A stretch of 64,000 nucleotides of DNA from Verrucomicrobiia bacterium (lineage in GTDB: Bacteria > Verrucomicrobiota > Verrucomicrobiia > Verrucomicrobiales > Akkermansiaceae), in the NCBI GenBank assembly GCA_030432565.1, contig JAUIGV010000030.1:1-64000 (forward strand), in the 5' to 3' direction. The notes below the pieces were generated by a model. The model had not been told where the DNA came from. It saw only the letters and a list, made by a program, of their open reading frames with translations, and made no database searches. Positions 1 through 64,000 of the stretch are shown here, piece by piece; the first letter of the stretch is position 1, and the number at the start of each line of letters is the position of its first letter. The position numbers were made by a program, and so were the translations under genes.

Positions 1-60
1 GCCCCTGAGTTCTTCCAGGATGCGGACCTTCTGTTCTTCGCTAAAGCGACTTCTCTTCAT
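1..60 (-). CDS. IS3-family transposase OrfA, N-terminal fragment cut by the window edge
   Basis: Only the first 20 codons are visible. They read MKRSRFSEEQ followed by KVRILEELRG, the typical opening of an IS3/IS911 OrfA helix-turn-helix protein, which binds the element's terminal repeats and is normally joined to the DDE domain of OrfB by a programmed frameshift. The ATG at 58-60 lies about 60 bp inside the presumed IS end, the usual position. Nothing can be said about whether the full gene is intact. Confidence 0.65.
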   Translation of the reverse strand, partial: MKRSRFSEEQKVRILEELRG

Positions 61-121
61 TTTTTCGATTTGCTTCTACCACCAAATCTACATTTTTGAA
101 TTGTCCAATTTTCCGGGGTCA
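1..121 (-). mobile_element. Left end of an IS3-family insertion sequence (partial)
   Basis: The window opens inside an insertion sequence read on the minus strand. A transposase OrfA start codon lies at 60, and the about 60 bp upstream of it end in a terminal sequence of the kind seen in IS3-family elements (minus-strand TGACCCCGG then AAAATTGGACA, 121 down to 102). The outer boundary is placed at about 121 from this motif. The rest of the element lies left of the window, so its second end and target duplication cannot be seen. AT-rich DNA follows. Confidence 0.6.
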
Positions 122-203
122 GGCCAAGTCGCTTTATCAGACAGCCTCAAAAGCAACAACCATTCTAGATCGACAACGTCATCTAAACCAAAATTAACAC
201 CTT

Positions 204-1502
204 TTATTCTACAAGGTTAGATATCTGGCCTCCGAGTTTTTGCTCTTTCTCAACCTCAGACCTTGAAGAAAATACCATAGCATCACCAGCTTCAATGATT
301 GGGGTTTTTAATTTGAATATATCTAGTATTTTCACCTGATTTTCTTGCCGATTTCTACCAACTTTCTCTCCAAGACTTTTAAGAACACCTGAGAATGAAT
401 CAGTCACTACTAGATCAACACACTCGCTTGTGATTGGGCAAAATGGATGGTAACTTTGCATACCAATTCTAGAAAATTTCGAAGAATCGGCCACCACAAC
501 ACGCAAGTTACCTCGCTCTAAAAGTTTGCGTTTTATTCTGGCATCTCTTTCGTGATCTGATCCGAATTGACCAGTTTGAAAATCTACGCATGTGGCTCCC
601 ACAAATGTGATGCCAAAGCGGAGATCCAGGCATTCGAGAAACTTTTCAGTATAAGGGCCACACAACGCTTCGGCGTTCTGCTCTTGGAACCCGCCAAGGC
701 ACATCGTTTTAGCATCAACTGCTGGTTCACCTAAAATATTGAATCCCTCTCGACTATTAACGCAAACCTCGAGACTCGTCAGAAGATCAGGCGATCTGAG
801 AAATTTCGCACCCGCTAATACAACTCGACAAAACTCATCCATCGTTGTTCCAGCATCAACGGCGATTCTTCGCGTCATACTACCCCAGAAGCCTTCAAGC
901 TTTGATATCAAATGGGGATTTAAATCTTTCCATGGGTAAATGCGTCTTAAGGAATCACATGAATCACCTGTCCAGTATCCTTCCAGATCACCTCTACTTA
1001 TATCATCAGCACAAGAGACGTCACCCACTACCAAATGTCGATTAATTTTAGACACAGAAATAGAATTAATATTATCTTGATCGGCTCCCTTTCCCAGAGA
1101 AATGTCGGTTACTGAGCGAGGCTTTATACCTAAAACCAAACCACCGAGGACTTTAGCTATCGCTCTCTTCTCGGCGGCAGATCTTCGGGATCGTAACGCC
1201 TTCGTTGTAAGGTGATGTCGAAGAGCATCAAACCAAAATTTTTTGCCCTCCAAGGTGGTTTCGGAAAGTCTTAAATTTTGCTCAAGTTGAATGGCAATCA
1301 TGTCGGACTTTAACGACTCATAACTTATTGTGAAACAGGGAGGGTTGTCCAAGTCATTTGGATGATCACGCTGTAGCTTCTCTCTATCACTGGCCTCTTT
1401 TTCTAAGAGCTCCATATAGAAAAACCCTTTTCTCTTGAGAAGTTCAACGATGACAGACCGCCTTACCGAATGGTTAGCGGGCTTTTTTTCTTGATTTTTC
1501 AT
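204..1502 (-). CDS. DeoR-like transcriptional regulator with an enlarged N-terminal half
   Basis: The C-terminal 230 or so residues follow the DeoR-family effector domain (ISOCOT fold): DAGTTMDEF near 215, the LGG segment in CLGGFQEQNAEALCGPY, FVGATCVDFQTGQFGSD, then VVVADSSKFSRIG and DLVVTD. The N-terminus has a recognisable DeoR helix-turn-helix opening (SVRRSVIVELLKRKG) and a possible recognition helix (ISYESLKSDM). These are separated by about 20 extra residues, and another ~120 residues precede the sensor domain, giving 432 residues against about 250 for the family. It diverges from the gene at 1541 with 38 bp between, so it probably controls that promoter. The region is visibly AT-rich compared with the genes after 5 kb, consistent with transfer. 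The effector, in relatives a phosphorylated sugar, is unknown. Confidence 0.6.
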   Translation of the reverse strand: MKNQEKKPANHSVRRSVIVELLKRKGFFYMELLEKEASDREKLQRDHPNDLDNPPCFTISYESLKSDMIAIQLEQNLRLSETTLEGKKFWFDALRHHLTTKALRSRRSAAEKRAIAKVLGGLVLGIKPRSVTDISLGKGADQDNINSISVSKINRHLVVGDVSCADDISRGDLEGYWTGDSCDSLRRIYPWKDLNPHLISKLEGFWGSMTRRIAVDAGTTMDEFCRVVLAGAKFLRSPDLLTSLEVCVNSREGFNILGEPAVDAKTMCLGGFQEQNAEALCGPYTEKFLECLDLRFGITFVGATCVDFQTGQFGSDHERDARIKRKLLERGNLRVVVADSSKFSRIGMQSYHPFCPITSECVDLVVTDSFSGVLKSLGEKVGRNRQENQVKILDIFKLKTPIIEAGDAMVFSSRSEVEKEQKLGGQISNLVE

Positions 1503-1540
1503 TGCAATTGTTCTAAACGGAAAATATCGGAGATGGTTAA

Positions 1541-2026
1541 ATGGTTAAGTATTCTAGAAGTGAAGCAGCGAGAACCTTGCTAGGTCAGAGGGATTTTTTA
1601 ACACTCCACCTTCCAAACTTGCGCGCGAAAGTTACTAAACAAAGGTCCGCTAGCACCCACCTAGAGATTCAGCGTCATCCAGACGAAAATGACGAGCATT
1701 TTCATATCCAGTGGTCATTGCTCAACGGAAACCGGCAGATCTACCAACAGGTCAGTGGCATTATTCGCGGAACACGTTGGACTTCGTTCGGCTTAGTCAA
1801 CCCCGACTGGTCTGACGAACGGAGTACACACTTCCTCAGACATTCGGCCTACGGAACTAGAGAGGCAATTTCCCAAGAAGTCCTGAAGCCAGCTTGCGAC
1901 CTACTCCTAAGGTCATCTACGCTAAACAAATCACATACTGAAATCACCCTTGATTTCAACTGGGCACAGCCTGGGACGACCCCAGATCCAAAGGGACTAT
2001 TTCCGACTCCACCACCCTACCCCTAG
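1541..2026 (+). CDS. Hypothetical protein
   Basis: A 161-residue frame with no family I recognise. It is fairly polar, with no signal peptide or membrane segment, a WSLLNGNRQIYQQVSG stretch in the middle and a proline-rich C-terminus (TPPPYP). It is divergent from the DeoR-like regulator and is the likely target of that regulator. An overlapping ATG at 1533 is in another frame and dies quickly, so 1541 is the first usable start. Base composition resembles the rest of the accessory region. It may be a passenger gene of the mobile element. Confidence 0.45.
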   Translation: MVKYSRSEAARTLLGQRDFLTLHLPNLRAKVTKQRSASTHLEIQRHPDENDEHFHIQWSLLNGNRQIYQQVSGIIRGTRWTSFGLVNPDWSDERSTHFLRHSAYGTREAISQEVLKPACDLLLRSSTLNKSHTEITLDFNWAQPGTTPDPKGLFPTPPPYP

Positions 2027-2033
2027 GGACTGA

Positions 2034-2288
2034 TTAGCACAGGAACGCTTCGTAAATAAAGGCCGCATCCTCCTCATCGAAGCAAAGGTAAACTGCCCCG
2101 ACATCTGGAACACCTGACAGCTCACCCAACTCTTGCCTAACCGCTTCTTGCAACTTGTAAGCAACAGTAAGATTGACCTCTTTTGGCGAAAGCCTACCTT
2201 TTACGATCAGCACATCGTCTTTGAAATGCTGCTGGACACCCATAGGAAGAAACCTTCGGATCTTGGTGATATCAATAATGGTCTTCAT
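2034..2288 (-). CDS. Hypothetical small acidic protein
   Basis: An 84-residue protein, convergent with the preceding gene (7 bp between stops). It has an amphipathic helix-like segment (LTVAYKLQEAVRQELGEL) and an acidic C-terminal part (YLCFDEEDAAFIYEAF) but no motif I can name. The size and charge would suit a small regulatory, antitoxin-like or accessory protein, which is only a guess. No partner gene for a toxin-antitoxin pair is adjacent. Confidence 0.4.
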   Translation of the reverse strand: MKTIIDITKIRRFLPMGVQQHFKDDVLIVKGRLSPKEVNLTVAYKLQEAVRQELGELSGVPDVGAVYLCFDEEDAAFIYEAFLC

Positions 2289-2440
2289 GACACCTAGCTA
2301 CTACAGGGCTGCACGGCACCGCACAAGCATTTTTTGGGAGTTTTCTGAGATCAGCGCTCGGTTTCCACGCAATAATGAGCCGCGATCTAAGATATTGACG
2401 AAAAATTGACGAGCGATAATCCAAATAAATATCGTAATAA

Positions 2441-2477
2441 CGCCTGTAAAAGTGCTCAATGCCCAGCACTACAGGCG
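2441..2477. repeat. Compound inverted repeat with nested stem
   Basis: Outer arms CGCCTGTA (2441-2448) and TACAGGCG (2470-2477) are exact reverse complements. Inside them GTGCT (2452-2456) and AGCAC (2465-2469) pair as well. The left side carries a 3-nt bulge (AAA) and the loop is 8 nt. It lies about 115 bp from the candidate nick site. It could be an accessory relaxosome site, a single-strand replication origin or a folded RNA; the sequence does not decide. Confidence 0.5.
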
Positions 2478-2590
2478 AAGACAATCCGGAGGAGAGAGCA
2501 TCATTATGCTTCATAGACCTACCATCCCCACGACCGCTGGGATTGCACCTGCGGGAGCTTCGCCCCCCCCCCCCCAATCGCGCTCAGTCT

Positions 2591-2627
2591 ACAGGATAGC
2601 AAGATGTGGTTTTCCGTGCCGGAAAAC
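2591..2627 (-). other. oriT: Candidate origin of transfer (oriT) of MOBP type
   Basis: Read on the minus strand, an 8-bp perfect inverted repeat (arms at 2620-2627 and 2609-2616, loop 2617-2619) is followed 10 nt later by TATCCTGT (2598 down to 2591). This fits the YATCCTG|Y nick consensus known for IncP/MOBP relaxases, with the cut expected between 2592 and 2591. An inverted repeat on the 5' side of nic is the standard arrangement. The MOBP relaxase gene starts 600 bp away. Seen: repeat and motif. Inferred: function. Confidence 0.55.
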
Positions 2628-2770
2628 TCCGAGCGCTTCGCTGGCTCTCAATCTTGACAAGGAAGGCGTTCCGCCCTCCGTTGTATCCTCCCTGCCGGAT
2701 CCGCGCTGTGGCGCGGCCTTAGCGGCGTCTGGCTGACGCTTTGACGCCGCCACCATAACCACCCTCCCAA

Positions 2771-2800
2771 GGTCGCTCAGTTTGAGCGGCCTCTTTTTTT
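2771..2800 (+). terminator. Rho-independent terminator-like hairpin before mobC
   Basis: GGTCGCTCA (2771-2779) pairs with TGAGCGGCC (2783-2791) with one G-T pair, followed by seven T (2794-2800). It would stop transcription arriving from the oriT side before the mob genes, so mobC probably has its own promoter within 2801-2850. Confidence 0.6.
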
Positions 2801-2852
2801 GCGCCGCTCTCCGGTTCAAACCCACCCCTAACACGTATTGAGATTAGAAACC

Positions 2853-3194
2853 ATGGCACGACCAACTTTGCCCTCATCACACCTGCGCTTGCGCCGGGTC
2901 GTCTTTCGGATCACCAAAAGCGAGCATTTCCGGCTTTCGCACCGCGCTGCTCAACTCAACCTCAGCGTCAATGACCTTGCCCGCAGGCTCATGCTGGAGG
3001 CCATCGCAAAGCCTCACCAGGACTCCCCCGCCCCGACGACGGCGATTCTGAAAGAGCTTTATTAAATCGGCCATAATCTGAATCAGATCACCAAGCGCAT
3101 GCACATGACGGGGCGACTTGCGCCAACCGTCTCCGCGCTGTGCGCCCGCATTGACGCCTTGATGGAGGAAGCCATAGGAAAGGATGGTGACTAA
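2853..3194 (+). pseudogene. mobC: MobC-family relaxosome accessory protein, interrupted by an in-frame TAA
   Basis: The first 70 codons encode an arginine-rich, ribbon-helix-helix-like protein (RVVFRITKSEHFRLSHRA, then LSVNDLARRLMLEA). A TAA at 3063-3065 then stops translation. The same frame continues for 42 codons with IGHNLNQITKRMH, the hallmark C-terminal motif of MobC, and ends in a TAA at 3192-3194 that overlaps the ATG of the relaxase (TAATG). The rejoined length of about 113 residues is normal for MobC. One C-to-T change (CAA to TAA) would explain the stop. The start is taken at ATG 2853; a TTG at 2838 is an alternative. MobC helps open oriT DNA for the relaxase, so transfer may be impaired. 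Confidence 0.75.
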
Positions 3195-4579
3195 TGGTGC
3201 CACGTTTAGCAGCGCCCGGATCAAGTTTTAAGGGCGCATATCTATATTATTTTCACGACAAGGACGCTTTGACTCAAGCCCGGATCGCTTGGACGGAGAC
3301 AATCAATTTGCTGACCGATAAGGTTGAGAAGGCTTGGAAGGTCATGGCCTTCACGGCCAAACATCAGGATGAATTGAAAGAAGCGTCGGGACAGAAACGC
3401 TCCGGAGCGAAACTTAAAAAGCCCGTGCTCGCTTATTTTTTGAGCTGGCATCCTGAACAAAAGCCCGACCGCAAAACCATGATGGAAGCGGCATATTCGT
3501 CGCTGGAAGAACTCGGCCTTGGCGAGCATGAAGCGATGGTGGCCTGCCATACCGACGAGCCGCATCCGCATCTTCATGTGGTGGTGAATAAGGCACACCC
3601 GCGAACGGGGCTGGTGGCGAAACTCAAATTCACCAAGCGCAAGCTCCAAGATTGGGCGCGCAAATTTCAAGAAAAGGAGGGAACGATGTATTGTCCAAAA
3701 CGCGAAGAGAACCACGCCAAACGTAAGAAAGGCCAGAGCACCCGCTACGGCGATCCGAAGATAATTGAGGCATGGGAAGCCAGTCAATCTGGCGCAGAGT
3801 TTCAGCAGCAATTAAAGCAGCGCGGTTACGACCTCGCCAAGGGGCGCAAGCGGCTGGTGGTGGTCGATCCTTACGGCAAAACTCTAAATCCGGTAAGAAT
3901 GCTGCCGGATGTTAAGGCAGCAAAATTTAACCAACGCATTGCCGATTTGGAGCCTCAGTCGTTGCCGACACCGAAGGCTGTTCTAAAGACCCGCTCAGAG
4001 CAGCCGAACGAGAAAGCCGAGCCTTCTCAGGAAGACGCATCGCCCGTTATCGAAGACGACACGCAAGACCCTGCAACCACGGACAGTGCAGAAGAGAAAA
4101 TTCTCGATGCTATCGACCGCATGAGCGAGCGGCATCGCCAAGAATCAGAGAGATTTGAGGCGCAAAACCGCAGCCGCCACCAGAAACGGAAAATCGAGCT
4201 TTCTAAGCATTACAAGCTAATGGAACGAAAGGAAGCGATCACCACCCTCAAAGACAAACCCAACGCCCCCAGCATTGTTCCTAAATTTGCGCGGCGATTA
4301 TTTGGAATGGATCAAAAGACCAAGGCGCAGCTTGAAAAACTTCAATCTGCGCAAATTGAGGCCATCCAGCGGATCAAGACGACCTTGAAAAAAATTGAAA
4401 CCCGCGAGGATAGAAGCCTGCAAGTCATTGAAAACCGCCACGCCAGAGAAATGCAAACGCTCGCTCGACGTCTCGAAAGCCTGCAATCACCTCGCTACAG
4501 CGAACCAGACCGCGACCACTCAGAACGAGAATCCCCCGGAAACCTCTGGGTCAATGACGAGCCAACGCTTAGCCGATAA
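3194..4579 (+). CDS. mobA: MOBP-type relaxase (mobilization nuclease)
   Basis: Nicks oriT and carries the strand into a recipient cell. The N-terminal domain opens with GSSFKGAYLYYFHDK, with candidate nucleophile tyrosines at residues 16-19. It carries the histidine motif HTDEPHPHLHVVVN (His119, His126, His128, metal-binding), which is diagnostic of relaxases. Residues about 290-440 are highly charged and probably coiled-coil, a common tail in mobilization relaxases. At 461 residues it is complete. The start overlaps the end of the broken mobC frame (TAATG), implying original translational coupling. No coupling protein or type IV secretion genes are in view, so the element looks mobilizable rather than self-transmissible. 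Confidence 0.85.
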   Translation: MVPRLAAPGSSFKGAYLYYFHDKDALTQARIAWTETINLLTDKVEKAWKVMAFTAKHQDELKEASGQKRSGAKLKKPVLAYFLSWHPEQKPDRKTMMEAAYSSLEELGLGEHEAMVACHTDEPHPHLHVVVNKAHPRTGLVAKLKFTKRKLQDWARKFQEKEGTMYCPKREENHAKRKKGQSTRYGDPKIIEAWEASQSGAEFQQQLKQRGYDLAKGRKRLVVVDPYGKTLNPVRMLPDVKAAKFNQRIADLEPQSLPTPKAVLKTRSEQPNEKAEPSQEDASPVIEDDTQDPATTDSAEEKILDAIDRMSERHRQESERFEAQNRSRHQKRKIELSKHYKLMERKEAITTLKDKPNAPSIVPKFARRLFGMDQKTKAQLEKLQSAQIEAIQRIKTTLKKIETREDRSLQVIENRHAREMQTLARRLESLQSPRYSEPDRDHSERESPGNLWVNDEPTLSR

Positions 4580-4611
4580 TTTTTCCAACCACCCCCACGA
4601 AAGGACGATGA

Positions 4612-4938
4612 ATGACCTACGAACACGCAGAAGAATGGCGCAAGAGGATTATCCTCACCCTCGCCTGGCAGGAAACCCAACCTGTCACCAAACACACCAA
4701 GGACGGCGAGGAACTCTCGTGCTTGGTGCAGCATCTTGATGGCGATGGCCTGTTTCAGATTACCAGCACTCCAGCCAGAACGAAGGAAGTGCCAGACGAC
4801 GATCAAAGTGTATGGCTAGTTTCCACGCGAACAATTGATCGATTGGCGGCAAAAGGCCGTTTGGACAAAATCTCTGTAGGACCGTCACCCCGGTTTAAGG
4901 AAAGCGACATCGACCGCATCGTTGAGCGCGGTATTTAG
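4612..4938 (+). CDS. HTH_17/excisionase-like DNA-binding protein with an unknown N-terminal part
   Basis: The last 45 residues (STRTIDRLAAKGRLDKISVG, then PRFKESDIDRIVERG) follow the MerR-like helix-turn-helix and wing used by Xis and HTH_17 proteins. In those families this domain makes up nearly the whole protein; here about 60 residues precede it (HAEEWRKRIILTLAWQETQ...) and match nothing I know. A Shine-Dalgarno AAGGA (4601-4605) supports ATG 4612; an ATG at 4608 is out of frame. It lies 32 bp after the relaxase and shares its orientation, so it is probably cotranscribed. Likely roles are regulation of the mob genes or excision; no integrase is present in the window. Confidence 0.6.
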   Translation: MTYEHAEEWRKRIILTLAWQETQPVTKHTKDGEELSCLVQHLDGDGLFQITSTPARTKEVPDDDQSVWLVSTRTIDRLAAKGRLDKISVGPSPRFKESDIDRIVERGI

Positions 4939-4972
4939 GTCGTAGTGACGGATTTTGACCCTACCTCCTTGA

Positions 4973-5001
4973 AAATCACCTTGGAAAAGGTGGTTTTTTT
5001 T
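4973..5001 (+). terminator. Terminator of the mobilization operon
   Basis: Arms AAATCACCTT and AAGGTGGTTT (one G-T pair) close a GGAA tetraloop and run into eight T (4994-5001). It lies 34 bp after the HTH gene. Confidence 0.8.
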
Positions 5002-5054
5002 GGGTCTACCTTCTGACAAACCCAGCCAATTTGAGCCAATTTTGGCGTCATGAA

Positions 5055-5076
5055 ATCGACCAGCCATCGACCAGCC
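5055..5076. repeat. Tandem 11-bp direct repeat beside the tRNA gene
   Basis: ATCGACCAGCC occurs twice head to tail (5055-5065 and 5066-5076). A second imperfect tandem (CAGCCAATTT/GAGCCAATTT) lies just upstream. They sit at the junction between the accessory region and the tRNA-Tyr gene and may be recombination scars; this is inference. Confidence 0.45.
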
Positions 5077-5094
5077 GCTCGTTTCCCTGAAAAG

Positions 5095-5129
5095 AAAAAG
5101 GAGCTACGATTTCTCGTAACTCCCTTTTT
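5095..5129 (-). terminator. Terminator of the tRNA-Tyr gene
   Basis: GGAGCTACGA (5100-5109) and TCGTAACTCC (5114-5123) pair around TTTC with one wobble. The outer A and T runs make the hairpin usable in both directions; on the minus strand it follows the tRNA 3' end by 6 bp and ends in T5. Confidence 0.75.
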
Positions 5130-5135
5130 GAAAGA

Positions 5136-5221
5136 TGGTGGGCAGGATTGGATTCGAACCAATGTACACATACGTGAGCAGATTTACAGTCTGCCGCCTT
5201 TAACCACTCGGCCACCTACCC
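5136..5221 (-). tRNA. tRNA-Tyr (anticodon GTA)
   Basis: On the minus strand the 5' arm GGGTAGG (5221-5215) pairs with CCTGCCC (one G-U). The anticodon stem CAGA/TCTG encloses the loop with GTA. A long variable arm follows, as expected for a class II tyrosine tRNA, and the T arm contains GGTTCGAATCC. The CCA end is encoded (5138-5136). The 3' end points towards the mobile module, the usual orientation for islands integrated at tRNA genes. Confidence 0.95.
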
Positions 5222-5393
5222 ATGTAAGTTTTTCGTGGGTCATCGTGCTTTGCAGCGCAACAACGGCGGGGAAATATTAGCCAGAGGAGATTCGCGCAAG
5301 AATAAAGTGAGACTTTCGTCATCAATATGAACAATTCCACAATCAAAAGATTCGATACTGCCCCTTCCCCCATTAAAATGCTAGGATCCACAA

Positions 5394-6023
5394 ATGTTCC
5401 GATATATCGCCCTGCTACTCGTCTGCACTGGAATTGCAGCCGGTGGGTTATTTTCCTTTAAAAAGCGTGGGCCTCAATACGAGCGACTTCAAACCGGAGA
5501 CATTGTTTTTCAGGATACCGGCGGAGAGCAAGGTGCTGCGGTCAAGGCAGCCACAGGCTCGAACTACACCCACTGTGGGGTCGTATTTGAGCAGGATGGC
5601 AAACTTTACGTTCTCGAAGCAGTCCAACCGGTTTCCGTGGTGACCTTGGATAATTTTCGCAAACGCTCCCGCATCTTTCACGCCCGTCGACTTCAGGACC
5701 AGGGTAAACTGAACCAAAGGGCCCTCCAAAAGGCGCTGAATTGGGGCCGGAGCCAACTAGGGAAAGACTATGACCTCATGTTTCAGTGGGATGACGAGAC
5801 TCTCTATTGTTCGGAACTGGTTTGGAAGATCTATAAAAAATCCACTGATCTGGAACTATGCCAGCCAAAGACCTTCAAATCCTATTTTCTCGATCGCCCC
5901 GAGGTTCGCCGGGTTATCGCTCAAAGATACGGGGATCCCGGCAAAATGCCCGCAAAGGAACCGGTGGTGGCACCCTCTGATTTGGCCGCGTCCCCCCTCT
6001 TGGAAGAGGTCCCCCGGAGGTAG
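5394..6023 (+). CDS. YiiX-like papain-fold hydrolase/amidase (permuted NlpC/P60 clan)
   Basis: Residues 1-20 form a membrane anchor or signal peptide. The rest matches the circularly permuted NlpC/P60 group (YiiX/YaeF): LQTGDIVFQDTGG opens the domain, the catalytic His60 sits in SNYTHCGVV, and the catalytic cysteine is Cys139 in LYCSELVWKIY, so histidine precedes cysteine as in permuted members. Substrates in this clan are amide or lipid-linked bonds, often in the envelope; the exact one is unknown. It precedes nuoG in the same direction but with 157 bp between and an operator-like palindrome, so it is probably a separate unit. Confidence 0.75.
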   Translation: MFRYIALLLVCTGIAAGGLFSFKKRGPQYERLQTGDIVFQDTGGEQGAAVKAATGSNYTHCGVVFEQDGKLYVLEAVQPVSVVTLDNFRKRSRIFHARRLQDQGKLNQRALQKALNWGRSQLGKDYDLMFQWDDETLYCSELVWKIYKKSTDLELCQPKTFKSYFLDRPEVRRVIAQRYGDPGKMPAKEPVVAPSDLAASPLLEEVPRR

Positions 6024-6063
6024 TTTTGCGATCGGATCGAGCAATTCATCCGGAAGAATGAAG

Positions 6064-6089
6064 GACTTTGTGAAAAATTTCACAAAGTC
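6064..6089. promoter_or_regulatory. Perfect palindrome matching the CRP/FNR-family consensus, upstream of nuoG
   Basis: Two 12-bp arms, GACTTTGTGAAA (6064-6075) and TTTCACAAAGTC (6078-6089), are exact reverse complements separated by AA. The core TGTGA-N6-TCACA (6069-6084) equals the CRP consensus. It lies about 92 bp before nuoG. A terminator reading is less likely because no T run follows. A second short inverted repeat (CGGAC/GTCCG, 6096-6109) follows. Binding by a CRP/FNR-like protein is inferred. Confidence 0.55.
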
Positions 6090-6180
6090 GCTTTACGGAC
6101 CGCAAGTCCGCTTGCATAGTCGGCCCGACCAAAGCTACCTAATGGCTTTGTTTCTCCACCCGTAACCGCGCGATAACACG

Positions 6181-7947
6181 ATGAGCGAAGATGCCCCGGC
6201 AAATACCGCAACGGCTGAAAAGAAGCTTCCCAAAGATTTGGCCGCTGAAAAAGGCATGGTCAATGTGCAAATCGACGGCGAATGGCTGCAGGTTCCAAGA
6301 GGAACACGGATGATTGAAGCGGCCAAGCTTGTGGGCAAAGAGGTTCCTCACTATTGCTATCACCCCAAACTTTCTTCTCCTGGAAACTGCCGCATGTGCC
6401 TTGTGCAAATGGGGATGCCTCCCCGCCCTGCTCCGGGACAGCCCCCCGTTTACGGTGATGATGGTTATCAGGAAATCGGCTGGATGCCCCGTCCGGTCAT
6501 TGCATGCGCCAATACAGTTGCTGAGAACATGGGGATCCGGACCACTGGCGATTTGGTTGAAAAAACCCGCGAGGGTGTCATGGAGTTCCTTTTGATCAAT
6601 CATCCGCTTGATTGCCCGATCTGCGATCAGGCCGGCGAATGCAAGCTCCAGGAATTTTCGGTGGAGCACGGTCGCGGGGAATCTCGCTTCAAGGAAACCA
6701 AGATTAAGAAACCTAAAAACGTCGACATCGGAAAAAATATCCGCCTTGACGACGAACGCTGTATCATGTGCAGCCGGTGCATTCGTTTCATGGACGAAGT
6801 CGCCGAAGAACCTGTTCTTGGATTCTCACAGCGCGGAACCCACACCTCCGTCACTGTTCATCCGGGCTACCGCCTCGATAACAACTACTCACTCAACACC
6901 GCGGATATTTGCCCGGTGGGAGCTCTCACCTCGAACGACTTCCGCTTCCAAATGCGGGTTTGGTTCTTGAAAGAGACCAAAAGTATCGACGTTAATTGCG
7001 GAACTGGCGCCAACACGGTAATCTGGACGAGAGGCAATGAGGTTTTCCGGGTAACACCGCGTCAAAACGACGATGTGAACTCGGCTTGGATGCCCGACAG
7101 TCACCGGCTTTCCTTTAATCATTTTCAGACAGACGACCGTCTGACCGGTCCCTTGGTTAAGAAGGACGGCAAACACGTTCAGTCATCTTGGCTCGAAGCT
7201 ACCGCACGCGCAGCGGAGGGGCTCGGCATGAGTCAGCCGGACGAGGTTGGGGTCATTGCATCGGGTCGCCTCAGCAATGAAGAACTCTTCCTGTCGAAGA
7301 AGATTGCAGCAGCTCTGGGAACCGAGCTTTTGACAATCGTCCCCCGCATCGGAGAATCAGACGGCAAACTCATTTCAGCAGACCGCAATCCAAACACCAC
7401 GGGAGCTGCGCTTATCTGGGGCACTGATGATCCGGCAGCGAAGCTGGACGCCATTCGCGAGGGAGTTTCGTCAGGGAAGATCAAGTCGCTCATCGTTCTC
7501 AGCGAGGATCTCCTCGAAGAGGCCGGCTTCAAATCTGAAGACCTTCAAAAACTGAATCATCTTGTCGTCTCCCACACTCACGCAAATCCAACGGCGGCCC
7601 ATGCGAACGTGGTCTTGGCCGGTGCCGGATTCGCTGAAAAGCGTGCCACCTACGTCAATGTCACAGGTCGATTGCAGCGAGCGAATCAAGCCGTGATTGC
7701 ACCGGGCGAATCCCGGGACGATTGGGAGTCACTCACTGCTCTTCTCTCGAAACTTGACGAAGGCTACACTGCACCGGCATCGATGGATTCGATCCTGAAT
7801 GCCATTGCTTCCGAAGTCGAAGAATTCAGCGGTCAGAGCTTCGGATCGATTGGAGACCTCGGAGTGCAGATCACTGAGACGGGAGTGACTATTCCCCTTC
7901 TTGAACAAGAAAAGGCCAGAATCGATTCAGGCCAGATCGTCGGCTAG
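6181..7947 (+). CDS. nuoG: NADH-quinone oxidoreductase subunit G
   Basis: Iron-sulfur subunit of complex I that carries electrons from the NADH module towards the quinone site. Ligands are visible: 2Fe-2S (Cys59, Cys70, Cys73, Cys109), the His/Cys 4Fe-4S cluster (His141, Cys145, Cys148, Cys154) and a further 4Fe-4S (Cys194, Cys197, Cys200, Cys244). A molybdopterin-oxidoreductase-like region follows, but at 588 residues the protein is far shorter than the about 900 of enterobacterial NuoG. About 25 extra residues precede the ferredoxin domain; M26 (MVNVQIDGEW) is an alternative start. First gene of a run through nuoN. Confidence 0.93.
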   Translation: MSEDAPANTATAEKKLPKDLAAEKGMVNVQIDGEWLQVPRGTRMIEAAKLVGKEVPHYCYHPKLSSPGNCRMCLVQMGMPPRPAPGQPPVYGDDGYQEIGWMPRPVIACANTVAENMGIRTTGDLVEKTREGVMEFLLINHPLDCPICDQAGECKLQEFSVEHGRGESRFKETKIKKPKNVDIGKNIRLDDERCIMCSRCIRFMDEVAEEPVLGFSQRGTHTSVTVHPGYRLDNNYSLNTADICPVGALTSNDFRFQMRVWFLKETKSIDVNCGTGANTVIWTRGNEVFRVTPRQNDDVNSAWMPDSHRLSFNHFQTDDRLTGPLVKKDGKHVQSSWLEATARAAEGLGMSQPDEVGVIASGRLSNEELFLSKKIAAALGTELLTIVPRIGESDGKLISADRNPNTTGAALIWGTDDPAAKLDAIREGVSSGKIKSLIVLSEDLLEEAGFKSEDLQKLNHLVVSHTHANPTAAHANVVLAGAGFAEKRATYVNVTGRLQRANQAVIAPGESRDDWESLTALLSKLDEGYTAPASMDSILNAIASEVEEFSGQSFGSIGDLGVQITETGVTIPLLEQEKARIDSGQIVG

Positions 7948-7974
7948 TAAGAAACACACCTGATTCACTTTTTC

Positions 7975-9207
7975 ATGGACACAACTCTTCTCATCGCAGC
8001 GGCTATCAAAATCGCGGTATTTATCGGAATCACGATGAGTTTCGTTAGTATCTGCGTGATTTTTGAACGTCGTTTTTCGGCTATCATCCAGGACCGCGTC
8101 GGTCCAAACAGGACGATGCTTCCCCTTTCGATTCTCGGATTCAAGAAGGACCTTGCTCTTCCAATCGGCGGTTTAACCCAGCCCATTGCTGACGGTCTGA
8201 AATTCATTCTGAAGGAGGACTTCACTCCTTCTTATGTTCGCAAGTTCTTCTTCTGGCTCGCTCCCGCCCTCGTTGTTGTCCCAGCACTCCTTACGATGGC
8301 CGTTATTCCCTTTGGCAGTCCCATGGAGATCGCAGGGGATATCATTCCAATGGCAGTCGCCGATCTCAACGTCGGTCCGCTCTACATCTTCGCAATTGCT
8401 TCCCTTTCAGTCTATGGAATCACCCTCGCCGGTTGGGCTTCCAATTCCAAGTATCCTTTCTTTGGCGGAGTTCGCGCTTGCGCCCAGATGATCTCCTACG
8501 AAATCGCCCTCGGGCTTTCAATCGTTCCAGTCATCATGTTTTTTGGTGGCTTGAATCTCGGCCACATCGTCGAGGAGCAAGTGAATAACGGGTGGCTCCT
8601 CCTTCCTCTGTGGGGCGAAGGATTGAGCGTTGAACGCTGGCTCATGCTTATCCCGCTTGGCATTTCCTTCATCATCTTCACCACTTCGATTTTTGCTGAG
8701 ACCAACCGGATGCCATTCGATCTCCCGGAATGTGAGACCGAGCTCGTCGGTGGCTACCATACCGAATACTCCTCGATGAAATTTGCTCTCTTTTTCATGG
8801 GTGAATACGCCGCGATGGTGGTGGGTTCAGCACTCATTGTCACCCTCTTCCTCGGAGGATGGTCGATCGGGTTCGGAGTCGATAATCTCCTCCCTGCCGG
8901 AGCCTGGTGGGTCAGCCTCCTTCATATCGGGGTTTTCCTTGGCAAGGTTACCTTCTTCATTCTGTTCTTCATCTTGGTCCGCTGGACCGTTCCACGCTTC
9001 CGCTACGACCAACTCATGAATCTTGGTTGGATCGTTTTCTTCGAGGCCGCCCTCATTAATGTCTTCCTGGCCGCCCTGGTCATTGCTTACCCAAGCATCG
9101 GGATCATTGGTGTTACCATCGGGTTTGCATTGTTGATTACCGCCACCATTCTACTGATCATCATCGCCAAGGGTGCCACAAAGAAACCCTCGGCAACGGC
9201 AGTCTAA
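7975..9207 (+). CDS. nuoH: NADH-quinone oxidoreductase subunit H
   Basis: Membrane subunit that forms the quinone chamber at the junction of the two arms. Hydrophobic segments alternate with conserved loops such as IIQDRVGPNRTMLP (residues about 39-52), LTQPIADGLKFILKEDF and the acidic loop ETNRMPFDLPECETELVGGYHTEYS region (about 240-265). At 410 residues it is longer than the enterobacterial protein (about 325), as in several other phyla. Starts 27 bp after nuoG. Confidence 0.95.
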   Translation: MDTTLLIAAAIKIAVFIGITMSFVSICVIFERRFSAIIQDRVGPNRTMLPLSILGFKKDLALPIGGLTQPIADGLKFILKEDFTPSYVRKFFFWLAPALVVVPALLTMAVIPFGSPMEIAGDIIPMAVADLNVGPLYIFAIASLSVYGITLAGWASNSKYPFFGGVRACAQMISYEIALGLSIVPVIMFFGGLNLGHIVEEQVNNGWLLLPLWGEGLSVERWLMLIPLGISFIIFTTSIFAETNRMPFDLPECETELVGGYHTEYSSMKFALFFMGEYAAMVVGSALIVTLFLGGWSIGFGVDNLLPAGAWWVSLLHIGVFLGKVTFFILFFILVRWTVPRFRYDQLMNLGWIVFFEAALINVFLAALVIAYPSIGIIGVTIGFALLITATILLIIIAKGATKKPSATAV

Positions 9208-9243
9208 AATCCCCACTCTAATTCCCATCCTTTCCACCTCACC

Positions 9244-9810
9244 ATGGCCATAATCAAAGTTGAACGCCCCAAGCTTTCCGCAGGAGAGAAGGTCTACTTC
9301 GGTGCCATCTTCAAGGGGATGATTATCACCCTTCGGCACGCATTTAAGTCCTTTTTTGGAAAGACCACCGGTGCCGGAGAACTGAATTCCTCAGGGGTCG
9401 GAGTAACGATGCAATACCCCGAGCAAAAGTGGGATGACAAGCTTCCGGAATATTATCGGGGTGCACCGGCGTTGGTGACCGACGAGCAGGACCGGGAGCG
9501 TTGTGTTTCCTGCCAACTTTGTGAATTCATCTGCCCTCCCAAGGCCATTAAGATTATTCCGGGTGAAATTCCGTCGGACAACGAATGGGCCAAAGTTGAG
9601 AAACGTCCGCAGGAATTTGATATCGACATGATCCGCTGCATCTACTGCGGCATGTGTGAGGAGGTTTGCCCCGAGCAGGCCATCTATCTTCGTCCCGACT
9701 ATGTCATCACCGGCACCAACCGGAGTGAAATGGTCCACGACAAAAAGAGACTTTATGAGATCGGAGGCAAGCGTGTCGGTCTCGTTAATAAGTGGAACGA
9801 CTTGAAGTAA
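9244..9810 (+). CDS. nuoI: NADH-quinone oxidoreductase subunit I
   Basis: Carries the two 4Fe-4S clusters next to the quinone site. Both ferredoxin motifs are complete: Cys87, Cys90, Cys93 and Cys97 (CVSCQLCEFICP), and Cys132, Cys135, Cys138 and Cys142 (CIYCGMCEEVCP). The N-terminal amphipathic part (GMIITLRHAFKSFFGK) is the usual membrane-surface anchor. Length 188 is normal. It lies between nuoH and nuoJ with short gaps (36 and 7 bp). Confidence 0.95.
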   Translation: MAIIKVERPKLSAGEKVYFGAIFKGMIITLRHAFKSFFGKTTGAGELNSSGVGVTMQYPEQKWDDKLPEYYRGAPALVTDEQDRERCVSCQLCEFICPPKAIKIIPGEIPSDNEWAKVEKRPQEFDIDMIRCIYCGMCEEVCPEQAIYLRPDYVITGTNRSEMVHDKKRLYEIGGKRVGLVNKWNDLK

Positions 9811-9817
9811 CCCCGCC

Positions 9818-10453
9818 ATGGAAACCCTAGCATTCTACCTTTTTGCATTCCTGGCCGTTGCCGGAGGCATTCTTCTGGTTGCCTTTCGCAATCCGGTCTC
9901 TAGCGCGCTTTCGATGGTGCTTTCCTTTGTGGGTTTGGCCGGCCTTTTTATCGGTCTGAACGCCTACTTTGTCGGGATCGTTCAAATTCTCGTCTATGCG
10001 GGCGCGATCATGGTCTTGTTTATCTTCATCATCATGCTCCTCGACTTGAATGATGAAAAATCCATCAAGTTCAGGTCTTCGTCGGTCGTTGCAGGGATCG
10101 TAATCCCCCTTTTGTTGGTCGCCCAAGTCCTCGGAGTCATTCAGACAGGTTCCCAAGGAGAGCAAAACGACTTTCAAGAGATCACCACCGAGTCGATGAA
10201 GAAGTCGGCTGAATACTTCGTCCAGATCGATGAGGACAAGGAGGCTCTCCCGAGAGAGGAGCAGTCGGCAATCTACAAGAGCCTCACTCATGAAAAAAGC
10301 CCCAAGCTTCCGGACACCAATCTCATCGGGCACACCATTTTCAAGAGTTATAACTATCCGCTTCAAGTAATGGGGGCTCTTCTCCTGGTCGCCACCATTG
10401 GGGTCGTCATCCTTTCCAAGCGGTCGAACAAGCAAGCCCCCGCTGATTCCTAA
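9818..10453 (+). CDS. nuoJ: NADH-quinone oxidoreductase subunit J
   Basis: Small membrane subunit. The N-terminal three helices contain the family pattern FRNPVSSALSMVLSFVGLAG and VQILVYAGAIMVLFIFIIMLL. A hydrophilic loop (about residues 105-165, rich in Glu and Lys) separates these from the last helix (MGALLLVATIGVVILS). The long loop makes it 211 residues, against about 180 in many bacteria. Starts 7 bp after nuoI. Confidence 0.93.
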   Translation: METLAFYLFAFLAVAGGILLVAFRNPVSSALSMVLSFVGLAGLFIGLNAYFVGIVQILVYAGAIMVLFIFIIMLLDLNDEKSIKFRSSSVVAGIVIPLLLVAQVLGVIQTGSQGEQNDFQEITTESMKKSAEYFVQIDEDKEALPREEQSAIYKSLTHEKSPKLPDTNLIGHTIFKSYNYPLQVMGALLLVATIGVVILSKRSNKQAPADS

Positions 10454-10467
10454 AGATTTAAAATCCC

Positions 10468-10785
10468 ATGGCTTCTCTCAACGACTACCTTTTTGTCTCC
10501 GGTCTGCTTTTCGCGATCGGTCTTGCCGGAGTCATCGTCCGGCGTAATATCATCGTGATTTTCATGTGCCTCGAATTGATGCTTGCTGCCGCAAGTCTGA
10601 CTCTCGTGGCTTTTTCCCGATTCAATCTTTCCAATGGGCTTCCCGACTACAACGGTCAGGTCTTCGTCTTCTTCATCATCACTGTGGCCGCTGCCGAGGT
10701 CGCCGTTGGGCTTGCAATCATTGTCGCTCTCTACCGTGCCCGCCAAACCATCAACGTCGAGGATCTTACCTCAATGCGCGGCTAA
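10468..10785 (+). CDS. nuoK: NADH-quinone oxidoreductase subunit K
   Basis: Three-helix antiporter-like subunit (105 residues, standard). The proton-channel glutamates lie in [13 protein letters not shown] (helix 2) and [13 protein letters not shown] (helix 3). The N-terminus ([20 protein letters not shown]) and the end of helix 3 match the family closely. Starts 14 bp after nuoJ. Confidence 0.95.
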
Positions 10786-10806
10786 CCTACCGAACTTCGA
10801 ATTCTC

Positions 10807-12651
10807 ATGGAATCAATTCCCTGGCTTATCCTTGGTCTCCCGCTCCTAACAGCTGCGGTGATTCATCTTGGGCTCAAGAAAAACCAGTCCCTGTCCGCCT
10901 TGGTTTCCACCTGCTCGGCGGCTGTTACTTTGGCCCTCACTTTGGTAATCGTCTCGAAAGGCAGCGATCTTACCGGCTCCTTCAACTGGGCTTCCATCGC
11001 TGGCTTCAACATCGAAATTGGTTACGAGTTCAGTCAGATGGCCCGCGGAATGATGCTCGTGGTCACCGGAGTGGGCTTCCTTGTCCACTTGTTCTCGCTC
11101 GCCTACATGAAGGAGGATTCAGCCCTCGCACGCTACTTCTGCGGCCTCTCCCTTTTCATGTTTTCGATGACGGGGATCGTCCTCGCCACCAATTTCATCA
11201 TGATGTTCATGTTCTGGGAGCTGGTCGGTTTGAGTTCTTATCTACTGATCGGTCATTGGTATCAAAAAGATTCGGCAGCTGATGCCGCCAAGAAGGCATT
11301 TTTGACCAACCGGATTGGCGACTTTGGTTTCATGATCGGGATCCTAATGCTCTGGGGCATCACCGGAAGCTTCACCTTCAGCGAGCTCGCCACCGGATTG
11401 GCTGGGCACCCCGACCACTCGGTTTTTTTTCTCGGAATAGCCATCCTCTGTATCTTCGCTGGTGCGATGGGTAAATCAGCCCAAGCCCCTCTTCATGTCT
11501 GGCTTCCCGATGCCATGGAAGGACCGACTCCGGTCTCAGCCCTCATTCACGCCGCAACGATGGTCGCGGCCGGGGTCTACATGATGGCCCGCCTCTTTCT
11601 TGCCCTCACTCCCGAAGGTGCCGACCTCGCTACCCTCATTCCAGCATTCACCGGAACGACCATCGCCTGGATTGGTGCCATCACGTCGCTCCTCGCAGCC
11701 CTGATGGCCACCCAGCAGGACGATATCAAAAAGATCCTCGCTTACTCCACCCTTTCCCAGCTTGGTTACATGGTGATGGCTGTTGGGCTCCTCGATCCGG
11801 AGGCCGGAATGTTCCACCTCTTCACCCACGCTTGGTTTAAGGCTCTTCTCTTCCTGGGGTCGGGCGCCGTCATCTTCGCCTGTCATCACGAACAGGACAT
11901 TTGGAAAATGGGAGGTCTAAGGAAGACCATGCCGATCACGTTTGGGGCTTTTGCAATCGGAACAATTGCTCTCTGCGGCGTTCCTGGAACGGCTGGATTC
12001 TTCTCAAAGGAACATATCCTCGAATCTGCGGCCCACAGCGGCCAGTGGGTCCTCTTTGGAATTGCCGCCCTTGTCGCTTGTCTCACCACCTTCTACATGT
12101 TCCGCCTTTTCTTCGTTGCCTTCCTTGGTGATGCCAGAAGCGAGAACGCCGACCATGCAAAAGAGGTTGGCCTACTGATGTCGGCGCCGCTGATTCTGCT
12201 GGCAATCATGGCCATACTTTCAGGCTGGGAATTCATGGGAGGCAAGATCGCTCCCCTCTACAAGCCTTTCGAATTTCATCCGGACGCTCCGGCATTCATT
12301 GCCTCGGTCTCCGCAGTAGTGATTGGTTTCCTGATCGCCTGGAAGCTCTACGGCAGTACCAAGGAAGATCCCTTGGAGAATAAGGGGGTTTTCAAACACT
12401 TCCGCAATAAATTCTACATCGACGAGTTCTACGCCAAGCTCGTTGGCTACGGACAGGATACCGTCGCTGCCTTTGTCCATTTCTTTGACGAACTGATCAT
12501 CAATGGTCTTATTGTTGGAGGTTTTTCCCGCGCTGCCGGCGGTTTCGGTCGCATCTTCGGACGTCTTCAATCCGGTAATCTTCAAGGCTACGCCGTCCTC
12601 TTTGGTCTTGGCGTTCTTTTGGTCATCTATCTTACGGTCTTTGTTTCATGA
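10807..12651 (+). CDS. nuoL: NADH-quinone oxidoreductase subunit L
   Basis: Largest antiporter-like proton-pumping subunit, at the distal end of the membrane arm. Conserved stretches include MFMFWELVGLSSYLLIGHWY with the channel glutamate, APLHVWLPDAMEGPTPVSAL and IHAATMVAAGVYMMARLF, then KKILAYSTLSQLGYM and HAWFKALLFLGSG. The C-terminal part (about 480-614) holds the lateral helix region. At 614 residues it is full length. The last codons overlap nuoM by 4 bp (ATGA), which indicates coupled translation. Confidence 0.95.
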   Translation: MESIPWLILGLPLLTAAVIHLGLKKNQSLSALVSTCSAAVTLALTLVIVSKGSDLTGSFNWASIAGFNIEIGYEFSQMARGMMLVVTGVGFLVHLFSLAYMKEDSALARYFCGLSLFMFSMTGIVLATNFIMMFMFWELVGLSSYLLIGHWYQKDSAADAAKKAFLTNRIGDFGFMIGILMLWGITGSFTFSELATGLAGHPDHSVFFLGIAILCIFAGAMGKSAQAPLHVWLPDAMEGPTPVSALIHAATMVAAGVYMMARLFLALTPEGADLATLIPAFTGTTIAWIGAITSLLAALMATQQDDIKKILAYSTLSQLGYMVMAVGLLDPEAGMFHLFTHAWFKALLFLGSGAVIFACHHEQDIWKMGGLRKTMPITFGAFAIGTIALCGVPGTAGFFSKEHILESAAHSGQWVLFGIAALVACLTTFYMFRLFFVAFLGDARSENADHAKEVGLLMSAPLILLAIMAILSGWEFMGGKIAPLYKPFEFHPDAPAFIASVSAVVIGFLIAWKLYGSTKEDPLENKGVFKHFRNKFYIDEFYAKLVGYGQDTVAAFVHFFDELIINGLIVGGFSRAAGGFGRIFGRLQSGNLQGYAVLFGLGVLLVIYLTVFVS

Positions 12652-14135
12652 GCATTATTCTCATTCTCATCCCACTCATCGCCGCCTTCGCCATTATGGC
12701 TGGAGTCGGCAGAGCCAAGTCGGTCGCGACCCTCGCTGCCGCCGCAAACCTTCTTCTGGGCCTCGGCGTTGTCTTTTGCTGGAAGGCCCCGATCTGGGAT
12801 ATTTCCTTCGAAGTCCTCTCAAAGCCAAGCATCCATCTCGCCCTCGGATTCTACGATGGAATGAGCCTGGTGATGGTAATACTGAGTGTTCTCGTCCTTT
12901 TCACTGCCGTTATGTCAGGTAGGTGCCCGGAGGGACGCGAAAGACTCTGGTATTCATCCATTCTTCTTATTGGAGCTGGTGGCTTGGGTGCCTTTCTTTC
13001 CACCGATCTCTTCTTCTTTTACGCCTTCCATGAACTTGCCCTAATTCCAACATTTCTCATGATAGGAATACTGGGATCGGGAGAGAGAAAGGAGGCCGCC
13101 TGGAAGATTACAATCTATCTTGCCCTCGGTTCCATTATTCTTCTAGCCGGCCTCGTATGGCTGGTTTCTGCCAGCGGGTCGGAAACCTGGCTTTTCAAAG
13201 ATCTGCTCGCCTCCTCTATTTCAGCGGATGCCCAGTCGGGTATCGCGGCATTCCTGATCGTTGGATTTGGAATCCTGATTTCACTCTTCCCCTTTCACTC
13301 TTGGGCCGCACCTGCTTACGCCTCAGCGCCAGCTCCCGTTGCCATGCTACACGCCGGAGTCCTGAAAAAGTTTGGCCTATATGGTCTCATGAGACTCTAC
13401 CCGATGGTCTCAACCGGAATGCAGGACTGGCTTGGCTGGCTCATCGTCCTTCTTCTCTGCAACATCCTCTGGGTAGGATTTGTGACCATTAACCAGAAGC
13501 GCCTTGACATGATGCTTGGTAATTCCTCGGTGATGCACATGGGATACATTTTCCTGGCTTTTGCCGCTCTGATTGAGGCCGGAAGCTTTGAAGCCAACCC
13601 TATTGCCAAGCCTGCCGCGGTGGTTCTGATGTTCGCTCACGGCATCAGCATTGCTCTTCTCTTCATGCTCACTGACACCATCCGCCGCAAGACCGGAACG
13701 GTGGAACTCGCAGAACTCGGCGGACTGGCAAAAGCCGCGCCACGGCTCGCATTTCTATTTGGCCTCGCTGGGATGGCTTCGATCGGGCTTCCCGGGCTCG
13801 CCAACTTTTCCGGTGAAGTTCTGGTTTTCCTCTCGGGCTTCGAGAACTACAAGGGCGAAGCCCTGGGCTGCGTTCAGGTTGCCACCATCCTCGCTCTCTG
13901 GGGAGTGGTGATTAGTGCTGTTTATATGCTCAGAGCCTATCGGCAGACATTCCAGGGCCCTGCCGTTGATCACACCGATTCCGGGCATGTGAAGGACTTT
14001 GGTCCCTATTGCCAGATCCCGGCAGGCATTCTTGCAATTGCACTCCTTGTCGTGGGAATCTTCCCGAACTCGCTTCTCCAGTTCATGGAAGAGCCGGAGA
14101 CGGCTCCCACAGAAATCGAACAAGCTTCCAATTAA
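12648..14135 (+). CDS. nuoM: NADH-quinone oxidoreductase subunit M
   Basis: Second antiporter-like proton-pumping subunit. FFYAFHELALIPTFLMIG carries the channel glutamate, and PFHSWAAPAYASAPAPVAML followed by HAGVLKKFGLYGLMRL holds the conserved lysine helix. GLPGLANFSGEVLVF is the broken-helix segment near the C-terminus. At 495 residues it is normal. Its ATG overlaps the nuoL stop, and nuoN starts 21 bp after its stop. Confidence 0.95.
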   Translation: MSIILILIPLIAAFAIMAGVGRAKSVATLAAAANLLLGLGVVFCWKAPIWDISFEVLSKPSIHLALGFYDGMSLVMVILSVLVLFTAVMSGRCPEGRERLWYSSILLIGAGGLGAFLSTDLFFFYAFHELALIPTFLMIGILGSGERKEAAWKITIYLALGSIILLAGLVWLVSASGSETWLFKDLLASSISADAQSGIAAFLIVGFGILISLFPFHSWAAPAYASAPAPVAMLHAGVLKKFGLYGLMRLYPMVSTGMQDWLGWLIVLLLCNILWVGFVTINQKRLDMMLGNSSVMHMGYIFLAFAALIEAGSFEANPIAKPAAVVLMFAHGISIALLFMLTDTIRRKTGTVELAELGGLAKAAPRLAFLFGLAGMASIGLPGLANFSGEVLVFLSGFENYKGEALGCVQVATILALWGVVISAVYMLRAYRQTFQGPAVDHTDSGHVKDFGPYCQIPAGILAIALLVVGIFPNSLLQFMEEPETAPTEIEQASN

Positions 14136-14156
14136 TTTCCCAAAGTTCCGCATCCA

Positions 14157-15617
14157 ATGCCTTCCTACTTGCTAGAAATCATCGTCCTTGTTGGCGGATT
14201 GGTCCTGCTTCTTCTCGAAGCCTTCACTTCCCCGAAGAAAAAATCGGTGATCGCCCTCGGAGCGATTACTATCCTTTGCGTCGCTTTGGTTTACCTGTTT
14301 TTTGCCGAGAAAGGCTTCGGTGATGAGAACTCGGAACTCACGCGGTTTTACGCTTTCGATCCGCTGGCCAGGTTCTTCAAACTGTTCACGATTGTTGCCA
14401 CCATTCTTGCCCTCCTCCTTGCGATCAATCACCGGAAGATCCTTTCCAAATTCACTGCCAACCCGGGCTCGGAAGACGGCACCGGTGAATACTATTGCCT
14501 ATTCCTCTTTGCCTGCGCAGGCATGATGTGGATGGCATCAGCCAAAGATTTGGTCTCCCTGTTCGTCTCGCTGGAACTGACAACAATCACCTCCTACATT
14601 CTCGTCGGTTATATGCGACGCAATGTGGGTTCACTTGAAGCCGGCGTAAAGTTCCTCATACTGGGAGCCCTCTCAACCGGATTTCTTGTTTACGGTATTG
14701 CCTGGATTTACGGGGCTACCGGAACCACAGACCTCGCTCTCATTGGTGAACGAATCACCGAGGAGAACTCAACCTACCTCCTCTTTGGCCTTGCTCTGAT
14801 TTTGGTTTCGCTGGCATTCAAAATCGGAGCGGTTCCAATGCACCTTTGGATTCCAGATGTCTACCAGGGGGCTCCGACCCCAACGACCGCTTTCCTTTCG
14901 ATAGCGTCCAAGGCCTCCGGCTTTGCCATCGCCATTCGGGTTGTCGAACCTTTCCTCAACAGCGGAACTGATCTTGCGGCAAAGACGACCTTTATCCTGG
15001 CCATTCTCGCTGGCGCCACCATTCTCTTTGGAAACCTCGCAGCCATTCCCCAGAAAAACTTCAAACGGCTTTTGGCTTATTCTTCGATCGCCAACGCAGG
15101 TTTCATCCTTCTTCCGCTGGCAGCGTGGCAAATCAATACCGATGAACTCACCTCAAAGCAGGTCATCGCATTCTATCTTGCGATCTATCTGATCATGACC
15201 TTCGCGGCGTTCTTCATTCTGGCGGTCATTCATCGTAATACCGGTTCGGACGAAATTTCAGCCTTTGAAGGATTAGGCAAGAGGCACCCACTTCTTGCTT
15301 TCATGACCGCCATCATCATTGGGGCTCTCGCCGGACTTCCGTTGACGGCTGGGTTTTGGGGCAAGTTCCTTGCATTTAAGTCGGCTGTTGATGCCGAACT
15401 TTGGGTTCCTGTCTCGCTCGGATTTATCGGGGTCGCTGCAGGTTTCTACTACTATTTCCAGATCATTCGCGCGATGTATTGGCGGAGTTCACTGGATGAA
15501 AGTTCCTTCGAGATCGAACCGATTGCCTTGCGCACGATTGTCGTCTTGACCGCCTTGATTGCTGTTCTTGGTTTCTGGCCCCAGCCCGTCTACTGGCTTC
15601 TTCGGAATATCGCGTAG
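14157..15617 (+). CDS. nuoN: NADH-quinone oxidoreductase subunit N
   Basis: Third antiporter-like subunit, closest to the quinone module. Recognised from LVSLFVSLELTTITSYILVG with the channel glutamate, GAVPMHLWIPDVYQGAPTPT, then TAFLSIASKASGFA and NFKRLLAYSSIANAGFILL. GALAGLPLTAGFWGKFLAF is the C-terminal broken helix. 486 residues, complete. It is the last gene of the run and is followed by a strong hairpin terminator. The other complex I genes (nuoA-F) are not in the window. Confidence 0.95.
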   Translation: MPSYLLEIIVLVGGLVLLLLEAFTSPKKKSVIALGAITILCVALVYLFFAEKGFGDENSELTRFYAFDPLARFFKLFTIVATILALLLAINHRKILSKFTANPGSEDGTGEYYCLFLFACAGMMWMASAKDLVSLFVSLELTTITSYILVGYMRRNVGSLEAGVKFLILGALSTGFLVYGIAWIYGATGTTDLALIGERITEENSTYLLFGLALILVSLAFKIGAVPMHLWIPDVYQGAPTPTTAFLSIASKASGFAIAIRVVEPFLNSGTDLAAKTTFILAILAGATILFGNLAAIPQKNFKRLLAYSSIANAGFILLPLAAWQINTDELTSKQVIAFYLAIYLIMTFAAFFILAVIHRNTGSDEISAFEGLGKRHPLLAFMTAIIIGALAGLPLTAGFWGKFLAFKSAVDAELWVPVSLGFIGVAAGFYYYFQIIRAMYWRSSLDESSFEIEPIALRTIVVLTALIAVLGFWPQPVYWLLRNIA

Positions 15618-15643
15618 GCACGACGAAACGGTTCTACTTCGCG

Positions 15644-15678
15644 AAAAGGCCTCGACTGCGTTCCAGTCGAGGCCTTTT
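15644..15678. terminator. Bidirectional terminator between nuoN and cysK
   Basis: Fifteen-bp perfect arms (AAAAGGCCTCGACTG and CAGTCGAGGCCTTTT) around the loop CGTTC. A and T runs on the two sides allow termination of nuoN (plus) and cysK (minus). Confidence 0.85.
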
Positions 15679-15704
15679 ACTTAAGATCCGAGAGCGATTC
15701 CAGC

Positions 15705-16673
15705 TTAGTCGGACAACTCCGCGACCGGGAGATTGGCCACCTCCTCGCGATAGGACTCTGCAAGAGGGGTGCTAAGATATCTTTCGGTAGAGGAACAGCC
15801 AATTGTTACGATTCTCTTCCCTTTGAACTCATCACGCGCCGCAATCTTGAGCGCTGAAGCGACGTTTGCACCGGTCGAGATGCCTGCCGGAATCCCCTCC
15901 AGTTGCGCCAGCTTTTGAGCCATTTCAAACGCCTCTTCATTGGTCACCGTAATTGCTTCATCGATAATTGCGGTATTCAAATTGCCGGGGATAAATCCAG
16001 CTCCAATTCCTTGGATTTTGTGAGGTCCGGGAGATCCACCGCCAATCACAGGGCTGTTCTCGGGTTCGACCGCAATGACTTTGAAATTCGGGTTCCGCTT
16101 TTTGATGACCTCGCCCACTCCCGTGATGGTTCCTCCGGTTCCGACGCCGGCAACAATGGCATCAATATTCCCGTCGGTATCGCGCCAGATTTCCTCGGCG
16201 GTTGTGTCACGGTGGACCTGGGGGTTGGCAGGATTATCGAATTGGCTGGGGCCAAAGCTATTTTCAGTCTCGGCAAGAATCTGTTTGGCCTTGGCAATGG
16301 CTCCCCCCATTCCGCGGGGCCCTGGGGTAAGAACGATTTCAGCTCCGAGACTTCGAAGAAGAATGCGACGCTCGATCGACATCGTTTCCGGCATCGTCAG
16401 GATGCATTTGTATCCTTTCGCACGGGCAACGAAGGCGAGGGCAATCCCGGTGTTTCCCGAGGTTGCCTCGACAATGGTCCCTCCTGGTTTTAAGGAACCA
16501 TCTTTTTCGGCAGCCTCGATCATCGCCTTTCCGATACGGTCTTTGACGCTGAAGAGTGGATTGAAAAACTCCGCCTTAACGAAGATCTCGCAATCCAGCC
16601 CCTCGCTCACGGAATTCAGTTTAATCAGTGGAGTGTTGCCGACGGTATCGACAATATTTGCAGCAATGCTCAT
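15705..16673 (-). CDS. cysK: Cysteine synthase (O-acetylserine sulfhydrylase)
   Basis: PLP enzyme that makes L-cysteine from O-acetylserine and sulfide. The PLP lysine is Lys44 in NPLFSVKDRIGKAM. The substrate loop TSGNTGIALAF and the phosphate-binding GVGTGGTITGVGEV are intact. The start is taken at MSIAANIVDTVGNTPL (16673); an upstream in-frame ATG at 16736 would overlap cysH by 50 bp and adds residues not found in the family. The resulting 322 residues are normal. It is last in cysI-cysH-cysK and consumes the sulfide the other two make. Confidence 0.95.
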   Translation of the reverse strand: MSIAANIVDTVGNTPLIKLNSVSEGLDCEIFVKAEFFNPLFSVKDRIGKAMIEAAEKDGSLKPGGTIVEATSGNTGIALAFVARAKGYKCILTMPETMSIERRILLRSLGAEIVLTPGPRGMGGAIAKAKQILAETENSFGPSQFDNPANPQVHRDTTAEEIWRDTDGNIDAIVAGVGTGGTITGVGEVIKKRNPNFKVIAVEPENSPVIGGGSPGPHKIQGIGAGFIPGNLNTAIIDEAITVTNEEAFEMAQKLAQLEGIPAGISTGANVASALKIAARDEFKGKRIVTIGCSSTERYLSTPLAESYREEVANLPVAELSD

Positions 16674-16686
16674 GTATTTATTTAGG

Positions 16687-17436
16687 TTAGATTTGGTAGT
16701 CAATTTGTCCGGAATCCTCGTGGAGTCCACATTCATATTTTAATCCGCCAAACCGGGTGTCTCGGGCTGATTCACCGGCCTTCGGTTTTCGGGTTGAATG
16801 CCAGTCTCCCATCGTTAAATACCCCTCTTTTTCAAGGGGGTGCCGGGGGAGATTATGCTCATGGTAATAAGAAGCGATCTGGGCATCCGGCCAATCCAGG
16901 ATTGGATAAACCTTCATCGTAGTCTTCTGCTGTTCGGCAAATGGACGGTCAGCCCGGGTTGAGGATTGACTGCGCCGAAGACCGCTCAACCAAACATCGC
17001 CGCCCACCTCGGAAAGTGCGCGGTTCATGGGCTCGACTTTGTTTAGCAGGGAGTATTTCTTCATACCCTCATCGCCCTGCTCCCAGAGCTTTCCGTAGAG
17101 AGCTTCCTGGCGGGCGGAGGAAATCGCCGGATTAACAACCCGGATATCAAGCCCCCAATCTTCAATGAATGACTGGGCAAACTGATAGGTCTCCGGAAAA
17201 CAATAGCCGGTATCAATAAAAACAATTGGAAGATCCGGTGCATGCATCTTGATCAAATGCAACATCGCTGACGCCTGAAGTCCAAAACTGGAGCTGGCGA
17301 TCAGGCGGGAACCGAAAATCCCCCTTAGCTCGATCAGCCGTTCATGCGCTTTCAGCGGTTTCAGAATTGCCGACAATTCCTCCGCCGTGGGATCCCTGTT
17401 CAATACTTCACCGGCAGATGACTGATTCGTTTTCAT
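16687..17436 (-). CDS. cysH: Phosphoadenylyl-sulfate reductase
   Basis: Reduces (phospho)adenylyl-sulfate to sulfite. Seen: SSSFGLQASAMLHLI (PP-loop region), PIVFIDTGYCFPETYQFA, WLSGLRRSQSSTRA, and the catalytic motif KYECGLH near the C-terminus. The paired cysteines of 4Fe-4S APS reductases are absent, so the PAPS-using, thioredoxin-dependent type is more likely. 249 residues. Its ATG overlaps the cysI stop by 4 bp (ATGA), and cysK follows 13 bp after its stop. Confidence 0.9.
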   Translation of the reverse strand: MKTNQSSAGEVLNRDPTAEELSAILKPLKAHERLIELRGIFGSRLIASSSFGLQASAMLHLIKMHAPDLPIVFIDTGYCFPETYQFAQSFIEDWGLDIRVVNPAISSARQEALYGKLWEQGDEGMKKYSLLNKVEPMNRALSEVGGDVWLSGLRRSQSSTRADRPFAEQQKTTMKVYPILDWPDAQIASYYHEHNLPRHPLEKEGYLTMGDWHSTRKPKAGESARDTRFGGLKYECGLHEDSGQIDYQI

Positions 17437-19139
17437 GCAGGCGCGTGCTCCTTGTGAACCTCACTTCCATGTGTGACTTCGTGAATGATTCCAGCCCTGA
17501 TGACGAAATCACCAAATCGCTCACCCTCCATGCGCTCGGTGGCATAGCGACTCAGAACAGGACGAAGAAGTCCCGCAATTTCATCACCCTTTACACTACG
17601 CTGCCAGATCCCCCCAATCCGGTTCCCGATGAAACCACCTCCAAGGTGAATATTGTATTTCCCCGGAGCACGACCAACGAAAGCAATCTCGGCAATGTAG
17701 GGTCGTGCGCAACCATTGGGACACCCGGTCATACGGATCGTTATGGCATCCTGGGTAAGCCCAACCTCATCAAGAATCTCCTCAATCTCATCCATCAGGC
17801 TGGGGAGGTAACGCTCACTCTCTGCCAGCGAAAGCCCGCAGGTTGGTAGAGCCACGCAAGCCATCGAGTTTAGACGGGCGGCAGATCGGTTTTGATGGGC
17901 TGCGATCCCGTACTTTGCGACCAAGGCGTCAATGGCCTCCTTGTCTCCGGCATCAACTCCCGCGATGATTACGTTTTGGTTGGAACTAAGGCGCATGTCC
18001 CCCTTGTGGATCCTGGCAATTTCACGAAGACCGGTCCGCAACAAGTATCCGTCCTTGTCAACAACCCGACCGTTTTCGATAAAGATCGTCAACTGACTCT
18101 TGCCATCCTCGGTCTCCACCCACCCATAGGTGTCACCATTGCTCGTAAATTCAAATGGCCGGGCTTCATCGATCTCGTATCCCAGGCGTCCTTCGATCTC
18201 CGACTTAAACCATTCAATACCACGGTCATCGATGGTGTACTTCATACGAGCGTGTTTGCGCTCGGAACGATCGCCGAAATCGCGCTGTATTTTCACCACT
18301 TCCTCGGCAACCTCGACCGCTTTCTCAACCGGGATAAATCCCAAAACATCCGCAATGCGAGGGAAGGTTTTCTCCTGTCCATGATGCATTCCCATCCCGC
18401 CACCGACGGTGACGTTAAAGCCGATCAGTTCCCCATTCTCCTCGATGGCAATGAAACCCAGACACTGGGAATAGATATCGACATCATTGCTTGGTGGAAT
18501 TGCCATGCAGATTTTGAATTTTCGAGGCAAATAGGTCTTCCCGTAAATGGGCTCCACTTCCTCTTCCGAGCTCTCGACTTTTTCACCGTCGAGCCAGATC
18601 TCGTGATAAGCACCCGTCGCCGGCGTCAAGTGATCACTGATCGCCTGGGCGACTTTCAAAGTCTGCCCGTGGATCGACGAAAGAGCCGGATTCGGGTTAC
18701 ACATCACATTGCGATTCACGTCACCACAAGCTGCGATGGTGTCCATCGCGGTGTCATTGATCTCCTTGATCGTCTGCTTCAGATTCTTTTTGATAACCCC
18801 ATGCAACTGATACGCCTGACGCGTTGTCAGCTTGAAATTTTCGTTTCCAAAATCGCTCGCCATCCGATCCATTTCAAGCCACTGGCCGGTCGTCGAAACT
18901 CCGCCTGGAACCCGGACACGGATCATAAAGCTAAAGGCCTTCTCAAGTCCGGCACGCTTCCGCTCGATGCGGACATCCCGGTCATCCTGTTGGTAGGTTC
19001 CGTGGAATTTGAGCAACTGCTCGTCATCCTTGGAGACGGATCCCGTGGAGTCATCTGCCAAACCCTCGGCGATGGTTCCCCGAAGGTAATTACTGGCAGT
19101 CTTGATGGACTCGTTCTTTGAGAGTTTGACTTCTGACAT
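17433..19139 (-). CDS. cysI: Sulfite reductase hemoprotein (siroheme, 4Fe-4S)
   Basis: Six-electron reduction of sulfite to sulfide. The siroheme/4Fe-4S ligands are Cys428, Cys434, Cys473 and Cys477 (CVALPTCGLSLAESER and TGCPNGCARPYIAEI). CGDVNRNVMCNP near residue 138 and an N-terminal ferredoxin-like half (LTTRQAYQLHGV) also fit. The start is MSEVKLSKNES at 19139; the frame stays open for 69 codons further, but those residues do not resemble the family and would run across the operator-like palindrome. 568 residues, close to CysI. No cysJ flavoprotein is adjacent, so the electron donor (NADPH via a separate CysJ, or ferredoxin) is open. Confidence 0.9.
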   Translation of the reverse strand: MSEVKLSKNESIKTASNYLRGTIAEGLADDSTGSVSKDDEQLLKFHGTYQQDDRDVRIERKRAGLEKAFSFMIRVRVPGGVSTTGQWLEMDRMASDFGNENFKLTTRQAYQLHGVIKKNLKQTIKEINDTAMDTIAACGDVNRNVMCNPNPALSSIHGQTLKVAQAISDHLTPATGAYHEIWLDGEKVESSEEEVEPIYGKTYLPRKFKICMAIPPSNDVDIYSQCLGFIAIEENGELIGFNVTVGGGMGMHHGQEKTFPRIADVLGFIPVEKAVEVAEEVVKIQRDFGDRSERKHARMKYTIDDRGIEWFKSEIEGRLGYEIDEARPFEFTSNGDTYGWVETEDGKSQLTIFIENGRVVDKDGYLLRTGLREIARIHKGDMRLSSNQNVIIAGVDAGDKEAIDALVAKYGIAAHQNRSAARLNSMACVALPTCGLSLAESERYLPSLMDEIEEILDEVGLTQDAITIRMTGCPNGCARPYIAEIAFVGRAPGKYNIHLGGGFIGNRIGGIWQRSVKGDEIAGLLRPVLSRYATERMEGERFGDFVIRAGIIHEVTHGSEVHKEHAPA

Positions 19140-19172
19140 TTGAATTAGCAATTGACTCGTTTTAATATGATT

Positions 19173-19195
19173 AACCTGATAATCTTTATCAGGTT
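19173..19195. promoter_or_regulatory. Perfect palindrome upstream of the cysIHK operon
   Basis: AACCTGATAA (19173-19182) and TTATCAGGTT (19186-19195) are exact reverse complements around TCT. The site is 33 bp upstream of the cysI start and 68 bp before the divergent gene at 19264. It is a good operator candidate for a dimeric regulator of sulfur assimilation. No T run follows, so it is not a terminator. The binding protein is unknown. Confidence 0.55.
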
Positions 19196-19263
19196 TCTCT
19201 TCCCGGTGAACTTCACCCGTCTTACCCGCCGATGCAAATAAAAAAAGTATCCAATCGCCATCA

Positions 19264-20040
19264 TTGACGAAGAACCGCAAGCATACTTCTATTCGAACCG
19301 TGCTCCGCCGGATTTTAGCCCACCTCCTTTCTCTTCCGATTATCATCCTGACCTCATGTGTGGAAGGAGAGGAGGAAATTTGGATTAACGAAGATGCTTC
19401 GGGACATGTCGTCTCCCACTACGAGATCCCATCCATTGCTCTGCGTCAACTCGGGGATCCGGAAGACTTCATCAAAGCTCTTGAGTTGATTGACAAAAAA
19501 GAAGACCTCATTGAGATCACCGATCTCTCATTCGAGGTGAGATCCGGTCGGGCAATCTTCCACTTGGAGGCAGACTTTATTGACGCCCGTGAGCTTCTTT
19601 TTATCGCGGGGCGAAACAAGCCGATCTTTGCCGAGGTGACAGGTGCCGACCCGGATAAACTGGACAGCATCACGGGCGATATTGATTTCCGCTTTGAAGG
19701 AGTCACGCCAGCCTTCGATCGCGTGGTAAGCCCAAACGAGATCTTCCCTTCTGTCGTGGGCAAAAGACCAAAAATGCTTGGGTCAGCGGCTTTCAAATAC
19801 ACCATTCACCTGCCAAGCAGAGTGAGAGAGACCAACGCCCACTCCGTTAGCGACGATGGCAAAACAGTCAGCTGGAATTTCAAGCTTCAAGATCACTTCG
19901 AGAACCCCATGGCAATGAGTTTCAGAGCTGAGCTACCCATCCCTTGGTGGTCCTGGCTTCTTCTGGTTCTACTCATCCTCGGAGTGAGCGGCTTGATTTG
20001 GAGATTGAAGCGACGGAAGTCCGCCCACCAAAGGGTTTGA
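19264..20040 (+). CDS. Putative membrane-anchored lipoprotein, function unknown
   Basis: A signal-peptide-like stretch (HLLSLPIIILTSC, residues about 20-32) ends in a lipobox-like LTSC, so the mature protein probably starts at Cys32 and is lipid-linked. The body is beta-rich and acidic (IWINEDASGHVVSHYEIP...), reminiscent of LppM/DUF3153-type envelope lipoproteins, though I would not assign the family. A C-terminal membrane helix (WWSWLLLVLLILGVSGLIW) followed by arginines and lysines gives a second anchor. It diverges from cysI and shares the intergenic palindrome. Confidence 0.5.
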   Translation: MTKNRKHTSIRTVLRRILAHLLSLPIIILTSCVEGEEEIWINEDASGHVVSHYEIPSIALRQLGDPEDFIKALELIDKKEDLIEITDLSFEVRSGRAIFHLEADFIDARELLFIAGRNKPIFAEVTGADPDKLDSITGDIDFRFEGVTPAFDRVVSPNEIFPSVVGKRPKMLGSAAFKYTIHLPSRVRETNAHSVSDDGKTVSWNFKLQDHFENPMAMSFRAELPIPWWSWLLLVLLILGVSGLIWRLKRRKSAHQRV

Positions 20041-20180
20041 TGTCTCTTGATCAAATTTCTTGAGTCCAAAAGCGGGATCAACCTTCCCTCCGGGTGGGAA
20101 CCAAAAAGGGACAAACGCGAGGCGACTTCGCCTAAGATTTAGGTTTCACGACTTTTAGGAATCCTGTATCATGCTGTGCC

Positions 20181-21083
20181 GTGAGCGTTCATACTGATAG
20201 CGAAGTCGATTCCTTCATCGAATTCATGACCACCGAGAAAAACTCTTCTCCGAAGACGCTCGAGAATTATACCCTGGCGCTACGGCTTTTTCGGGAATGG
20301 CTCGGCGATAGCTTTTCGCGATGGCGCGACCTGACGTCCGACCACTTCCGCGCGTATCTTTTCCAGCTTCAAAAAGACGGTCTCGCCCGTAGCACAGTGC
20401 GACTTCGTTTTGCAGCCTACCGCTCTTTTTTTAAATTCCTCGTCCACCGTCGTGGTTACCCGAAGAGCCCGGTGGCCGAAGTCGAACTACCGAAAGCAGA
20501 CAAGGCCCTGCCCGTCGTCCTCACCCTAAGTCAAATTGAAGAGCTTCTTGAACTCCCCATGAAATCGGAGCTTCAAGGGCAAGCGCCGGCGTGGATGCGG
20601 GAACGTGACGCCGCCATTCTCGAGCTTTTTTACTCCACAGGTCTTCGACTCGCTGAACTGGCGTCATTGAATGTGAACAACATCGACTCTATCAATGAGT
20701 CAGTCCGGGTGATCGGAAAAGGTTCCAAGGAACGCCTCGTCCCCATCGGCTCGCACGCCATGAAAGCGATGCAAAAATACCGTAACATCGCCGGGGTTCA
20801 TGAAGGCCCCCTCTTCGTGTCCAAGCTTCGCAAACGACTCTCCACCCGATCACTGAACTCGGTTCTCAAAAAGTATCTGGCCCAGTCGAGCATCCCTTTC
20901 AACGTCACTCCTCACAAGTTAAGGCACTCATTTGCAACACATCTTCTGGACCACGGGGCTGACCTCCGATCGGTCCAAGCCCTCTTGGGCCACGCCTCGC
21001 TTTCAACGACTCAAATCTACACGCACGTTACCAAGGAGCGACTTCGTGAAGCTTATGACTCAGCCCACCCGAGAGCTAAATAA
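20181..21083 (+). CDS. xerC: Tyrosine recombinase XerC/XerD
   Basis: Site-specific recombinase of the Xer type, which resolves chromosome dimers at dif. The SAM-like DNA-binding domain covers residues 5-95. The catalytic residues are all present: Arg156 (STGLRLAEL), Lys180 (IGKGSKER), His245 and Arg248 (HKLRH), His271 (LLGHASL) and Tyr280 (QIYTHV). At 300 residues it is a standard Xer and not an integrase of an element. The start is a GTG (20181). XerC and XerD cannot be told apart here. It converges on the TPR gene with 7 bp between stops. Confidence 0.88.
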   Translation: MSVHTDSEVDSFIEFMTTEKNSSPKTLENYTLALRLFREWLGDSFSRWRDLTSDHFRAYLFQLQKDGLARSTVRLRFAAYRSFFKFLVHRRGYPKSPVAEVELPKADKALPVVLTLSQIEELLELPMKSELQGQAPAWMRERDAAILELFYSTGLRLAELASLNVNNIDSINESVRVIGKGSKERLVPIGSHAMKAMQKYRNIAGVHEGPLFVSKLRKRLSTRSLNSVLKKYLAQSSIPFNVTPHKLRHSFATHLLDHGADLRSVQALLGHASLSTTQIYTHVTKERLREAYDSAHPRAK

Positions 21084-21090
21084 AACGCGG

Positions 21091-21672
21091 TTAATCCGGA
21101 AGAAGTTGGTTGAGATCTTCGATCCACTCGGCTGCATGTTCATTGTCCGGATCAATTTTCAGGACTTCCTCGAAAGCTGCTTTCGCCTCGGGGAACCTCC
21201 GCTGACTCGCGAGATAACCGCCCAGGCTGGAATAGGCTTCATCGCGGTCACACTGATATTTCAATCCTTCCCGCACCAAATACTCGGCCTTTGCCGGTTC
21301 CCCCTGATGAAAAGCCATATTCGCGGCCATCAACAGTAATTCGCCACGCGTCGTATTTTGCTCGTGGGCGAGACGGTAATGCTTCTCGGCATCCGCAAAT
21401 TGCCCCTTCTTCTCATGGAGCGTCGCGAGATTGAATAGGAGAAGTTCTTCGGCCTCTGTGTCATCACACAATTCCGCAATTCGATGGAGGGTTGCCTCGG
21501 CCTGGGCAAAGTTCCCAAAGTCGATCAGATCGGTCGCATACAGGAGCGTCGACAAGACATTCTCAACATCCTCTTGAGTGAGGATTTCTTCATAAATCAC
21601 ACAGGCGCTCGCAACCTGATCCGCCTCACGGGCTTCTTCGAGCGCTTCATAAAGCTCCTCAATCTCGGACAT
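21091..21672 (-). CDS. TPR-repeat protein
   Basis: A 193-residue protein made of helical TPR-like units, e.g. AEATLHRIAELCDDTEAEEL, LATLHEKKGQFADAEKHYRL, DEAYSSLGGYLASQRRFPEA and KAAFEEVLKIDPDNEHA. No signal peptide is visible, so it is probably a cytoplasmic scaffold. It begins 8 bp after the alpha-toroid gene and is the last gene of a three-gene operon with the giant coiled-coil protein. Its partner is unknown but is most likely one of these two. Confidence 0.75.
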   Translation of the reverse strand: MSEIEELYEALEEAREADQVASACVIYEEILTQEDVENVLSTLLYATDLIDFGNFAQAEATLHRIAELCDDTEAEELLLFNLATLHEKKGQFADAEKHYRLAHEQNTTRGELLLMAANMAFHQGEPAKAEYLVREGLKYQCDRDEAYSSLGGYLASQRRFPEAKAAFEEVLKIDPDNEHAAEWIEDLNQLLPD

Positions 21673-21680
21673 GCCTGAAG

Positions 21681-22733
21681 CTACTCTTCGTCTACTGTCT
21701 CGTCACGCTGGTAAATCGGCAACTGACGATAAGGAACGGTGAAGGCAAGGGTCATCATCGCAGTCCCGTAGACCTGGCCGGCTTCGCGACTATACCACGA
21801 GCCATCCTCTTTTTGCTTTTTCAAGTAGGTCTCGTACATCCAGTCAGCATAGGTCTCCCAATACTTCCCGCCAATTTGGAACATCGCCTGGGCATTGTAG
21901 TAATTACCGTAAAACTCGAATTGAGCCCCTTCGAGCGCGCGAAAGCTTTCGAGAATATAATCCGCCGCTTTAATTGTCGAAGGCTTCCCGTGCTCTCCAC
22001 AAAGTTCCAAACAAAGAAGCCCCATTCCGGTCAGCGAATTTTTGGAATTGTGCGGACTGGAATAGCCAAAGTGCCCGTTCTTCCCGGAAAAATTGCCGTA
22101 AAGATAAGCAACAGCATCAGCAATCGCCTTGTCCGGCACATCGGCCCCGTTGAGCTTTGCAGATCGCAGAGCCATAAGTGCCCAGCCGCTGCACGAGGTA
22201 TCGGAATCCCGGGAATTTGGATGATAACGCCAGCCACCTTGATGCCTTGAAGATTTCTGCACCGCCTGGGCACGTAAGATCAGAGCCAGCGCCCGCGGGA
22301 GGCTTGCGTTAATTTTCTTTTGCCGGTCAGGGTCCACCATTCCCGAAACCTCGGACAAGAAGAGTGTGGCGATATTGTGTCCATACATGGGACCGCTACC
22401 ATATTGGCCGCCGGTATAAAGCCCCTCCCGATTCTGTCTTCCAATCAGAAAATCAATAATCTTGTTCAGGGGATCCGCATAGGGGCCTTCGGTTGGAAGA
22501 TGACCACGGGACAAAAAGGCCATTCCTGCAAGAGCCGGAATACCACAGGAGTTACCATAGCTTCCAGGATAACTCCCGTCATCCAGTTGGTTACGGGCCA
22601 AATAATTCAAGCCACGATCTACCGAAGGATCGACCTTGTCCTTCCATCTGGCAAAGACGGTCGGAGCAACTTCCTGAGCCGACGCGGTTATGGTTAGGAG
22701 AATTCCGAAAAGGATTGAGGAAAGCTTTTTCAT
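21681..22733 (-). CDS. Secreted alpha/alpha-toroid protein (prenyltransferase/squalene cyclase-like repeats)
   Basis: A signal peptide (MKKLSSILFGILLTITASA) precedes repeats of the terpene-cyclase toroid type: VDRGLNYLARNQLDDGSYPG, IIDFLIGRQNREGLYTG, GGWRYHPNSRDSDTSCSGWA and YLKKQKEDGSWYSREAG. The QxxDGSW/Y signatures are clear. No cyclase DxDD motif is seen, so it is likely a structural or sugar/peptide-binding toroid. Such proteins occur next to large coiled-coil membrane proteins in planctomycetes and verrucomicrobia. Its start overlaps the upstream stop by 4 bp (ATGA), so the two are translationally coupled. Confidence 0.75.
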   Translation of the reverse strand: MKKLSSILFGILLTITASAQEVAPTVFARWKDKVDPSVDRGLNYLARNQLDDGSYPGSYGNSCGIPALAGMAFLSRGHLPTEGPYADPLNKIIDFLIGRQNREGLYTGGQYGSGPMYGHNIATLFLSEVSGMVDPDRQKKINASLPRALALILRAQAVQKSSRHQGGWRYHPNSRDSDTSCSGWALMALRSAKLNGADVPDKAIADAVAYLYGNFSGKNGHFGYSSPHNSKNSLTGMGLLCLELCGEHGKPSTIKAADYILESFRALEGAQFEFYGNYYNAQAMFQIGGKYWETYADWMYETYLKKQKEDGSWYSREAGQVYGTAMMTLAFTVPYRQLPIYQRDETVDEE

Positions 22734-25700
22734 TTCTTTTTAGAGACTTGCTCGAAGTATTTTTGCACCAAACCTCGATAGTCCTCGGGAACGACGGCGC
22801 GGCGGGATCCACTGACATCAGTCTTGAGGGTTGCCTGGATTTTCTCCCAGTCCGCCGCATTGATTCCGAGCTTTGCCAACTCGGCCGGGACGCCTTGATC
22901 GGCCTGCGCCTGTCGCACGCCCTCCTTGGCTTCATCGCTGGGAGGAGCTGCCTGATCTCCAGGATCGCCCGGTTGATTGGCTTGCGCGGGATCCCCGGGC
23001 TTACCGCCTTGCTTCATATTGGACATTGCTTCGCTTGCGGCTTGCTTCAGCGCCTCGGCGGCAGCCTGGGCTTGGGACGCAGCCTGTTGCTGCTGACCCG
23101 ACTGAGCGGAGTTGGCAGCCTGCGCGCTCTTCTGCAAAGCTTCGGCCATGGCGTCTCCGGGCGCCGGCGCCTGATTGGGATTCTCACCTTGCTCCGCAGC
23201 CTGGGCGGCTTGTTGAGTTAATTGCTGGGAAGCGCTTTGAAGTGACTGCTGGGCCTGGGCAAATTTTTGCGCGGCCTGTTGGTGTTGTTGGGCAGCTTGC
23301 CGGGCCTGTCCGGCTTGCTGCGCTTGTGAAGCCTGACTTGCTTGCTGTGCTCCTTGATCGGCCATCTGACCTGCCTGACTCAAAGGATCACCTTCCACTG
23401 CGGCAACATCGTCGATGGCTTGGGCCAAATCTGCGGCACGTTCGCTCTGCATTTCCTGAAGCGCGGCCAGAGCCTCATCGGCGCGACCGTCGGCAAGGTC
23501 TTGCAAGGCTTCGGCAATTCCTTCCTGGCGTTCCTTTAATTCCTCCTGGGAGCCGGAAGCTTCCGCCCCTTTCGCAAGTTCGGAGGCTGCCGCCTGGGCC
23601 GCGTCCGCCGCGGCTTGCGGATTCCCCTGCAACGCCTCCTGCAACGCGCTCTCGGCTTGAGCCAACGCTTCGGGAAGGTCATTGGCGCGGGCTTCCTGCA
23701 TCTCGCGGGCTTCACTCAATTCCTGCCGGGTTCCTTCAACAACTGCTTCCTGCTCACGAGCCAAGGCTTGCTCCAAAGCATCCGTCAACCGTTCGGCCTG
23801 CATTGCTTCGAGCGCTTCAAAAGCTTCATTGGTGTTTCCATCTGCAAGCGCTTCGAAAGCTTCGGCGAGTGCCTCCTGTTGTTTTTGCAGCGATTGTTGG
23901 GACGGAGAAGTCTCAGCGCCCCTGGTCAATTCCCCGGCCGCATTTTTAGCGGCTTCTGCAGCAGCATTGGCGTCGGCCTTCGTCGCTTCACTGAGAGCTT
24001 CCTGGGCTTTTGCGACTGCCTCGGGAAGGGTCTCGGCACGGGCTTCCTGACCCCTTTGAGCATCCTTCAATTCTTCCTTCGCCCCCTCAAGAATATCCTT
24101 TTGAGCTTCAGCCAGTGCTCTGGCTACGTCATCCGGATCGGCAATATTTTGGACCTCCTCCAAGGTGGCTTGAGCTTCAGCAGTATTTCCTTCGGCAAGA
24201 GCTTCGAAAGCTTCCGCCAACTTCTCCTGCTTGTTTTGAAGAGACTTCTGTGCGCCAGATTCTTCCGCAGCCTTGGCCAGCTCTTCGGCCGCTTTTTTGG
24301 CGGCCTCGGCAGCCACCTCAGGATTGTTTTGTTGCGCTTCATTCGCAGCCTTGTTGGCTTCTTCAGCCGCCTTCGCAAGATCATCGGCGCGACTTTCACC
24401 ATCCTTCCTGGCCTCAGCCAGTTCTTCGCGGGTCTCTTGAGCCGCTTCACGTTGTTCCTTGGCCAGGGCCTCGGCAATTTCCCGCGGATTAAGGAGATTT
24501 TGAACCTCATTGAGTACCTCCTGTGCCTTCTCCGTTTCACCATCGGCGAGTGCCTCGAGAGCTTCGGCAATCTTCTCCTGTTTGTTCTGAAGAGCTTCCT
24601 GGGTCGGAGAATTCTCGGCACCTTTGGCTAGTTCCTCGGCCGCCTTTTGAGCCGCTTTCGCTGCTTCTTCGGGGTTATTCTGCCGGGCTTCATTGGCTGC
24701 ATTGTTTCCTTCCTCGGCAGCCTTGGCCAAATCATCGGCACGATTTTCGTTATCACGCTTGGCCTCATTCATTTCCTGTCGGGCCTCGTCAGCGACCTTC
24801 TTCTGCTCTTCACCAAGGGCCTTGGCGATTTTACGTGGGTTGGCCATTTCCTGAACTTCTTCGAGAGCTTCCTGTGCCTTCTCGGTATCTCCTTCCGCAA
24901 GCGCCTCGAAGGCTTCCGAAAGCTTCTCCTGCTTCTCCTTGAGGGCTTCCTGCGATGGCGATTGATCAGAACTTTCCGCCAATTCCTCAGCAGCGTTCTT
25001 TGCTAATTCGGCAGCTTCCCCGGGCTTCGATTGACGCGCCTTGTTGGCAGCCTGAGTAGCCTCGTTGATTGCTTTGTTTAAATCTTCAGCACGATCACTC
25101 TCTTTGTCACGGCGCGCTTCGGCAAGTTCCTCGCGAGCTTCGGTCAAGGCGTCCTGCTGTTCCCGGGCGAGTGCGTTTTTAAGCTGCTCGGCATTCATTT
25201 TTTGAGCAGCAGGATCTGCTTGTTCGCTCAATTTCGAGAGTTCTTCCTGGGCCTCCTTCAATTCCCGGGCCTCCTTTGAAAGCTCCATCGCTTGATCCGC
25301 TTGTGCTTTCATCGCCGCGGCTTTCGCCTCCGGAGATTGCTGCACTTCCTGTCGGATCTGCTCCTGCATCTGGCGCTGCTCATTCTGCCAATCCTGATCG
25401 GGCTGTTCTTCAGCGGCCTGGCGCGCCAGTTCCTCCTGCTTCTGCGCCATCTCCTGCAGCTTGGCCAGGTCGTTGGTTTTGGGCTGATCCTTTTGAACCT
25501 CCTGACGCAATTCCTGAAGGTCGTTAATGGCCTCTTCGCTTTCCCGAAGGGCATTATCGACCTCGTCCCGACGGGCTTCGGGGGTGTCTTGGAGTGGTGC
25601 ATTTTCAACAGACTTCTTTGCCTCATCAAGCTTGGCGACAGCCTGTTCCACATCATCTCGCCGATGTTCCTGAACTCCCTGTTTCATTCGCTCGCTGAGT

Positions 25701-27454
25701 TCGGCGAGATCTTTTTGGGCGTCTTCCAGCTTCTCACGCGCCTGCGCCAGAACCTTCTCCGCACGCTCGCTGACTTCCTCCTTGTCGAGTTGCCCCTTGG
25801 CATCGTGCATCTTGTTTCGGGCTTCATGAACCTTCTTGATTGCTTCCTCAATGGTCTTCTGAATATCGCTATCTTGATTTCGTAATTCCTGCCTCACCAG
25901 TGATTCAGCATTCACATCAAGCTTGAACTCAAGCCACTCCGAGTAGCCGATGCCGGGACCTTCGAGTTCTTCCGGGCGATTATCGCTGATGGCGAGACGC
26001 ATCTTTAACTGTCTCGCACCCTTGTGTTTTGCCACGATACTCCCGAGGAACACCATCGCCTCTCCTTCCCAGAGCTTTCCGTTCGCACCATCAATTCGTT
26101 CCGGCAGGAGCTCGGCAAGAGGCTCGACCGATTTCCCGTTGACTTCCAATTCGATCTCAACCTTGGCGATCCCAATCTGCTCGACCGCCGAGTAGGTCAA
26201 AATGACCTGCTCGCTGGGTTTGACCCGGAACTCACGTTGTGCCGGACTCAAAATCTCCACAACCGGAGCAGGGTCCTCTTGGGCAAAAAGCTGGAACTGC
26301 GCGGCGTCGAGTTCACGGCCAAGTCGATGTTTCACCTTCATCAAGGCAGCCCCATCAAGTCCCGGTTTCAAAACCTGATCCCATGTCACAATCGTTCCCC
26401 GTGCCGTGGGCTCCAGTTCGATCTCGCCCATCGGCTGCAAATCAAAAAGAACCTCCCCCCGATCCACCGGAGTATCGAAACGTCCTTTCAGTTTCATTTC
26501 AGTCCCTGCCAAGGCCTGAATTCCGGTTCCCAGCGAAACTTCCCGCTCCGGCCATCCGGTGTAGGGAGGATATTGCAACATCACCGTTGGCTCCAGAAGT
26601 CGTGGCAGAGGGTAAACCTTCACCTCAAAGCGGTCACTCTCACTTCGGGCCACCCGTGCGGAATACTTAAACCCGGCTTCCGCCGAATGAAGATGGTATG
26701 AGTAGGTATGAGTGTCACCATCGGAAGAGCTTGGCTCGAGAGTTTCCGTTACGATGTTGCCATTCCTCTCGAAAACCAATTCCAGAGGTTTGTTCAATTC
26801 TCCGGTGTAGGTGAGATCGATCTGAACCTCGTCGCCCTCCAGCACCTCGAGATTCCCGGGGTTGACCTCAAAGCGAAAAGCTCCGGCATTTCCCAGTTCG
26901 GTGAATGGAGAGACCGCACGGGTCAAAAGGCGGCTCATTTCGCGCGGCCAAACCGCCACCAAAACAAGGATTGCCACCAAACTTGTCGCAACCGGCCACA
27001 TCGAGCGTCGCACCCGGCTACCAGCTACCTCCTTCCGCGGATCGACCGTATTAATATCAGCAGCGGCTTCATTGGAAAGTTCCGTCAGTAATTCGGGCGA
27101 AATCCCGTCCGGATGATCGGAAAGCTCCAGTGCGGTACTGATTCTCTCCTGAACCTCCGGATGCCGCTCCTCCAACCAACGCGCAAGTTTCACGAGGGTG
27201 ATCTTGGTCAACAAAGGTCTTGCGATAAATAAAACCACCGCGACTCCAGCTGCGGCGAGCCAAGCGAAGAAAAGTCCGGCGCGCGCCCACGAAGACAGGG
27301 GTGCCAAAAAGAAATCGATAGCGACGATAGCAAGCAGCCCGACCAGAATCACGCTTGTCGTTTTGAGCAAGCCGCGGAAGAGCTGAATCCGTCTGATTCG
27401 CTGACGGAGAGATTTGAGACCTTTGGTAATCTCAGGGGGAAGACTGCTTGGCAT
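22730..27454 (-). CDS. Giant membrane-anchored coiled-coil protein (DUF4175-like) with tandem repeats
   Basis: 1574 residues. Residues 31-80 hold two membrane helices (SVILVGLLAIVAIDFFL and RAGLFFAWLAAAGVAVVLFI), and 153-170 a third. Residues about 190-515 form a beta-rich, probably extracytoplasmic region with Ig-like segments (QIDLTYTGELNKPLELVFER). From about 525 on the protein is almost pure alpha-helix rich in Ala, Glu, Gln and Lys. Five repeats of 117 residues (the first 118) fill 761-1346. The tail (about 1390-1530) is Gln/Ala-rich, and residues 1535-1574 form a small folded end. The N-terminus resembles DUF4175 proteins. First gene of the toroid-TPR operon; perhaps an envelope scaffold. 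Confidence 0.7.
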   Translation of the reverse strand: MPSSLPPEITKGLKSLRQRIRRIQLFRGLLKTTSVILVGLLAIVAIDFFLAPLSSWARAGLFFAWLAAAGVAVVLFIARPLLTKITLVKLARWLEERHPEVQERISTALELSDHPDGISPELLTELSNEAAADINTVDPRKEVAGSRVRRSMWPVATSLVAILVLVAVWPREMSRLLTRAVSPFTELGNAGAFRFEVNPGNLEVLEGDEVQIDLTYTGELNKPLELVFERNGNIVTETLEPSSSDGDTHTYSYHLHSAEAGFKYSARVARSESDRFEVKVYPLPRLLEPTVMLQYPPYTGWPEREVSLGTGIQALAGTEMKLKGRFDTPVDRGEVLFDLQPMGEIELEPTARGTIVTWDQVLKPGLDGAALMKVKHRLGRELDAAQFQLFAQEDPAPVVEILSPAQREFRVKPSEQVILTYSAVEQIGIAKVEIELEVNGKSVEPLAELLPERIDGANGKLWEGEAMVFLGSIVAKHKGARQLKMRLAISDNRPEELEGPGIGYSEWLEFKLDVNAESLVRQELRNQDSDIQKTIEEAIKKVHEARNKMHDAKGQLDKEEVSERAEKVLAQAREKLEDAQKDLAELSERMKQGVQEHRRDDVEQAVAKLDEAKKSVENAPLQDTPEARRDEVDNALRESEEAINDLQELRQEVQKDQPKTNDLAKLQEMAQKQEELARQAAEEQPDQDWQNEQRQMQEQIRQEVQQSPEAKAAAMKAQADQAMELSKEARELKEAQEELSKLSEQADPAAQKMNAEQLKNALAREQQDALTEAREELAEARRDKESDRAEDLNKAINEATQAANKARQSKPGEAAELAKNAAEELAESSDQSPSQEALKEKQEKLSEAFEALAEGDTEKAQEALEEVQEMANPRKIAKALGEEQKKVADEARQEMNEAKRDNENRADDLAKAAEEGNNAANEARQNNPEEAAKAAQKAAEELAKGAENSPTQEALQNKQEKIAEALEALADGETEKAQEVLNEVQNLLNPREIAEALAKEQREAAQETREELAEARKDGESRADDLAKAAEEANKAANEAQQNNPEVAAEAAKKAAEELAKAAEESGAQKSLQNKQEKLAEAFEALAEGNTAEAQATLEEVQNIADPDDVARALAEAQKDILEGAKEELKDAQRGQEARAETLPEAVAKAQEALSEATKADANAAAEAAKNAAGELTRGAETSPSQQSLQKQQEALAEAFEALADGNTNEAFEALEAMQAERLTDALEQALAREQEAVVEGTRQELSEAREMQEARANDLPEALAQAESALQEALQGNPQAAADAAQAAASELAKGAEASGSQEELKERQEGIAEALQDLADGRADEALAALQEMQSERAADLAQAIDDVAAVEGDPLSQAGQMADQGAQQASQASQAQQAGQARQAAQQHQQAAQKFAQAQQSLQSASQQLTQQAAQAAEQGENPNQAPAPGDAMAEALQKSAQAANSAQSGQQQQAASQAQAAAEALKQAASEAMSNMKQGGKPGDPAQANQPGDPGDQAAPPSDEAKEGVRQAQADQGVPAELAKLGINAADWEKIQATLKTDVSGSRRAVVPEDYRGLVQKYFEQVSKKK
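23417..25174 (-). repeat. Five tandem ~351-bp coding repeats
   Basis: These encode residues 761-1346 of the giant protein. Each unit starts ALAxEQ or similar (ALAREQQDAL, ALGEEQKKVA, ALAKEQREAA, ALAEAQKDIL, ALAREQEAVV). It continues through an AA/EAAKxAAEELAKGAE centre and ends with QEKxAEAFEALAxGxTxEA and a NPREIAE-like linker. Unit lengths are 118, 117, 117, 117 and 117 residues. Units 2 and 3 are the most alike; divergence in the others argues against very recent expansion. Confidence 0.85.
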
Positions 27455-27604
27455 GAGACCATTACGCCTTCAAGCCAGCCTGACTTTCGAGGATAAAGTG
27501 AGAATTTGAGTGCGGTCTGGATTGCTTTACATCCCGACCCGGTGAAGTTTTGGATACAAATGCGAGCCCGAGACCAAAATCATGAACTAAATAAGGAGAG
27601 ATCC

Positions 27605-28048
27605 GTGGGGAATTTGGGTGGGAATCCAAGCTTTCTCGACCGGGTTTTTGGTCTCCTCGAAGGGCCTGTCGCCACCTCCTTGGTCAAACTCCTCGCGACA
27701 GGGATCATTTCCACAACCATTGTCGCCATCGTTGCGATTCTTGCCTTCACCTCCGCCCCCATCAGCTTGATCCTTTTCGCCATCGGCCTGGGGTTTCTCA
27801 GTGTCGCGATCGTCTGGATCTTTGCGAAATGGTCGAAGACTCCGAATGCCGTCGCTCTGATCAATCGAAAATCCCTCAAAAGCATCGAAGACAAGCTCTC
27901 TGAACTTGAGGAACGCCTCGCCAATGTGGAGGTCATTGAGCGTTTTGAGGACCGCCTGGCCTCAAAAGCCAGAGCGTTCCCTCCCAACGACGACCAATCG
28001 AACGCCGGAACAACCTCCGTTTCCGTTCCTGCGGATTCCGACAACTGA
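27605..28048 (+). CDS. Small membrane protein with C-terminal coiled coil, unknown function
   Basis: The frame is open from 27506 (TTG) with an ATG at 27560, but the only good Shine-Dalgarno (AAGGAG, 27593-27598) stands 6 bp before a GTG at 27605, which is chosen. The 147-residue product has two adjacent membrane helices (LLATGIISTTIVAIVAILAF and ISLILFAIGLGFLSVAIVWI), then a basic turn, a coiled-coil segment (LKSIEDKLSELEERLANVEV) and a polar tail. It diverges from the giant coiled-coil gene, with 150 bp between the starts, and could belong functionally with it. No family recognised. Confidence 0.55.
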   Translation: MGNLGGNPSFLDRVFGLLEGPVATSLVKLLATGIISTTIVAIVAILAFTSAPISLILFAIGLGFLSVAIVWIFAKWSKTPNAVALINRKSLKSIEDKLSELEERLANVEVIERFEDRLASKARAFPPNDDQSNAGTTSVSVPADSDN

Positions 28049-28122
28049 TTTTTTTGACAGTTCGCCTATTACAACAACAGTAAAACAAGGAAAGCCCCCC
28101 TGTTACAAAAGTTTCGAATCTT

Positions 28123-31086
28123 ATGCCGAAAGTCGCCCGCACCCTCTCTCTCATTTCCTCTCTCACGCTCCACGCTTTTGGTGAGAAAGAGATCTCCTTT
28201 GATCGAGACATCCAACCCATCCTTTCGGAAAATTGCTACTACTGCCATGGCACCGACCCGGAGCACCGCGAAGGCGACCTTCGTCTCGACCTTCGCGAAG
28301 ATGCCCTCGACGCTGGAGCCATCGTCCCTGGCAAGCCCGGGAAATCTGATCTTATCGATCGAATTCACGCCACGGATCCGGACGATCTCATGCCGCCACC
28401 GGATTCCAATCGCAAGCTCACCGCAGAACAAAAAGACCTTTTGTCACGCTGGATCAAAGAGGGCGCGCAATACACCAGGCACTGGGCTTTCACCAAACTC
28501 ACCAAGCCCACCGGCAAATCAATCGACAAGCTCGTCTCAACACATCTCGCCACGCAGGGCTTGAAGCTCAAAGATCAAGCCAAGCCGCATCAACTTCTTC
28601 GGCGTCTGACCTTCGACCTAACCGGCCTTCCGCCCACTCCGGAGCAGATCGAGAGTTTCGATCCCGCTCATCCTGAGCCCTTCATTGATGAACTCCTCGC
28701 CTCTCCTGCCTACGGCGAACACATGGCCACCCCCTGGCTCGATGCCGCCCGCTACGCCGACACCTACGGCTTCCAGCAGGATCGACACCGAAACGTCTGG
28801 CCTTACCGGGACTACGTCATCAACTCCTTCAATACCAACAAACCCTTTGATCGTTTCATCCACGAACAGGTCGCCGGCGACCTCCTCCCGGACGCCTCGC
28901 GCGAGACCAAAATCGCCACCACCTTTTCCCGACTCCATCAACAGAAAGTCGAGGGTGGCTCCATCCCCGAGGAATTTCGCGTGGAATATGTCGCCGACCG
29001 GGTCCACACCTTCGGCACGACTTTCCTTGGTCTGACGATGGAGTGCTCGCGTTGCCACGATCACAAATACGACCCCACCACCGCCAAGGATTACTATTCA
29101 CTCTTCGCGTTTTTTGACGATATCGACGAATCCGGCCTCTATTCATTCTTCAATGCCGAAGCCACTCCTACTCCGGCGATGCCTCTTCCCACCGAAGCTC
29201 AGGAGAAGCAATTGGCAGAGCGCAAAGCAACCATCACTACCGCTCTCGCCAAGATTGAAAACACAGCAAGGAATTTCACTCCGACTCCGGCCGCCCCAAA
29301 GGACTTCCCCAGCCTCAAACCCGACCAACTCCTTCACCTGTCTTTTGACGACGGTAAAAACCAAGGAGCCAACCAAGCGGTTCCCGGCAAGTTTGGCCAA
29401 GCCATCAAACTCACCGGCGACGACGCCATCGGAACAAAGGTTGGTGACTTCCATCGTGAGCAACCCTTCACCGTTTCACTCTGGATGCAAACGCCGGACG
29501 TCAAGGATCGGGCCGTTGTTTTCTCTCGCTCCAAGGCCTGGCACGATGCCGCCTCGCGCGGGTATGAGCTCCTCCTCATCGATAACCATCTCCAGTGGTC
29601 CTTGATCCACTTCTGGCCGGGCAATGCCATCTCGATCAAGACGACCGAAGCCATCAAACCCGGTGAATGGGTGCACGTTACGGTCAGCAACGATGGTTCC
29701 TCAAAAGCCGGAGGCCTGAAGATCCACCTCAACGGTAAACCGGCTGCAACCAAAACCGTCCGCGACAAACTCACCCGCACCATCAAGGGAGGCGGCAATC
29801 CGCATATCACGCTGGGCGAGCGCATGCGCGACCGTGGATTTAAGAATGGTCTGATCGACGAGTTCCGAGTCTTCGGAAGCAAGCTCTCCGATCAGGAAAT
29901 CCGGAACCTCGGTTTCCCTGTTGATCCCGCACCTGAGCCTGAATGGACACTTGTACGATCTTCTTCGTATCAGAAAGATCTCAAAGAACTCCAATCCGCG
30001 CGCGCAGCTTACAACCGCCTGGAAGAGTCCATTCCCGAGATCATGGTGATGGAGGAAATGGCCACTCCCAAGCAAGCTTACATTCTGAAACGGGGAGCCT
30101 ACGACAGCCGCGGAGAGCCCGTCTCTCCGGCCTTTCCAGCATTCCTGCCCGACTTCGGGATGCCAGGTAAGAACCGCCTCGATCTCGCAAAGTGGCTCAC
30201 GCATCCTGAACACCCGCTCACCTCGCGCGTGATCGTTAATCGCTTCTGGCAGGCTCTCTTTGGTCGTGGCCTCGTCGGGACTTCGGAGGATTTTGGGATT
30301 CAAGGCGAACGCCCCGAGCATCGTGAACTTCTTGACGAACTCTCAGCCCGCTTCATCGCTTCCGGCTGGGATACCAAAGCTCTCATCAAGGAGATCGTGA
30401 GCTCGAAAGTCTACCAACAAGATTCCTTTGCCGGCTCCCTCGAATTGGAAAAAGACCCTGACAACCGCATGCTCGCCAGAGGCCCGCGCCATCGCCTCTC
30501 CGCCGAACAAATCCGCGACCAGGCCCTTGCCGCCTCCGGGCTTTTGGTTCAAAAACTCGGTGGGGCATCGGTCCACCCCTACGACCTTGCCGAGTCCTTC
30601 AAACCCTCCAAGCCAACCTACGGCGAAGGTCTCTATCGGCGCTCACTTTATACCTATTGGAAGCGCACCGGACCCTCGCCCGCCATGATGGCCTTCGGCG
30701 CGGTCAAGCGCGATGTCTGCTCGGCCAAGCGCGAAATCACGTCGACTCCCCTGCAAGCCTTCGTCCTTCTCAATGGAGTCCAGTTCATCGAAGCCGCTCG
30801 CCACCTCGCGGATAAGGCCACCCAAAATCATCCCAACAACCTGACCGAAGCGATCAAGGAAATGTATCTCCGCTTCGCCTCGCGTCAGCCCGACGCGGAC
30901 GAGCTCAAGATCCTCACCGAAATCTACGACGAGCAACTGGTTCATTTCAAAGCCCACCCTGAAGAAGCCAAAGCCTTCCTCAACCAGGGTCACACCAAAT
31001 CAAAAACACCCGGGCCGGAACTCGCCGCCCTCACCACGGTGGGTCAGGCCATTCTCAATCTCCACGAGGTCAACACCAAGCAATAA
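28123..31086 (+). CDS. Planctomycete-type cytochrome c / DUF1549 / LamG / DUF1553 protein
   Basis: 987 residues. A signal peptide is followed by a PSCyt1 heme domain with Cys38, Cys41 and His42 (ENCYYCHG) and a MPP ligand segment (DDLMPPP). DUF1549 covers about 140-330 (LDAARYADTYGFQQDRH, ECSRCHDHKYDP). A LamG/concanavalin-like domain lies at about 400-590. DUF1553 is at about 680-930 (HPLTSRVIVNRFWQALFGRG, RGPRHRLSAEQIRDQALA, FVLLNGVQFIEAA). Such proteins pair with DUF1501 proteins and are linked by association to extracellular polysaccharide breakdown in this superphylum. The DUF1501 gene starts 6 bp later. The exact reaction is not established. Confidence 0.88.
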   Translation: MPKVARTLSLISSLTLHAFGEKEISFDRDIQPILSENCYYCHGTDPEHREGDLRLDLREDALDAGAIVPGKPGKSDLIDRIHATDPDDLMPPPDSNRKLTAEQKDLLSRWIKEGAQYTRHWAFTKLTKPTGKSIDKLVSTHLATQGLKLKDQAKPHQLLRRLTFDLTGLPPTPEQIESFDPAHPEPFIDELLASPAYGEHMATPWLDAARYADTYGFQQDRHRNVWPYRDYVINSFNTNKPFDRFIHEQVAGDLLPDASRETKIATTFSRLHQQKVEGGSIPEEFRVEYVADRVHTFGTTFLGLTMECSRCHDHKYDPTTAKDYYSLFAFFDDIDESGLYSFFNAEATPTPAMPLPTEAQEKQLAERKATITTALAKIENTARNFTPTPAAPKDFPSLKPDQLLHLSFDDGKNQGANQAVPGKFGQAIKLTGDDAIGTKVGDFHREQPFTVSLWMQTPDVKDRAVVFSRSKAWHDAASRGYELLLIDNHLQWSLIHFWPGNAISIKTTEAIKPGEWVHVTVSNDGSSKAGGLKIHLNGKPAATKTVRDKLTRTIKGGGNPHITLGERMRDRGFKNGLIDEFRVFGSKLSDQEIRNLGFPVDPAPEPEWTLVRSSSYQKDLKELQSARAAYNRLEESIPEIMVMEEMATPKQAYILKRGAYDSRGEPVSPAFPAFLPDFGMPGKNRLDLAKWLTHPEHPLTSRVIVNRFWQALFGRGLVGTSEDFGIQGERPEHRELLDELSARFIASGWDTKALIKEIVSSKVYQQDSFAGSLELEKDPDNRMLARGPRHRLSAEQIRDQALAASGLLVQKLGGASVHPYDLAESFKPSKPTYGEGLYRRSLYTYWKRTGPSPAMMAFGAVKRDVCSAKREITSTPLQAFVLLNGVQFIEAARHLADKATQNHPNNLTEAIKEMYLRFASRQPDADELKILTEIYDEQLVHFKAHPEEAKAFLNQGHTKSKTPGPELAALTTVGQAILNLHEVNTKQ

Positions 31087-31092
31087 TCCGCC

Positions 31093-32547
31093 ATGCGACT
31101 CCCACATTTCCCTAGCCGCCGCGACGTCCTCCGCAACTCCGCCCTCGGATTCGGCTCCCTCGCTCTAGCCGACCTCCTGCAAGCCGGAAATGGCTCGTCG
31201 CTATCCGGAAAAAAACTTCCGACCAAAGCCAAAAGGGTCATCTTTCTGTTCCAATCGGGCGGCCCGTCCCAACTCGATCTTTACGACCCCAAACCTCTCC
31301 TCAATGAGAAGCACGGCGAGCAACTTCCCGATGAAGTCCGCGCAGGCCAGCGGCTTTCCTCAATGTCCGGAAACCAATCGTCCATCCCGCTCGCGGGGTC
31401 CCCTTTCAAGTTCTCCCGGCATGGCCAATCCGGGCAGTGGTTTTCCGAAATCCTCCCCCATACCGCCAAGATTGCCGACGACATCTGCGTGGTCAAAAAC
31501 ATGTATACCGAGGCCATCAACCACGGCCCCGGAGTCACCTATCTCCAAACCGGCTCCCAACTCGCAGGCCGTCCGTCCATGGGTGCCTGGCTGCAATACG
31601 GCCTCGGCACTTCGAACAACAATCTTCCCTCCTTCGTGGTTCTTGTCACCAAAAACAAGGGCGGCCAACCCCTCCTCTCGCGCTTCTGGGGATCGGGTTT
31701 CCTTCCGTCCGAGTATCAAGGCGTGCGCTTCCGCTCCGGAAAAGATCCCGTTCTCTATCTCAACAATCCCGACGGCGTCTCCGAAAAGTCCCGCCGCATG
31801 CTCCTTGACCGCCTCGCCGAGCTTCACTCGCACCAGCACGCACTCAGCCCGGATGCTGCAATCCAGGATAGGATCCAGCAATACGAGATGGCCTTCAACA
31901 TGCAAACCAGCGTTCCAGAAGTCGCCGACATGAAGGATGAACCGGAGTCGGTCTACGATCTCTACGGAAAGGATTCCAGGAACCCCGGCTCCTTTGCCGC
32001 GAACTGCCTCATGGCCCGACGCCTCGCGGAACGCGGGGTCAAGTTCATCCAACTCTACCATCAAGGCTGGGATCAGCACGGTGGCTTGAAAGGTGGAATT
32101 ACCAAGCAATGCCGGGAAACAGACCAAGCCTCGGCCGCCCTCGTCACCGACCTAAAACAACGCGGCATGCTCGACGACACCCTCGTCGTCTGGGGCGGTG
32201 AATTCGGACGCACCAACTACTCCCAGGGAAAGATCAGCCCGGCCAACTTTGGCCGCGATCACCATCCACGTTGTTTCTCCCTCTGGATGGCTGGCGGCGG
32301 CATCAAGCCCGGCATCTCCTTCGGTCAAACGGATGACTACGGTTACAACATCGTTGACCAAGCAGGCACCCCACTCTCACCGGACAAGCACAAATACGAC
32401 GAGAACGCGGTTCATGTCCACGATCTTCAGGCCACCATTCTGCACCTGCTCGGCATCGACCATACCGCCCTTACCTACAAATACCAGGGACGCCACTTCC
32501 GCCTCACCGACGTCCACGGCCACGTTGTGGAGCCGATTCTCGCTTAA
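31093..32547 (+). CDS. DUF1501 protein (sulfatase/alkaline-phosphatase-fold)
   Basis: 484 residues with a twin-arginine-like leader (SRRDVLRNSALGFGSLALA), so it is probably exported folded. The DUF1501 marks are seen: RVIFLFQSGGPSQLDLYDPK, NHGPGVTYLQTGSQLAGRPS, FIQLYHQGWDQHGG, LVVWGGEFGRTNYSQGK and FGRDHHPRCFSLWMAGGGIK. It lies 6 bp after its DUF1549/1553 partner. The protein fold is shared with sulfatases, but no catalytic activity is proven for the family. Its stop codon overlaps the convergent nuclease stop. Confidence 0.9.
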   Translation: MRLPHFPSRRDVLRNSALGFGSLALADLLQAGNGSSLSGKKLPTKAKRVIFLFQSGGPSQLDLYDPKPLLNEKHGEQLPDEVRAGQRLSSMSGNQSSIPLAGSPFKFSRHGQSGQWFSEILPHTAKIADDICVVKNMYTEAINHGPGVTYLQTGSQLAGRPSMGAWLQYGLGTSNNNLPSFVVLVTKNKGGQPLLSRFWGSGFLPSEYQGVRFRSGKDPVLYLNNPDGVSEKSRRMLLDRLAELHSHQHALSPDAAIQDRIQQYEMAFNMQTSVPEVADMKDEPESVYDLYGKDSRNPGSFAANCLMARRLAERGVKFIQLYHQGWDQHGGLKGGITKQCRETDQASAALVTDLKQRGMLDDTLVVWGGEFGRTNYSQGKISPANFGRDHHPRCFSLWMAGGGIKPGISFGQTDDYGYNIVDQAGTPLSPDKHKYDENAVHVHDLQATILHLLGIDHTALTYKYQGRHFRLTDVHGHVVEPILA

Positions 32548-33305
32548 TCATTTTCCCCCACAGCCGGAGAGATCACGACCGCGATTGGCCGGTGGTCCGA
32601 AGCAACTGTTTCCGCGATCACCTTGTCCTGAAACCTGAAGGGCGGCAGCCCTTTGGCAAAAAAGAAATCGATCTCCACCTTTGGCTCGGAAGCCGACCAA
32701 GTATTTTTGCGGCCTTCCCGAAGCATCTTCCAGCCCTTGGTCTCAAGCTTTTTCAGCGAGGCACTATCGGGCCTGGCATTGAAGTCTCCGGCCAAAATCA
32801 CCGGATGCTTTCGGTCCTTCAGCCCCTCCTGAAGGACCTCGATTTGCTGGACTCGAAGAGGCTCCTTGATCCAATCATTGTGAATGCTCACGAAGGAAAA
32901 CTTCCCCGGCCAATTTGGAGAACCGACCACAACTTCCAGTGCAACCCGGGGTTCGGCACCCTTTGGAAGCCTGTGAATGACAGTCTTCTCGATGGGAAGT
33001 CGGGAGAGCACTGCCATCCCATATTCGCCACCCTGATAATCCATGAACTTTCCAAAGCGGTGCTCCATTTTTAGTAACTTCGCCAACTCCGCAGCCTGAT
33101 CAACCGAACCACTTCGCTTGCAAACCTTGTCAACCTCCTGAAGGGCGACAAGGTCAGGTTTTTCCGCCGCGATCACCTTTGCAATGCGCTTCAAGTCCAA
33201 CTTCCCGTCCATCCCTTCACCGTGATGGATATTATAAGCCACCAGACGAAGTTCGTCCGCAACCAAGCAAGGTAGAAGGAAAACCAAAAACATCAATATC
33301 TTCAT
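32544..33305 (-). CDS. Secreted endonuclease/exonuclease/phosphatase-family protein
   Basis: A signal peptide (MKILMFLVFLLPCLVA) leads into the DNase I-like fold: LRLVAYNIHHGEGMDG, DLVALQEVDKVC (catalytic Glu), VSIHNDW, VILAGDFNARPDS (catalytic Asp/Asn) and VASDHRPIAVVI (catalytic His). Start at ATG 33305; an in-frame ATG 24 codons upstream would destroy the signal peptide. 253 residues. Substrate could be DNA, a phospholipid or an inositol phosphate; the family does not decide. It is convergent with the DUF1501 gene. Confidence 0.8.
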   Translation of the reverse strand: MKILMFLVFLLPCLVADELRLVAYNIHHGEGMDGKLDLKRIAKVIAAEKPDLVALQEVDKVCKRSGSVDQAAELAKLLKMEHRFGKFMDYQGGEYGMAVLSRLPIEKTVIHRLPKGAEPRVALEVVVGSPNWPGKFSFVSIHNDWIKEPLRVQQIEVLQEGLKDRKHPVILAGDFNARPDSASLKKLETKGWKMLREGRKNTWSASEPKVEIDFFFAKGLPPFRFQDKVIAETVASDHRPIAVVISPAVGEND

Positions 33306-33467
33306 GGATGTGACTACGCTCTCAAATTCCAAACTCTCACACACGGGGATGATTTGAGTCGATTTCGCTGAATTCACCCCATAAACAACAAATTTCTCGA
33401 AATCCTTATTGATAACTTAGCCAAAGCCACCGAAAATTCCGCGCCGAACCGAATTGCCACCCGATTA

Positions 33468-34868
33468 ATGACAATGTCCAAACTCCCGCTTCCCGCCTTA
33501 AAACACCTTCCTGAACTTGATCCCGGGTTTATTCCGGCTTCCCTTTGGAATCAGGCGTTTCGGGACAAATGCTCCAGCGAAGGAAGTCGCGAGATCAGGA
33601 TCGCGGTGCTTCGACCCGACGGAACGGGGATGGTTCATACCGAGAGTATTCTGACGAACGATGATGACGAGTCAATGGAGCTCAATTTCAGGCTCGTCGA
33701 GCGCGTTGTGAAATTTCTCCTCTGGAGCTGTGGCGGAACAAAGGTCGTTCTCGAAAACTCCCCCTCCCTCGCCCGTGCTCTGGCGGAACACTATCGCGAA
33801 GGAGGCAAACGTGAATTTGATGTCGATTACTCACGTCGCTTTTTCGGCGAAACTTTGACGATTTCATCTGAGTCGAGCGAAACCTTTCCAACTCCCAGAG
33901 AGACCGAGGATGCCGATAGCAAAATCGGACTGAAAGGAAATCGCATTGGCTTTGACCTTGGTGGATCCGACCGGAAATGCGCTGCGGTGATTGACGGGAA
34001 AGTCGTCTTTTCCGAGGAAGTCACCTGGGACCCTTACTTTCAAAGCGATCCCAATTATCACCGCGAAGGGATCATTGATAGCATTCGCCTTGCCGCCGCC
34101 CACCTTCCAAAAGTCGACGCCATCGGAGGTTCTGCGGCGGGAGTCTACGTCGACAGCAAGGTCCGCGCAGCCTCCCTTTTCCGGGGGGTGCCCGATGAAC
34201 TCTTTGAGAAACATGTGGAAAACATTTTCTTCGAAGTGGCCAAGGAATGGGACGTCCCAATCCGGGTTGTCAACGATGGGGACGTGACAGCCCTTGCTGG
34301 TGCCATGTCGCTGAATGACGGGTGTGTCCTTGGTCTGGCCATGGGAACAAGCGCGGCCGCCGGATACGCTGATGCGAATTCCCGGATCACCCCCTGGATT
34401 TCCGAACTCGCCTTCGTTCCCATCGATTTTAACGAGGACGCACCCCGGGATGAATGGTCCGGCGACATCGGTTGCGCCGTCAACTACTTCAGCCAACAAG
34501 CGGTTTCCCGGCTGATCGAGCCTGCCGGACTCGACATCGACCCTTCCCTTGGGAAACCTGAGAAGTTGGTTTTGGTCCAAGAGGCAATGGAAGCGGGCGA
34601 TGAAAGTGCGGCAGCAATCTACCGCACCATTGGCACCTACCTTGGCTATGCTATACCCCAATTCGCGAGGTTTTACGACATTAGGCACATGCTTTTGCTG
34701 GGACGGGTCCTGACCGGCAAGGGTGGCGAAATCATCATTTCAAAAGCCGAAGAAGTTCTCCGGGACGAGTTTCCCGATCTGGCAAAAACCATCTCCCTCA
34801 GTACGCCGGACGAGAAGATGAAGCGTCACGGCCAAGCCATTGCTGCGGCAAGCCTGCCTGCGATCTAA
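33468..34868 (+). CDS. ROK-family protein with a long N-terminal extension
   Basis: The ROK/sugar-kinase core starts only at residue about 160 (RIGFDLGGSDRKCAAV, the ATP phosphate-1 motif). It is followed by GGSAAGVYVDSKV, VRVVNDGDVTALAGA (phosphate-2 and the catalytic Asp) and LGLAMGTSAAAGYAD (adenosine motif). The usual ROK zinc motif (CxCGxxGC) is missing: DIGCAVNYFSQQA stands in its place. Residues 1-155 are unlike a ROK helix-turn-helix domain and I cannot name them. 466 residues against about 300 for simple ROK kinases. Function is probably a sugar kinase or sugar-sensing protein. Confidence 0.65.
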   Translation: MTMSKLPLPALKHLPELDPGFIPASLWNQAFRDKCSSEGSREIRIAVLRPDGTGMVHTESILTNDDDESMELNFRLVERVVKFLLWSCGGTKVVLENSPSLARALAEHYREGGKREFDVDYSRRFFGETLTISSESSETFPTPRETEDADSKIGLKGNRIGFDLGGSDRKCAAVIDGKVVFSEEVTWDPYFQSDPNYHREGIIDSIRLAAAHLPKVDAIGGSAAGVYVDSKVRAASLFRGVPDELFEKHVENIFFEVAKEWDVPIRVVNDGDVTALAGAMSLNDGCVLGLAMGTSAAAGYADANSRITPWISELAFVPIDFNEDAPRDEWSGDIGCAVNYFSQQAVSRLIEPAGLDIDPSLGKPEKLVLVQEAMEAGDESAAAIYRTIGTYLGYAIPQFARFYDIRHMLLLGRVLTGKGGEIIISKAEEVLRDEFPDLAKTISLSTPDEKMKRHGQAIAAASLPAI

Positions 34869-35080
34869 CCAACTGCTTGGGAAATATTTACAACCCTTTG
34901 GCATCATCAGGCATTAGAATTTGGTCTCCCGCTGATTTGCGGTCATTTGACAGGAAAAAACCGGGGTTTCCGGCATCTCCGCCAAATATCCCGAAAAACC
35001 TTTAATTAAAGCAAAGTTCATCCTTGCCAAAGCGCCTCCGGACTCCTAGCTTCCGCCGCCTCAACCCGAAACCTGATCTT

Positions 35081-35236
35081 ATGTCCAAGCACAACTCTCT
35101 CAAACGTAAAGGCGGCGCAACCGGTAAACGCTCAGTGATGAAGCGCTTCGAACGTGTCAAACTCATGAAAGAGCGTGGCGAGTGGAAGGAAGGGCAAAGC
35201 GCTATTGCTCTCCCAAAGACCAAGGCTGAAGGATAG
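35081..35236 (+). CDS. Verrucomicrobia/Chlamydiae small basic protein
   Basis: A 51-residue, strongly basic protein (MSKHNSLKRKGGATGKRSVM, FERVKLMKERGEWKEG, LPKTK near the end). It matches the short family I know as the Chlamydiae/Verrucomicrobia small basic protein (TIGR04137). It is small enough to be missed by gene callers and probably binds nucleic acid, possibly rRNA; function is not established. The ATG at 35081 is chosen over an upstream frame start at 35024 because family similarity begins there. It also supports the phylum assignment. A weak hairpin follows at 35237-35253. Confidence 0.85.
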   Translation: MSKHNSLKRKGGATGKRSVMKRFERVKLMKERGEWKEGQSAIALPKTKAEG

Positions 35237-35307
35237 ACCCGCTAATTGCGGGTTTCCAAACCTCAATTTCCGGCGGGGCCATTCCTTGGCTCCGCCTTTT
35301 TCTTGCA

Positions 35308-36042
35308 ATGACCCCACCCGAAGGAATCCGACTCAACAAATACCTCGCTTCGGCGGGTGTAGGCTCACGTCGTGCCTGCGATGCTCTGGTCCAGCAAGGC
35401 GAAGTGGTCATCAATGGCGAGACTTGTCTAAATCCCGGATATCGGGTCCAGCCCGGCGACTTCATCAGGGCAGGTGGACGTAGAATTGAGCCGCTTGAAG
35501 TACAGTCGATCGTTTTACACAAGCCGGCCGGTCTCGTTTGCACCCGAAGCGATGAAAAAAACAGGGCGACGATATACGAATTACTCCCACCCCGCCTTCG
35601 CCACCTCGCGCACGTCGGACGGCTCGATCTGGAATCTGAAGGCCTCCTCATCCTCAGCAATGACGGAGAACTCAGCCAGGCTCTCACCCACCCGAGCCAC
35701 AAAATTGAGAAGCTTTATCAGGTTACGACTGAAAATGCCTTTGAGAACTCCATCCTCACCCAACTTGAGAAAGGAGTCTTCACCGAAGTTGGCAAAGCAC
35801 GCGCGGTTTCAGTGAAGCGAATCTCATCCCGCCGACTCGAGATGGTTCTCAACACCGGTCTGAAACGTCAAATACGCTACATGATTCAGGCTGTCGGACA
35901 CCGGGTGAAACGCCTCGTTCGACTTAAGATTGGCGACCTCACTCTCGACACTCTCAAGCCCGGAAAATGGCGCTTTTTAGAGAAATCCGAAAGAGACGCG
36001 TTAATGGCCTTGTCTGGAAAGACGAAAGGCCCTCGCAAATAG
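35308..36042 (+). CDS. RNA pseudouridine synthase, RsuA/RluB/RluE/RluF family
   Basis: An N-terminal S4 RNA-binding domain (IRLNKYLASAGVGSRRACDA, residues 7-65) is followed by the catalytic domain with the active-site Asp in HVGRLDLESEGLLIL (about residue 110). KPAGLVCTRSD and LKRQIRYMIQAVGHRVKRLV also fit. 244 residues, typical of RsuA/RluB. The modified RNA position (16S or 23S) cannot be read from the sequence. It follows the small basic protein gene in the same direction. Confidence 0.9.
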   Translation: MTPPEGIRLNKYLASAGVGSRRACDALVQQGEVVINGETCLNPGYRVQPGDFIRAGGRRIEPLEVQSIVLHKPAGLVCTRSDEKNRATIYELLPPRLRHLAHVGRLDLESEGLLILSNDGELSQALTHPSHKIEKLYQVTTENAFENSILTQLEKGVFTEVGKARAVSVKRISSRRLEMVLNTGLKRQIRYMIQAVGHRVKRLVRLKIGDLTLDTLKPGKWRFLEKSERDALMALSGKTKGPRK

Positions 36043-36130
36043 CCCTCAAAAACGAAAAATCTCCGATAAAGACTCGAATCAGTCATTGTCGCGCGGGGTG
36101 TGGCCTTGTTAGTTTTTCCACACAATCGAC

Positions 36131-38089
36131 ATGAGCAATAATATCGAAAGCCACCTCAGCGAAGACCGCGTTTTTAAGCCATCCAAGGAGTTTTCAAAAA
36201 AGGCCCGTATCAAAAGCATGGCGCAGTATAAGCGCATGTATCAGGAGTCTATCGACAAGCCCGGCGTGTTCTGGGCACGCGAGGCCAAAGAGCTGGCCTG
36301 GCAGAAAAAGTGGACCAAAGCACTCGATTGGAAGGCTCCCTACGCGAAGTGGTTTGTAGGAGGCAAACTGAACGTCTGCGAAAGTTGCGTAGACCAACAT
36401 CTCAAAAATGGGCGCGCCAATAAAGCCGCTATCATTTGGGAAGGCGAGCCGGGCGAGAACCGGACCCTCACCTATCGCCAGCTCCATCGTGAGGTTTGCA
36501 ATTTTTCCAATGTCCTGCTGGCCAAAGGCATCAAGCCCAAGGACCGGGTCATGATTTACATGCCAATGACTCCGGAAGCGGTGATTGCAATGCTTGCCTG
36601 TGCCCGGATTGGAGCCGTCCACTCCGTTATTTTTGGTGGGTTTTCAGCAGACTCGATTGTTGATCGTCTTGAAGATTGTAAGGCCAAGGCCATCATCACA
36701 AGTGATGGAGGCTACCGGCGTGGTGGCGTTGTCCAGCTCAAAAAAAACGTGGATGACGCCCTCAAGAAGTATAAGGAAGTTGAGTCCGTCATCGTTCACC
36801 AGCGGATCGGCAAGGAAGGAGCCCCGGTTAAAATGAAGCGTAACCGAGACGTCTGGTGGCATGAGGAAGCGGCGAAAGTTTCATCTACCCACGAAGCAAA
36901 AGCCTTCGACAGCGAGCATCCTCTTTTCATTCTTTATACCTCCGGTTCGACCGGAAAACCGAAAGGGATCCTGCACACATCCGGCGGATACCTCACCGGA
37001 ACTTACGCCACCTGCAAATACATCTTCGATATGCAGGAAGACGACGTCTACTGGTGCACCGCGGACGTGGGTTGGATCACCGGCCACTCCTATATCACCT
37101 ACGGCCCTCTCGCCAATGGCGTGACACAGGTCATGTATGAAGGCGCCCCCAATCATCCCGATTTTGGTCGATTCTGGGACATTGTTGAAAAATACAGCGT
37201 TAGCATTTTCTACACCGCGCCCACTGCCATTCGCGCCTTCATCAAGGCCGGTAATCACTTCCCGGAAGCCCGCGATCTTTCCTCACTCCGCCTGCTCGGC
37301 ACGGTGGGCGAGCCGATCAATCCGGAAGCCTGGATGTGGTATCACGATAAAATTGGTGGTGGGAGATGCCCCATTGTCGACACCTGGTGGCAAACCGAGA
37401 CCGGCGCGATTATGATTTCCCCCCTTCCCGGTTGCACTCCGACCAAACCCGGCACGGCGACCCTACCATTTTTCGGTGTCGATGCCGCCATTCTTGATGA
37501 AACAGGCGAGGAATGTGGCCCGAACGAAGGAGGAAAGCTGGTCATTCGCAAACCCTGGCCCTCCATGCTGCGAACAATTTACGGCGACAAGAAGCGCTAC
37601 CGTGACACCTACTGGAATGACTACAAGGGAATGTATACCGCTGGTGACGGAGCCCGCACCGACAAACAGGGGAATTTCTGGATCGTGGGCCGACTGGACG
37701 ACGTGCTAAACGTTTCGGGTCATCGTCTTGGAACAGCCGAAGTCGAGAGTGCACTCGTCGCCCACAAGGTTGTTGCCGAAGCCGCTGTTGTGGGAAGGCC
37801 CCATGAGATCAAAGGCCAGGGCGTGGTCGCATTCGTGACGGTAAAAGGTGGTTCGAAAACATCCGACGCACTTGCCAAGGAGCTTCGCAATCATGTTGGC
37901 AACGTCATCGGAGCCATTGCCAAGCCGGACGAAATTTACTTCGCACCCGCCCTACCCAAGACACGCTCCGGGAAAATTATGCGTCGACTCCTTAAGGAAC
38001 TGGTTGCCACCGGCGAAGTTTCTGGAAATATTACAACCCTGGAGGATCATCAGGTCATTGCCGACCTTCAGGCCCAGCTTAAAAAGTAG
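36131..38089 (+). CDS. acs: Acetyl-CoA synthetase
   Basis: Makes acetyl-CoA from acetate, ATP and CoA through acetyl-AMP. 652 residues, standard. [20 protein letters not shown] is the phosphate-binding P loop (residues about 260-280). [10 protein letters not shown] is the adenine motif, and [19 protein letters not shown] marks the hinge and start of the C-terminal domain. The catalytic lysine is Lys615 in [12 protein letters not shown], the site that is acetylated for regulation in many bacteria. The gene at 38174 follows closely. Confidence 0.95.
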
Positions 38090-38173
38090 CACCCGATTCT
38101 TCGAATGACTCAAAGCCGATATCTCATTGCCTCTCTTCTCCAGAATTTTGGAGTAAGACGAAAAGCCAGGCGA

Positions 38174-38980
38174 ATGACCGATGCTGCTTTTGAGATGCAC
38201 TTGATGCAGGACGGCGAGGAAATTCTTGGCGCCTACTGCTGGAGGAATATTGAGCATATTGAAGAACTCTCGATGGAGTATTGGAACCTTCGGCGCCTTG
38301 AGCGTGAGGAGGCCAATCTTCTGTCTAAAGTCAGGGAAGCCGAGAAAACTCTCGCGGATGCCCAAAAACAGAGAGCATCATACCTGGATCGCTCCAAGGG
38401 CCAGGGTGAGGACTACCTTGATGAGCGTAATACTCTCCTTGAGTCGATCGAAGAGGTGAACAAGGAGCGCGACAGCCTCATGGCCGAAGCGATCCGGACA
38501 AAGAAGAAGCACTCGGCCCTCAAGATGAAGGTGAAGGTGCTTCAAGAGGAGGGACTCGATGAAGAAGCAGAAATCCGAAAGGCTCGTGAGGAGCTCGCCA
38601 GTCTTCGTGAAATCTTTACCGCTGATAAGGAAAGGCTGAACTCACTGAATGAAAAGTCGACCCATCTGGAAGACCGGCTGGATCAAATTCAGGGGAAAAT
38701 TAATCTGGAGGTCAATGATTCCAAGGGCGAGGCAACCGAAGCATTTTCTCGCATCAGTAAAGCCAACCGCGATATCACAAAACACAAGGCCGAGTTGGGT
38801 GTGTTGCAAGAAGAACAAGGAGTCCTTTTTAGAGAGGTCGGAAGATTCCTAAATGTGAACTCCAAACGCAAGGACTGCCGCAAAGCTTGCAGGGAGCACA
38901 GAGGGATCCTCGAACAAACCCGGCTTCTCTTTCAGTCCATCGAGTTAAATCGAAAGCTGGTAGAAAAATTGGGTGGTTAA
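38174..38980 (+). CDS. Coiled-coil protein of unknown function
   Basis: About 268 residues. The first 40 form a small folded part (MTDAAFEMHLMQDGEEILGA, then CWRNIEHIEELSMEYW). The rest is a long charged coiled coil with heptad-like pattern (LEREEANLLSKVREAEKTLA; TAEKTHLEDRLDQI-like stretches). No membrane segment. The start at 38174 is preferred to 38105 because the 23 extra residues are basic and atypical, but either is possible. It shares the direction of acs (84 bp gap). No family recognised; possibly a cytoskeletal or scaffold element. Confidence 0.5.
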   Translation: MTDAAFEMHLMQDGEEILGAYCWRNIEHIEELSMEYWNLRRLEREEANLLSKVREAEKTLADAQKQRASYLDRSKGQGEDYLDERNTLLESIEEVNKERDSLMAEAIRTKKKHSALKMKVKVLQEEGLDEEAEIRKAREELASLREIFTADKERLNSLNEKSTHLEDRLDQIQGKINLEVNDSKGEATEAFSRISKANRDITKHKAELGVLQEEQGVLFREVGRFLNVNSKRKDCRKACREHRGILEQTRLLFQSIELNRKLVEKLGG

Positions 38981-39019
38981 TCCCCACCTCACCTCTTTTT
39001 CTGTGTAAAACCGTTAGCT

Positions 39020-40117
39020 TCAGGAAGTCACCCGCATGGGCATGAGCACATAGAGGAATGCATCTTCGGTGCGCAGCACTCCCGGACTCATTTCGTCAAT
39101 TAGATCCAAGTGAATCTCATCCTCTTCCAGGCTCTTTAATGGGGCCATCAGGAACTCAGGATTGAAAGCAATCGAAAATTCCTTGCCCTCATACTTCACA
39201 TCAAGACTTTCATTTGCCTCACCGATATCAGGGCTATTCGCCATCACATCGACTTGATTGTGACCAAAAGTCAACTTCACCGAATTTGATTTCTCGGAAG
39301 AAAGAAGTGAAACCCTGCGGGTGGTCTCAAGCAGCTGCTCCCTGCTCAAAGTCAGCCGCTCCTTCGATTCCCCGGGTATCACCTGACGGTAGTTCGGGTA
39401 ATTTCCTTCAATGAGCTTGCTTACGATGATGCTGGAGCCGATCTCAAAACAAACCTGATTATCGGAGAGCTTGAGAATCATATCGCCCTCGGTTCCAAGA
39501 AGTCTTTGAAGCTCTTGAACGGCTTTCGTGGGCACAATAAAATCAGTCTCGTGGCTTGAGGGGAACTCAAGCTCATGATCAACCATTGCCAGACGTCGGC
39601 CATCAGTGGCCACAAGAGTCATTTTCCCCTCGCTAAAAGACGTAAAAATTCCGTTAAGCACATAACGGGTCTCATCCGTGGAGATCGCATAGGACGTCTT
39701 TTTGAGGGCGTTCCGGAAGACCGACTGGGGTATCTTATATTCCTTTGCATCGCTGAATCCCGCAAGCGGCGGAAATTCACCGTCGGGCAGCCCGATGATT
39801 TTAAAGAAGCTGGGTCCACTCTTGATCGAAGCCACATTCTTGCCGTCGACAGAAATCTCAATCTCTGCGGAAGGGAGCTCCCTGATAATATTGACCAGCC
39901 GTTTCACCGGAAGAGTTGTCGCACCGGCCTTGGAAACCTCGGCAATCGCCGTGCCACTGACACCAACATCCAAGTCCGTCGTTGTCAAACGGAGCCCCTC
40001 ATCCGAGGCCTCGATTAATACATTGGAGAGAATTGGAAGAGTCGTGCGACTGCTAACCACATGCTGCACCTGCTGCAACCCATCTAAAAAGGCTTCCTTT
40101 GCGATTCTGAACTTCAT
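39020..40117 (-). CDS. dnaN: DNA polymerase III beta subunit (sliding clamp)
   Basis: Ring-shaped clamp that tethers DNA polymerase. The three domains are seen through LQQVQHVVSSRTTLPILSNV, LRLTTTDLDVGV, SYAISTDETRYVLNGI, LVATDGRRLAMVD and the C-terminal YVLMPMRVTS. The start is MKFRIAKEAF at 40117; an in-frame ATG at 40180 adds unrelated residues. 365 residues, normal. It follows dnaA in the same direction with 85 bp between, the classical replication gene order. Confidence 0.95.
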   Translation of the reverse strand: MKFRIAKEAFLDGLQQVQHVVSSRTTLPILSNVLIEASDEGLRLTTTDLDVGVSGTAIAEVSKAGATTLPVKRLVNIIRELPSAEIEISVDGKNVASIKSGPSFFKIIGLPDGEFPPLAGFSDAKEYKIPQSVFRNALKKTSYAISTDETRYVLNGIFTSFSEGKMTLVATDGRRLAMVDHELEFPSSHETDFIVPTKAVQELQRLLGTEGDMILKLSDNQVCFEIGSSIIVSKLIEGNYPNYRQVIPGESKERLTLSREQLLETTRRVSLLSSEKSNSVKLTFGHNQVDVMANSPDIGEANESLDVKYEGKEFSIAFNPEFLMAPLKSLEEDEIHLDLIDEMSPGVLRTEDAFLYVLMPMRVTS

Positions 40118-40202
40118 AATGCAAATGCGCCCGTCAGGGCCACTGCGTTGGAAAATGCCCCTCGCAGCAAATCTTGGCAAGTATTTACTTAGGAATTAGA
40201 AA

Positions 40203-41696
40203 CTAATTGCGCCGCTCCAAGGATGCGTTGAGCTTCTCGACCGCTCCGCTGACCTCGGGATCGCTCTCGATTTCAGATTTCACCTTTTTACAGGCATGAA
40301 TCACCGTTCCATGGTCCCGTTTTCCAAAGGCATCTCCAATGTCGACCAATGAGAGCTTGGTCAGTCTCCGTGACAAATACATCGCGATTTGCCGGGGAAA
40401 AGCGATGCTCGCAGGCCGACGGCGGCTACTCATATCCGAAAGATTCAGATTGTAGTAGTCGGCAACAGCCTTCTGGATCTGCTCAACCGTAACAAGGTGG
40501 GTATTTTCATCGCGCACCAAATCTCCCAAAAGGTCGTCGACCTTCTCAATAGACATTTTCTCGGGCGACAAAAAACTGTAACTCGCAACTCTTGTGAGAG
40601 CTCCTTCCAAACGTCTCACGTTGCTTTTGATCTGATTGGCGATGTGGACCACGATATTGTTATCGAGGTCCACTTTCCATTGTTCCATTTTGCGACGCAG
40701 AATGGCCACCCTCGTTTCGAATCCCGGAGGCTGCAGTTCAACGGTAAGGCCGCTCTCAAAGCGGCTAATAAGTCGGGGCTCCAGTGTCTGGATTTCCGGA
40801 GCCGGGCAATCGCAGGTCAAAATCACCTGGGTCTGGGAATTGAGGAGGGCGTTGAAGGTGTGAAAAAACTCATCCTGGGTGCGCTCTTTTCCTGCGATAA
40901 ATTGGATGTCATCAATCAACATCGCATCGACGTGCCGGTAGGCCTTGCGAAAAGCATCGAGATTACCCTTTCGAACGGCCTCGATGAACTCGTTCGCAAA
41001 ATGCTCCGCGGTCAGGAAGACCACCTTGGCCTTCGGGTCATTCGCAAGGAGTTGCTGGGCCACAGCGGACATCAGATGAGTCTTCCCCAACCCTGCCCGC
41101 CCGTGAATAAAGAGCGGGTTGAAGCTACGCCCTTCCTGATAGGCAACCGCCGAACAGGCGGCGTGAGCAAACTGGCTGTTGTCGCCAACCACGAAGCTTT
41201 CAAAGTCGAACTCCGGATTGATTCCGAGACGTTTCAACTTTCGCTGGAATGCCTGCGTTTTCGCTTCCACTTCCGGAGTGACCACCTTCACCTTGCTACC
41301 GCCGCGGACACCGCGCACCGCGACCTTTTGTTGATCTTTCTTCAGAGGGAAATCCGCTTCGATCAATTCCAAAGACGGTGCCACCTCGGTTTCCTTGGCC
41401 CCTTTGACGACAATTTTCGGTGTGCAATGAATTCCGGCACCCTCAGCAAAGGCAGCACGGAGCTCGTCCATGTAGTTTGTCTCGATCCAAATTTGGTGCA
41501 TGTCCGACTGAACCGCAACAACGCCATCCTGATGCCCGGGATCCACGAGCTCGGCATTCTTAAACCAGCGGGAGAAGGCATCACCGCTAATATACTCGCT
41601 CAATTTTTCCCTGACCAAATTCCACGTTTTGGAAATACTTTGGTCTCCTTGATTTTCGTATTTATTTTCATGGTCTCCTTCCTTTTTCTTACTCAT
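40203..41696 (-). CDS. dnaA: Chromosomal replication initiator DnaA
   Basis: AAA+ protein that opens the chromosomal origin. Domain I (TWNLVREKLSEYISGDAFSR) is at residues about 24-85 and a linker follows. Walker A is GRAGLGKTH (199-207). Walker B is MLIDDIQFIAGKERTQDEFF. The DNA-binding domain IV at the end contains FGKRDHGTVIHACKKV. The start is uncertain: ATG 41696 gives 497 residues but has no Shine-Dalgarno, while a strong AAGGAG lies before an in-frame ATT (codon 21). Another AAGGAG precedes an out-of-frame 23-codon ATG frame at 41671. Confidence 0.93.
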   Translation of the reverse strand: MSKKKEGDHENKYENQGDQSISKTWNLVREKLSEYISGDAFSRWFKNAELVDPGHQDGVVAVQSDMHQIWIETNYMDELRAAFAEGAGIHCTPKIVVKGAKETEVAPSLELIEADFPLKKDQQKVAVRGVRGGSKVKVVTPEVEAKTQAFQRKLKRLGINPEFDFESFVVGDNSQFAHAACSAVAYQEGRSFNPLFIHGRAGLGKTHLMSAVAQQLLANDPKAKVVFLTAEHFANEFIEAVRKGNLDAFRKAYRHVDAMLIDDIQFIAGKERTQDEFFHTFNALLNSQTQVILTCDCPAPEIQTLEPRLISRFESGLTVELQPPGFETRVAILRRKMEQWKVDLDNNIVVHIANQIKSNVRRLEGALTRVASYSFLSPEKMSIEKVDDLLGDLVRDENTHLVTVEQIQKAVADYYNLNLSDMSSRRRPASIAFPRQIAMYLSRRLTKLSLVDIGDAFGKRDHGTVIHACKKVKSEIESDPEVSGAVEKLNASLERRN

Positions 41697-41912
41697 CGGG
41701 TGTGCTCTCAAACAGATTGTTGTGTTATGAAATCGGCGTTTATCCACTTAAGGATTTGCGTCCACCGACCAAACGAAAATGGCCCGAAAACCCAGCATTC
41801 GAAAATCAAAAAGCTTTGGAAAAATTTTAAAAAAACGAGAATCATTGTTCCACAAACGATCCACGGTTTTTTTGAAAAAAACACTCTGTTCCAATTTCTT
41901 AAGTCACCTTAA
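41697..41912. other. oriC: AT-rich intergenic region beside dnaA, possible replication origin
   Basis: 216 bp between dnaA and the symporter gene. It holds TTATCCACT (41740-41748, one base off the E. coli DnaA box) and TGTTCCACA (41848-41856, weaker). A run of A and T stretches (41809-41840 and 41867-41890) could serve as an unwinding element. Promoters for dnaA must also lie here. Box number is low, so this is only a candidate. Confidence 0.35.
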
Positions 41913-43520
41913 TTAGTGTTTCATTTTCGCCCCGATTAGCCCCCCGCCGAGCGTCAAAAGTGTCCCAATCGGCCACATCCAAAAATAGCCCACCAATGGA
42001 ATCACTTTCCCGGACTCATTGAGTTCGTATGTTGGAAGAGCTGCCAACCAGTCGACACCACCGGTCACCATATTAACAAGGATCCAGATATCCATGCGGA
42101 CAAACATTGTGAGGAAGAAAGAGAGACAGGCCCCAAAAAGAATCCCTCGAAAATCACCCCGCCCAATCAAGGCGCACAGAAACATTCCCAGCAGCGGTCC
42201 CATCGTGTAACTCGTCATCCCAAAAGCCAATGGGAGAATCGGAACCTCCAGTTTTTCCTTCACGATGTTCATAAGGATTGTGAAAACCGTCAGTGACAGC
42301 CCCCAGATCACGACCCATTTGCGCGATTCCTTGACAAGTTTCGCCTGATCCAAATCCTTCTGGTTTTCGGGATTATGAATCAGTGAAATCGTAGTCTGAC
42401 TGAGCGCCGCGAGGATGGAATCCAGACTGGAAATCGCTGCCGCAAAAACACCGGCCAAAATCAGGCCGGCAAGGCCAGCCGGCAATTGTGTGACAATCCA
42501 GACAGGAAAGACCAAATCACCGTCAGCAGGCACCCCACCTTCCGACGGAGGCGTCGGCACGCCGCCTTTCTCGAAGGCCAAGGTTTGAGCAATGTCTCCG
42601 GCGGGGGGATTTAAATAGTAGAATGCAAAAAGGGCAGCCCCAACCAAGAGCATGAGGTAGGTCAGCGCCTGTCCCACTGAACTCCAAATGATTGCCTTCC
42701 TCGCATCGCCGGCATTCTTACAACAAAACATCCTCTGGGCATTCAGCTGATCCACCCCGAATGCGGTGAGGTTTTGGAAAGGTACCGCAATCACTGCGAC
42801 CCAAAAAGTAAACTGCAATTCCGGCCCAATCCCAAAGGTCGCATCCCAGGTCTTCGTTTTGCCGGCATTTGTCGCGGTGTTCCAAATCGCAGACCATCCG
42901 CCATCAATTGAGTTTGAAATCCAGGCCAGCGCAAAGAGTCCGCCGAAAGTGAAAAGCGCGAACTGCATGACATCCGTCCAAATGACCGTCCTCATGCCTC
43001 CCATTAATGTCCAGCAGATTGCAAATACACCGATGATCAGAATACAAAGTTCAAATGGAAGCCCCGTGACGATCTTGAGAGGAAGCGCCGCTACGAGAAT
43101 CCGCACGCTCTGCCCCAAAATTGAGCCAACGGTAAAAAACCAGGTCGCCAGCTTTTTCAACTCGGGTTTGATCCGCCGTCCCATGTAGTCATAGGGACTA
43201 TAAATCTCGTCCTCGTAGAAGACCTTCACAAAAACCATTCCCACAACAACCCGCCCGATGATCGAGCCTATCCCCCATAACATATAGGTGAAATTTCCAT
43301 TTGCAGCCATCACCCCGCCTGGAACTCCGATGAAGGTCACTCCGCTGATCTCCGTGGCGATGATCGACCCGCAAACCGCCCACCACGGCAGAGATTTCCC
43401 CCCTGCAAAAAAGTCCTTAATCGTTGCCTGCTTGCCCGCCATGAAGTGCCCGATCACCGTAGTGAGTGCCAAATAGCCAAAAAGGACCATCCAATCAGCT
43501 GTGGTAAACCATCCATTCAT
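41913..43520 (-). CDS. Sodium:solute symporter (SSS family)
   Basis: 535 residues with about 13-14 membrane helices. The family start (WMVLFGYLALTTVIGHFMAG, FFAGGKSLPWWAVCGSIIAT then EISGVTFIGVPG), the GGMRTVIWTDVMQFALF segment and the ISSLDSILAALSQTT stretch are typical of sodium/solute symporters such as those for sugars, inositol or sialic acid. The substrate cannot be read. A long periplasmic or cytoplasmic loop (PPSEGGVPADGDLVF) is notable. It is transcribed away from kdsB and towards the dnaA region. Confidence 0.88.
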   Translation of the reverse strand: MNGWFTTADWMVLFGYLALTTVIGHFMAGKQATIKDFFAGGKSLPWWAVCGSIIATEISGVTFIGVPGGVMAANGNFTYMLWGIGSIIGRVVVGMVFVKVFYEDEIYSPYDYMGRRIKPELKKLATWFFTVGSILGQSVRILVAALPLKIVTGLPFELCILIIGVFAICWTLMGGMRTVIWTDVMQFALFTFGGLFALAWISNSIDGGWSAIWNTATNAGKTKTWDATFGIGPELQFTFWVAVIAVPFQNLTAFGVDQLNAQRMFCCKNAGDARKAIIWSSVGQALTYLMLLVGAALFAFYYLNPPAGDIAQTLAFEKGGVPTPPSEGGVPADGDLVFPVWIVTQLPAGLAGLILAGVFAAAISSLDSILAALSQTTISLIHNPENQKDLDQAKLVKESRKWVVIWGLSLTVFTILMNIVKEKLEVPILPLAFGMTSYTMGPLLGMFLCALIGRGDFRGILFGACLSFFLTMFVRMDIWILVNMVTGGVDWLAALPTYELNESGKVIPLVGYFWMWPIGTLLTLGGGLIGAKMKH

Positions 43521-43637
43521 CGGTGCGGAGATTGCCCGCTTCGCCTCATTCTGTCCATCTCCGACAAATTTCTTCTCTGATTGTCCAATTACTCTTGTGA
43601 CCTGACACCTCTCTGACTAGCGTTCTGAAACCGATCG

Positions 43638-43643
43638 AGGAGG
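43638..43643 (+). promoter_or_regulatory. Ribosome binding site that sets an AUU start for kdsB
   Basis: AGGAGG lies 6 bp upstream of ATT 43650. The in-frame stop TGA at 43626-43628 bounds the frame. No ATG, GTG or TTG occurs between the stop and the first conserved KdsB motif. Confidence 0.7.
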
Positions 43644-43649
43644 AATATT

Positions 43650-44399
43650 ATTAGCAACGAAAAAATACGAATCGTTGGCATCATACCGGCCCGCTGGGCC
43701 TCCTCCCGCTTCCCCGGAAAGCCCCTTCATCCGCTGCTTGGGAAGCCACTCCTTCAACACGTCTTCGAACGTGCTTCCCTTTGTAGAGAACTGGACGAAC
43801 TCGTCATCGCAACCGATGACAGTCGCATTTCCGCTCTTTGCGAAACGATAGGAGCCAAAGTCATTAACACCCGCTCCGACCATCCCACAGGCACAGACCG
43901 CATCGCCGAGGCCGCCGACCGGTGCGACGCTGCCACCCACGTGATTAATATACAAGGCGACGAACCCCTGCTCGACCCGGAACTGGTTGATACGCTTGCA
44001 CGCGAATTACGCGAGGACGAAGACCTGCCAATGATCACTGCCGGCAGCCCTCTTGACGACCCCGACCTGATTGCCAACTCCAATATAGTCAAACTGGTGA
44101 TCGATCGTAACCACAACGCGCTCTACTTCTCGCGTTCTCCCATTCCCTTTCGAAGAAACGAAGTTCCGACCCTCCCCACTTATCGACATTTGGGAATTTA
44201 CGGTTACCGCACCGACTTCCTGCAACGCTTCATCAAACTCCCTCCCTCACCCCTCGAGATCGCTGAAGGACTGGAACAACTTCGCGCCCTCGAAGATGGT
44301 GCCACCATTCGGGTTCACCTCACCGAACACGAAGCCATCGGCCTCGACTCTCCTGATCAAATCCCGCTCATCGAATCCCTGCTCGCCTCATCTCAATGA
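43650..44399 (+). CDS. kdsB: 3-deoxy-manno-octulosonate cytidylyltransferase with a putative AUU start
   Basis: Activates Kdo as CMP-Kdo for lipopolysaccharide synthesis. The complete protein is visible only if translation starts at ATT 43650. It reads IIPARWASSRFPGKPL, the nucleotide-binding signature, from residue 11, then ELVIATDDSRI, SDHPTGTDRIAEAA, INIQGDEPLL and RHLGIYGYRTDFLQRF. 249 residues equals the E. coli enzyme (248). The first GTG (43941) would remove the whole catalytic N-terminus. AGGAGG stands 6 bp upstream. The stop overlaps the pyrG ATG by 4 bp; PyrG makes the CTP this enzyme uses. Confidence 0.85.
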   Translation: MSNEKIRIVGIIPARWASSRFPGKPLHPLLGKPLLQHVFERASLCRELDELVIATDDSRISALCETIGAKVINTRSDHPTGTDRIAEAADRCDAATHVINIQGDEPLLDPELVDTLARELREDEDLPMITAGSPLDDPDLIANSNIVKLVIDRNHNALYFSRSPIPFRRNEVPTLPTYRHLGIYGYRTDFLQRFIKLPPSPLEIAEGLEQLRALEDGATIRVHLTEHEAIGLDSPDQIPLIESLLASSQ

Positions 44400-46000
44400 A
44401 ATACATCTTTGTCACCGGAGGAGTTGTCTCCTCACTTGGAAAAGGACTTGCCGCAGCCTCCATCGGGACCCTGCTCGAACACCGGGGACTGCAAGTCATC
44501 CTCCAAAAGTTCGATCCCTATCTCAATGTCGACCCGGGGACGATGTCTCCCTATCAACACGGCGAAGTTTACGTGCTTGATGATGGCGCGGAAACCGATC
44601 TCGACCTGGGCCACTACGAACGGTTCACCCACGGGAACCTTTCCCAGGTCAATAGTCTGAGCTCCGGCCAGGTCTTTGAGAACGTGATTAAAAACGAACG
44701 GGCCGGAAAGTATCTTGGAGCTACGGTTCAATTCATCCCGCACGTGACCGACGAGATCAAAGATCGACTCAAAATGGCAACCGAGCGCAACCGCGACGCC
44801 GATGTCATCATCACCGAAATCGGAGGAACTGTTGGTGATATCGAAGGGCACCTTTTCCTCGAAGCCCTCCGCCAGTTCGCACTCGAGGTTGGTGATGAGA
44901 ACGTTTGCTTCATTCACGTCACTCTTCTTCCAATGGTCAAAGCCGCCGGCGAAATTAAAACCAAACCGACCCAACAATCGGTGGCAAAGCTCCGCGAAAT
45001 CGGAATCCAGCCGGACATCATCATTTGCCGGACCGAGCACCATCTTGATGACGACAACAAGCGCAAGATCGCGATGTTCTGCAACGTCAAGAAGAAGAAC
45101 GTAGTCGCTTTCCGTGATGTCGAGAACACCATTTACGAATGCCCGCTCGACCTCCGAAAAGACAAGATCGATCGCCTTGTCTCCGACACCCTCGGACTCA
45201 AATCGAAGTCTCCCGATCTTTCGAAATGGCAGGGTTTTGTCGACCGCCTGGTCAACCCGTCGAAGATCACTTCGATCGCAGTGGTCGGAAAGTATATTGA
45301 GCTCAACGACGCTTACAAATCCATTTACGAATCCCTCACAATCGCCGGAGCCGAACACGACACTGCGGTTAATGTTGTTAAGATTGACGCTGAAGACATC
45401 GAAAAAGAAGGCGCCCAAGCCATCATTGGGAACGTCAATGGTATCCTCGTTCCCGGTGGCTTCGGAGAACGTGGCACTGAAGGAAAAATCCTGGCTGCCC
45501 AATATGCTCGCGAAAACAAGATCCCCTATCTTGGAATTTGCCTCGGGATGCAAATCGCCACCATCGAGTTTGCCCGCAATGTTTGCGGCTTGGCCAAGGC
45601 AAACTCAACCGAGTTCAACAAAGAAACGGAACACCCCGTGATCAGCCTTCAAGAGGAACAACAAGGGATCGTCGATATGGGCGCCTCGATGCGACTTGGA
45701 TCATGCGCTTCAACGGTCTATCCGGGAACCAAATCCTTCGAACTTTACGATCAGGCCGACACCATTCACGAGCGGCATCGCCACCGCTGGGAATTCAATC
45801 CGGCTTACCGGGAAACACTTGAGGGATGTGGCCTCACCATCGCCTCGGTTTCGAAAGATGAAGGCCTTGTCGAAATCATCGAAATCGCGGACCACCCTTT
45901 CTTTATCGGGGCTCAGTTCCATCCCGAGTTCAAATCGAAACCAAATCAACCCCACCCGCTTTTCTCGGGACTGATCGCCGCTTCCCTTGAGAACTCATGA
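44396..46000 (+). CDS. pyrG: CTP synthase
   Basis: Converts UTP to CTP with glutamine. The synthetase domain opens with YIFVTGGVVSSLGKGLAAAS (P loop). The glutamine amidotransferase domain has IPYLGICLGMQIATIEFA with the nucleophile cysteine, and the C-terminal HPEF motif (GAQFHPEFKSKP) carries the catalytic His and Glu. 534 residues, normal. It is coupled by 4-bp overlaps to kdsB before it and nagZ after it. The link to kdsB is metabolic as well, since CMP-Kdo formation consumes CTP. Confidence 0.96.
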   Translation: MKYIFVTGGVVSSLGKGLAAASIGTLLEHRGLQVILQKFDPYLNVDPGTMSPYQHGEVYVLDDGAETDLDLGHYERFTHGNLSQVNSLSSGQVFENVIKNERAGKYLGATVQFIPHVTDEIKDRLKMATERNRDADVIITEIGGTVGDIEGHLFLEALRQFALEVGDENVCFIHVTLLPMVKAAGEIKTKPTQQSVAKLREIGIQPDIIICRTEHHLDDDNKRKIAMFCNVKKKNVVAFRDVENTIYECPLDLRKDKIDRLVSDTLGLKSKSPDLSKWQGFVDRLVNPSKITSIAVVGKYIELNDAYKSIYESLTIAGAEHDTAVNVVKIDAEDIEKEGAQAIIGNVNGILVPGGFGERGTEGKILAAQYARENKIPYLGICLGMQIATIEFARNVCGLAKANSTEFNKETEHPVISLQEEQQGIVDMGASMRLGSCASTVYPGTKSFELYDQADTIHERHRHRWEFNPAYRETLEGCGLTIASVSKDEGLVEIIEIADHPFFIGAQFHPEFKSKPNQPHPLFSGLIAASLENS

Positions 46001-47064
46001 ACGCAGCGCGCTTGATTGTTGGTCTCTCCGGACCTTTGCTCACCCCGGAAGAAGCATCCATCTTCCGCGAAATCCAACCGGCGGGCTACATTCTCTTCTC
46101 GCGAAATTTGATCTCGGCAGAACAAATCAGGGAACTCACAGACTCGCTCAATTCACTTTCGCTCGACCGGCCGTTCATTTCGATCGACCAGGAAGGCGGC
46201 CGCGTGTGGCGCACCCGTGACTTTAGTTGTGCACCTCCGGATGCTGCGACGTTCACCTCAAAAGCAACACCCCGGCAGATCGCTCGGTTTGGAGCGCTGA
46301 CCGGCCAGCTTCTGGAGATCCTCGGCATCAACCTCAACTTTGCTCCCGTCCTCGATCTGGATCACCATCCCGACCAAAACAACGGTCTTCGCGGAAGATG
46401 CTGGGGAACCGACTCCCAGACTGTCATCAACAATGCCGGCGTATTTAATCGATGGATGCGAAAGCAATTCATTCTTTCCTGCGGCAAACACTTCCCCACC
46501 AATGGTCTCGCCTTGAGCGACCCCCATCATGATCTTCCCGTCGCAAAGGTGAGCAGAGAAGAGTTATTGAAGGAAGATCTTCTCCCCTATACTGCCCTCA
46601 TGCCGGAGCTTGACGCCATTATGGCATGCCATCTGCGCTTTCCCGAACTGGACCCTGAAATGCCGGCATCGCTAAGCCGCAAAATCCTCACCGGGCTCCT
46701 CCGCGATCAACTTGGCTACAATGGACTCATCCTCACCGATGACCTCGACATGGGAGCGATCGTAAATCACCACGGACGGGGTAACGACATCAAGCTGGCG
46801 CTCGAAGCCGGCGCTGACATCGCCCTGATTTGCCACGACATGTCCAACCTTCCTGAAGTCTTAAAAGATCTTCAAGTTAAGAACGACCACGACTCGCTCA
46901 TCCGCATCGAGAAGCAGCGCAACAAGCTCAAGCGTCCGCCGGTTTTCACCGCATCCAGATGGCAGGAATTGAACGATCAAATGAAAGAGCTTACCTGCGA
47001 AGTCATCGGGGAGGAACGCTTCGAGCTAGCTCGCCCCGCCCAGAGCCCGGTCGAAGAATACTAG
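45997..47064 (+). CDS. nagZ: Glycoside hydrolase family 3, NagZ-like beta-N-acetylhexosaminidase
   Basis: Probable peptidoglycan-recycling hexosaminidase. The frame has the GH3 start (VGLSGPLLTPEEA), DRPFISIDQEGGRVWR, NLNFAPVLDLDHHPDQ and the nucleophile Asp in LILTDDLDMGAIV. The catalytic loop reads KHFPTNGLALSDPHHDLP: the Lys-His and the Asp-x-His dyad are kept, but the usual GHG that follows KHFP is replaced by TNG. No signal peptide, so it is cytoplasmic as in NagZ. 355 residues. Its ATG overlaps the pyrG stop by 4 bp. Confidence 0.82.
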   Translation: MNAARLIVGLSGPLLTPEEASIFREIQPAGYILFSRNLISAEQIRELTDSLNSLSLDRPFISIDQEGGRVWRTRDFSCAPPDAATFTSKATPRQIARFGALTGQLLEILGINLNFAPVLDLDHHPDQNNGLRGRCWGTDSQTVINNAGVFNRWMRKQFILSCGKHFPTNGLALSDPHHDLPVAKVSREELLKEDLLPYTALMPELDAIMACHLRFPELDPEMPASLSRKILTGLLRDQLGYNGLILTDDLDMGAIVNHHGRGNDIKLALEAGADIALICHDMSNLPEVLKDLQVKNDHDSLIRIEKQRNKLKRPPVFTASRWQELNDQMKELTCEVIGEERFELARPAQSPVEEY

Positions 47065-47072
47065 CGACGGAA

Positions 47073-47092
47073 TGACGCTCTCCAGAGCGTCA
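47073..47092. terminator. Weak convergent hairpin between nagZ and the beta-CASP gene
   Basis: TGACGCTC and GAGCGTCA pair perfectly around TCCA. No T run follows on either strand, so a role as terminator is uncertain. Confidence 0.4.
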
Positions 47093-47113
47093 CCCGAAGG
47101 ATGAACGCCCGTC

Positions 47114-48514
47114 CTAAAATTCAACGGTCTGTCCGAGTTCCGCCACGGACACCTCGCCATCGTGCTCTTGCTTGAGAGCCTCGCAAAGCGCTTCGCTTCG
47201 GCTGGTCTCCCCATGCACCAGCCAGATTTTTTTCTTCGATCCTTTGATTCTATGAAAGTAGTCCATCAGTTCGGAGTGATCAGCGTGACCGGAAAACGAA
47301 TCCATGATCTCGATGTTTGCCTTCACCTTGTATTCGTCGCCAAAAATACGAACCTCTTCGTGCCCTTCGCGAATCTTCCAACCCAGGGTATTCTGCGCGC
47401 AATAACCCACGAAAAGAATCGTGTTCCGGGGGTTCCCGATATTATTTTTCAGGTGGTGAAGGATTCGCCCTGCTTCGCACATCCCGGAGGCTGAAATCAC
47501 AATCGACTGGCGTTTATCATCATTCAGCTCCTTCGACTTCGCCACCGAGCGAATGAGTGTCAGACCCTCGAAACCGAAGGGGTTGCTTTTGTCAAACAGC
47601 ACCTGGTAGACCTCGTCGTTAAAGCACTCGGGGTGCAGGCGAAAAATTTCAGTGGCATTCACGGCCAGAGGACTATCAACATAGACGGGCGTATCCGGAA
47701 TTGCTCCGCTCCGGAACAATTCGTGAAGGACATAGAGAAGCTGTTGTGTCCGCTCGACAGCAAAAGCGGGGATGATTACCTTTCCCCCTTTTTTTAAAGC
47801 TTTGCTCAAAACCTCCGCGACCTTGTCATCAGCGCCAGCACCAAGCTCGTGCTCACGTCCGCCATAGGTGCTCTCCATCAAAACGAAATCCACATCCTCG
47901 CATGCCACCGGATCTCGAAGCAGATCGTTATCACCACGACCAACGTCACCGGAGAAAAGAAGTCGTTTCTTCTGCCCGTCTTCTTCATCTTCGATATCAA
48001 GAATGATCTGGGCACTTCCCAAAATATGGCCGGCATCGATGAAGGTGAGCTCAACCCCCTTCGCAATCATAATTTTGCGATTGTAGCCCACGTTGACAAA
48101 CTGCCGCAGGCAAAGCTCTGCATCAATTGGCGTGTAGAGGGGCTCAATCAAAGGAAGGCCCTCTTTTGTGCGTTTCTTATTCATCCACTCCGCGTCCGAC
48201 TTCTGAATCCGGGCCGAATCCGCCAACATTACCTGACACAAGTCGCGTGTTGCAAAAGTGGCATAAATATTCCCTTCAAATCCCTTGCTGGAAAGATTGG
48301 GGAGGTTGCCACTATGATCAATGTGCGCGTGGGAGAGAACGACATGATCGATGCTCTTCGGGTCAAAGTGCGGGAAACAGCAATTCACCTCGTGTGCATC
48401 TTGTCGCCTCCCCTGGTAAAGTCCGCAGTCCAAGAGAATACGCTGACCATTGACTTCTAAAAGATGTTGCGACCCCGTGGTGGTCCCTGCTGCTCCACAA
48501 AACTTAAGCTTCAT
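47114..48514 (-). CDS. Metallo-beta-lactamase-fold RNA nuclease (beta-CASP, CPSF/YSH1-like)
   Basis: The MBL motif SHAHIDHSG gives His62, His64, Asp66 and His67, with LLDCGLYQG before it. The beta-CASP insert has KVIIPAFAVERTQQLLYVLH, SPLAVNATEIFRLH and SASGMCEAGRILHHL, and the C-terminal RNA-processing part contains GHADHSELMDYF. 466 residues. This group resembles the eukaryotic CPSF-73 nuclease and archaeal/bacterial homologues, and likely acts in RNA maturation or decay. Convergent with nagZ. Confidence 0.85.
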   Translation of the reverse strand: MKLKFCGAAGTTTGSQHLLEVNGQRILLDCGLYQGRRQDAHEVNCCFPHFDPKSIDHVVLSHAHIDHSGNLPNLSSKGFEGNIYATFATRDLCQVMLADSARIQKSDAEWMNKKRTKEGLPLIEPLYTPIDAELCLRQFVNVGYNRKIMIAKGVELTFIDAGHILGSAQIILDIEDEEDGQKKRLLFSGDVGRGDNDLLRDPVACEDVDFVLMESTYGGREHELGAGADDKVAEVLSKALKKGGKVIIPAFAVERTQQLLYVLHELFRSGAIPDTPVYVDSPLAVNATEIFRLHPECFNDEVYQVLFDKSNPFGFEGLTLIRSVAKSKELNDDKRQSIVISASGMCEAGRILHHLKNNIGNPRNTILFVGYCAQNTLGWKIREGHEEVRIFGDEYKVKANIEIMDSFSGHADHSELMDYFHRIKGSKKKIWLVHGETSRSEALCEALKQEHDGEVSVAELGQTVEF

Positions 48515-48565
48515 ATGTTATTGGGAACAGTAGACACGCCGCCACCAGCTGGCCACCGAATTCTA

Positions 48566-49504
48566 TCACCCCTCGGCTAGCTCGGCCTCGAAATAGGTGA
48601 TCGTTTTCTTCAAACCCTCCCGTAACTGCGTCACCGGTTCCCAACCCAGCTCACGTCTTGCCAGCGAAATATCCGGCTGGCGCTGCTTGGGATCATCCTG
48701 CGGTAGCTCCAGATTCACAATCTCCGAACTTGAATTCGTTAAATCAATCACCGCCTCGGCGAGTTCGAGCATTGTAAACTCATTGGGATTCCCGATGTTG
48801 ATTGGCCCCATGTGATCCCCGTTCATCAAGCGGATCATCCCTTCGATATTGTCATCGCAATAACAAAACGAACGGGTCTGCGAACCATCACCGTAAATCG
48901 TTATCGGCTCCCCTTTGAGTGCCTGCACGATAAAATTGGAAACCACTCTTCCATCCTCGGCATTCATGCGGGGACCATAAGTGTTGAAGATTCGCATGAT
49001 CCGGATATCCACCCCGTTTTGTCGATGATAATCAACAAACAAGGTTTCCGCACAACGCTTCCCTTCATCATAGCATGAACGAATACCGATCGGATTCACA
49101 TGTCCCCAGTAATCCTCCGTTTGCGGATGCACGAGAGGATCTCCATAAACCTCGGAGGTTGAAGCTTGCAGGATCCTGGCCTGTGTTCTCCGGGCCAAAC
49201 CCAACATATTGATCGCACCCATGACCGAGGTTTTCATGGTCTTGATGGCATTGTATTGATAATGAACCGGCGAAGCGGGACAAGCCAAGTTATAGATCCG
49301 ATCAACTTCCAATTTGATGGGATCGATAACATCGTGCCGCACCAACTCGAAGTTGGGATGTCCTAGAAGGTGCGTGATGTTTTTTCGGCGGCCTGTGAAA
49401 TAATTATCCAGACAGATGACTTCGTTCCCCGCCTGAATCATCCGGTCGCAAAGATGGCTCCCTAAAAAACCTGCTCCGCCTGTAACTAAAACTCTCTCGG
49501 ACAT
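48566..49504 (-). CDS. UDP-glucuronic acid decarboxylase (NAD-dependent epimerase family)
   Basis: Turns UDP-glucuronate into UDP-xylose. The Rossmann motif is [14 protein letters not shown] (7-20). [16 protein letters not shown] holds the catalytic Thr/Ser, and CYDEGKR gives Tyr145 and Lys149. [14 protein letters not shown] and [18 protein letters not shown] are characteristic of the UXS subgroup. 312 residues. It probably feeds extracellular polysaccharide or LPS synthesis. Shares orientation with the hisA gene, which ends 25 bp upstream. Confidence 0.88.
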
Positions 49505-49529
49505 GTCGCGGTATTTAATCCTTCGCGAT

Positions 49530-50303
49530 TCAGACTGACGAGCCTTGATTCCATTTTAAAAGACACTTGTAGGACACACCGGTCCCGCCAAAAAGATCGA
49601 GCGCACTTCCAACCGTGGCATCAAGACGTCCGCCACTCGCTTCATGGATCAACTTCAAATCATCGAGGCCTCGCACTCCTCCCGCATAGGTAACCGGACA
49701 CCCGGTCCATTGTCCCAGAAGATTCACCAGGGGCACATCGACGCCGGCGCATTGCCCCTCCACGTCGGCGGCATGAATCAAAAACTCCCCGCAATATTGC
49801 GAGAGATGAGCCATTGTCTCCAACCCCACCTCCATCTCCGTGATTGTTTGCCAACGATTCATGGCCACTTTCCAGCCATCGCCGACTTGCCGGCAGCTGA
49901 GATCGATCACCACCCTGTTGGCCCCAACTTCATCCGCCAGCATTCTGGCCCGATCCTCCAGAAACTTTCCTCTGGAATCAAAAAACCACGACGTCACGAT
50001 CACTTCGCTGGCACCGGCTTCCAACCACCCCGCGGCATTTTCGCAAGAAATCCCCCCGCCGATTTGTAGTCCGCCCGGCCACGCACCCAGAGCCTCGCGG
50101 GCCGCCTCATCATTTCCGGGCCCCAACTTGATCACGTGCCCTCCTCGCAGATCATCACCCGCAAACTTCTCTGCATACCACGCGGGCGACTTCTCCGAGA
50201 CAAAATTCTCGATTGCTCCGCTGTCACTGAGCGTGCCGCCAACAATCTGTTTCACTTTCCCTTCGTGAAGATCAATACATGGGCGAAACTTCGTGATGGC
50301 CAT
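49530..50303 (-). CDS. hisA: HisA of the eukaryotic type (phosphoribosyl-formimino-AICAR isomerase)
   Basis: Catalyses the fourth step of histidine synthesis. The sequence is not like typical bacterial HisA but like the yeast/plant form: [75 protein letters not shown] and [10 protein letters not shown]. The start is ATG 50303 because similarity begins there, although the frame is open to 50579. 257 residues. No other his gene is nearby. Acquisition from or sharing with eukaryotes is possible, but this type is known in some bacteria. Confidence 0.88.
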
Positions 50304-50342
50304 GCCCGTAGATAAATCGTCCTCTTTTGGAATCCAAGCTTC

Positions 50343-51416
50343 ATGAAACGACTTCTTTGTATCATTCCAGCCATTTCGCTCCTTCAGGCTAGCCCTGAAC
50401 CAAAGGACGTTTCCACCAAGATAAACGCCCCCGAAGGGATGGTGTGGATTGAGGGTGGCACTTACACTCGTGGCACCAAGGAAAACCCCAATCTTCCTTT
50501 CAATCCCGAGGAACGCCCCGTTCACAAGGTCACCGTGAGTGGATTTTATTTGGACGTCCATGAGGTTACCAACGCCCAATTCCAGAAATTTGTTGATGCC
50601 ACCGGATACAAAACCCAGGCCGAGCGAGGGTGGTCGAAAAAGGATTTCCCAAAAGCTCCCCCCGAAGCTTTAAAACCGGGCGGAATTGTTTTTTCCGGTC
50701 CCCCCAGCGCTGTCGAACTCCGTGGTCAGGGTGCCGAGTGGCAATGGTGGCGCTTTGAAGAAGGAGCATCGTGGAAGCATCCCACTGGTCCCGGTTCCAA
50801 CCTTGAAGGGAAGGAAAACCACCCGGTGGTTTGCGTCACTTGGGAAGATGCCAATGCCTATTGTAAATGGGCCGGAAAAAGACTGCCCACTGAGGCGGAA
50901 TGGGAGCTTGCCGCACGTGGAGGAAAAGAAGGGCTTGATTATATCTGGGGAGAAGAGCCCAAACCGGGCGAAAAGTGGCTCGCAAACGTCTTCACCGGGG
51001 AATTCCCCCACAAAGACACCGGGGAAGACGGCTTCAAAGGATCGGCCCCCATCAAGTCATACCCACCCAACCCATTCGGACTCTATGACATGGCGGGGAA
51101 TGTCTGGGAACATTGCTCGGACTATTACCGCCCCGATGCCTACGCGATTTTCATCAAAGACCCCAAGAAAGATCCCAAAGGACCAAGGGGCGGCGTCAGT
51201 CAACCTGAAGTCAACTGGTTCCTTCAGAATGACAAATGGCCTTCGCCCATCGTTTTTGGCAAGCAACACCCTCTCAGCCTCCTGCACGTCACCAAAGGAG
51301 GGTCATTCCTCTGCCACACCTCCTACTGCCTTAGATACCGACCCGGAGCGCGTCACTACTCGGAATCGCTTGCCCCCGCCAACCACACCGGCTTCCGCTG
51401 CGCCAAATCAAAGTAA
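50343..51416 (+). CDS. Formylglycine-generating enzyme (SUMF1) homologue, secreted
   Basis: A signal peptide (MKRLLCIIPAISLLQA) precedes the FGE-sulfatase fold: FYLDVHEVTNAQFQKFVDAT, VCVTWEDANAYCKWAGKRLP, TEAEWELAARGG, YDMAGNVWEHCSDYY and HVTKGGSFLCHTSYCLRYRP. The active-site pair of genuine FGEs is present (Cys324 and Cys329 in CHTSYC), as in the enzyme that turns sulfatase cysteine into formylglycine, so it may be catalytic and not merely fold-related. 357 residues. It is divergent from hisA. No classical sulfatase lies in the window. Confidence 0.85.
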   Translation: MKRLLCIIPAISLLQASPEPKDVSTKINAPEGMVWIEGGTYTRGTKENPNLPFNPEERPVHKVTVSGFYLDVHEVTNAQFQKFVDATGYKTQAERGWSKKDFPKAPPEALKPGGIVFSGPPSAVELRGQGAEWQWWRFEEGASWKHPTGPGSNLEGKENHPVVCVTWEDANAYCKWAGKRLPTEAEWELAARGGKEGLDYIWGEEPKPGEKWLANVFTGEFPHKDTGEDGFKGSAPIKSYPPNPFGLYDMAGNVWEHCSDYYRPDAYAIFIKDPKKDPKGPRGGVSQPEVNWFLQNDKWPSPIVFGKQHPLSLLHVTKGGSFLCHTSYCLRYRPGARHYSESLAPANHTGFRCAKSK

Positions 51417-51420
51417 AAAG

Positions 51421-51778
51421 CGGCCGCTCCCCTGTAAGCCGGATTCTGTTCCATCCACCCTGTGTGGACTTCGGCAGTCATTTATCTTTGCGACTATTAC
51501 CCGGGGATACGGCGGGCGAGCAGCCCTTCCCCTGTTCTGTCTTGCACTGTGAGAGGTTTACCCTGCCACCTCGGTCACCCTCGGCGCGGTGGGCTCTTAC
51601 CCCACCTTTTCACCCTTACCCTCCGAAGAAGGCGGTTTGTTTTCTGCGGCACTATCTGTCCGGAAGTCCTCTCGAACCACCGTCCCTCTCTTTCGAGAGG
51701 CACACTGCTCTGTAGTGTCCGGACTTTCCTCCAACTTCCTTGCGAAAACCAGCGACTGCCCGGGGAGCGGACCGCGAA
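51421..51778 (-). ncRNA. rnpB: RNase P RNA, bacterial type A
   Basis: About 358 nt on the minus strand. The conserved 5' core GAGGAAAGTCCGGAC (51731-51717) and the 3' core GAACAGAATCCGGCTTA (51451-51435) are present. The P1 helix forms between the 5' end (GCGGTCCGCTCCCC) and the 3' end (GGGGAGCGGCCGC) with one bulge. It processes tRNA 5' ends. The 3' boundary lies 5 nt from the FGE-like gene's stop; an AGCGGCCGCT stem followed by T5 (51419-51415) may be its terminator, overlapping that stop codon. Ends are accurate to a few bases. Confidence 0.92.
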
Positions 51779-51872
51779 GCTATGGGCGCCCCCTGACTTT
51801 GACCAGCCTGAAAAAATCCCCTGACAAACCAAGTTGACCACCTACGTAAAAAGTCCACTGTCTACACAATCT

Positions 51873-54710
51873 ATGAAACGACTCGCTCTTCTACCCTTCC
51901 TTCTCAGCCCGCTCTGCGCCAAAGAGGCCCAAAGTGTTCTCCCCGAAGCCGCTTCCGACTGGAAGATGGCGGGCCCCGGTTCCTTCGAACTCAAAAACGG
52001 CATTTCCACCGCAAAAGGAGGCATGGGCCTTTGGTGGTATGGCAAAAAACAGTTTGGCAACGCCTGCTTCACCGTCGAATTCATGGCTCCCGAAGATGCC
52101 GACAACTCTGGAATTTTCGTCCGTTTCCCCGATCCCGGAGATGATCCCTGGGTTGCCGTGAAACAAGGATACGAGATTCAAATCTGCGGCAACGAGTCTC
52201 ATAAAAACAAGACCGGAGCCATTTATGACATCCAGCCGGCCATTCATCCTGACATGAAGGTCGGTGAGTGGAACACTTATCAAATCATTACCGCAGGCGA
52301 CCAGATCGCGGTTGTCCTCAATGACAAGCTCATCAATGTCTACGAATGCCAGCCCGGCCGCGGCGATATCGGAGGCTACTTTGGCCTCCAAAACCACGAC
52401 GACGGATCTCCTGTCCAGTTTCGCAACGTCAAGGTTCGGGAACTGGCATCCGGATCCCTCCTTTCTGCCATGGGCGAGCTCGGAATTCCCCGCTCCGCTC
52501 TCACTGCGTACAATGCCGCCTCCGCTCCTCAGGAAAAGTGGTATCATCTTGCCGATCACGGTCCCGCCTTCTTCCAAACCTACGGCGACTGGTTCAAGGG
52601 CAAGCAACGCCGCGAGTCCGCGCTGAAAGGAATCGCGCTCAACTACTCCGCGTTGCCGGGCCGGGTGGCCCTCTTCAATACCGAGAATCTTTCCCTCGTT
52701 TCAGCAACCGACAAAGGCGTCAATCTCATCAACACCCCCTGGGGCGGTGGTCATGGACGCGTCAACGAATTCAACAACAAGGACTCCTTCCTCTTTACTG
52801 CTGCCGAAGGCCCGGTATGGGCCGATGACTCCGGCTCTTTCGAAGACAAGCGCCCCCTCAAAGGCTATGGAAATTTTTCCCATCTCGAGTTCAACGGCTA
52901 CTTCCGCAGCGGAAACCAGATCGTTCTGGACTACGCCGTCAATGGCACCCGCATTCTCGACACCGTCAGCGATCACAATGACGGACTTGTCCGCTACCTT
53001 GAGGTCGCTCCTCACGACAAACAACTCACCGTCCGCCTTCTCGACGATTCCAGTGAAAAGGATTTTGCCCTCAAGGTGAAGGCTGTCGATGGAGGAATTC
53101 AGACCACCGCCAAGGATGGCACCTACTTCCTCCGCTTCGAGGCCTCGGATAAACCAACGAAGGTGGCCCTTCTCTACACCGGAAACTCAAAAGCCGAAGC
53201 TCCAGCTCCCGTCTCGCTGGCCCCTCTCACCGAAGGCGGCCCTGGCATTTCTCCCGAGACCTTCGAAGTAGAAGCCCAATTGGACAGTTCCAAGAAGGCC
53301 TGGCTCGTTGACCAGGTCCCCCTTCCTCCGGCTCTCAAGGATTCCCCCTACAAGAGCAAAGTTCGCATGTCCGATATCGATTTCTTCTCTGATGGCAACC
53401 GGGGCCTCCTTTCCACCTGGGATGGCGATATCTGGATGGTCTCCGGCTTAAAGGACTTCAAGAAGCTCACCTGGAAACGCTACGCCACCGGATTCTTCGA
53501 GCCACTTGGACTCAAAATCGTAAACGACGTGCCGCACATCTCCGGACGCGATGGGATCTATAAGACATACGATCTCAACAACGACGGCGAAGCTGACAAA
53601 TTTGAGGTCTTCAATAATGATGTCTACCTCTCCAATAACTTCCACGAGTTCCAGTTCGGACTTGAAACCGACAAGGAGGGCAACTTCTACTTCGCCAAAG
53701 CCTCGCCCGTTCGCCCCGGGGGACGCGGTTTCGACAAGATTCTCCCCCACAACGGAGCTTTCGTGAAAATCAGCGCCGACGGCAATCGCCTTTACACCAT
53801 CGGAACCGGCCTCCGGGCCCCGGGCGGTATCGGCATCGGACCCAACGGAGAGATCACCACCGGAGAGAATGAAGGGACCTGGCAGCCCTGCTGCAAGATC
53901 AACTTCTATCAGCCGGAAAACGGCACCCCATTCTTCGGCGTGGAAGATACTCGTCAGGAGAATAAGTCTGAATTTACCGAGCCTCTCTGCTACCTCCCCA
54001 TGTCAGTCGATAACTCGGGTGGAGGACAGATTTGGGTTCCAGAGAACGCCAAGATCGGTATCGCTGCAGGCGAGTTGATCCACTTGTCCTACGGTCAGTC
54101 TGCGATTTATCACGTGCTTCGCCAAAAAGTCGCCGACGGATTCTACCAGGGCGGCGTTGCAAAGCTTCCAGTGAAACTTTCGTCTTCCGCCCAGCGGGCC
54201 GTCTTCCATCCCGACGGTTCCATGTATGTGGTCGGATTCCGTGGCTGGCAGACCAATGCCGCAAATGAAGCCGGACTTCAACGAATCCGCCGCAACGCCA
54301 AGGAGGTCAACCCGCTCCCGACTGCCATGGAAGTCACCAAAGAAGGTATTCAGCTGACCTTTGACGTTGAGCTCGACGACGAACTCGCCAATGACCCAAC
54401 CTCATTCACCGCCCAGCGCTGGAAATATATCCGCGGCCCCCAATACGGATCAGGCCAGTTCTCGGTTGATAATCCCGACAAGGCAGCCGAGGCCGCAGCC
54501 CTCAAAAAGGAATCGAAAAAAGTCCGCAAGCGTGACACCGTCAAAATTACCGCGGCCAAACTTGGAGCCGACAAGAAATCGGTTCTCCTCACTGTTGAGG
54601 GCCACAAACCGAGCCAGCAATTCAAGCTTGATTACGATCTCGAATCCGCAGACGGAGACGAATTGATTGGCACCATCCATAGCACCATCCACAAGGTGCC
54701 CGGGAAGTAA
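51873..54710 (+). CDS. Secreted DUF1080 domain plus beta-propeller protein
   Basis: 945 residues. A signal peptide (MKRLALLPFLLSPLCA) precedes a DUF1080 (concanavalin-like, 3-keto-disaccharide hydrolase) domain to residue about 190: GNACFTVEFMAPEDADNSGI, VGEWNTYQIITAGDQIAVVL and GYFGLQNHDDGS. The middle third is beta-rich, and from about 470 the chain has the look of a PQQ/NHL-like propeller (LSTWDGDIWMVSGL, ISGRDGIYKTYDLNNDGEAD, GPNGEITTGENEGTWQPCC). The start is ATG 51873; a frame start at 51834 would spoil the signal peptide. The five-heme cytochrome follows, so they could act together on sugars outside the cytoplasm. Confidence 0.75.
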   Translation: MKRLALLPFLLSPLCAKEAQSVLPEAASDWKMAGPGSFELKNGISTAKGGMGLWWYGKKQFGNACFTVEFMAPEDADNSGIFVRFPDPGDDPWVAVKQGYEIQICGNESHKNKTGAIYDIQPAIHPDMKVGEWNTYQIITAGDQIAVVLNDKLINVYECQPGRGDIGGYFGLQNHDDGSPVQFRNVKVRELASGSLLSAMGELGIPRSALTAYNAASAPQEKWYHLADHGPAFFQTYGDWFKGKQRRESALKGIALNYSALPGRVALFNTENLSLVSATDKGVNLINTPWGGGHGRVNEFNNKDSFLFTAAEGPVWADDSGSFEDKRPLKGYGNFSHLEFNGYFRSGNQIVLDYAVNGTRILDTVSDHNDGLVRYLEVAPHDKQLTVRLLDDSSEKDFALKVKAVDGGIQTTAKDGTYFLRFEASDKPTKVALLYTGNSKAEAPAPVSLAPLTEGGPGISPETFEVEAQLDSSKKAWLVDQVPLPPALKDSPYKSKVRMSDIDFFSDGNRGLLSTWDGDIWMVSGLKDFKKLTWKRYATGFFEPLGLKIVNDVPHISGRDGIYKTYDLNNDGEADKFEVFNNDVYLSNNFHEFQFGLETDKEGNFYFAKASPVRPGGRGFDKILPHNGAFVKISADGNRLYTIGTGLRAPGGIGIGPNGEITTGENEGTWQPCCKINFYQPENGTPFFGVEDTRQENKSEFTEPLCYLPMSVDNSGGGQIWVPENAKIGIAAGELIHLSYGQSAIYHVLRQKVADGFYQGGVAKLPVKLSSSAQRAVFHPDGSMYVVGFRGWQTNAANEAGLQRIRRNAKEVNPLPTAMEVTKEGIQLTFDVELDDELANDPTSFTAQRWKYIRGPQYGSGQFSVDNPDKAAEAAALKKESKKVRKRDTVKITAAKLGADKKSVLLTVEGHKPSQQFKLDYDLESADGDELIGTIHSTIHKVPGK

Positions 54711-54730
54711 ACCAGTCTTCACCCCACTTC

Positions 54731-54768
54731 AAAACGCTCCCGGTCAAACCCGGGAGCGTTTTTCTTTT
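54731..54768 (+). terminator. Strong terminator after the DUF1080/propeller gene
   Basis: AAAACGCTCCCGG (54731-54743) and CCGGGAGCGTTTT (54750-54762) are perfectly paired around TCAAAC, followed by further T. Confidence 0.9.
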
Positions 54769-54801
54769 TGCTCTCCTCTGTGAGACGTTTATCGTCCGCG
54801 A

Positions 54802-56766
54802 ATGAAGTTTACTTCACTCGCGATTTTCTTCCTTGGTTTAATTTCCCCGGCGCGTGCCGAGTTGAATGTTTCCTTCACCTCCGAAGGAAGAACGACCAGC
54901 AAACAAGTTGCCCTCCCTGCGCTTTTCGTGGGCGAAGGCGAGTCGCCTGCGGCAGGTTTGCCCTCTGGTCCCTTCGTCGCTACCTACTCCGGCAGCCTCA
55001 CCATCCCGAAACGCTTCCGCGTCTATTTCTCGGTCGAGTCCGAGGGTCAGGTTGAACTCAAGGTCAACGACGAAGAGGTCACCTTCACCGAAGGGAAATC
55101 CGATCGCCTCCGACTCAACCCCGGCGAAATCCCAATCCAGATCACCTTCACTTCTCCCAAGAGTGGAGCTGGCTATTTCCGTCTTTACTGGGAAGAGCGC
55201 CGCGAATTCCCCCGCGAACCCATTCCCGCATCCGCCTTTACTTCTTTGGACAAGGCCCCTGTCGATGCGGCTCACTTGTTTGCCAGTCACAACTGCATCC
55301 AATGCCACGAGGCTGACCTCGGGGCATCCGCAATGCCGGAACTCAACTATGCCGGACCAAATCTCACCGGCATCGGCTCCCGCGCCAACGAAGCCTGGCT
55401 CACCCGCTGGATCGCTCAACCCGATAAACTCAAACCAACGACCACCATGCCCGCAATGGTCGACCACACCAAGCCTGAGGGTGCCCAAGCGGCCGCCGAC
55501 ATCGGAGCCTATCTCGCATCGCTCGTCACCCGGGAAAAAGCAACGAACTCTCCCGACCTTTCACTCGCTCAGAAGGGTGGCGAGCATTTCCACAAACTCG
55601 GTTGTATCGCCTGCCATTCCAAGCCGGACGCCGACGAGCCTGATTTTAAAAATGGCCGTGTCCCCCTTAATAATGTGGCTGCCAAATTCAAAGGCGGATC
55701 ACTCGTGGGATTTCTTAAGAACCCGCAAAAGCATCACCAAGCAATCAAGATGCCCAACTTTCGCTTCTCAGACGAAGAAGCCTCTTCTCTTGCCGCCTAC
55801 CTCACTAAAACCTCCACTGGTGAACACACTCCGGACCCCTCGGAATTCCCACCCGGTGACGCCGTGCGCGGCAAGAATCTTGTCGCAACGCTGAATTGCG
55901 CCAGCTGTCACGAAGGACTGGAAGCCTCCAAGAATCCCGCTCCAAAGCTTGCCGATCTCAAGGACTGGACCAAGGGCTGCCTGGGACCGGAAGATCAACG
56001 TGGCAATTCCCCCCGTCTCATCCTGACTGAAGAACAAAAGAAGGCGATTACCCCGGCCGTTCTTCCCGCTCTGAAGCACGACACCGTGGAAGCCTACACC
56101 TCCCGCCAAATCGAAGCTCTCAACTGCACTTCCTGCCACGCATACAATGGAAAAGATTCACTCCTTACCAAAACACATGGCGAGACCAAGTCACTCCTCG
56201 ATCACATCAAGGAAACCGACGAACGACTCATTCAATCAAGACCACCTCTCACTCACATGGGAGCCATGCTCCACACCGAATACATCGAAAAAATGCTCCT
56301 CGGCAGGTCCGACCCACGCCCCCGCCCATGGCTCGAGATGCGCATGCCCGCCTTCCCTCTCCATGCCAAACACATGGCACACGGACTTGGGCAACATCAC
56401 GGGCTTCCGGCCTCTTCTCCCTCCAAAGAAGAACCACCTGCCGATCAGGTCAAGGTGGGTGAACAGCTCGTCAGCATGACCGGTTACGCTTGTGTGACCT
56501 GCCATGCCATCAACGACAAACCGGCTCTCGCCGCTTTTGAAGTCCAGGGAATCAATTTTGGCATCACCCACGAACGTCTTCGTCCGGGCTACTTCCACCA
56601 ATGGATGTTTAACCCGGCACGCCTCGTCCCCGACACCAAAATGCCTCGCTACACCAACCCCGACGATGGTGCCGCCCTCCGCCCCGATATCCTCGACGGC
56701 GACTCGCAAAAACAATTCGAAGCCATCCGCCGATACATCCAATCGGTTGGCAAGGTTACCAAGTAA
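54802..56766 (+). CDS. Secreted multiheme (five CxxCH) cytochrome c protein
   Basis: 654 residues with a signal peptide (MKFTSLAIFFLGLISPARA). A PA14/carbohydrate-binding-like N-terminal region (GPFVATYSGSLTIPKRFRVY and SKGAGYFRLYWEERRE-like) precedes heme domains. Five heme motifs are visible: CIQCH, CIACH, CASCH, CTSCH and CVTCH. Methionine ligands appear in segments such as TTTMPAM and IKMPNFRF, with DTKMPRY near the end. It follows the propeller protein and probably hands electrons to respiration. Electron-transfer role is inferred from the hemes; the substrate is unknown. Confidence 0.85.
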   Translation: MKFTSLAIFFLGLISPARAELNVSFTSEGRTTSKQVALPALFVGEGESPAAGLPSGPFVATYSGSLTIPKRFRVYFSVESEGQVELKVNDEEVTFTEGKSDRLRLNPGEIPIQITFTSPKSGAGYFRLYWEERREFPREPIPASAFTSLDKAPVDAAHLFASHNCIQCHEADLGASAMPELNYAGPNLTGIGSRANEAWLTRWIAQPDKLKPTTTMPAMVDHTKPEGAQAAADIGAYLASLVTREKATNSPDLSLAQKGGEHFHKLGCIACHSKPDADEPDFKNGRVPLNNVAAKFKGGSLVGFLKNPQKHHQAIKMPNFRFSDEEASSLAAYLTKTSTGEHTPDPSEFPPGDAVRGKNLVATLNCASCHEGLEASKNPAPKLADLKDWTKGCLGPEDQRGNSPRLILTEEQKKAITPAVLPALKHDTVEAYTSRQIEALNCTSCHAYNGKDSLLTKTHGETKSLLDHIKETDERLIQSRPPLTHMGAMLHTEYIEKMLLGRSDPRPRPWLEMRMPAFPLHAKHMAHGLGQHHGLPASSPSKEEPPADQVKVGEQLVSMTGYACVTCHAINDKPALAAFEVQGINFGITHERLRPGYFHQWMFNPARLVPDTKMPRYTNPDDGAALRPDILDGDSQKQFEAIRRYIQSVGKVTK

Positions 56767-56819
56767 TGGGAGATATTATTCCAAACCCGGTTACATCGAT
56801 CAAAGCCCAATAAAAGTTT

Positions 56820-57464
56820 ATGAATCTGAAAAATTTCTTATCCGCGCTCTGCGCTCTCCCGTTACTGACTTCGACTCACGCAAAGGAACCGACCGTATTA
56901 GCCTGTGTGGGGGACAGCATCACCCAGGGAGTGGGGGCTAAGCGAGGCCAATCCTGGCCCGCGCAGGCCCAGAAAACCCTGGGTAAAGATTGGCAGGTCA
57001 AAAACTTCGGCCTCAGCGGAACCACCCTGATGAACAGCGGTAACAAGCCTTATCAAAAATCGAAGCAGTTCAAAAACGCCCTCGCCTCAAATCCCGACAT
57101 CGTGGTGATTATGCTCGGAACGAACGACACCAAACCGGACAATTGGAAGAATTCCGACAAGGATTACGAATCGGACTATCTGGATTTAATTGCTGATTTC
57201 CAAAAACTTCCTTCCAAGCCAAAGATCTACCTTTGTCTGCCTCCCTACATCGCAAAAGAAGGCCGTTGGGGGATCAACAACGACGATACCAAGGCTCAGA
57301 TCCCCATCATCAAAAAAATCGCCAAAGATCTTAAACTGGAGGTCATCGATGTCTATTCAGCTCTCGAGGGCAAGGACGACCTCATTCCCGACACCGTCCA
57401 TCCGAACACCGGCGGGGCGACCCTTATCGCAAAGGCCGTCACAGACGCCCTCACTGCCAAATAA
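56820..57464 (+). CDS. Secreted SGNH/GDSL-family hydrolase
   Basis: 214 residues with a signal peptide (MNLKNFLSALCALPLLTSTH). Block I is ACVGDSITQGVG, with Ser33 as nucleophile. Block II is NFGLSGTTLM, block III is VIMLGTNDTKP with its Asn, and block V is DTVHPNTGGATLIA with the catalytic Asp and His. It is likely an acyl- or acetyl-esterase acting on polysaccharides or lipids. It lies after the multiheme protein in the same direction (53 bp gap). Confidence 0.88.
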   Translation: MNLKNFLSALCALPLLTSTHAKEPTVLACVGDSITQGVGAKRGQSWPAQAQKTLGKDWQVKNFGLSGTTLMNSGNKPYQKSKQFKNALASNPDIVVIMLGTNDTKPDNWKNSDKDYESDYLDLIADFQKLPSKPKIYLCLPPYIAKEGRWGINNDDTKAQIPIIKKIAKDLKLEVIDVYSALEGKDDLIPDTVHPNTGGATLIAKAVTDALTAK

Positions 57465-57658
57465 GCGCCAGGGCCGGAACCAAACCTGTCGTTTCCAACT
57501 TCAAAAGCAGGAAATTCCTTGCCAATTTCGCCTTTTCCAATTAGATCCGCCCTCCCTTCCCACGAGCTGCACTATCAACAACGAGAAACCGGGTAAGGTC
57601 CATTGCAGCAATTTCTCACCAAAAGCGCCTTCGTGCTTTAACGGAGGACCCAAATATA

Positions 57659-58342
57659 ATGATTAACGAACTCGTCAAGGACATGGTCGAAGCTGGAGTC
57701 CATTACGGACACCAGACCAAGAAGTGGAACCCAAAGATGAAGCCTTACCTCATGAAGGACAAGGGGGGCATCTACATCATCGACCTCAACAAAACTGTTC
57801 AGTGCCTCGATAAGGCATCGGATTTCCTGTCAAAACTTGCAGGGAAAAATAAGAAGATTCTCTTCGTCGGCTGTAAACGCCAGGCCCAGGACGCGGTCCG
57901 CGAGGCTGCAGAAGCAACCGGCCAATACTACGTCAATTATCGCTGGCTTGGCGGCACTCTCACCAATCTCACAACCATTCGCAACTCGGTGAAGCGCCTC
58001 AAGTATCTCGAAGACATTGAGCGTGCTCCTGAATACAAATCCATGTCGAAGAAGGAGCTTTCCGCTCTAAACCGCGAGAAGGACAAGCTTCACCGTAACC
58101 TGAATGGTGTTCGTGATATGGAAAAGCACCCGGATGCTGTCGTCATCGTCGACACCGCTCGCGAGTCCATCGCGGTTGCTGAGGCCAAGCGTCTCAAGAT
58201 CCCCATCATCGGGATCGTTGACACCAATGGAGATCCTTCCAAGCTCGAATTCCCTGTTCCTGCGAACGATGACGCCATGCGCTCGATTCGCATCGTGCTT
58301 CAAAACCTCGTCGATGGAATCGTCGTCGGAGCTAAAAGCTAA
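57659..58342 (+). CDS. rpsB: 30S ribosomal protein S2
   Basis: 227 residues. VEAGVHYGHQTKKWNPKMKP, YIIDLNKTVQCLDKA, FVGCKRQAQDAV, YVNYRWLGGTLTN and PVVIVDTARE-like DAVVIVDTARESIAVAEA are all S2. GGAGG 11 bp upstream supports ATG 57659. The 190-bp leader before it has no gene; it carries a short inverted repeat (AAAGC/GCTTT, about 57621-57638) and may be the site of S2 autoregulation, which is inferred. rpsB and tsf form a standard pair. Confidence 0.96.
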   Translation: MINELVKDMVEAGVHYGHQTKKWNPKMKPYLMKDKGGIYIIDLNKTVQCLDKASDFLSKLAGKNKKILFVGCKRQAQDAVREAAEATGQYYVNYRWLGGTLTNLTTIRNSVKRLKYLEDIERAPEYKSMSKKELSALNREKDKLHRNLNGVRDMEKHPDAVVIVDTARESIAVAEAKRLKIPIIGIVDTNGDPSKLEFPVPANDDAMRSIRIVLQNLVDGIVVGAKS

Positions 58343-58372
58343 ACTTTACCAACCGAGAAAGAAACAGACATT

Positions 58373-59239
58373 ATGATCACCGCATCTCTCGTTAAAGAAC
58401 TCCGGGAAAAGACCGGAGTTGCCATGATGGAATGCAAGAACGCCCTCAAAGAAACCGAGGGTGATATCGATGCCGCCATTAAAATCCTCCGTGAGCGTGG
58501 CAACGCAAAAGCTGAGAAAAAAGCCTCCCGCGATGCAAATGAAGGAGTGATTGTCGCTGCTCTCGACGAATCCGGAAAGTCCGGAGTTCTCGTTGAGGTC
58601 AACTGCGAAACCGACTTCGTAGCCAAGAACGAAAATTTCCAGGCATTTGTCGCCGAAGTAGCCAACACCGTTTTGGCCAGCGATGTCGCAGACGTCGACG
58701 CCGCGATGGCTCTTCCCAAGGATGACGTTACTCTCGAGCAGTTCATCAAATCAAAAGTCCTCGAAATGGGCGAGAATCTCAAGTTCCGCCGATTCGAGCG
58801 CCTCACCCTGGATGGTGAAGGTGCCGTCGCCTCCTACATCCACCTCGGTGGCAAGGTGGGCGTTCTGATCGAAGTCAGTGCCGGGAAAGCTGAAACCGCT
58901 TCTGCAGAAGCTTTCAAGGACCTCGTCAAGGACCTTACCCTTCACATCGCAGCGACCTCACCTGCAGGTCTCAAGCGCGAGGATATCCCTGCTGAACTCG
59001 TCGAGTCAGAGAAGGATATTTTCCGCAAACAAATGGAAGGCGCGGGCAAGCCTGCTGATATTCTGGAGAAAATCATCGAAGGAAAACTTGGCAAATTCTA
59101 CTCGGAGCGCTGCTTGCTTGAACAAGGTTTCGTCAAGGACCCGGACACTACCGTCAAGGCTCTCCTTGAGTCCAAGAGCAAGGAGCTCGATGACACCATC
59201 TCCGTGAATAATTTCCTTCGCTTCGGCCTTGGGGAATAG
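58373..59239 (+). CDS. tsf: Translation elongation factor Ts
   Basis: Exchanges GDP for GTP on EF-Tu. The N-terminal module has ASLVKELREKTGVAMMECKN, then ALKETEGDIDAAIKILRERG. NCETDFVAKNENFQAFV contains the TDFV motif that contacts EF-Tu, and the C-terminal part has DLTLHIAATSPAG and LLEQGFVKDPDTTVKALL. 288 residues, normal. It lies 30 bp after rpsB and is followed by a strong terminator. Confidence 0.96.
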   Translation: MITASLVKELREKTGVAMMECKNALKETEGDIDAAIKILRERGNAKAEKKASRDANEGVIVAALDESGKSGVLVEVNCETDFVAKNENFQAFVAEVANTVLASDVADVDAAMALPKDDVTLEQFIKSKVLEMGENLKFRRFERLTLDGEGAVASYIHLGGKVGVLIEVSAGKAETASAEAFKDLVKDLTLHIAATSPAGLKREDIPAELVESEKDIFRKQMEGAGKPADILEKIIEGKLGKFYSERCLLEQGFVKDPDTTVKALLESKSKELDDTISVNNFLRFGLGE

Positions 59240-59263
59240 TTTCGCACCAAGATCCCAGTCATT

Positions 59264-59298
59264 AAAACCCGGCACCCTGATGGGCTGCCGGGTTTTTT
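59264..59298 (+). terminator. Terminator of rpsB-tsf
   Basis: AAAACCCGGCA and TGCCGGGTTTT form a perfect 11-bp stem, followed by six T (59293-59298). Confidence 0.9.
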
Positions 59299-59463
59299 CT
59301 GCAGTCGCTTCATCAAGCAGCTTCAGGGAAACACCTGATCGGCCGAAACCAGGGACTCTTTGCTTTCCCGGTTCCCCGGAAAAATCATTTTGACGTTCAA
59401 AACTCCAAGACTGCTCCGAATCAGTGAAATCCCTCGATCGCTAACTTGATGAATCTGCCCGAA

Positions 59464-59498
59464 AAAAGCCGGAAGGAAAAATCCCGTCCGGCTTTTAG
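59464..59498 (-). terminator. Terminator of the DUF1080 gene
   Basis: AAAAGCCGGA (59464-59473) and TCCGGCTTTT (59487-59496) pair perfectly; on the minus strand the hairpin is followed by six T. It stands 33 bp beyond the stop of the gene at 59530. The rest of 59240-59529 holds no gene I can support. Confidence 0.8.
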
Positions 59499-59529
59499 AT
59501 GAAATAAAATTTTGGGTGCGCGTGACCAA

Positions 59530-60192
59530 CTAGAGCTCGCGGATTTTCAGGTTCTTCCAAGCCACATCGAAGGGCCCGCGCTTACCCACGCCGTGGACTT
59601 GAAGTCCAATGAATCCCTTCGAATAAGTCTTATACTTCTCCTCATCCGTCAGGTCGGAAATTTGCACATCATTGATCCAGACTTGAATCCGGGGGCCTTT
59701 GGCAAGAATGCGATATTTGTTCCACTCACCATCCTTAAAATGCTTGTGGGGCTTCAAGAGCTCCTTGGGAGTCATCCAGCCACCACAGGCCTCACCGTAA
59801 ATGTAGCCGGATTCAGCGCCCTTGGCGCCACTTGCCTCAATCTCGACCTGGGGACCGTTCACCCGACCCTCCGGAGTGTTGCCCTTGGTCTGGGATCTGA
59901 TCATGACGCCGGAGTTTAAGCTATTGTGAACTTTCACTTCAAAGGTCAGTTCAAAGTCCCCATACAGTTTGTCCGTGCAAAGAAAGGAATTGGGGCTGCC
60001 TTTTGCAGTTGTCCCAACAATCGTGCCATCTTTGGCCTCAAAGGTGGCGGTGCCGTTCTTCTGGGAGAATCCGGTAAGATCCCTGCCATTGAAGAGATCG
60101 GTCCATCCCTTTGCTTCCTTGTGGTGGTCGGCAGCGGCCGGGAGGGCCATGGTAAATGCGAGCCAAACGGCTTTGATACAGTAATTCTTCAT
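59530..60192 (-). CDS. Secreted DUF1080 (3-keto-disaccharide hydrolase-type) protein
   Basis: 220 residues with a signal peptide (MKNYCIKAVWLAFTMALPAA). The concanavalin-like DUF1080 domain fills the rest: GWTDLFNGRDLTGFSQKNGT, LYGDFELTFEVKVHNSLNSG, VMIRSQTKGNTPEGRVNG, PQVEIEASGA, DGEWNKYRILAKGPRIQVW and GFIGLQVHG. This family is widespread in Planctomycetes and Verrucomicrobia and is linked to disaccharide or polysaccharide breakdown. It is the single-domain counterpart of the N-terminal part of the protein at 51873. Confidence 0.88.
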   Translation of the reverse strand: MKNYCIKAVWLAFTMALPAAADHHKEAKGWTDLFNGRDLTGFSQKNGTATFEAKDGTIVGTTAKGSPNSFLCTDKLYGDFELTFEVKVHNSLNSGVMIRSQTKGNTPEGRVNGPQVEIEASGAKGAESGYIYGEACGGWMTPKELLKPHKHFKDGEWNKYRILAKGPRIQVWINDVQISDLTDEEKYKTYSKGFIGLQVHGVGKRGPFDVAWKNLKIREL

Positions 60193-60262
60193 AAATGAGG
60201 TGGAAGGGTTACGGGCGGAATGCCTCGAAGCTATCCAATAATCACGTTTGACCGGTGCCCAC

Positions 60263-60856
60263 CTACCAAAAGAGTAAGTGCATCGCCAGACCTGTCAGGG
60301 CGACGGCAAAAAGAAGATCAATTATCCGGCCGAATCGTTGGTAACCGGCCCGCACCTTGGGAATCTGCAAAAGCCAAACCCAAAGACACCAGAAGAAGAG
60401 GGCCTCTCCGACCACAATAAGCCAAAGCGCCAGCGGCCACCAATCTGGGCGTGGACCCGTTAGAAATGTCGCAACAACACTGGCAAAAAACACCAGGGCC
60501 TTGGGATTCAGTAAATTGCAAAACAAACCTCGCAAATACGGACTGCGTTTGGGGATGGTCACTTCACCACCGAGCACAGGTTTTTTGGACAATCCAAACG
60601 CCAACCAAAGGAGATAGAGGGCCGCCAGCCATTTCAGACTGGTCGCCACGATTCCGCCACGGGCCAACACCACGGCGATTCCGCCAATGGCAAGAGTGGC
60701 GTGTACCGTGAGTCCCGTGCTAATTCCCAAAACCATCATCCACCCGGCTCGCAAGCCCTCCGCCAAAGAAGTTCGGGTGAGAAGAAGCATATCGGGTCCC
60801 GGGCTAAACTGCCCGATCACCATAATCACCGCGAAAGCCCACAGCTCACCATTCAT
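60263..60856 (-). CDS. LysE/RhtB-family amino-acid exporter
   Basis: 197 residues with six hydrophobic helices. The family start (FAVIMVIGQFSPGPDMLLLT then RTSLAEGLRAGWMMVLGIST) and the middle PKRSPYLRGLFCNLLNPKAL are clear. It would export amino acids or homoserine-like molecules. Its ATG overlaps the stop of the upstream HAD gene by 4 bp (ATGA), so they are one operon. Confidence 0.88.
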   Translation of the reverse strand: MNGELWAFAVIMVIGQFSPGPDMLLLTRTSLAEGLRAGWMMVLGISTGLTVHATLAIGGIAVVLARGGIVATSLKWLAALYLLWLAFGLSKKPVLGGEVTIPKRSPYLRGLFCNLLNPKALVFFASVVATFLTGPRPDWWPLALWLIVVGEALFFWCLWVWLLQIPKVRAGYQRFGRIIDLLFAVALTGLAMHLLFW

Positions 60857-61650
60857 TGGTCAAAATAGTGCTTCATCACCTCGATTACCCCAATACTCCC
60901 GGGATTGGCAGCCACTTTCCCACCCCGGTTCTTCACATAGTCTCTCACCTCGGGAATGGCATTGGAGGGACACCCGCAGGCCTCGCAGACCTCGGGCTGC
61001 AGCATGCTCAGGTCATTATGATTGTCACCAACCGCAAGAATTTTATCAGCCTCAAGCCCCCAACGATCAGCCGCCTCCTGAAGACAACTCCCCTTTCGGT
61101 AAGCCCGATGACTGAATCGAAGATAGACCGTGTTTCGCTCAAAGGTGAGATCACTGTGGGAAGACAACTCTTCAATAACCTGCTGGATTTCGTTCATCTC
61201 TTCGGCAGTTGAAGCCACGATTCCGGCGGCATCGCCCTCAACTGAAACCCATCGGGCGTCCGTGTTTCTCTCAACGTGGTTCCTAATCTTGGCGAGCATC
61301 CGCCGGCACTTTCGAAAGAGACGACTATGGTCTTTCTCACACTTCTTGTTCCAATTTTCATCCGGGACCCAGCGACCAAATTGGCCGGGGAAGAAAATCT
61401 CCCGCTCACGCACGATTACGAAGTCCGGCAGGAAGGGAAAGCGAGCCTCGTTGAGTCCCTCGATCAGCTGATACAAGGACCGCCCCGTGGCAATTCCCCA
61501 CGCTGCACCGTAAGTGGAACGAACCCATTTCAGGCAATCAAAAAATCTTTCGTCCACCTGAGACTCGGAATCCTTCATCACCAAGGTGTCGTCGAAATCA
61601 AATCCGAGAACGGCCTTCCAGACTGGGGGTTCGGGCAGAATTCTCAGCAC
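60853..61650 (-). CDS. HAD-superfamily phosphatase (Cof/SPP-like, type IIB)
   Basis: 265 residues. Motif I is LGFDFDDTLV (Asp18, Asp20), motif II is IATGRSLYQL, and motif IV is ILAVGDNHNDLSML. A middle cap region (FGRWVPDENWNKK...) lies between. The substrate is unknown; relatives dephosphorylate sugar phosphates. It lies between the OmpA-domain gene (41 bp upstream) and lysE, all in the same direction. Confidence 0.85.
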   Translation of the reverse strand: MLRILPEPPVWKAVLGFDFDDTLVMKDSESQVDERFFDCLKWVRSTYGAAWGIATGRSLYQLIEGLNEARFPFLPDFVIVREREIFFPGQFGRWVPDENWNKKCEKDHSRLFRKCRRMLAKIRNHVERNTDARWVSVEGDAAGIVASTAEEMNEIQQVIEELSSHSDLTFERNTVYLRFSHRAYRKGSCLQEAADRWGLEADKILAVGDNHNDLSMLQPEVCEACGCPSNAIPEVRDYVKNRGGKVAANPGSIGVIEVMKHYFDQ

Positions 61651-61691
61651 GGCCTCAATGAACTAGACTTCTCACCCAAGGACAAGCCCGA

Positions 61692-62867
61692 CTATTCCTC
61701 AACTGGAATTGCCCTTGGGATTTCCTCATCATCCGGCACCGGGATGGCCTTGGGAATCACTTCCCCTTCGTCGTCCTCGACCGGCACGCCCCGTGGAATT
61801 ACCTCGGGTGTTTCGCCCGGCTTCACCATCACCACCGTCGTGTCCGGGGGAGTCTTCCGCATCTTGATATCGACTCGTCGATTTGCGGCCTGGGCCTCAC
61901 GATCCCCTTCCGTTACGATAGGTTCGGCTTTGCCAAAGGCGCGAACCACGATAAATTTTGGATCAAGTTGGAGTGATTTTACCAACCAGTCCTTAACGGC
62001 CTGCCCGCGTTTCTGGGAAAGACGAAGGTTGAACTCTTCTCCGCCGATCGTATCCGTGTGACCCTCAACCCAACAAAACATGCCTGGATTGCGATCGATG
62101 AGCTGGGCCACGGTCAGCAAGGTGATGCGGGCATCATCACGTAAAATTGCGCTGTTGAACTCAAAAAGAAGATCGCTTCCAATCGTCGCTTTATTTCTCT
62201 GGAGCTCACCGGGCGACATATTGGCATAAGCTGAAAGACCGGTGTATCCTTTGATTTCTCCTGCCGCGTCATTTCCCCCGCCGCCCTTCATTTTCCCCAA
62301 GTCCTGGACGACTTTGTCAGGATCCAGAACATCGGCAAGCGGCGTTCCTTCATCGACAACAATCTGCCCTTTCTTGGCCTCGGGAAAATCGATGGTGATC
62401 TTGCCGGGGTCCGGGATGTCAGGGTTCACATTGGCTCCAATCGTAGGCCTGAGCAAATCCCCATCATTGGCACCTGCCAAAGTGGGCTTCTCGATTCGCA
62501 TTTCGGGAAGCGACATCTCCTCCAAATTGGTATCAATATCGATCTCGATGTCCTGAAGCTCGGCAATGGCGGCCTCCGGATCATCCACCAGTTCGCTATC
62601 ATCAACAGGGCGTTCCAGCTCTTCCTCGGGAGGCACTTCCGCGACCTCCTCAACCTCGGTTTCCACCATCGTCAAACGAAGCGGCTTTGAAACCCACTCC
62701 GTCGGTTCGGAAATCTCGGACCGGTAAAAGGTGTTTCCAGCCATCACGAGCGCCGCCACGTGGATGGTAAGTGCGAGGATCACGGCCACGAGAACATACC
62801 AACCCAAACCCTCGCGCCGCGGCGGAGTGTAGGTGCTGGCCGTTTCCCAAGAATATTCGTGTTCCAT
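61692..62867 (-). CDS. OmpA-domain protein with single N-terminal anchor and proline/acidic C-terminus
   Basis: 391 residues. One membrane helix (GWYVLVAVILALTIHVAALV, about 22-41) follows a short cytoplasmic start, and a TonB-like acidic proline-rich spacer follows (EVPPEEELERPVDDSELV). The OmpA/MotB peptidoglycan-binding domain is at about 225-335 (NSAILRDDARITLLTVAQLI, WVEGHTDTIGGEEFNLRLSQ, NRRVDIKMRK). The tail has three short repeats (IPRGVPVEDD, IPKAIPVPDD, IPRAIPVEE). It may link the inner membrane to the cell wall. Divergent from hom. Confidence 0.75.
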   Translation of the reverse strand: MEHEYSWETASTYTPPRREGLGWYVLVAVILALTIHVAALVMAGNTFYRSEISEPTEWVSKPLRLTMVETEVEEVAEVPPEEELERPVDDSELVDDPEAAIAELQDIEIDIDTNLEEMSLPEMRIEKPTLAGANDGDLLRPTIGANVNPDIPDPGKITIDFPEAKKGQIVVDEGTPLADVLDPDKVVQDLGKMKGGGGNDAAGEIKGYTGLSAYANMSPGELQRNKATIGSDLLFEFNSAILRDDARITLLTVAQLIDRNPGMFCWVEGHTDTIGGEEFNLRLSQKRGQAVKDWLVKSLQLDPKFIVVRAFGKAEPIVTEGDREAQAANRRVDIKMRKTPPDTTVVMVKPGETPEVIPRGVPVEDDEGEVIPKAIPVPDDEEIPRAIPVEE

Positions 62868-62960
62868 CTCCCCCAGTATAACGGCACCAGCAGGGGTTGC
62901 AATTCAACGTTCACTGACATTTTTCTGTTTTCGATCCCTCAACCACCTTAGGAAAACGGC

Positions 62961-64000
62961 GTGAGTTGCACAGTTTCAGGAATAGGTTTGGCCGGATTTG
63001 GCACCGTTGGATCCGGCGTTTGGAAAATCCTCGAGGAACACGGAGGACTCATCGAGTCCCGCTCGCAAGGTGCCGCGGCCATGGAAATTCGAAAGATCGC
63101 AGTCCGGGATCTCTCAAAAAAGCGGGACGGCAATGCTCCAACTGATCTCTTCACCACAAATCTCATGGACGTGGTCGACGATCCCTCGATCGACATCGTC
63201 GTCGAGCTCATTGGTGGGACCGACGCCGCTTTCGAGCTCGTCGCTGCTGCGCTGAAGGCAGGAAAGCCCGTTGTTACCGGAAACAAGGCCCTCCTTGCCG
63301 AACGGGGTGCGGAACTTTTCAGTCTCTCAAGAGAAAACAACGCCCCGATACACTTCGAAGCCGCCGTCGCCGGAGGAATCCCTATCATCAAAGCCGTTCA
63401 GGAATCTCTGATGGGCAATCGAATCGAATCGATCGCCGGTATCATCAACGGAACCTCAAACTACATCCTTCAGCGCATGACCGAGGCCGGCCTGGGCTAT
63501 CCCGAAGCCCTGAAAGAGGCCAAGGAATTGGGCTACGCCGAAGCCGATGAAACGCTAGACGTCAATGGCTGGGATGCAGCTCACAAGGCCATTTTATTGG
63601 GCTCACTGGCTCACGGGTTCCTAATCGACTACAAGGACGTTTACGTTCGTGGTATCGAAAAAGTCACCCCGCTCGACATCAAATTTGCCTCCGATCTCGG
63701 CTACGTCGTCAAACTCCTCTCGCTTGTCATTGCCAGGAATGATGGAGGAATCGAGATTAGAACCCAACCTTCGTTCCTTTCCAAAACCCATATTCTGGCC
63801 TCGGTCCACGGTGTTTTCAATGCGGTCGCGGTTAGAGGAGACCATCTGGGCGAGTCACTTTTCTATGGCCGTGGGGCCGGGCAGGGACCAACCGCCTCTT
63901 CCGTCGTCTCGGACCTCGTTGAAGCCACACGCAATTCCCGCAGCGACCGTGGATTCCTCCCCTATCGAGAGGCTGGCAAACTGGTCGCAATCGACGACAC
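62961..64000 (+). CDS. hom: Homoserine dehydrogenase, 3' end outside the window
   Basis: 346 codons are visible. The NAD(P) motif GLAGFGTVGSGVW is at residues 9-21, followed by VELIGGTDAAFELV, GNKALLAE, FEAAVAGGIPIIKAVQESL, GIINGTSNYILQRM and GYAEADETLDVNGWDAAHKA. It makes homoserine from aspartate semialdehyde for threonine and methionine. The start is GTG 62961, with AGGAAA (62950-62955) upstream; no earlier ATG is in frame. The ACT domain present in many homologues would lie beyond the window end. Confidence 0.92.
   Translation, partial: MSCTVSGIGLAGFGTVGSGVWKILEEHGGLIESRSQGAAAMEIRKIAVRDLSKKRDGNAPTDLFTTNLMDVVDDPSIDIVVELIGGTDAAFELVAAALKAGKPVVTGNKALLAERGAELFSLSRENNAPIHFEAAVAGGIPIIKAVQESLMGNRIESIAGIINGTSNYILQRMTEAGLGYPEALKEAKELGYAEADETLDVNGWDAAHKAILLGSLAHGFLIDYKDVYVRGIEKVTPLDIKFASDLGYVVKLLSLVIARNDGGIEIRTQPSFLSKTHILASVHGVFNAVAVRGDHLGESLFYGRGAGQGPTASSVVSDLVEATRNSRSDRGFLPYREAGKLVAIDD

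Follow-up and report, generated by a model that had tools for sequence, protein, structure and literature searches.

Described genes with conserved non-canonical starts

The pcnB gene of Escherichia coli reportedly begins with AUU, a codon that is said to limit its expression, and infC, whose product is IF3, has an AUH start (AUU, AUC or AUA) that is kept across species. In Streptomyces, sigR has a GTC start (GTC in 32 of 34 cases, GTT in the other two) that is accompanied by AGGAGGTG, its expression is repressed by IF3 and coupled to that of rsrA, and replacement of GTC with a canonical start leads to overproduction of SigR, according to PMC5472188. In Staphylococcus aureus, cvfC1 (AUU) and ccpN (AUA) combine such starts with extended Shine-Dalgarno (SD) sequences, and PMC13009471 gives their expression in poor medium as about 10% of that obtained with AUG. 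The kdsB gene analyzed here, which serves outer-membrane lipopolysaccharide, comes from a stretch of 64,000 nt that we refer to as the window, in a bacterium whose genus is related to Akkermansia. It is a probable further example of this kind, with a putative, conserved non-canonical start behind a strong SD; the other members considered are infC, pcnB, sigR, and cvfC1/ccpN.

Each of these systems resembles kdsB in some respects and differs in others. With infC, kdsB shares an AUH start maintained across species and an expected sensitivity to IF3, but kdsB has the full AGGAGG, whereas none was visible before infC in the loci of the genus that were inspected. Because kdsB encodes KdsB and not IF3, there would be no autoregulation of the kind found for infC. 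The AUU codon is common to kdsB and pcnB, while species, gene, and operon context differ. The sigR gene is similar in its non-canonical start behind an extended AGGAGG-type ribosome-binding site, in its conservation within one genus, and in leading a coupled pair; it is dissimilar in that the codon is GTC rather than AUH, in that SigR is a sigma factor and KdsB a metabolic enzyme, and in that repression by IF3 was demonstrated for sigR and is proposed by analogy for kdsB. Likewise, cvfC1 and ccpN have conserved AUH starts with an extended SD, and cvfC1 is the first gene of its operon; these genes, however, come from Firmicutes, where SDs are widely used, and their initiation was mapped, whereas kdsB belongs to an SD-scarce lineage and its start is deduced from sequence. 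Among the titles and abstracts listed by literature searches of open-licence papers, there was no case of kdsB with an AUH start, and one paper inspected for kdsB together with pyrG gave only protein lists. Translational coupling of kdsB and pyrG has reportedly been noted in Chlamydia; our search of open-licence papers found no source for it.

The kdsB start region and its orthologues

The gene had originally been predicted to be a full-length kdsB of 249 residues, and this was borne out by its product, which scored above cut-off with four NCBIfam models of the kdsB type: TIGR00466 (209 bits against a cut-off of 155.2), NF003952 (291.1 against 193), NF003950, and NF009905. A fifth model, NF003948, matched below its own cut-off, Pfam CTP_transf_3 also matched, and solved KdsB chains (PDB sequences) aligned with the product from its residue 7–11 onward. 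A single copy of kdsB was found in the 5.93 Mb genome. On the other side, the region is bounded by a divergent sodium/solute symporter-like gene, whose NCBIfam match is slightly under the cut-off. The features of the locus are collected in Table 1.

Table 1 Features of the kdsB locus in the 64,000-nt window.
Feature	Position	Strand	Basis
Putative -35 element, TTGTGA	43595..43600	+	CTTG shared by all 20 AUH genomes; 17 nt to putative -10
Putative -10 element, TAGCGT	43618..43623	+	TA and final T invariant in the 20-genome alignment
In-frame stop TGA 5' of kdsB	43626..43628	+	Direct reading
Shine-Dalgarno AGGAGG, 6 nt 5' of start	43638..43643	+	AGGAGG in 20/20 AUH genomes; spacing 6 (17 genomes), 5 (2), 7 (1)
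Putative start codon ATT (AUU)	43650..43652	+	Sole well-placed near-cognate codon; AT in 20/20, third base T9 C6 A5 G0
kdsB, 3-deoxy-manno-octulosonate cytidylyltransferase (CMP-Kdo synthetase), 249 aa	43650..44399	+	NCBIfam, Pfam, and PDB sequence matches
pyrG, CTP synthase; ATG overlaps kdsB stop by 4 nt (ATGA)	44396..46000	+	Family match; overlap in 22/22 genus genomes
nagZ-type beta-N-acetylhexosaminidase; overlaps pyrG stop by 4 nt	45997..47064	+	Family match; overlap

Read directly, the codons that follow the in-frame TGA are AAC CGA TCG AGG AGG AAT ATT ATT AGC AAC GAA AAA ATA CGA ATC GTT GGC ATC ATA CCG. As the original prediction had stated, no ATG, GTG, or TTG occurs in the window between this TGA and the GIIPAR motif of kdsB, and the AGGAGG is rightly placed for ATT 43650; the first in-frame codon of the canonical kind is GTG 43941, 97 codons past that ATT. 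The alternative raised earlier, ATT 43647, stands only 3 nt from the AGGAGG.

The genus was sampled with 27 genomes, of which 24 matched kdsB (all but G015, G018, and G023) and 22 showed its 5' end (G007 and G013 were cut by contig ends). The codon behind the SD was ATT in nine, ATC in six, and ATA in five of these 22 genomes, with AGGAGG at 5–7 nt in all 20; the other two, G014 and G025, have a TTG start without AGGAGG, and none has ATG. The orthologues strongly support the predicted AUU start, and from the alignment an AUH start with AGGAGG looks like a kept feature of the genus. A sequencing or assembly error at 43640–43655, whose probability we put close to nil, was ruled out, since 19 other genomes of the genus repeat the combination of AUH and AGGAGG.

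The pattern of AUH codons, taken alone, would equally suit an internal, conserved isoleucine codon, which would yield the identical variation among ATT, ATC, and ATA; the true start would then lie elsewhere, at an upstream non-standard codon, by out-of-frame entry, or at a downstream canonical codon, and a few genomes do have open frames farther upstream of kdsB. We regard this as very improbable on account of the upstream stops and of the SD spacing. For 18 of the 20 AUH genomes, the in-frame stop lies 12–28 codons 5' of GIIPAR (the distance is 66 codons in G011 and 325 in G022), and in several genomes nothing except the SD and its spacer separates the stop from the AUH codon. A canonical start is absent from the nearest in-frame stop to the motif in 18 of the 20, the exceptions being G020, with a TTG directly 5' of its SD, and G022, where a long chance open frame has canonical codons no nearer than 57 codons upstream; downstream, the canonical codons lie 20–118 codons inside the KdsB domain. 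Across the 20 genomes the AGGAGG and the AT of the start are invariant and the spacer and codons 2–4 are variable, and the interval between SD and AUH is held at 5–7 nt even though the distance from AUH to the motif is nine codons in 17 genomes and eight in three. This pattern agrees with selection of the start by SD and initiator tRNA. The conserved distance is to the SD and not to the protein, which, with the upstream stops, argues against an internal isoleucine.

An unusual initiator tRNA was also considered as the cause of the AUH start. The initiator-like tRNA-Met at G000:C10:11930-12006 has AGG/CCT in place of GGG/CCC beside the anticodon loop, and a search of 117 family genomes found the exact 20-mer of this variant anticodon stem in 92, including all 14 genus members sampled; the variant is therefore not specific to the genus with AUH at kdsB, and the explanation was rejected. 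Two of the 27 genus genomes matched the GGG/CCC form, at places where no tRNA was called.

Start codons and SD sequences in the genome, genus, and family

SD sequences are rare in the window's genome. When 1.85 Mb (31%) of it was surveyed using a crude assignment of starts, AGGAGG preceded the assigned start in 19 of 1232 genes, 1096 of the 1232 genes were without an SD of at least five bases there, and ATG was the assigned start in 733. This rarity agrees with the entry for Akkermansia muciniphila in PMC10783764 (SD-scarce, CCUCC conserved). Among the 1239 genes called in the same 31% of the genome, an SD (5-mer or better) and an AUH codon before the first canonical codon were recorded 14 times, three of them in the kdsB frame, and kdsB is the sole clear case; further cases may exist in the rest of the genome. 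One of the 14, C29:3276 (minus strand), has a positive coding score and an ambiguous frame, and the remaining ones were set aside, their coding scores being negative or near zero or their starts being explained by an ATG, GTG, or TTG. Elsewhere in the window, an open frame at 33372–34868 (plus strand) shows some coding signal ahead of its first ATG (33468), and ATA 33381, which has no SD, is a possible start.

Outside the genus, 59 kdsB loci were inspected among 100 family genomes with a match, and 52 of them had a readable motif (seven did not). The nearest canonical codon at these 52 loci is GTG in 35, ATG in 10, and TTG in seven, in every case within 12 codons. Start codon and SD are associated: AUH occurs with AGGAGG in 20/20 genomes, and a canonical codon occurs without SD in 2/2 of the others in the genus and in 51 of the 52 loci outside it, as judged by the absence of an SD of at least four bases. 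AUH is present in both of the lineages that separate at the deepest split in the genus, and over the 22 genomes the start has undergone at least seven codon changes, with six third-base changes among the 20. AUH and SD probably arose as one ancestral event, which leaves few independent changes behind their association. In G014 and G025, TTG is probably one allele of single origin, as suggested by the 95.4% identity of their kdsB 5' segments over 175 columns; between G025 and G017 the identity in that segment is 52.3%, yet it reaches 97.1% in pyrG. This conflict between the shared 5' segment and the pyrG relationships suggests exchange of the leader between species.

The AUH codon could also be a tolerated accident, in which the strong SD freed the third base and ATG drifted to ATH long ago, its weakness never having been selected. 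The lack of G at the third base gives no ground for rejecting a neutral model: on a tree of the AUH genomes with 11.4 substitutions per fourfold site, the fourfold model at the fitted rate gave P = 0.23 with T at the root, 0.08 with A, and 0.28 with C, equal rates gave P = 0.07, and the values ranged from 0.016 to 0.85 over all scales tried. The third base itself changes at a fitted rate of about 0.5–1 times that of fourfold sites, and selection against AUG was not significant from this base alone (neutral P about 0.07–0.28 at the fitted rate). A start freely driven by its SD should, however, allow ATG somewhere, whereas ATG was seen in 0/22 genomes of the genus and TTG in two, and the kdsB start is mostly weak in the 52 loci outside the genus too, against the predominance of ATG in the crude genome-wide survey. 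On balance we consider an accident unlikely.

Proposed expression of the kdsB-pyrG-nagZ genes and possible role of IF3

The original prediction placed kdsB at the head of a coupled kdsB-pyrG-nagZ operon, and this order is supported by the 4-nt overlaps, which were followed through the genus for kdsB/pyrG and seen in the window for pyrG/nagZ. No SD was found 5' of pyrG in any of the 22 genus genomes. CTP, which KdsB consumes, is made by PyrG. Upstream of kdsB, the leader would be roughly 20 nt long if the putative -10 element is used; a stricter scan for consensus promoters and terminators gave none at kdsB, and Rfam gave no match for the region at E up to 5. RNA folding predicts that the SD is mostly paired with downstream codons (single-sequence z of -1.32), and this pairing may lower access to it. 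A dedicated SD-sequestering hairpin was rejected, as synonymous recoding of the downstream codons pairs the SD much alike: when each genome was folded against 100 recodings, 17 of the 20 AUH genomes fell below the mean and three were at or below the fifth of 100.

The reading that best joins these observations, and one that we hold to be probable, is that kdsB starts at AUU 43650, with a weak codon that is offset by a full SD and limits kdsB, in an operon that is probably IF3-sensitive. The ordinary initiator tRNA would read the weak codon, since the AGGAGG would hold the 30S subunit at optimal spacing, the subunit being positioned by the SD helix and two correct codon-anticodon pairs. Initiation would be kept low by the AUH codon, and a strong SD with a weak codon would approximate the level of the SD-less GTG or TTG start in relatives; by analogy with the described genes, the AUH start should limit KdsB. 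Ribosomes ending kdsB would probably reinitiate at the ATGA of pyrG and then at nagZ, and the limit on kdsB would likely be passed on to CTP synthesis. With its invariable overlap and no SD, pyrG should follow kdsB by reinitiation, although it could be started independently, since most genes in this genome are without an SD.

Because IF3 rejects AUH starts, the kdsB operon would probably be sensitive to the level of IF3, as infC is. The earlier suggestion that the AUU of kdsB may serve regulation as in infC is a plausible analogy that fits the comparative data. In the genus, the likely infC start is AUA at 20 and AUC at five of 25 loci; 22 of these have no canonical codon from the stop to the motif, and the other three have just a TTG, 23–30 codons up. 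Since an in-frame ATG lies 13–14 codons further inside at all loci inspected, the AUH start of infC is likely rather than certain. More tentatively, and with some doubt on our part, kdsB-pyrG-nagZ might be a second IF3-controlled operon in the genus, in which case the AUH starts of kdsB and infC would let IF3, the initiation-fidelity factor, control Kdo activation, CTP supply, and cell-wall recycling; if true, envelope and CTP production would track the ratio of IF3 to ribosomes. The kdsB case lets one ask whether IF3 governs metabolic genes besides infC, and its natural series, comprising AUU, AUC, or AUA with an SD and TTG or GTG without one, bears on the trade-off between start codon and SD in an SD-scarce lineage. 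Gene callers that accept only ATG, GTG, and TTG cannot see AUH starts, and they can therefore shorten or overlook a lipopolysaccharide gene such as kdsB throughout a genus.

A separate observation in the genus concerns an MsrA-like protein (Pfam PMSR) at L200:3679-4455, which corresponds to G000:C34:174679-175455, and also at L274-L279. Where its catalytic cysteine would be expected, it has an in-frame TGA (GLG-TGA-FW), which likely encodes selenocysteine. No convincing tRNA-Sec was found in the 31% of the genome that was scanned; the tRNA-SeC call made by ARAGORN at G000:C34:90631-90722 (minus strand) contains a CRISPR-repeat-like stretch, which we take to be a type I-C-like CRISPR repeat ending ATTGAAAC, and is therefore probably false. 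SelB is above its cut-off in 24 of the 27 genus genomes, and 21 of the 27 have one TGA inside the MsrA-like match, its position having been checked in six loci.
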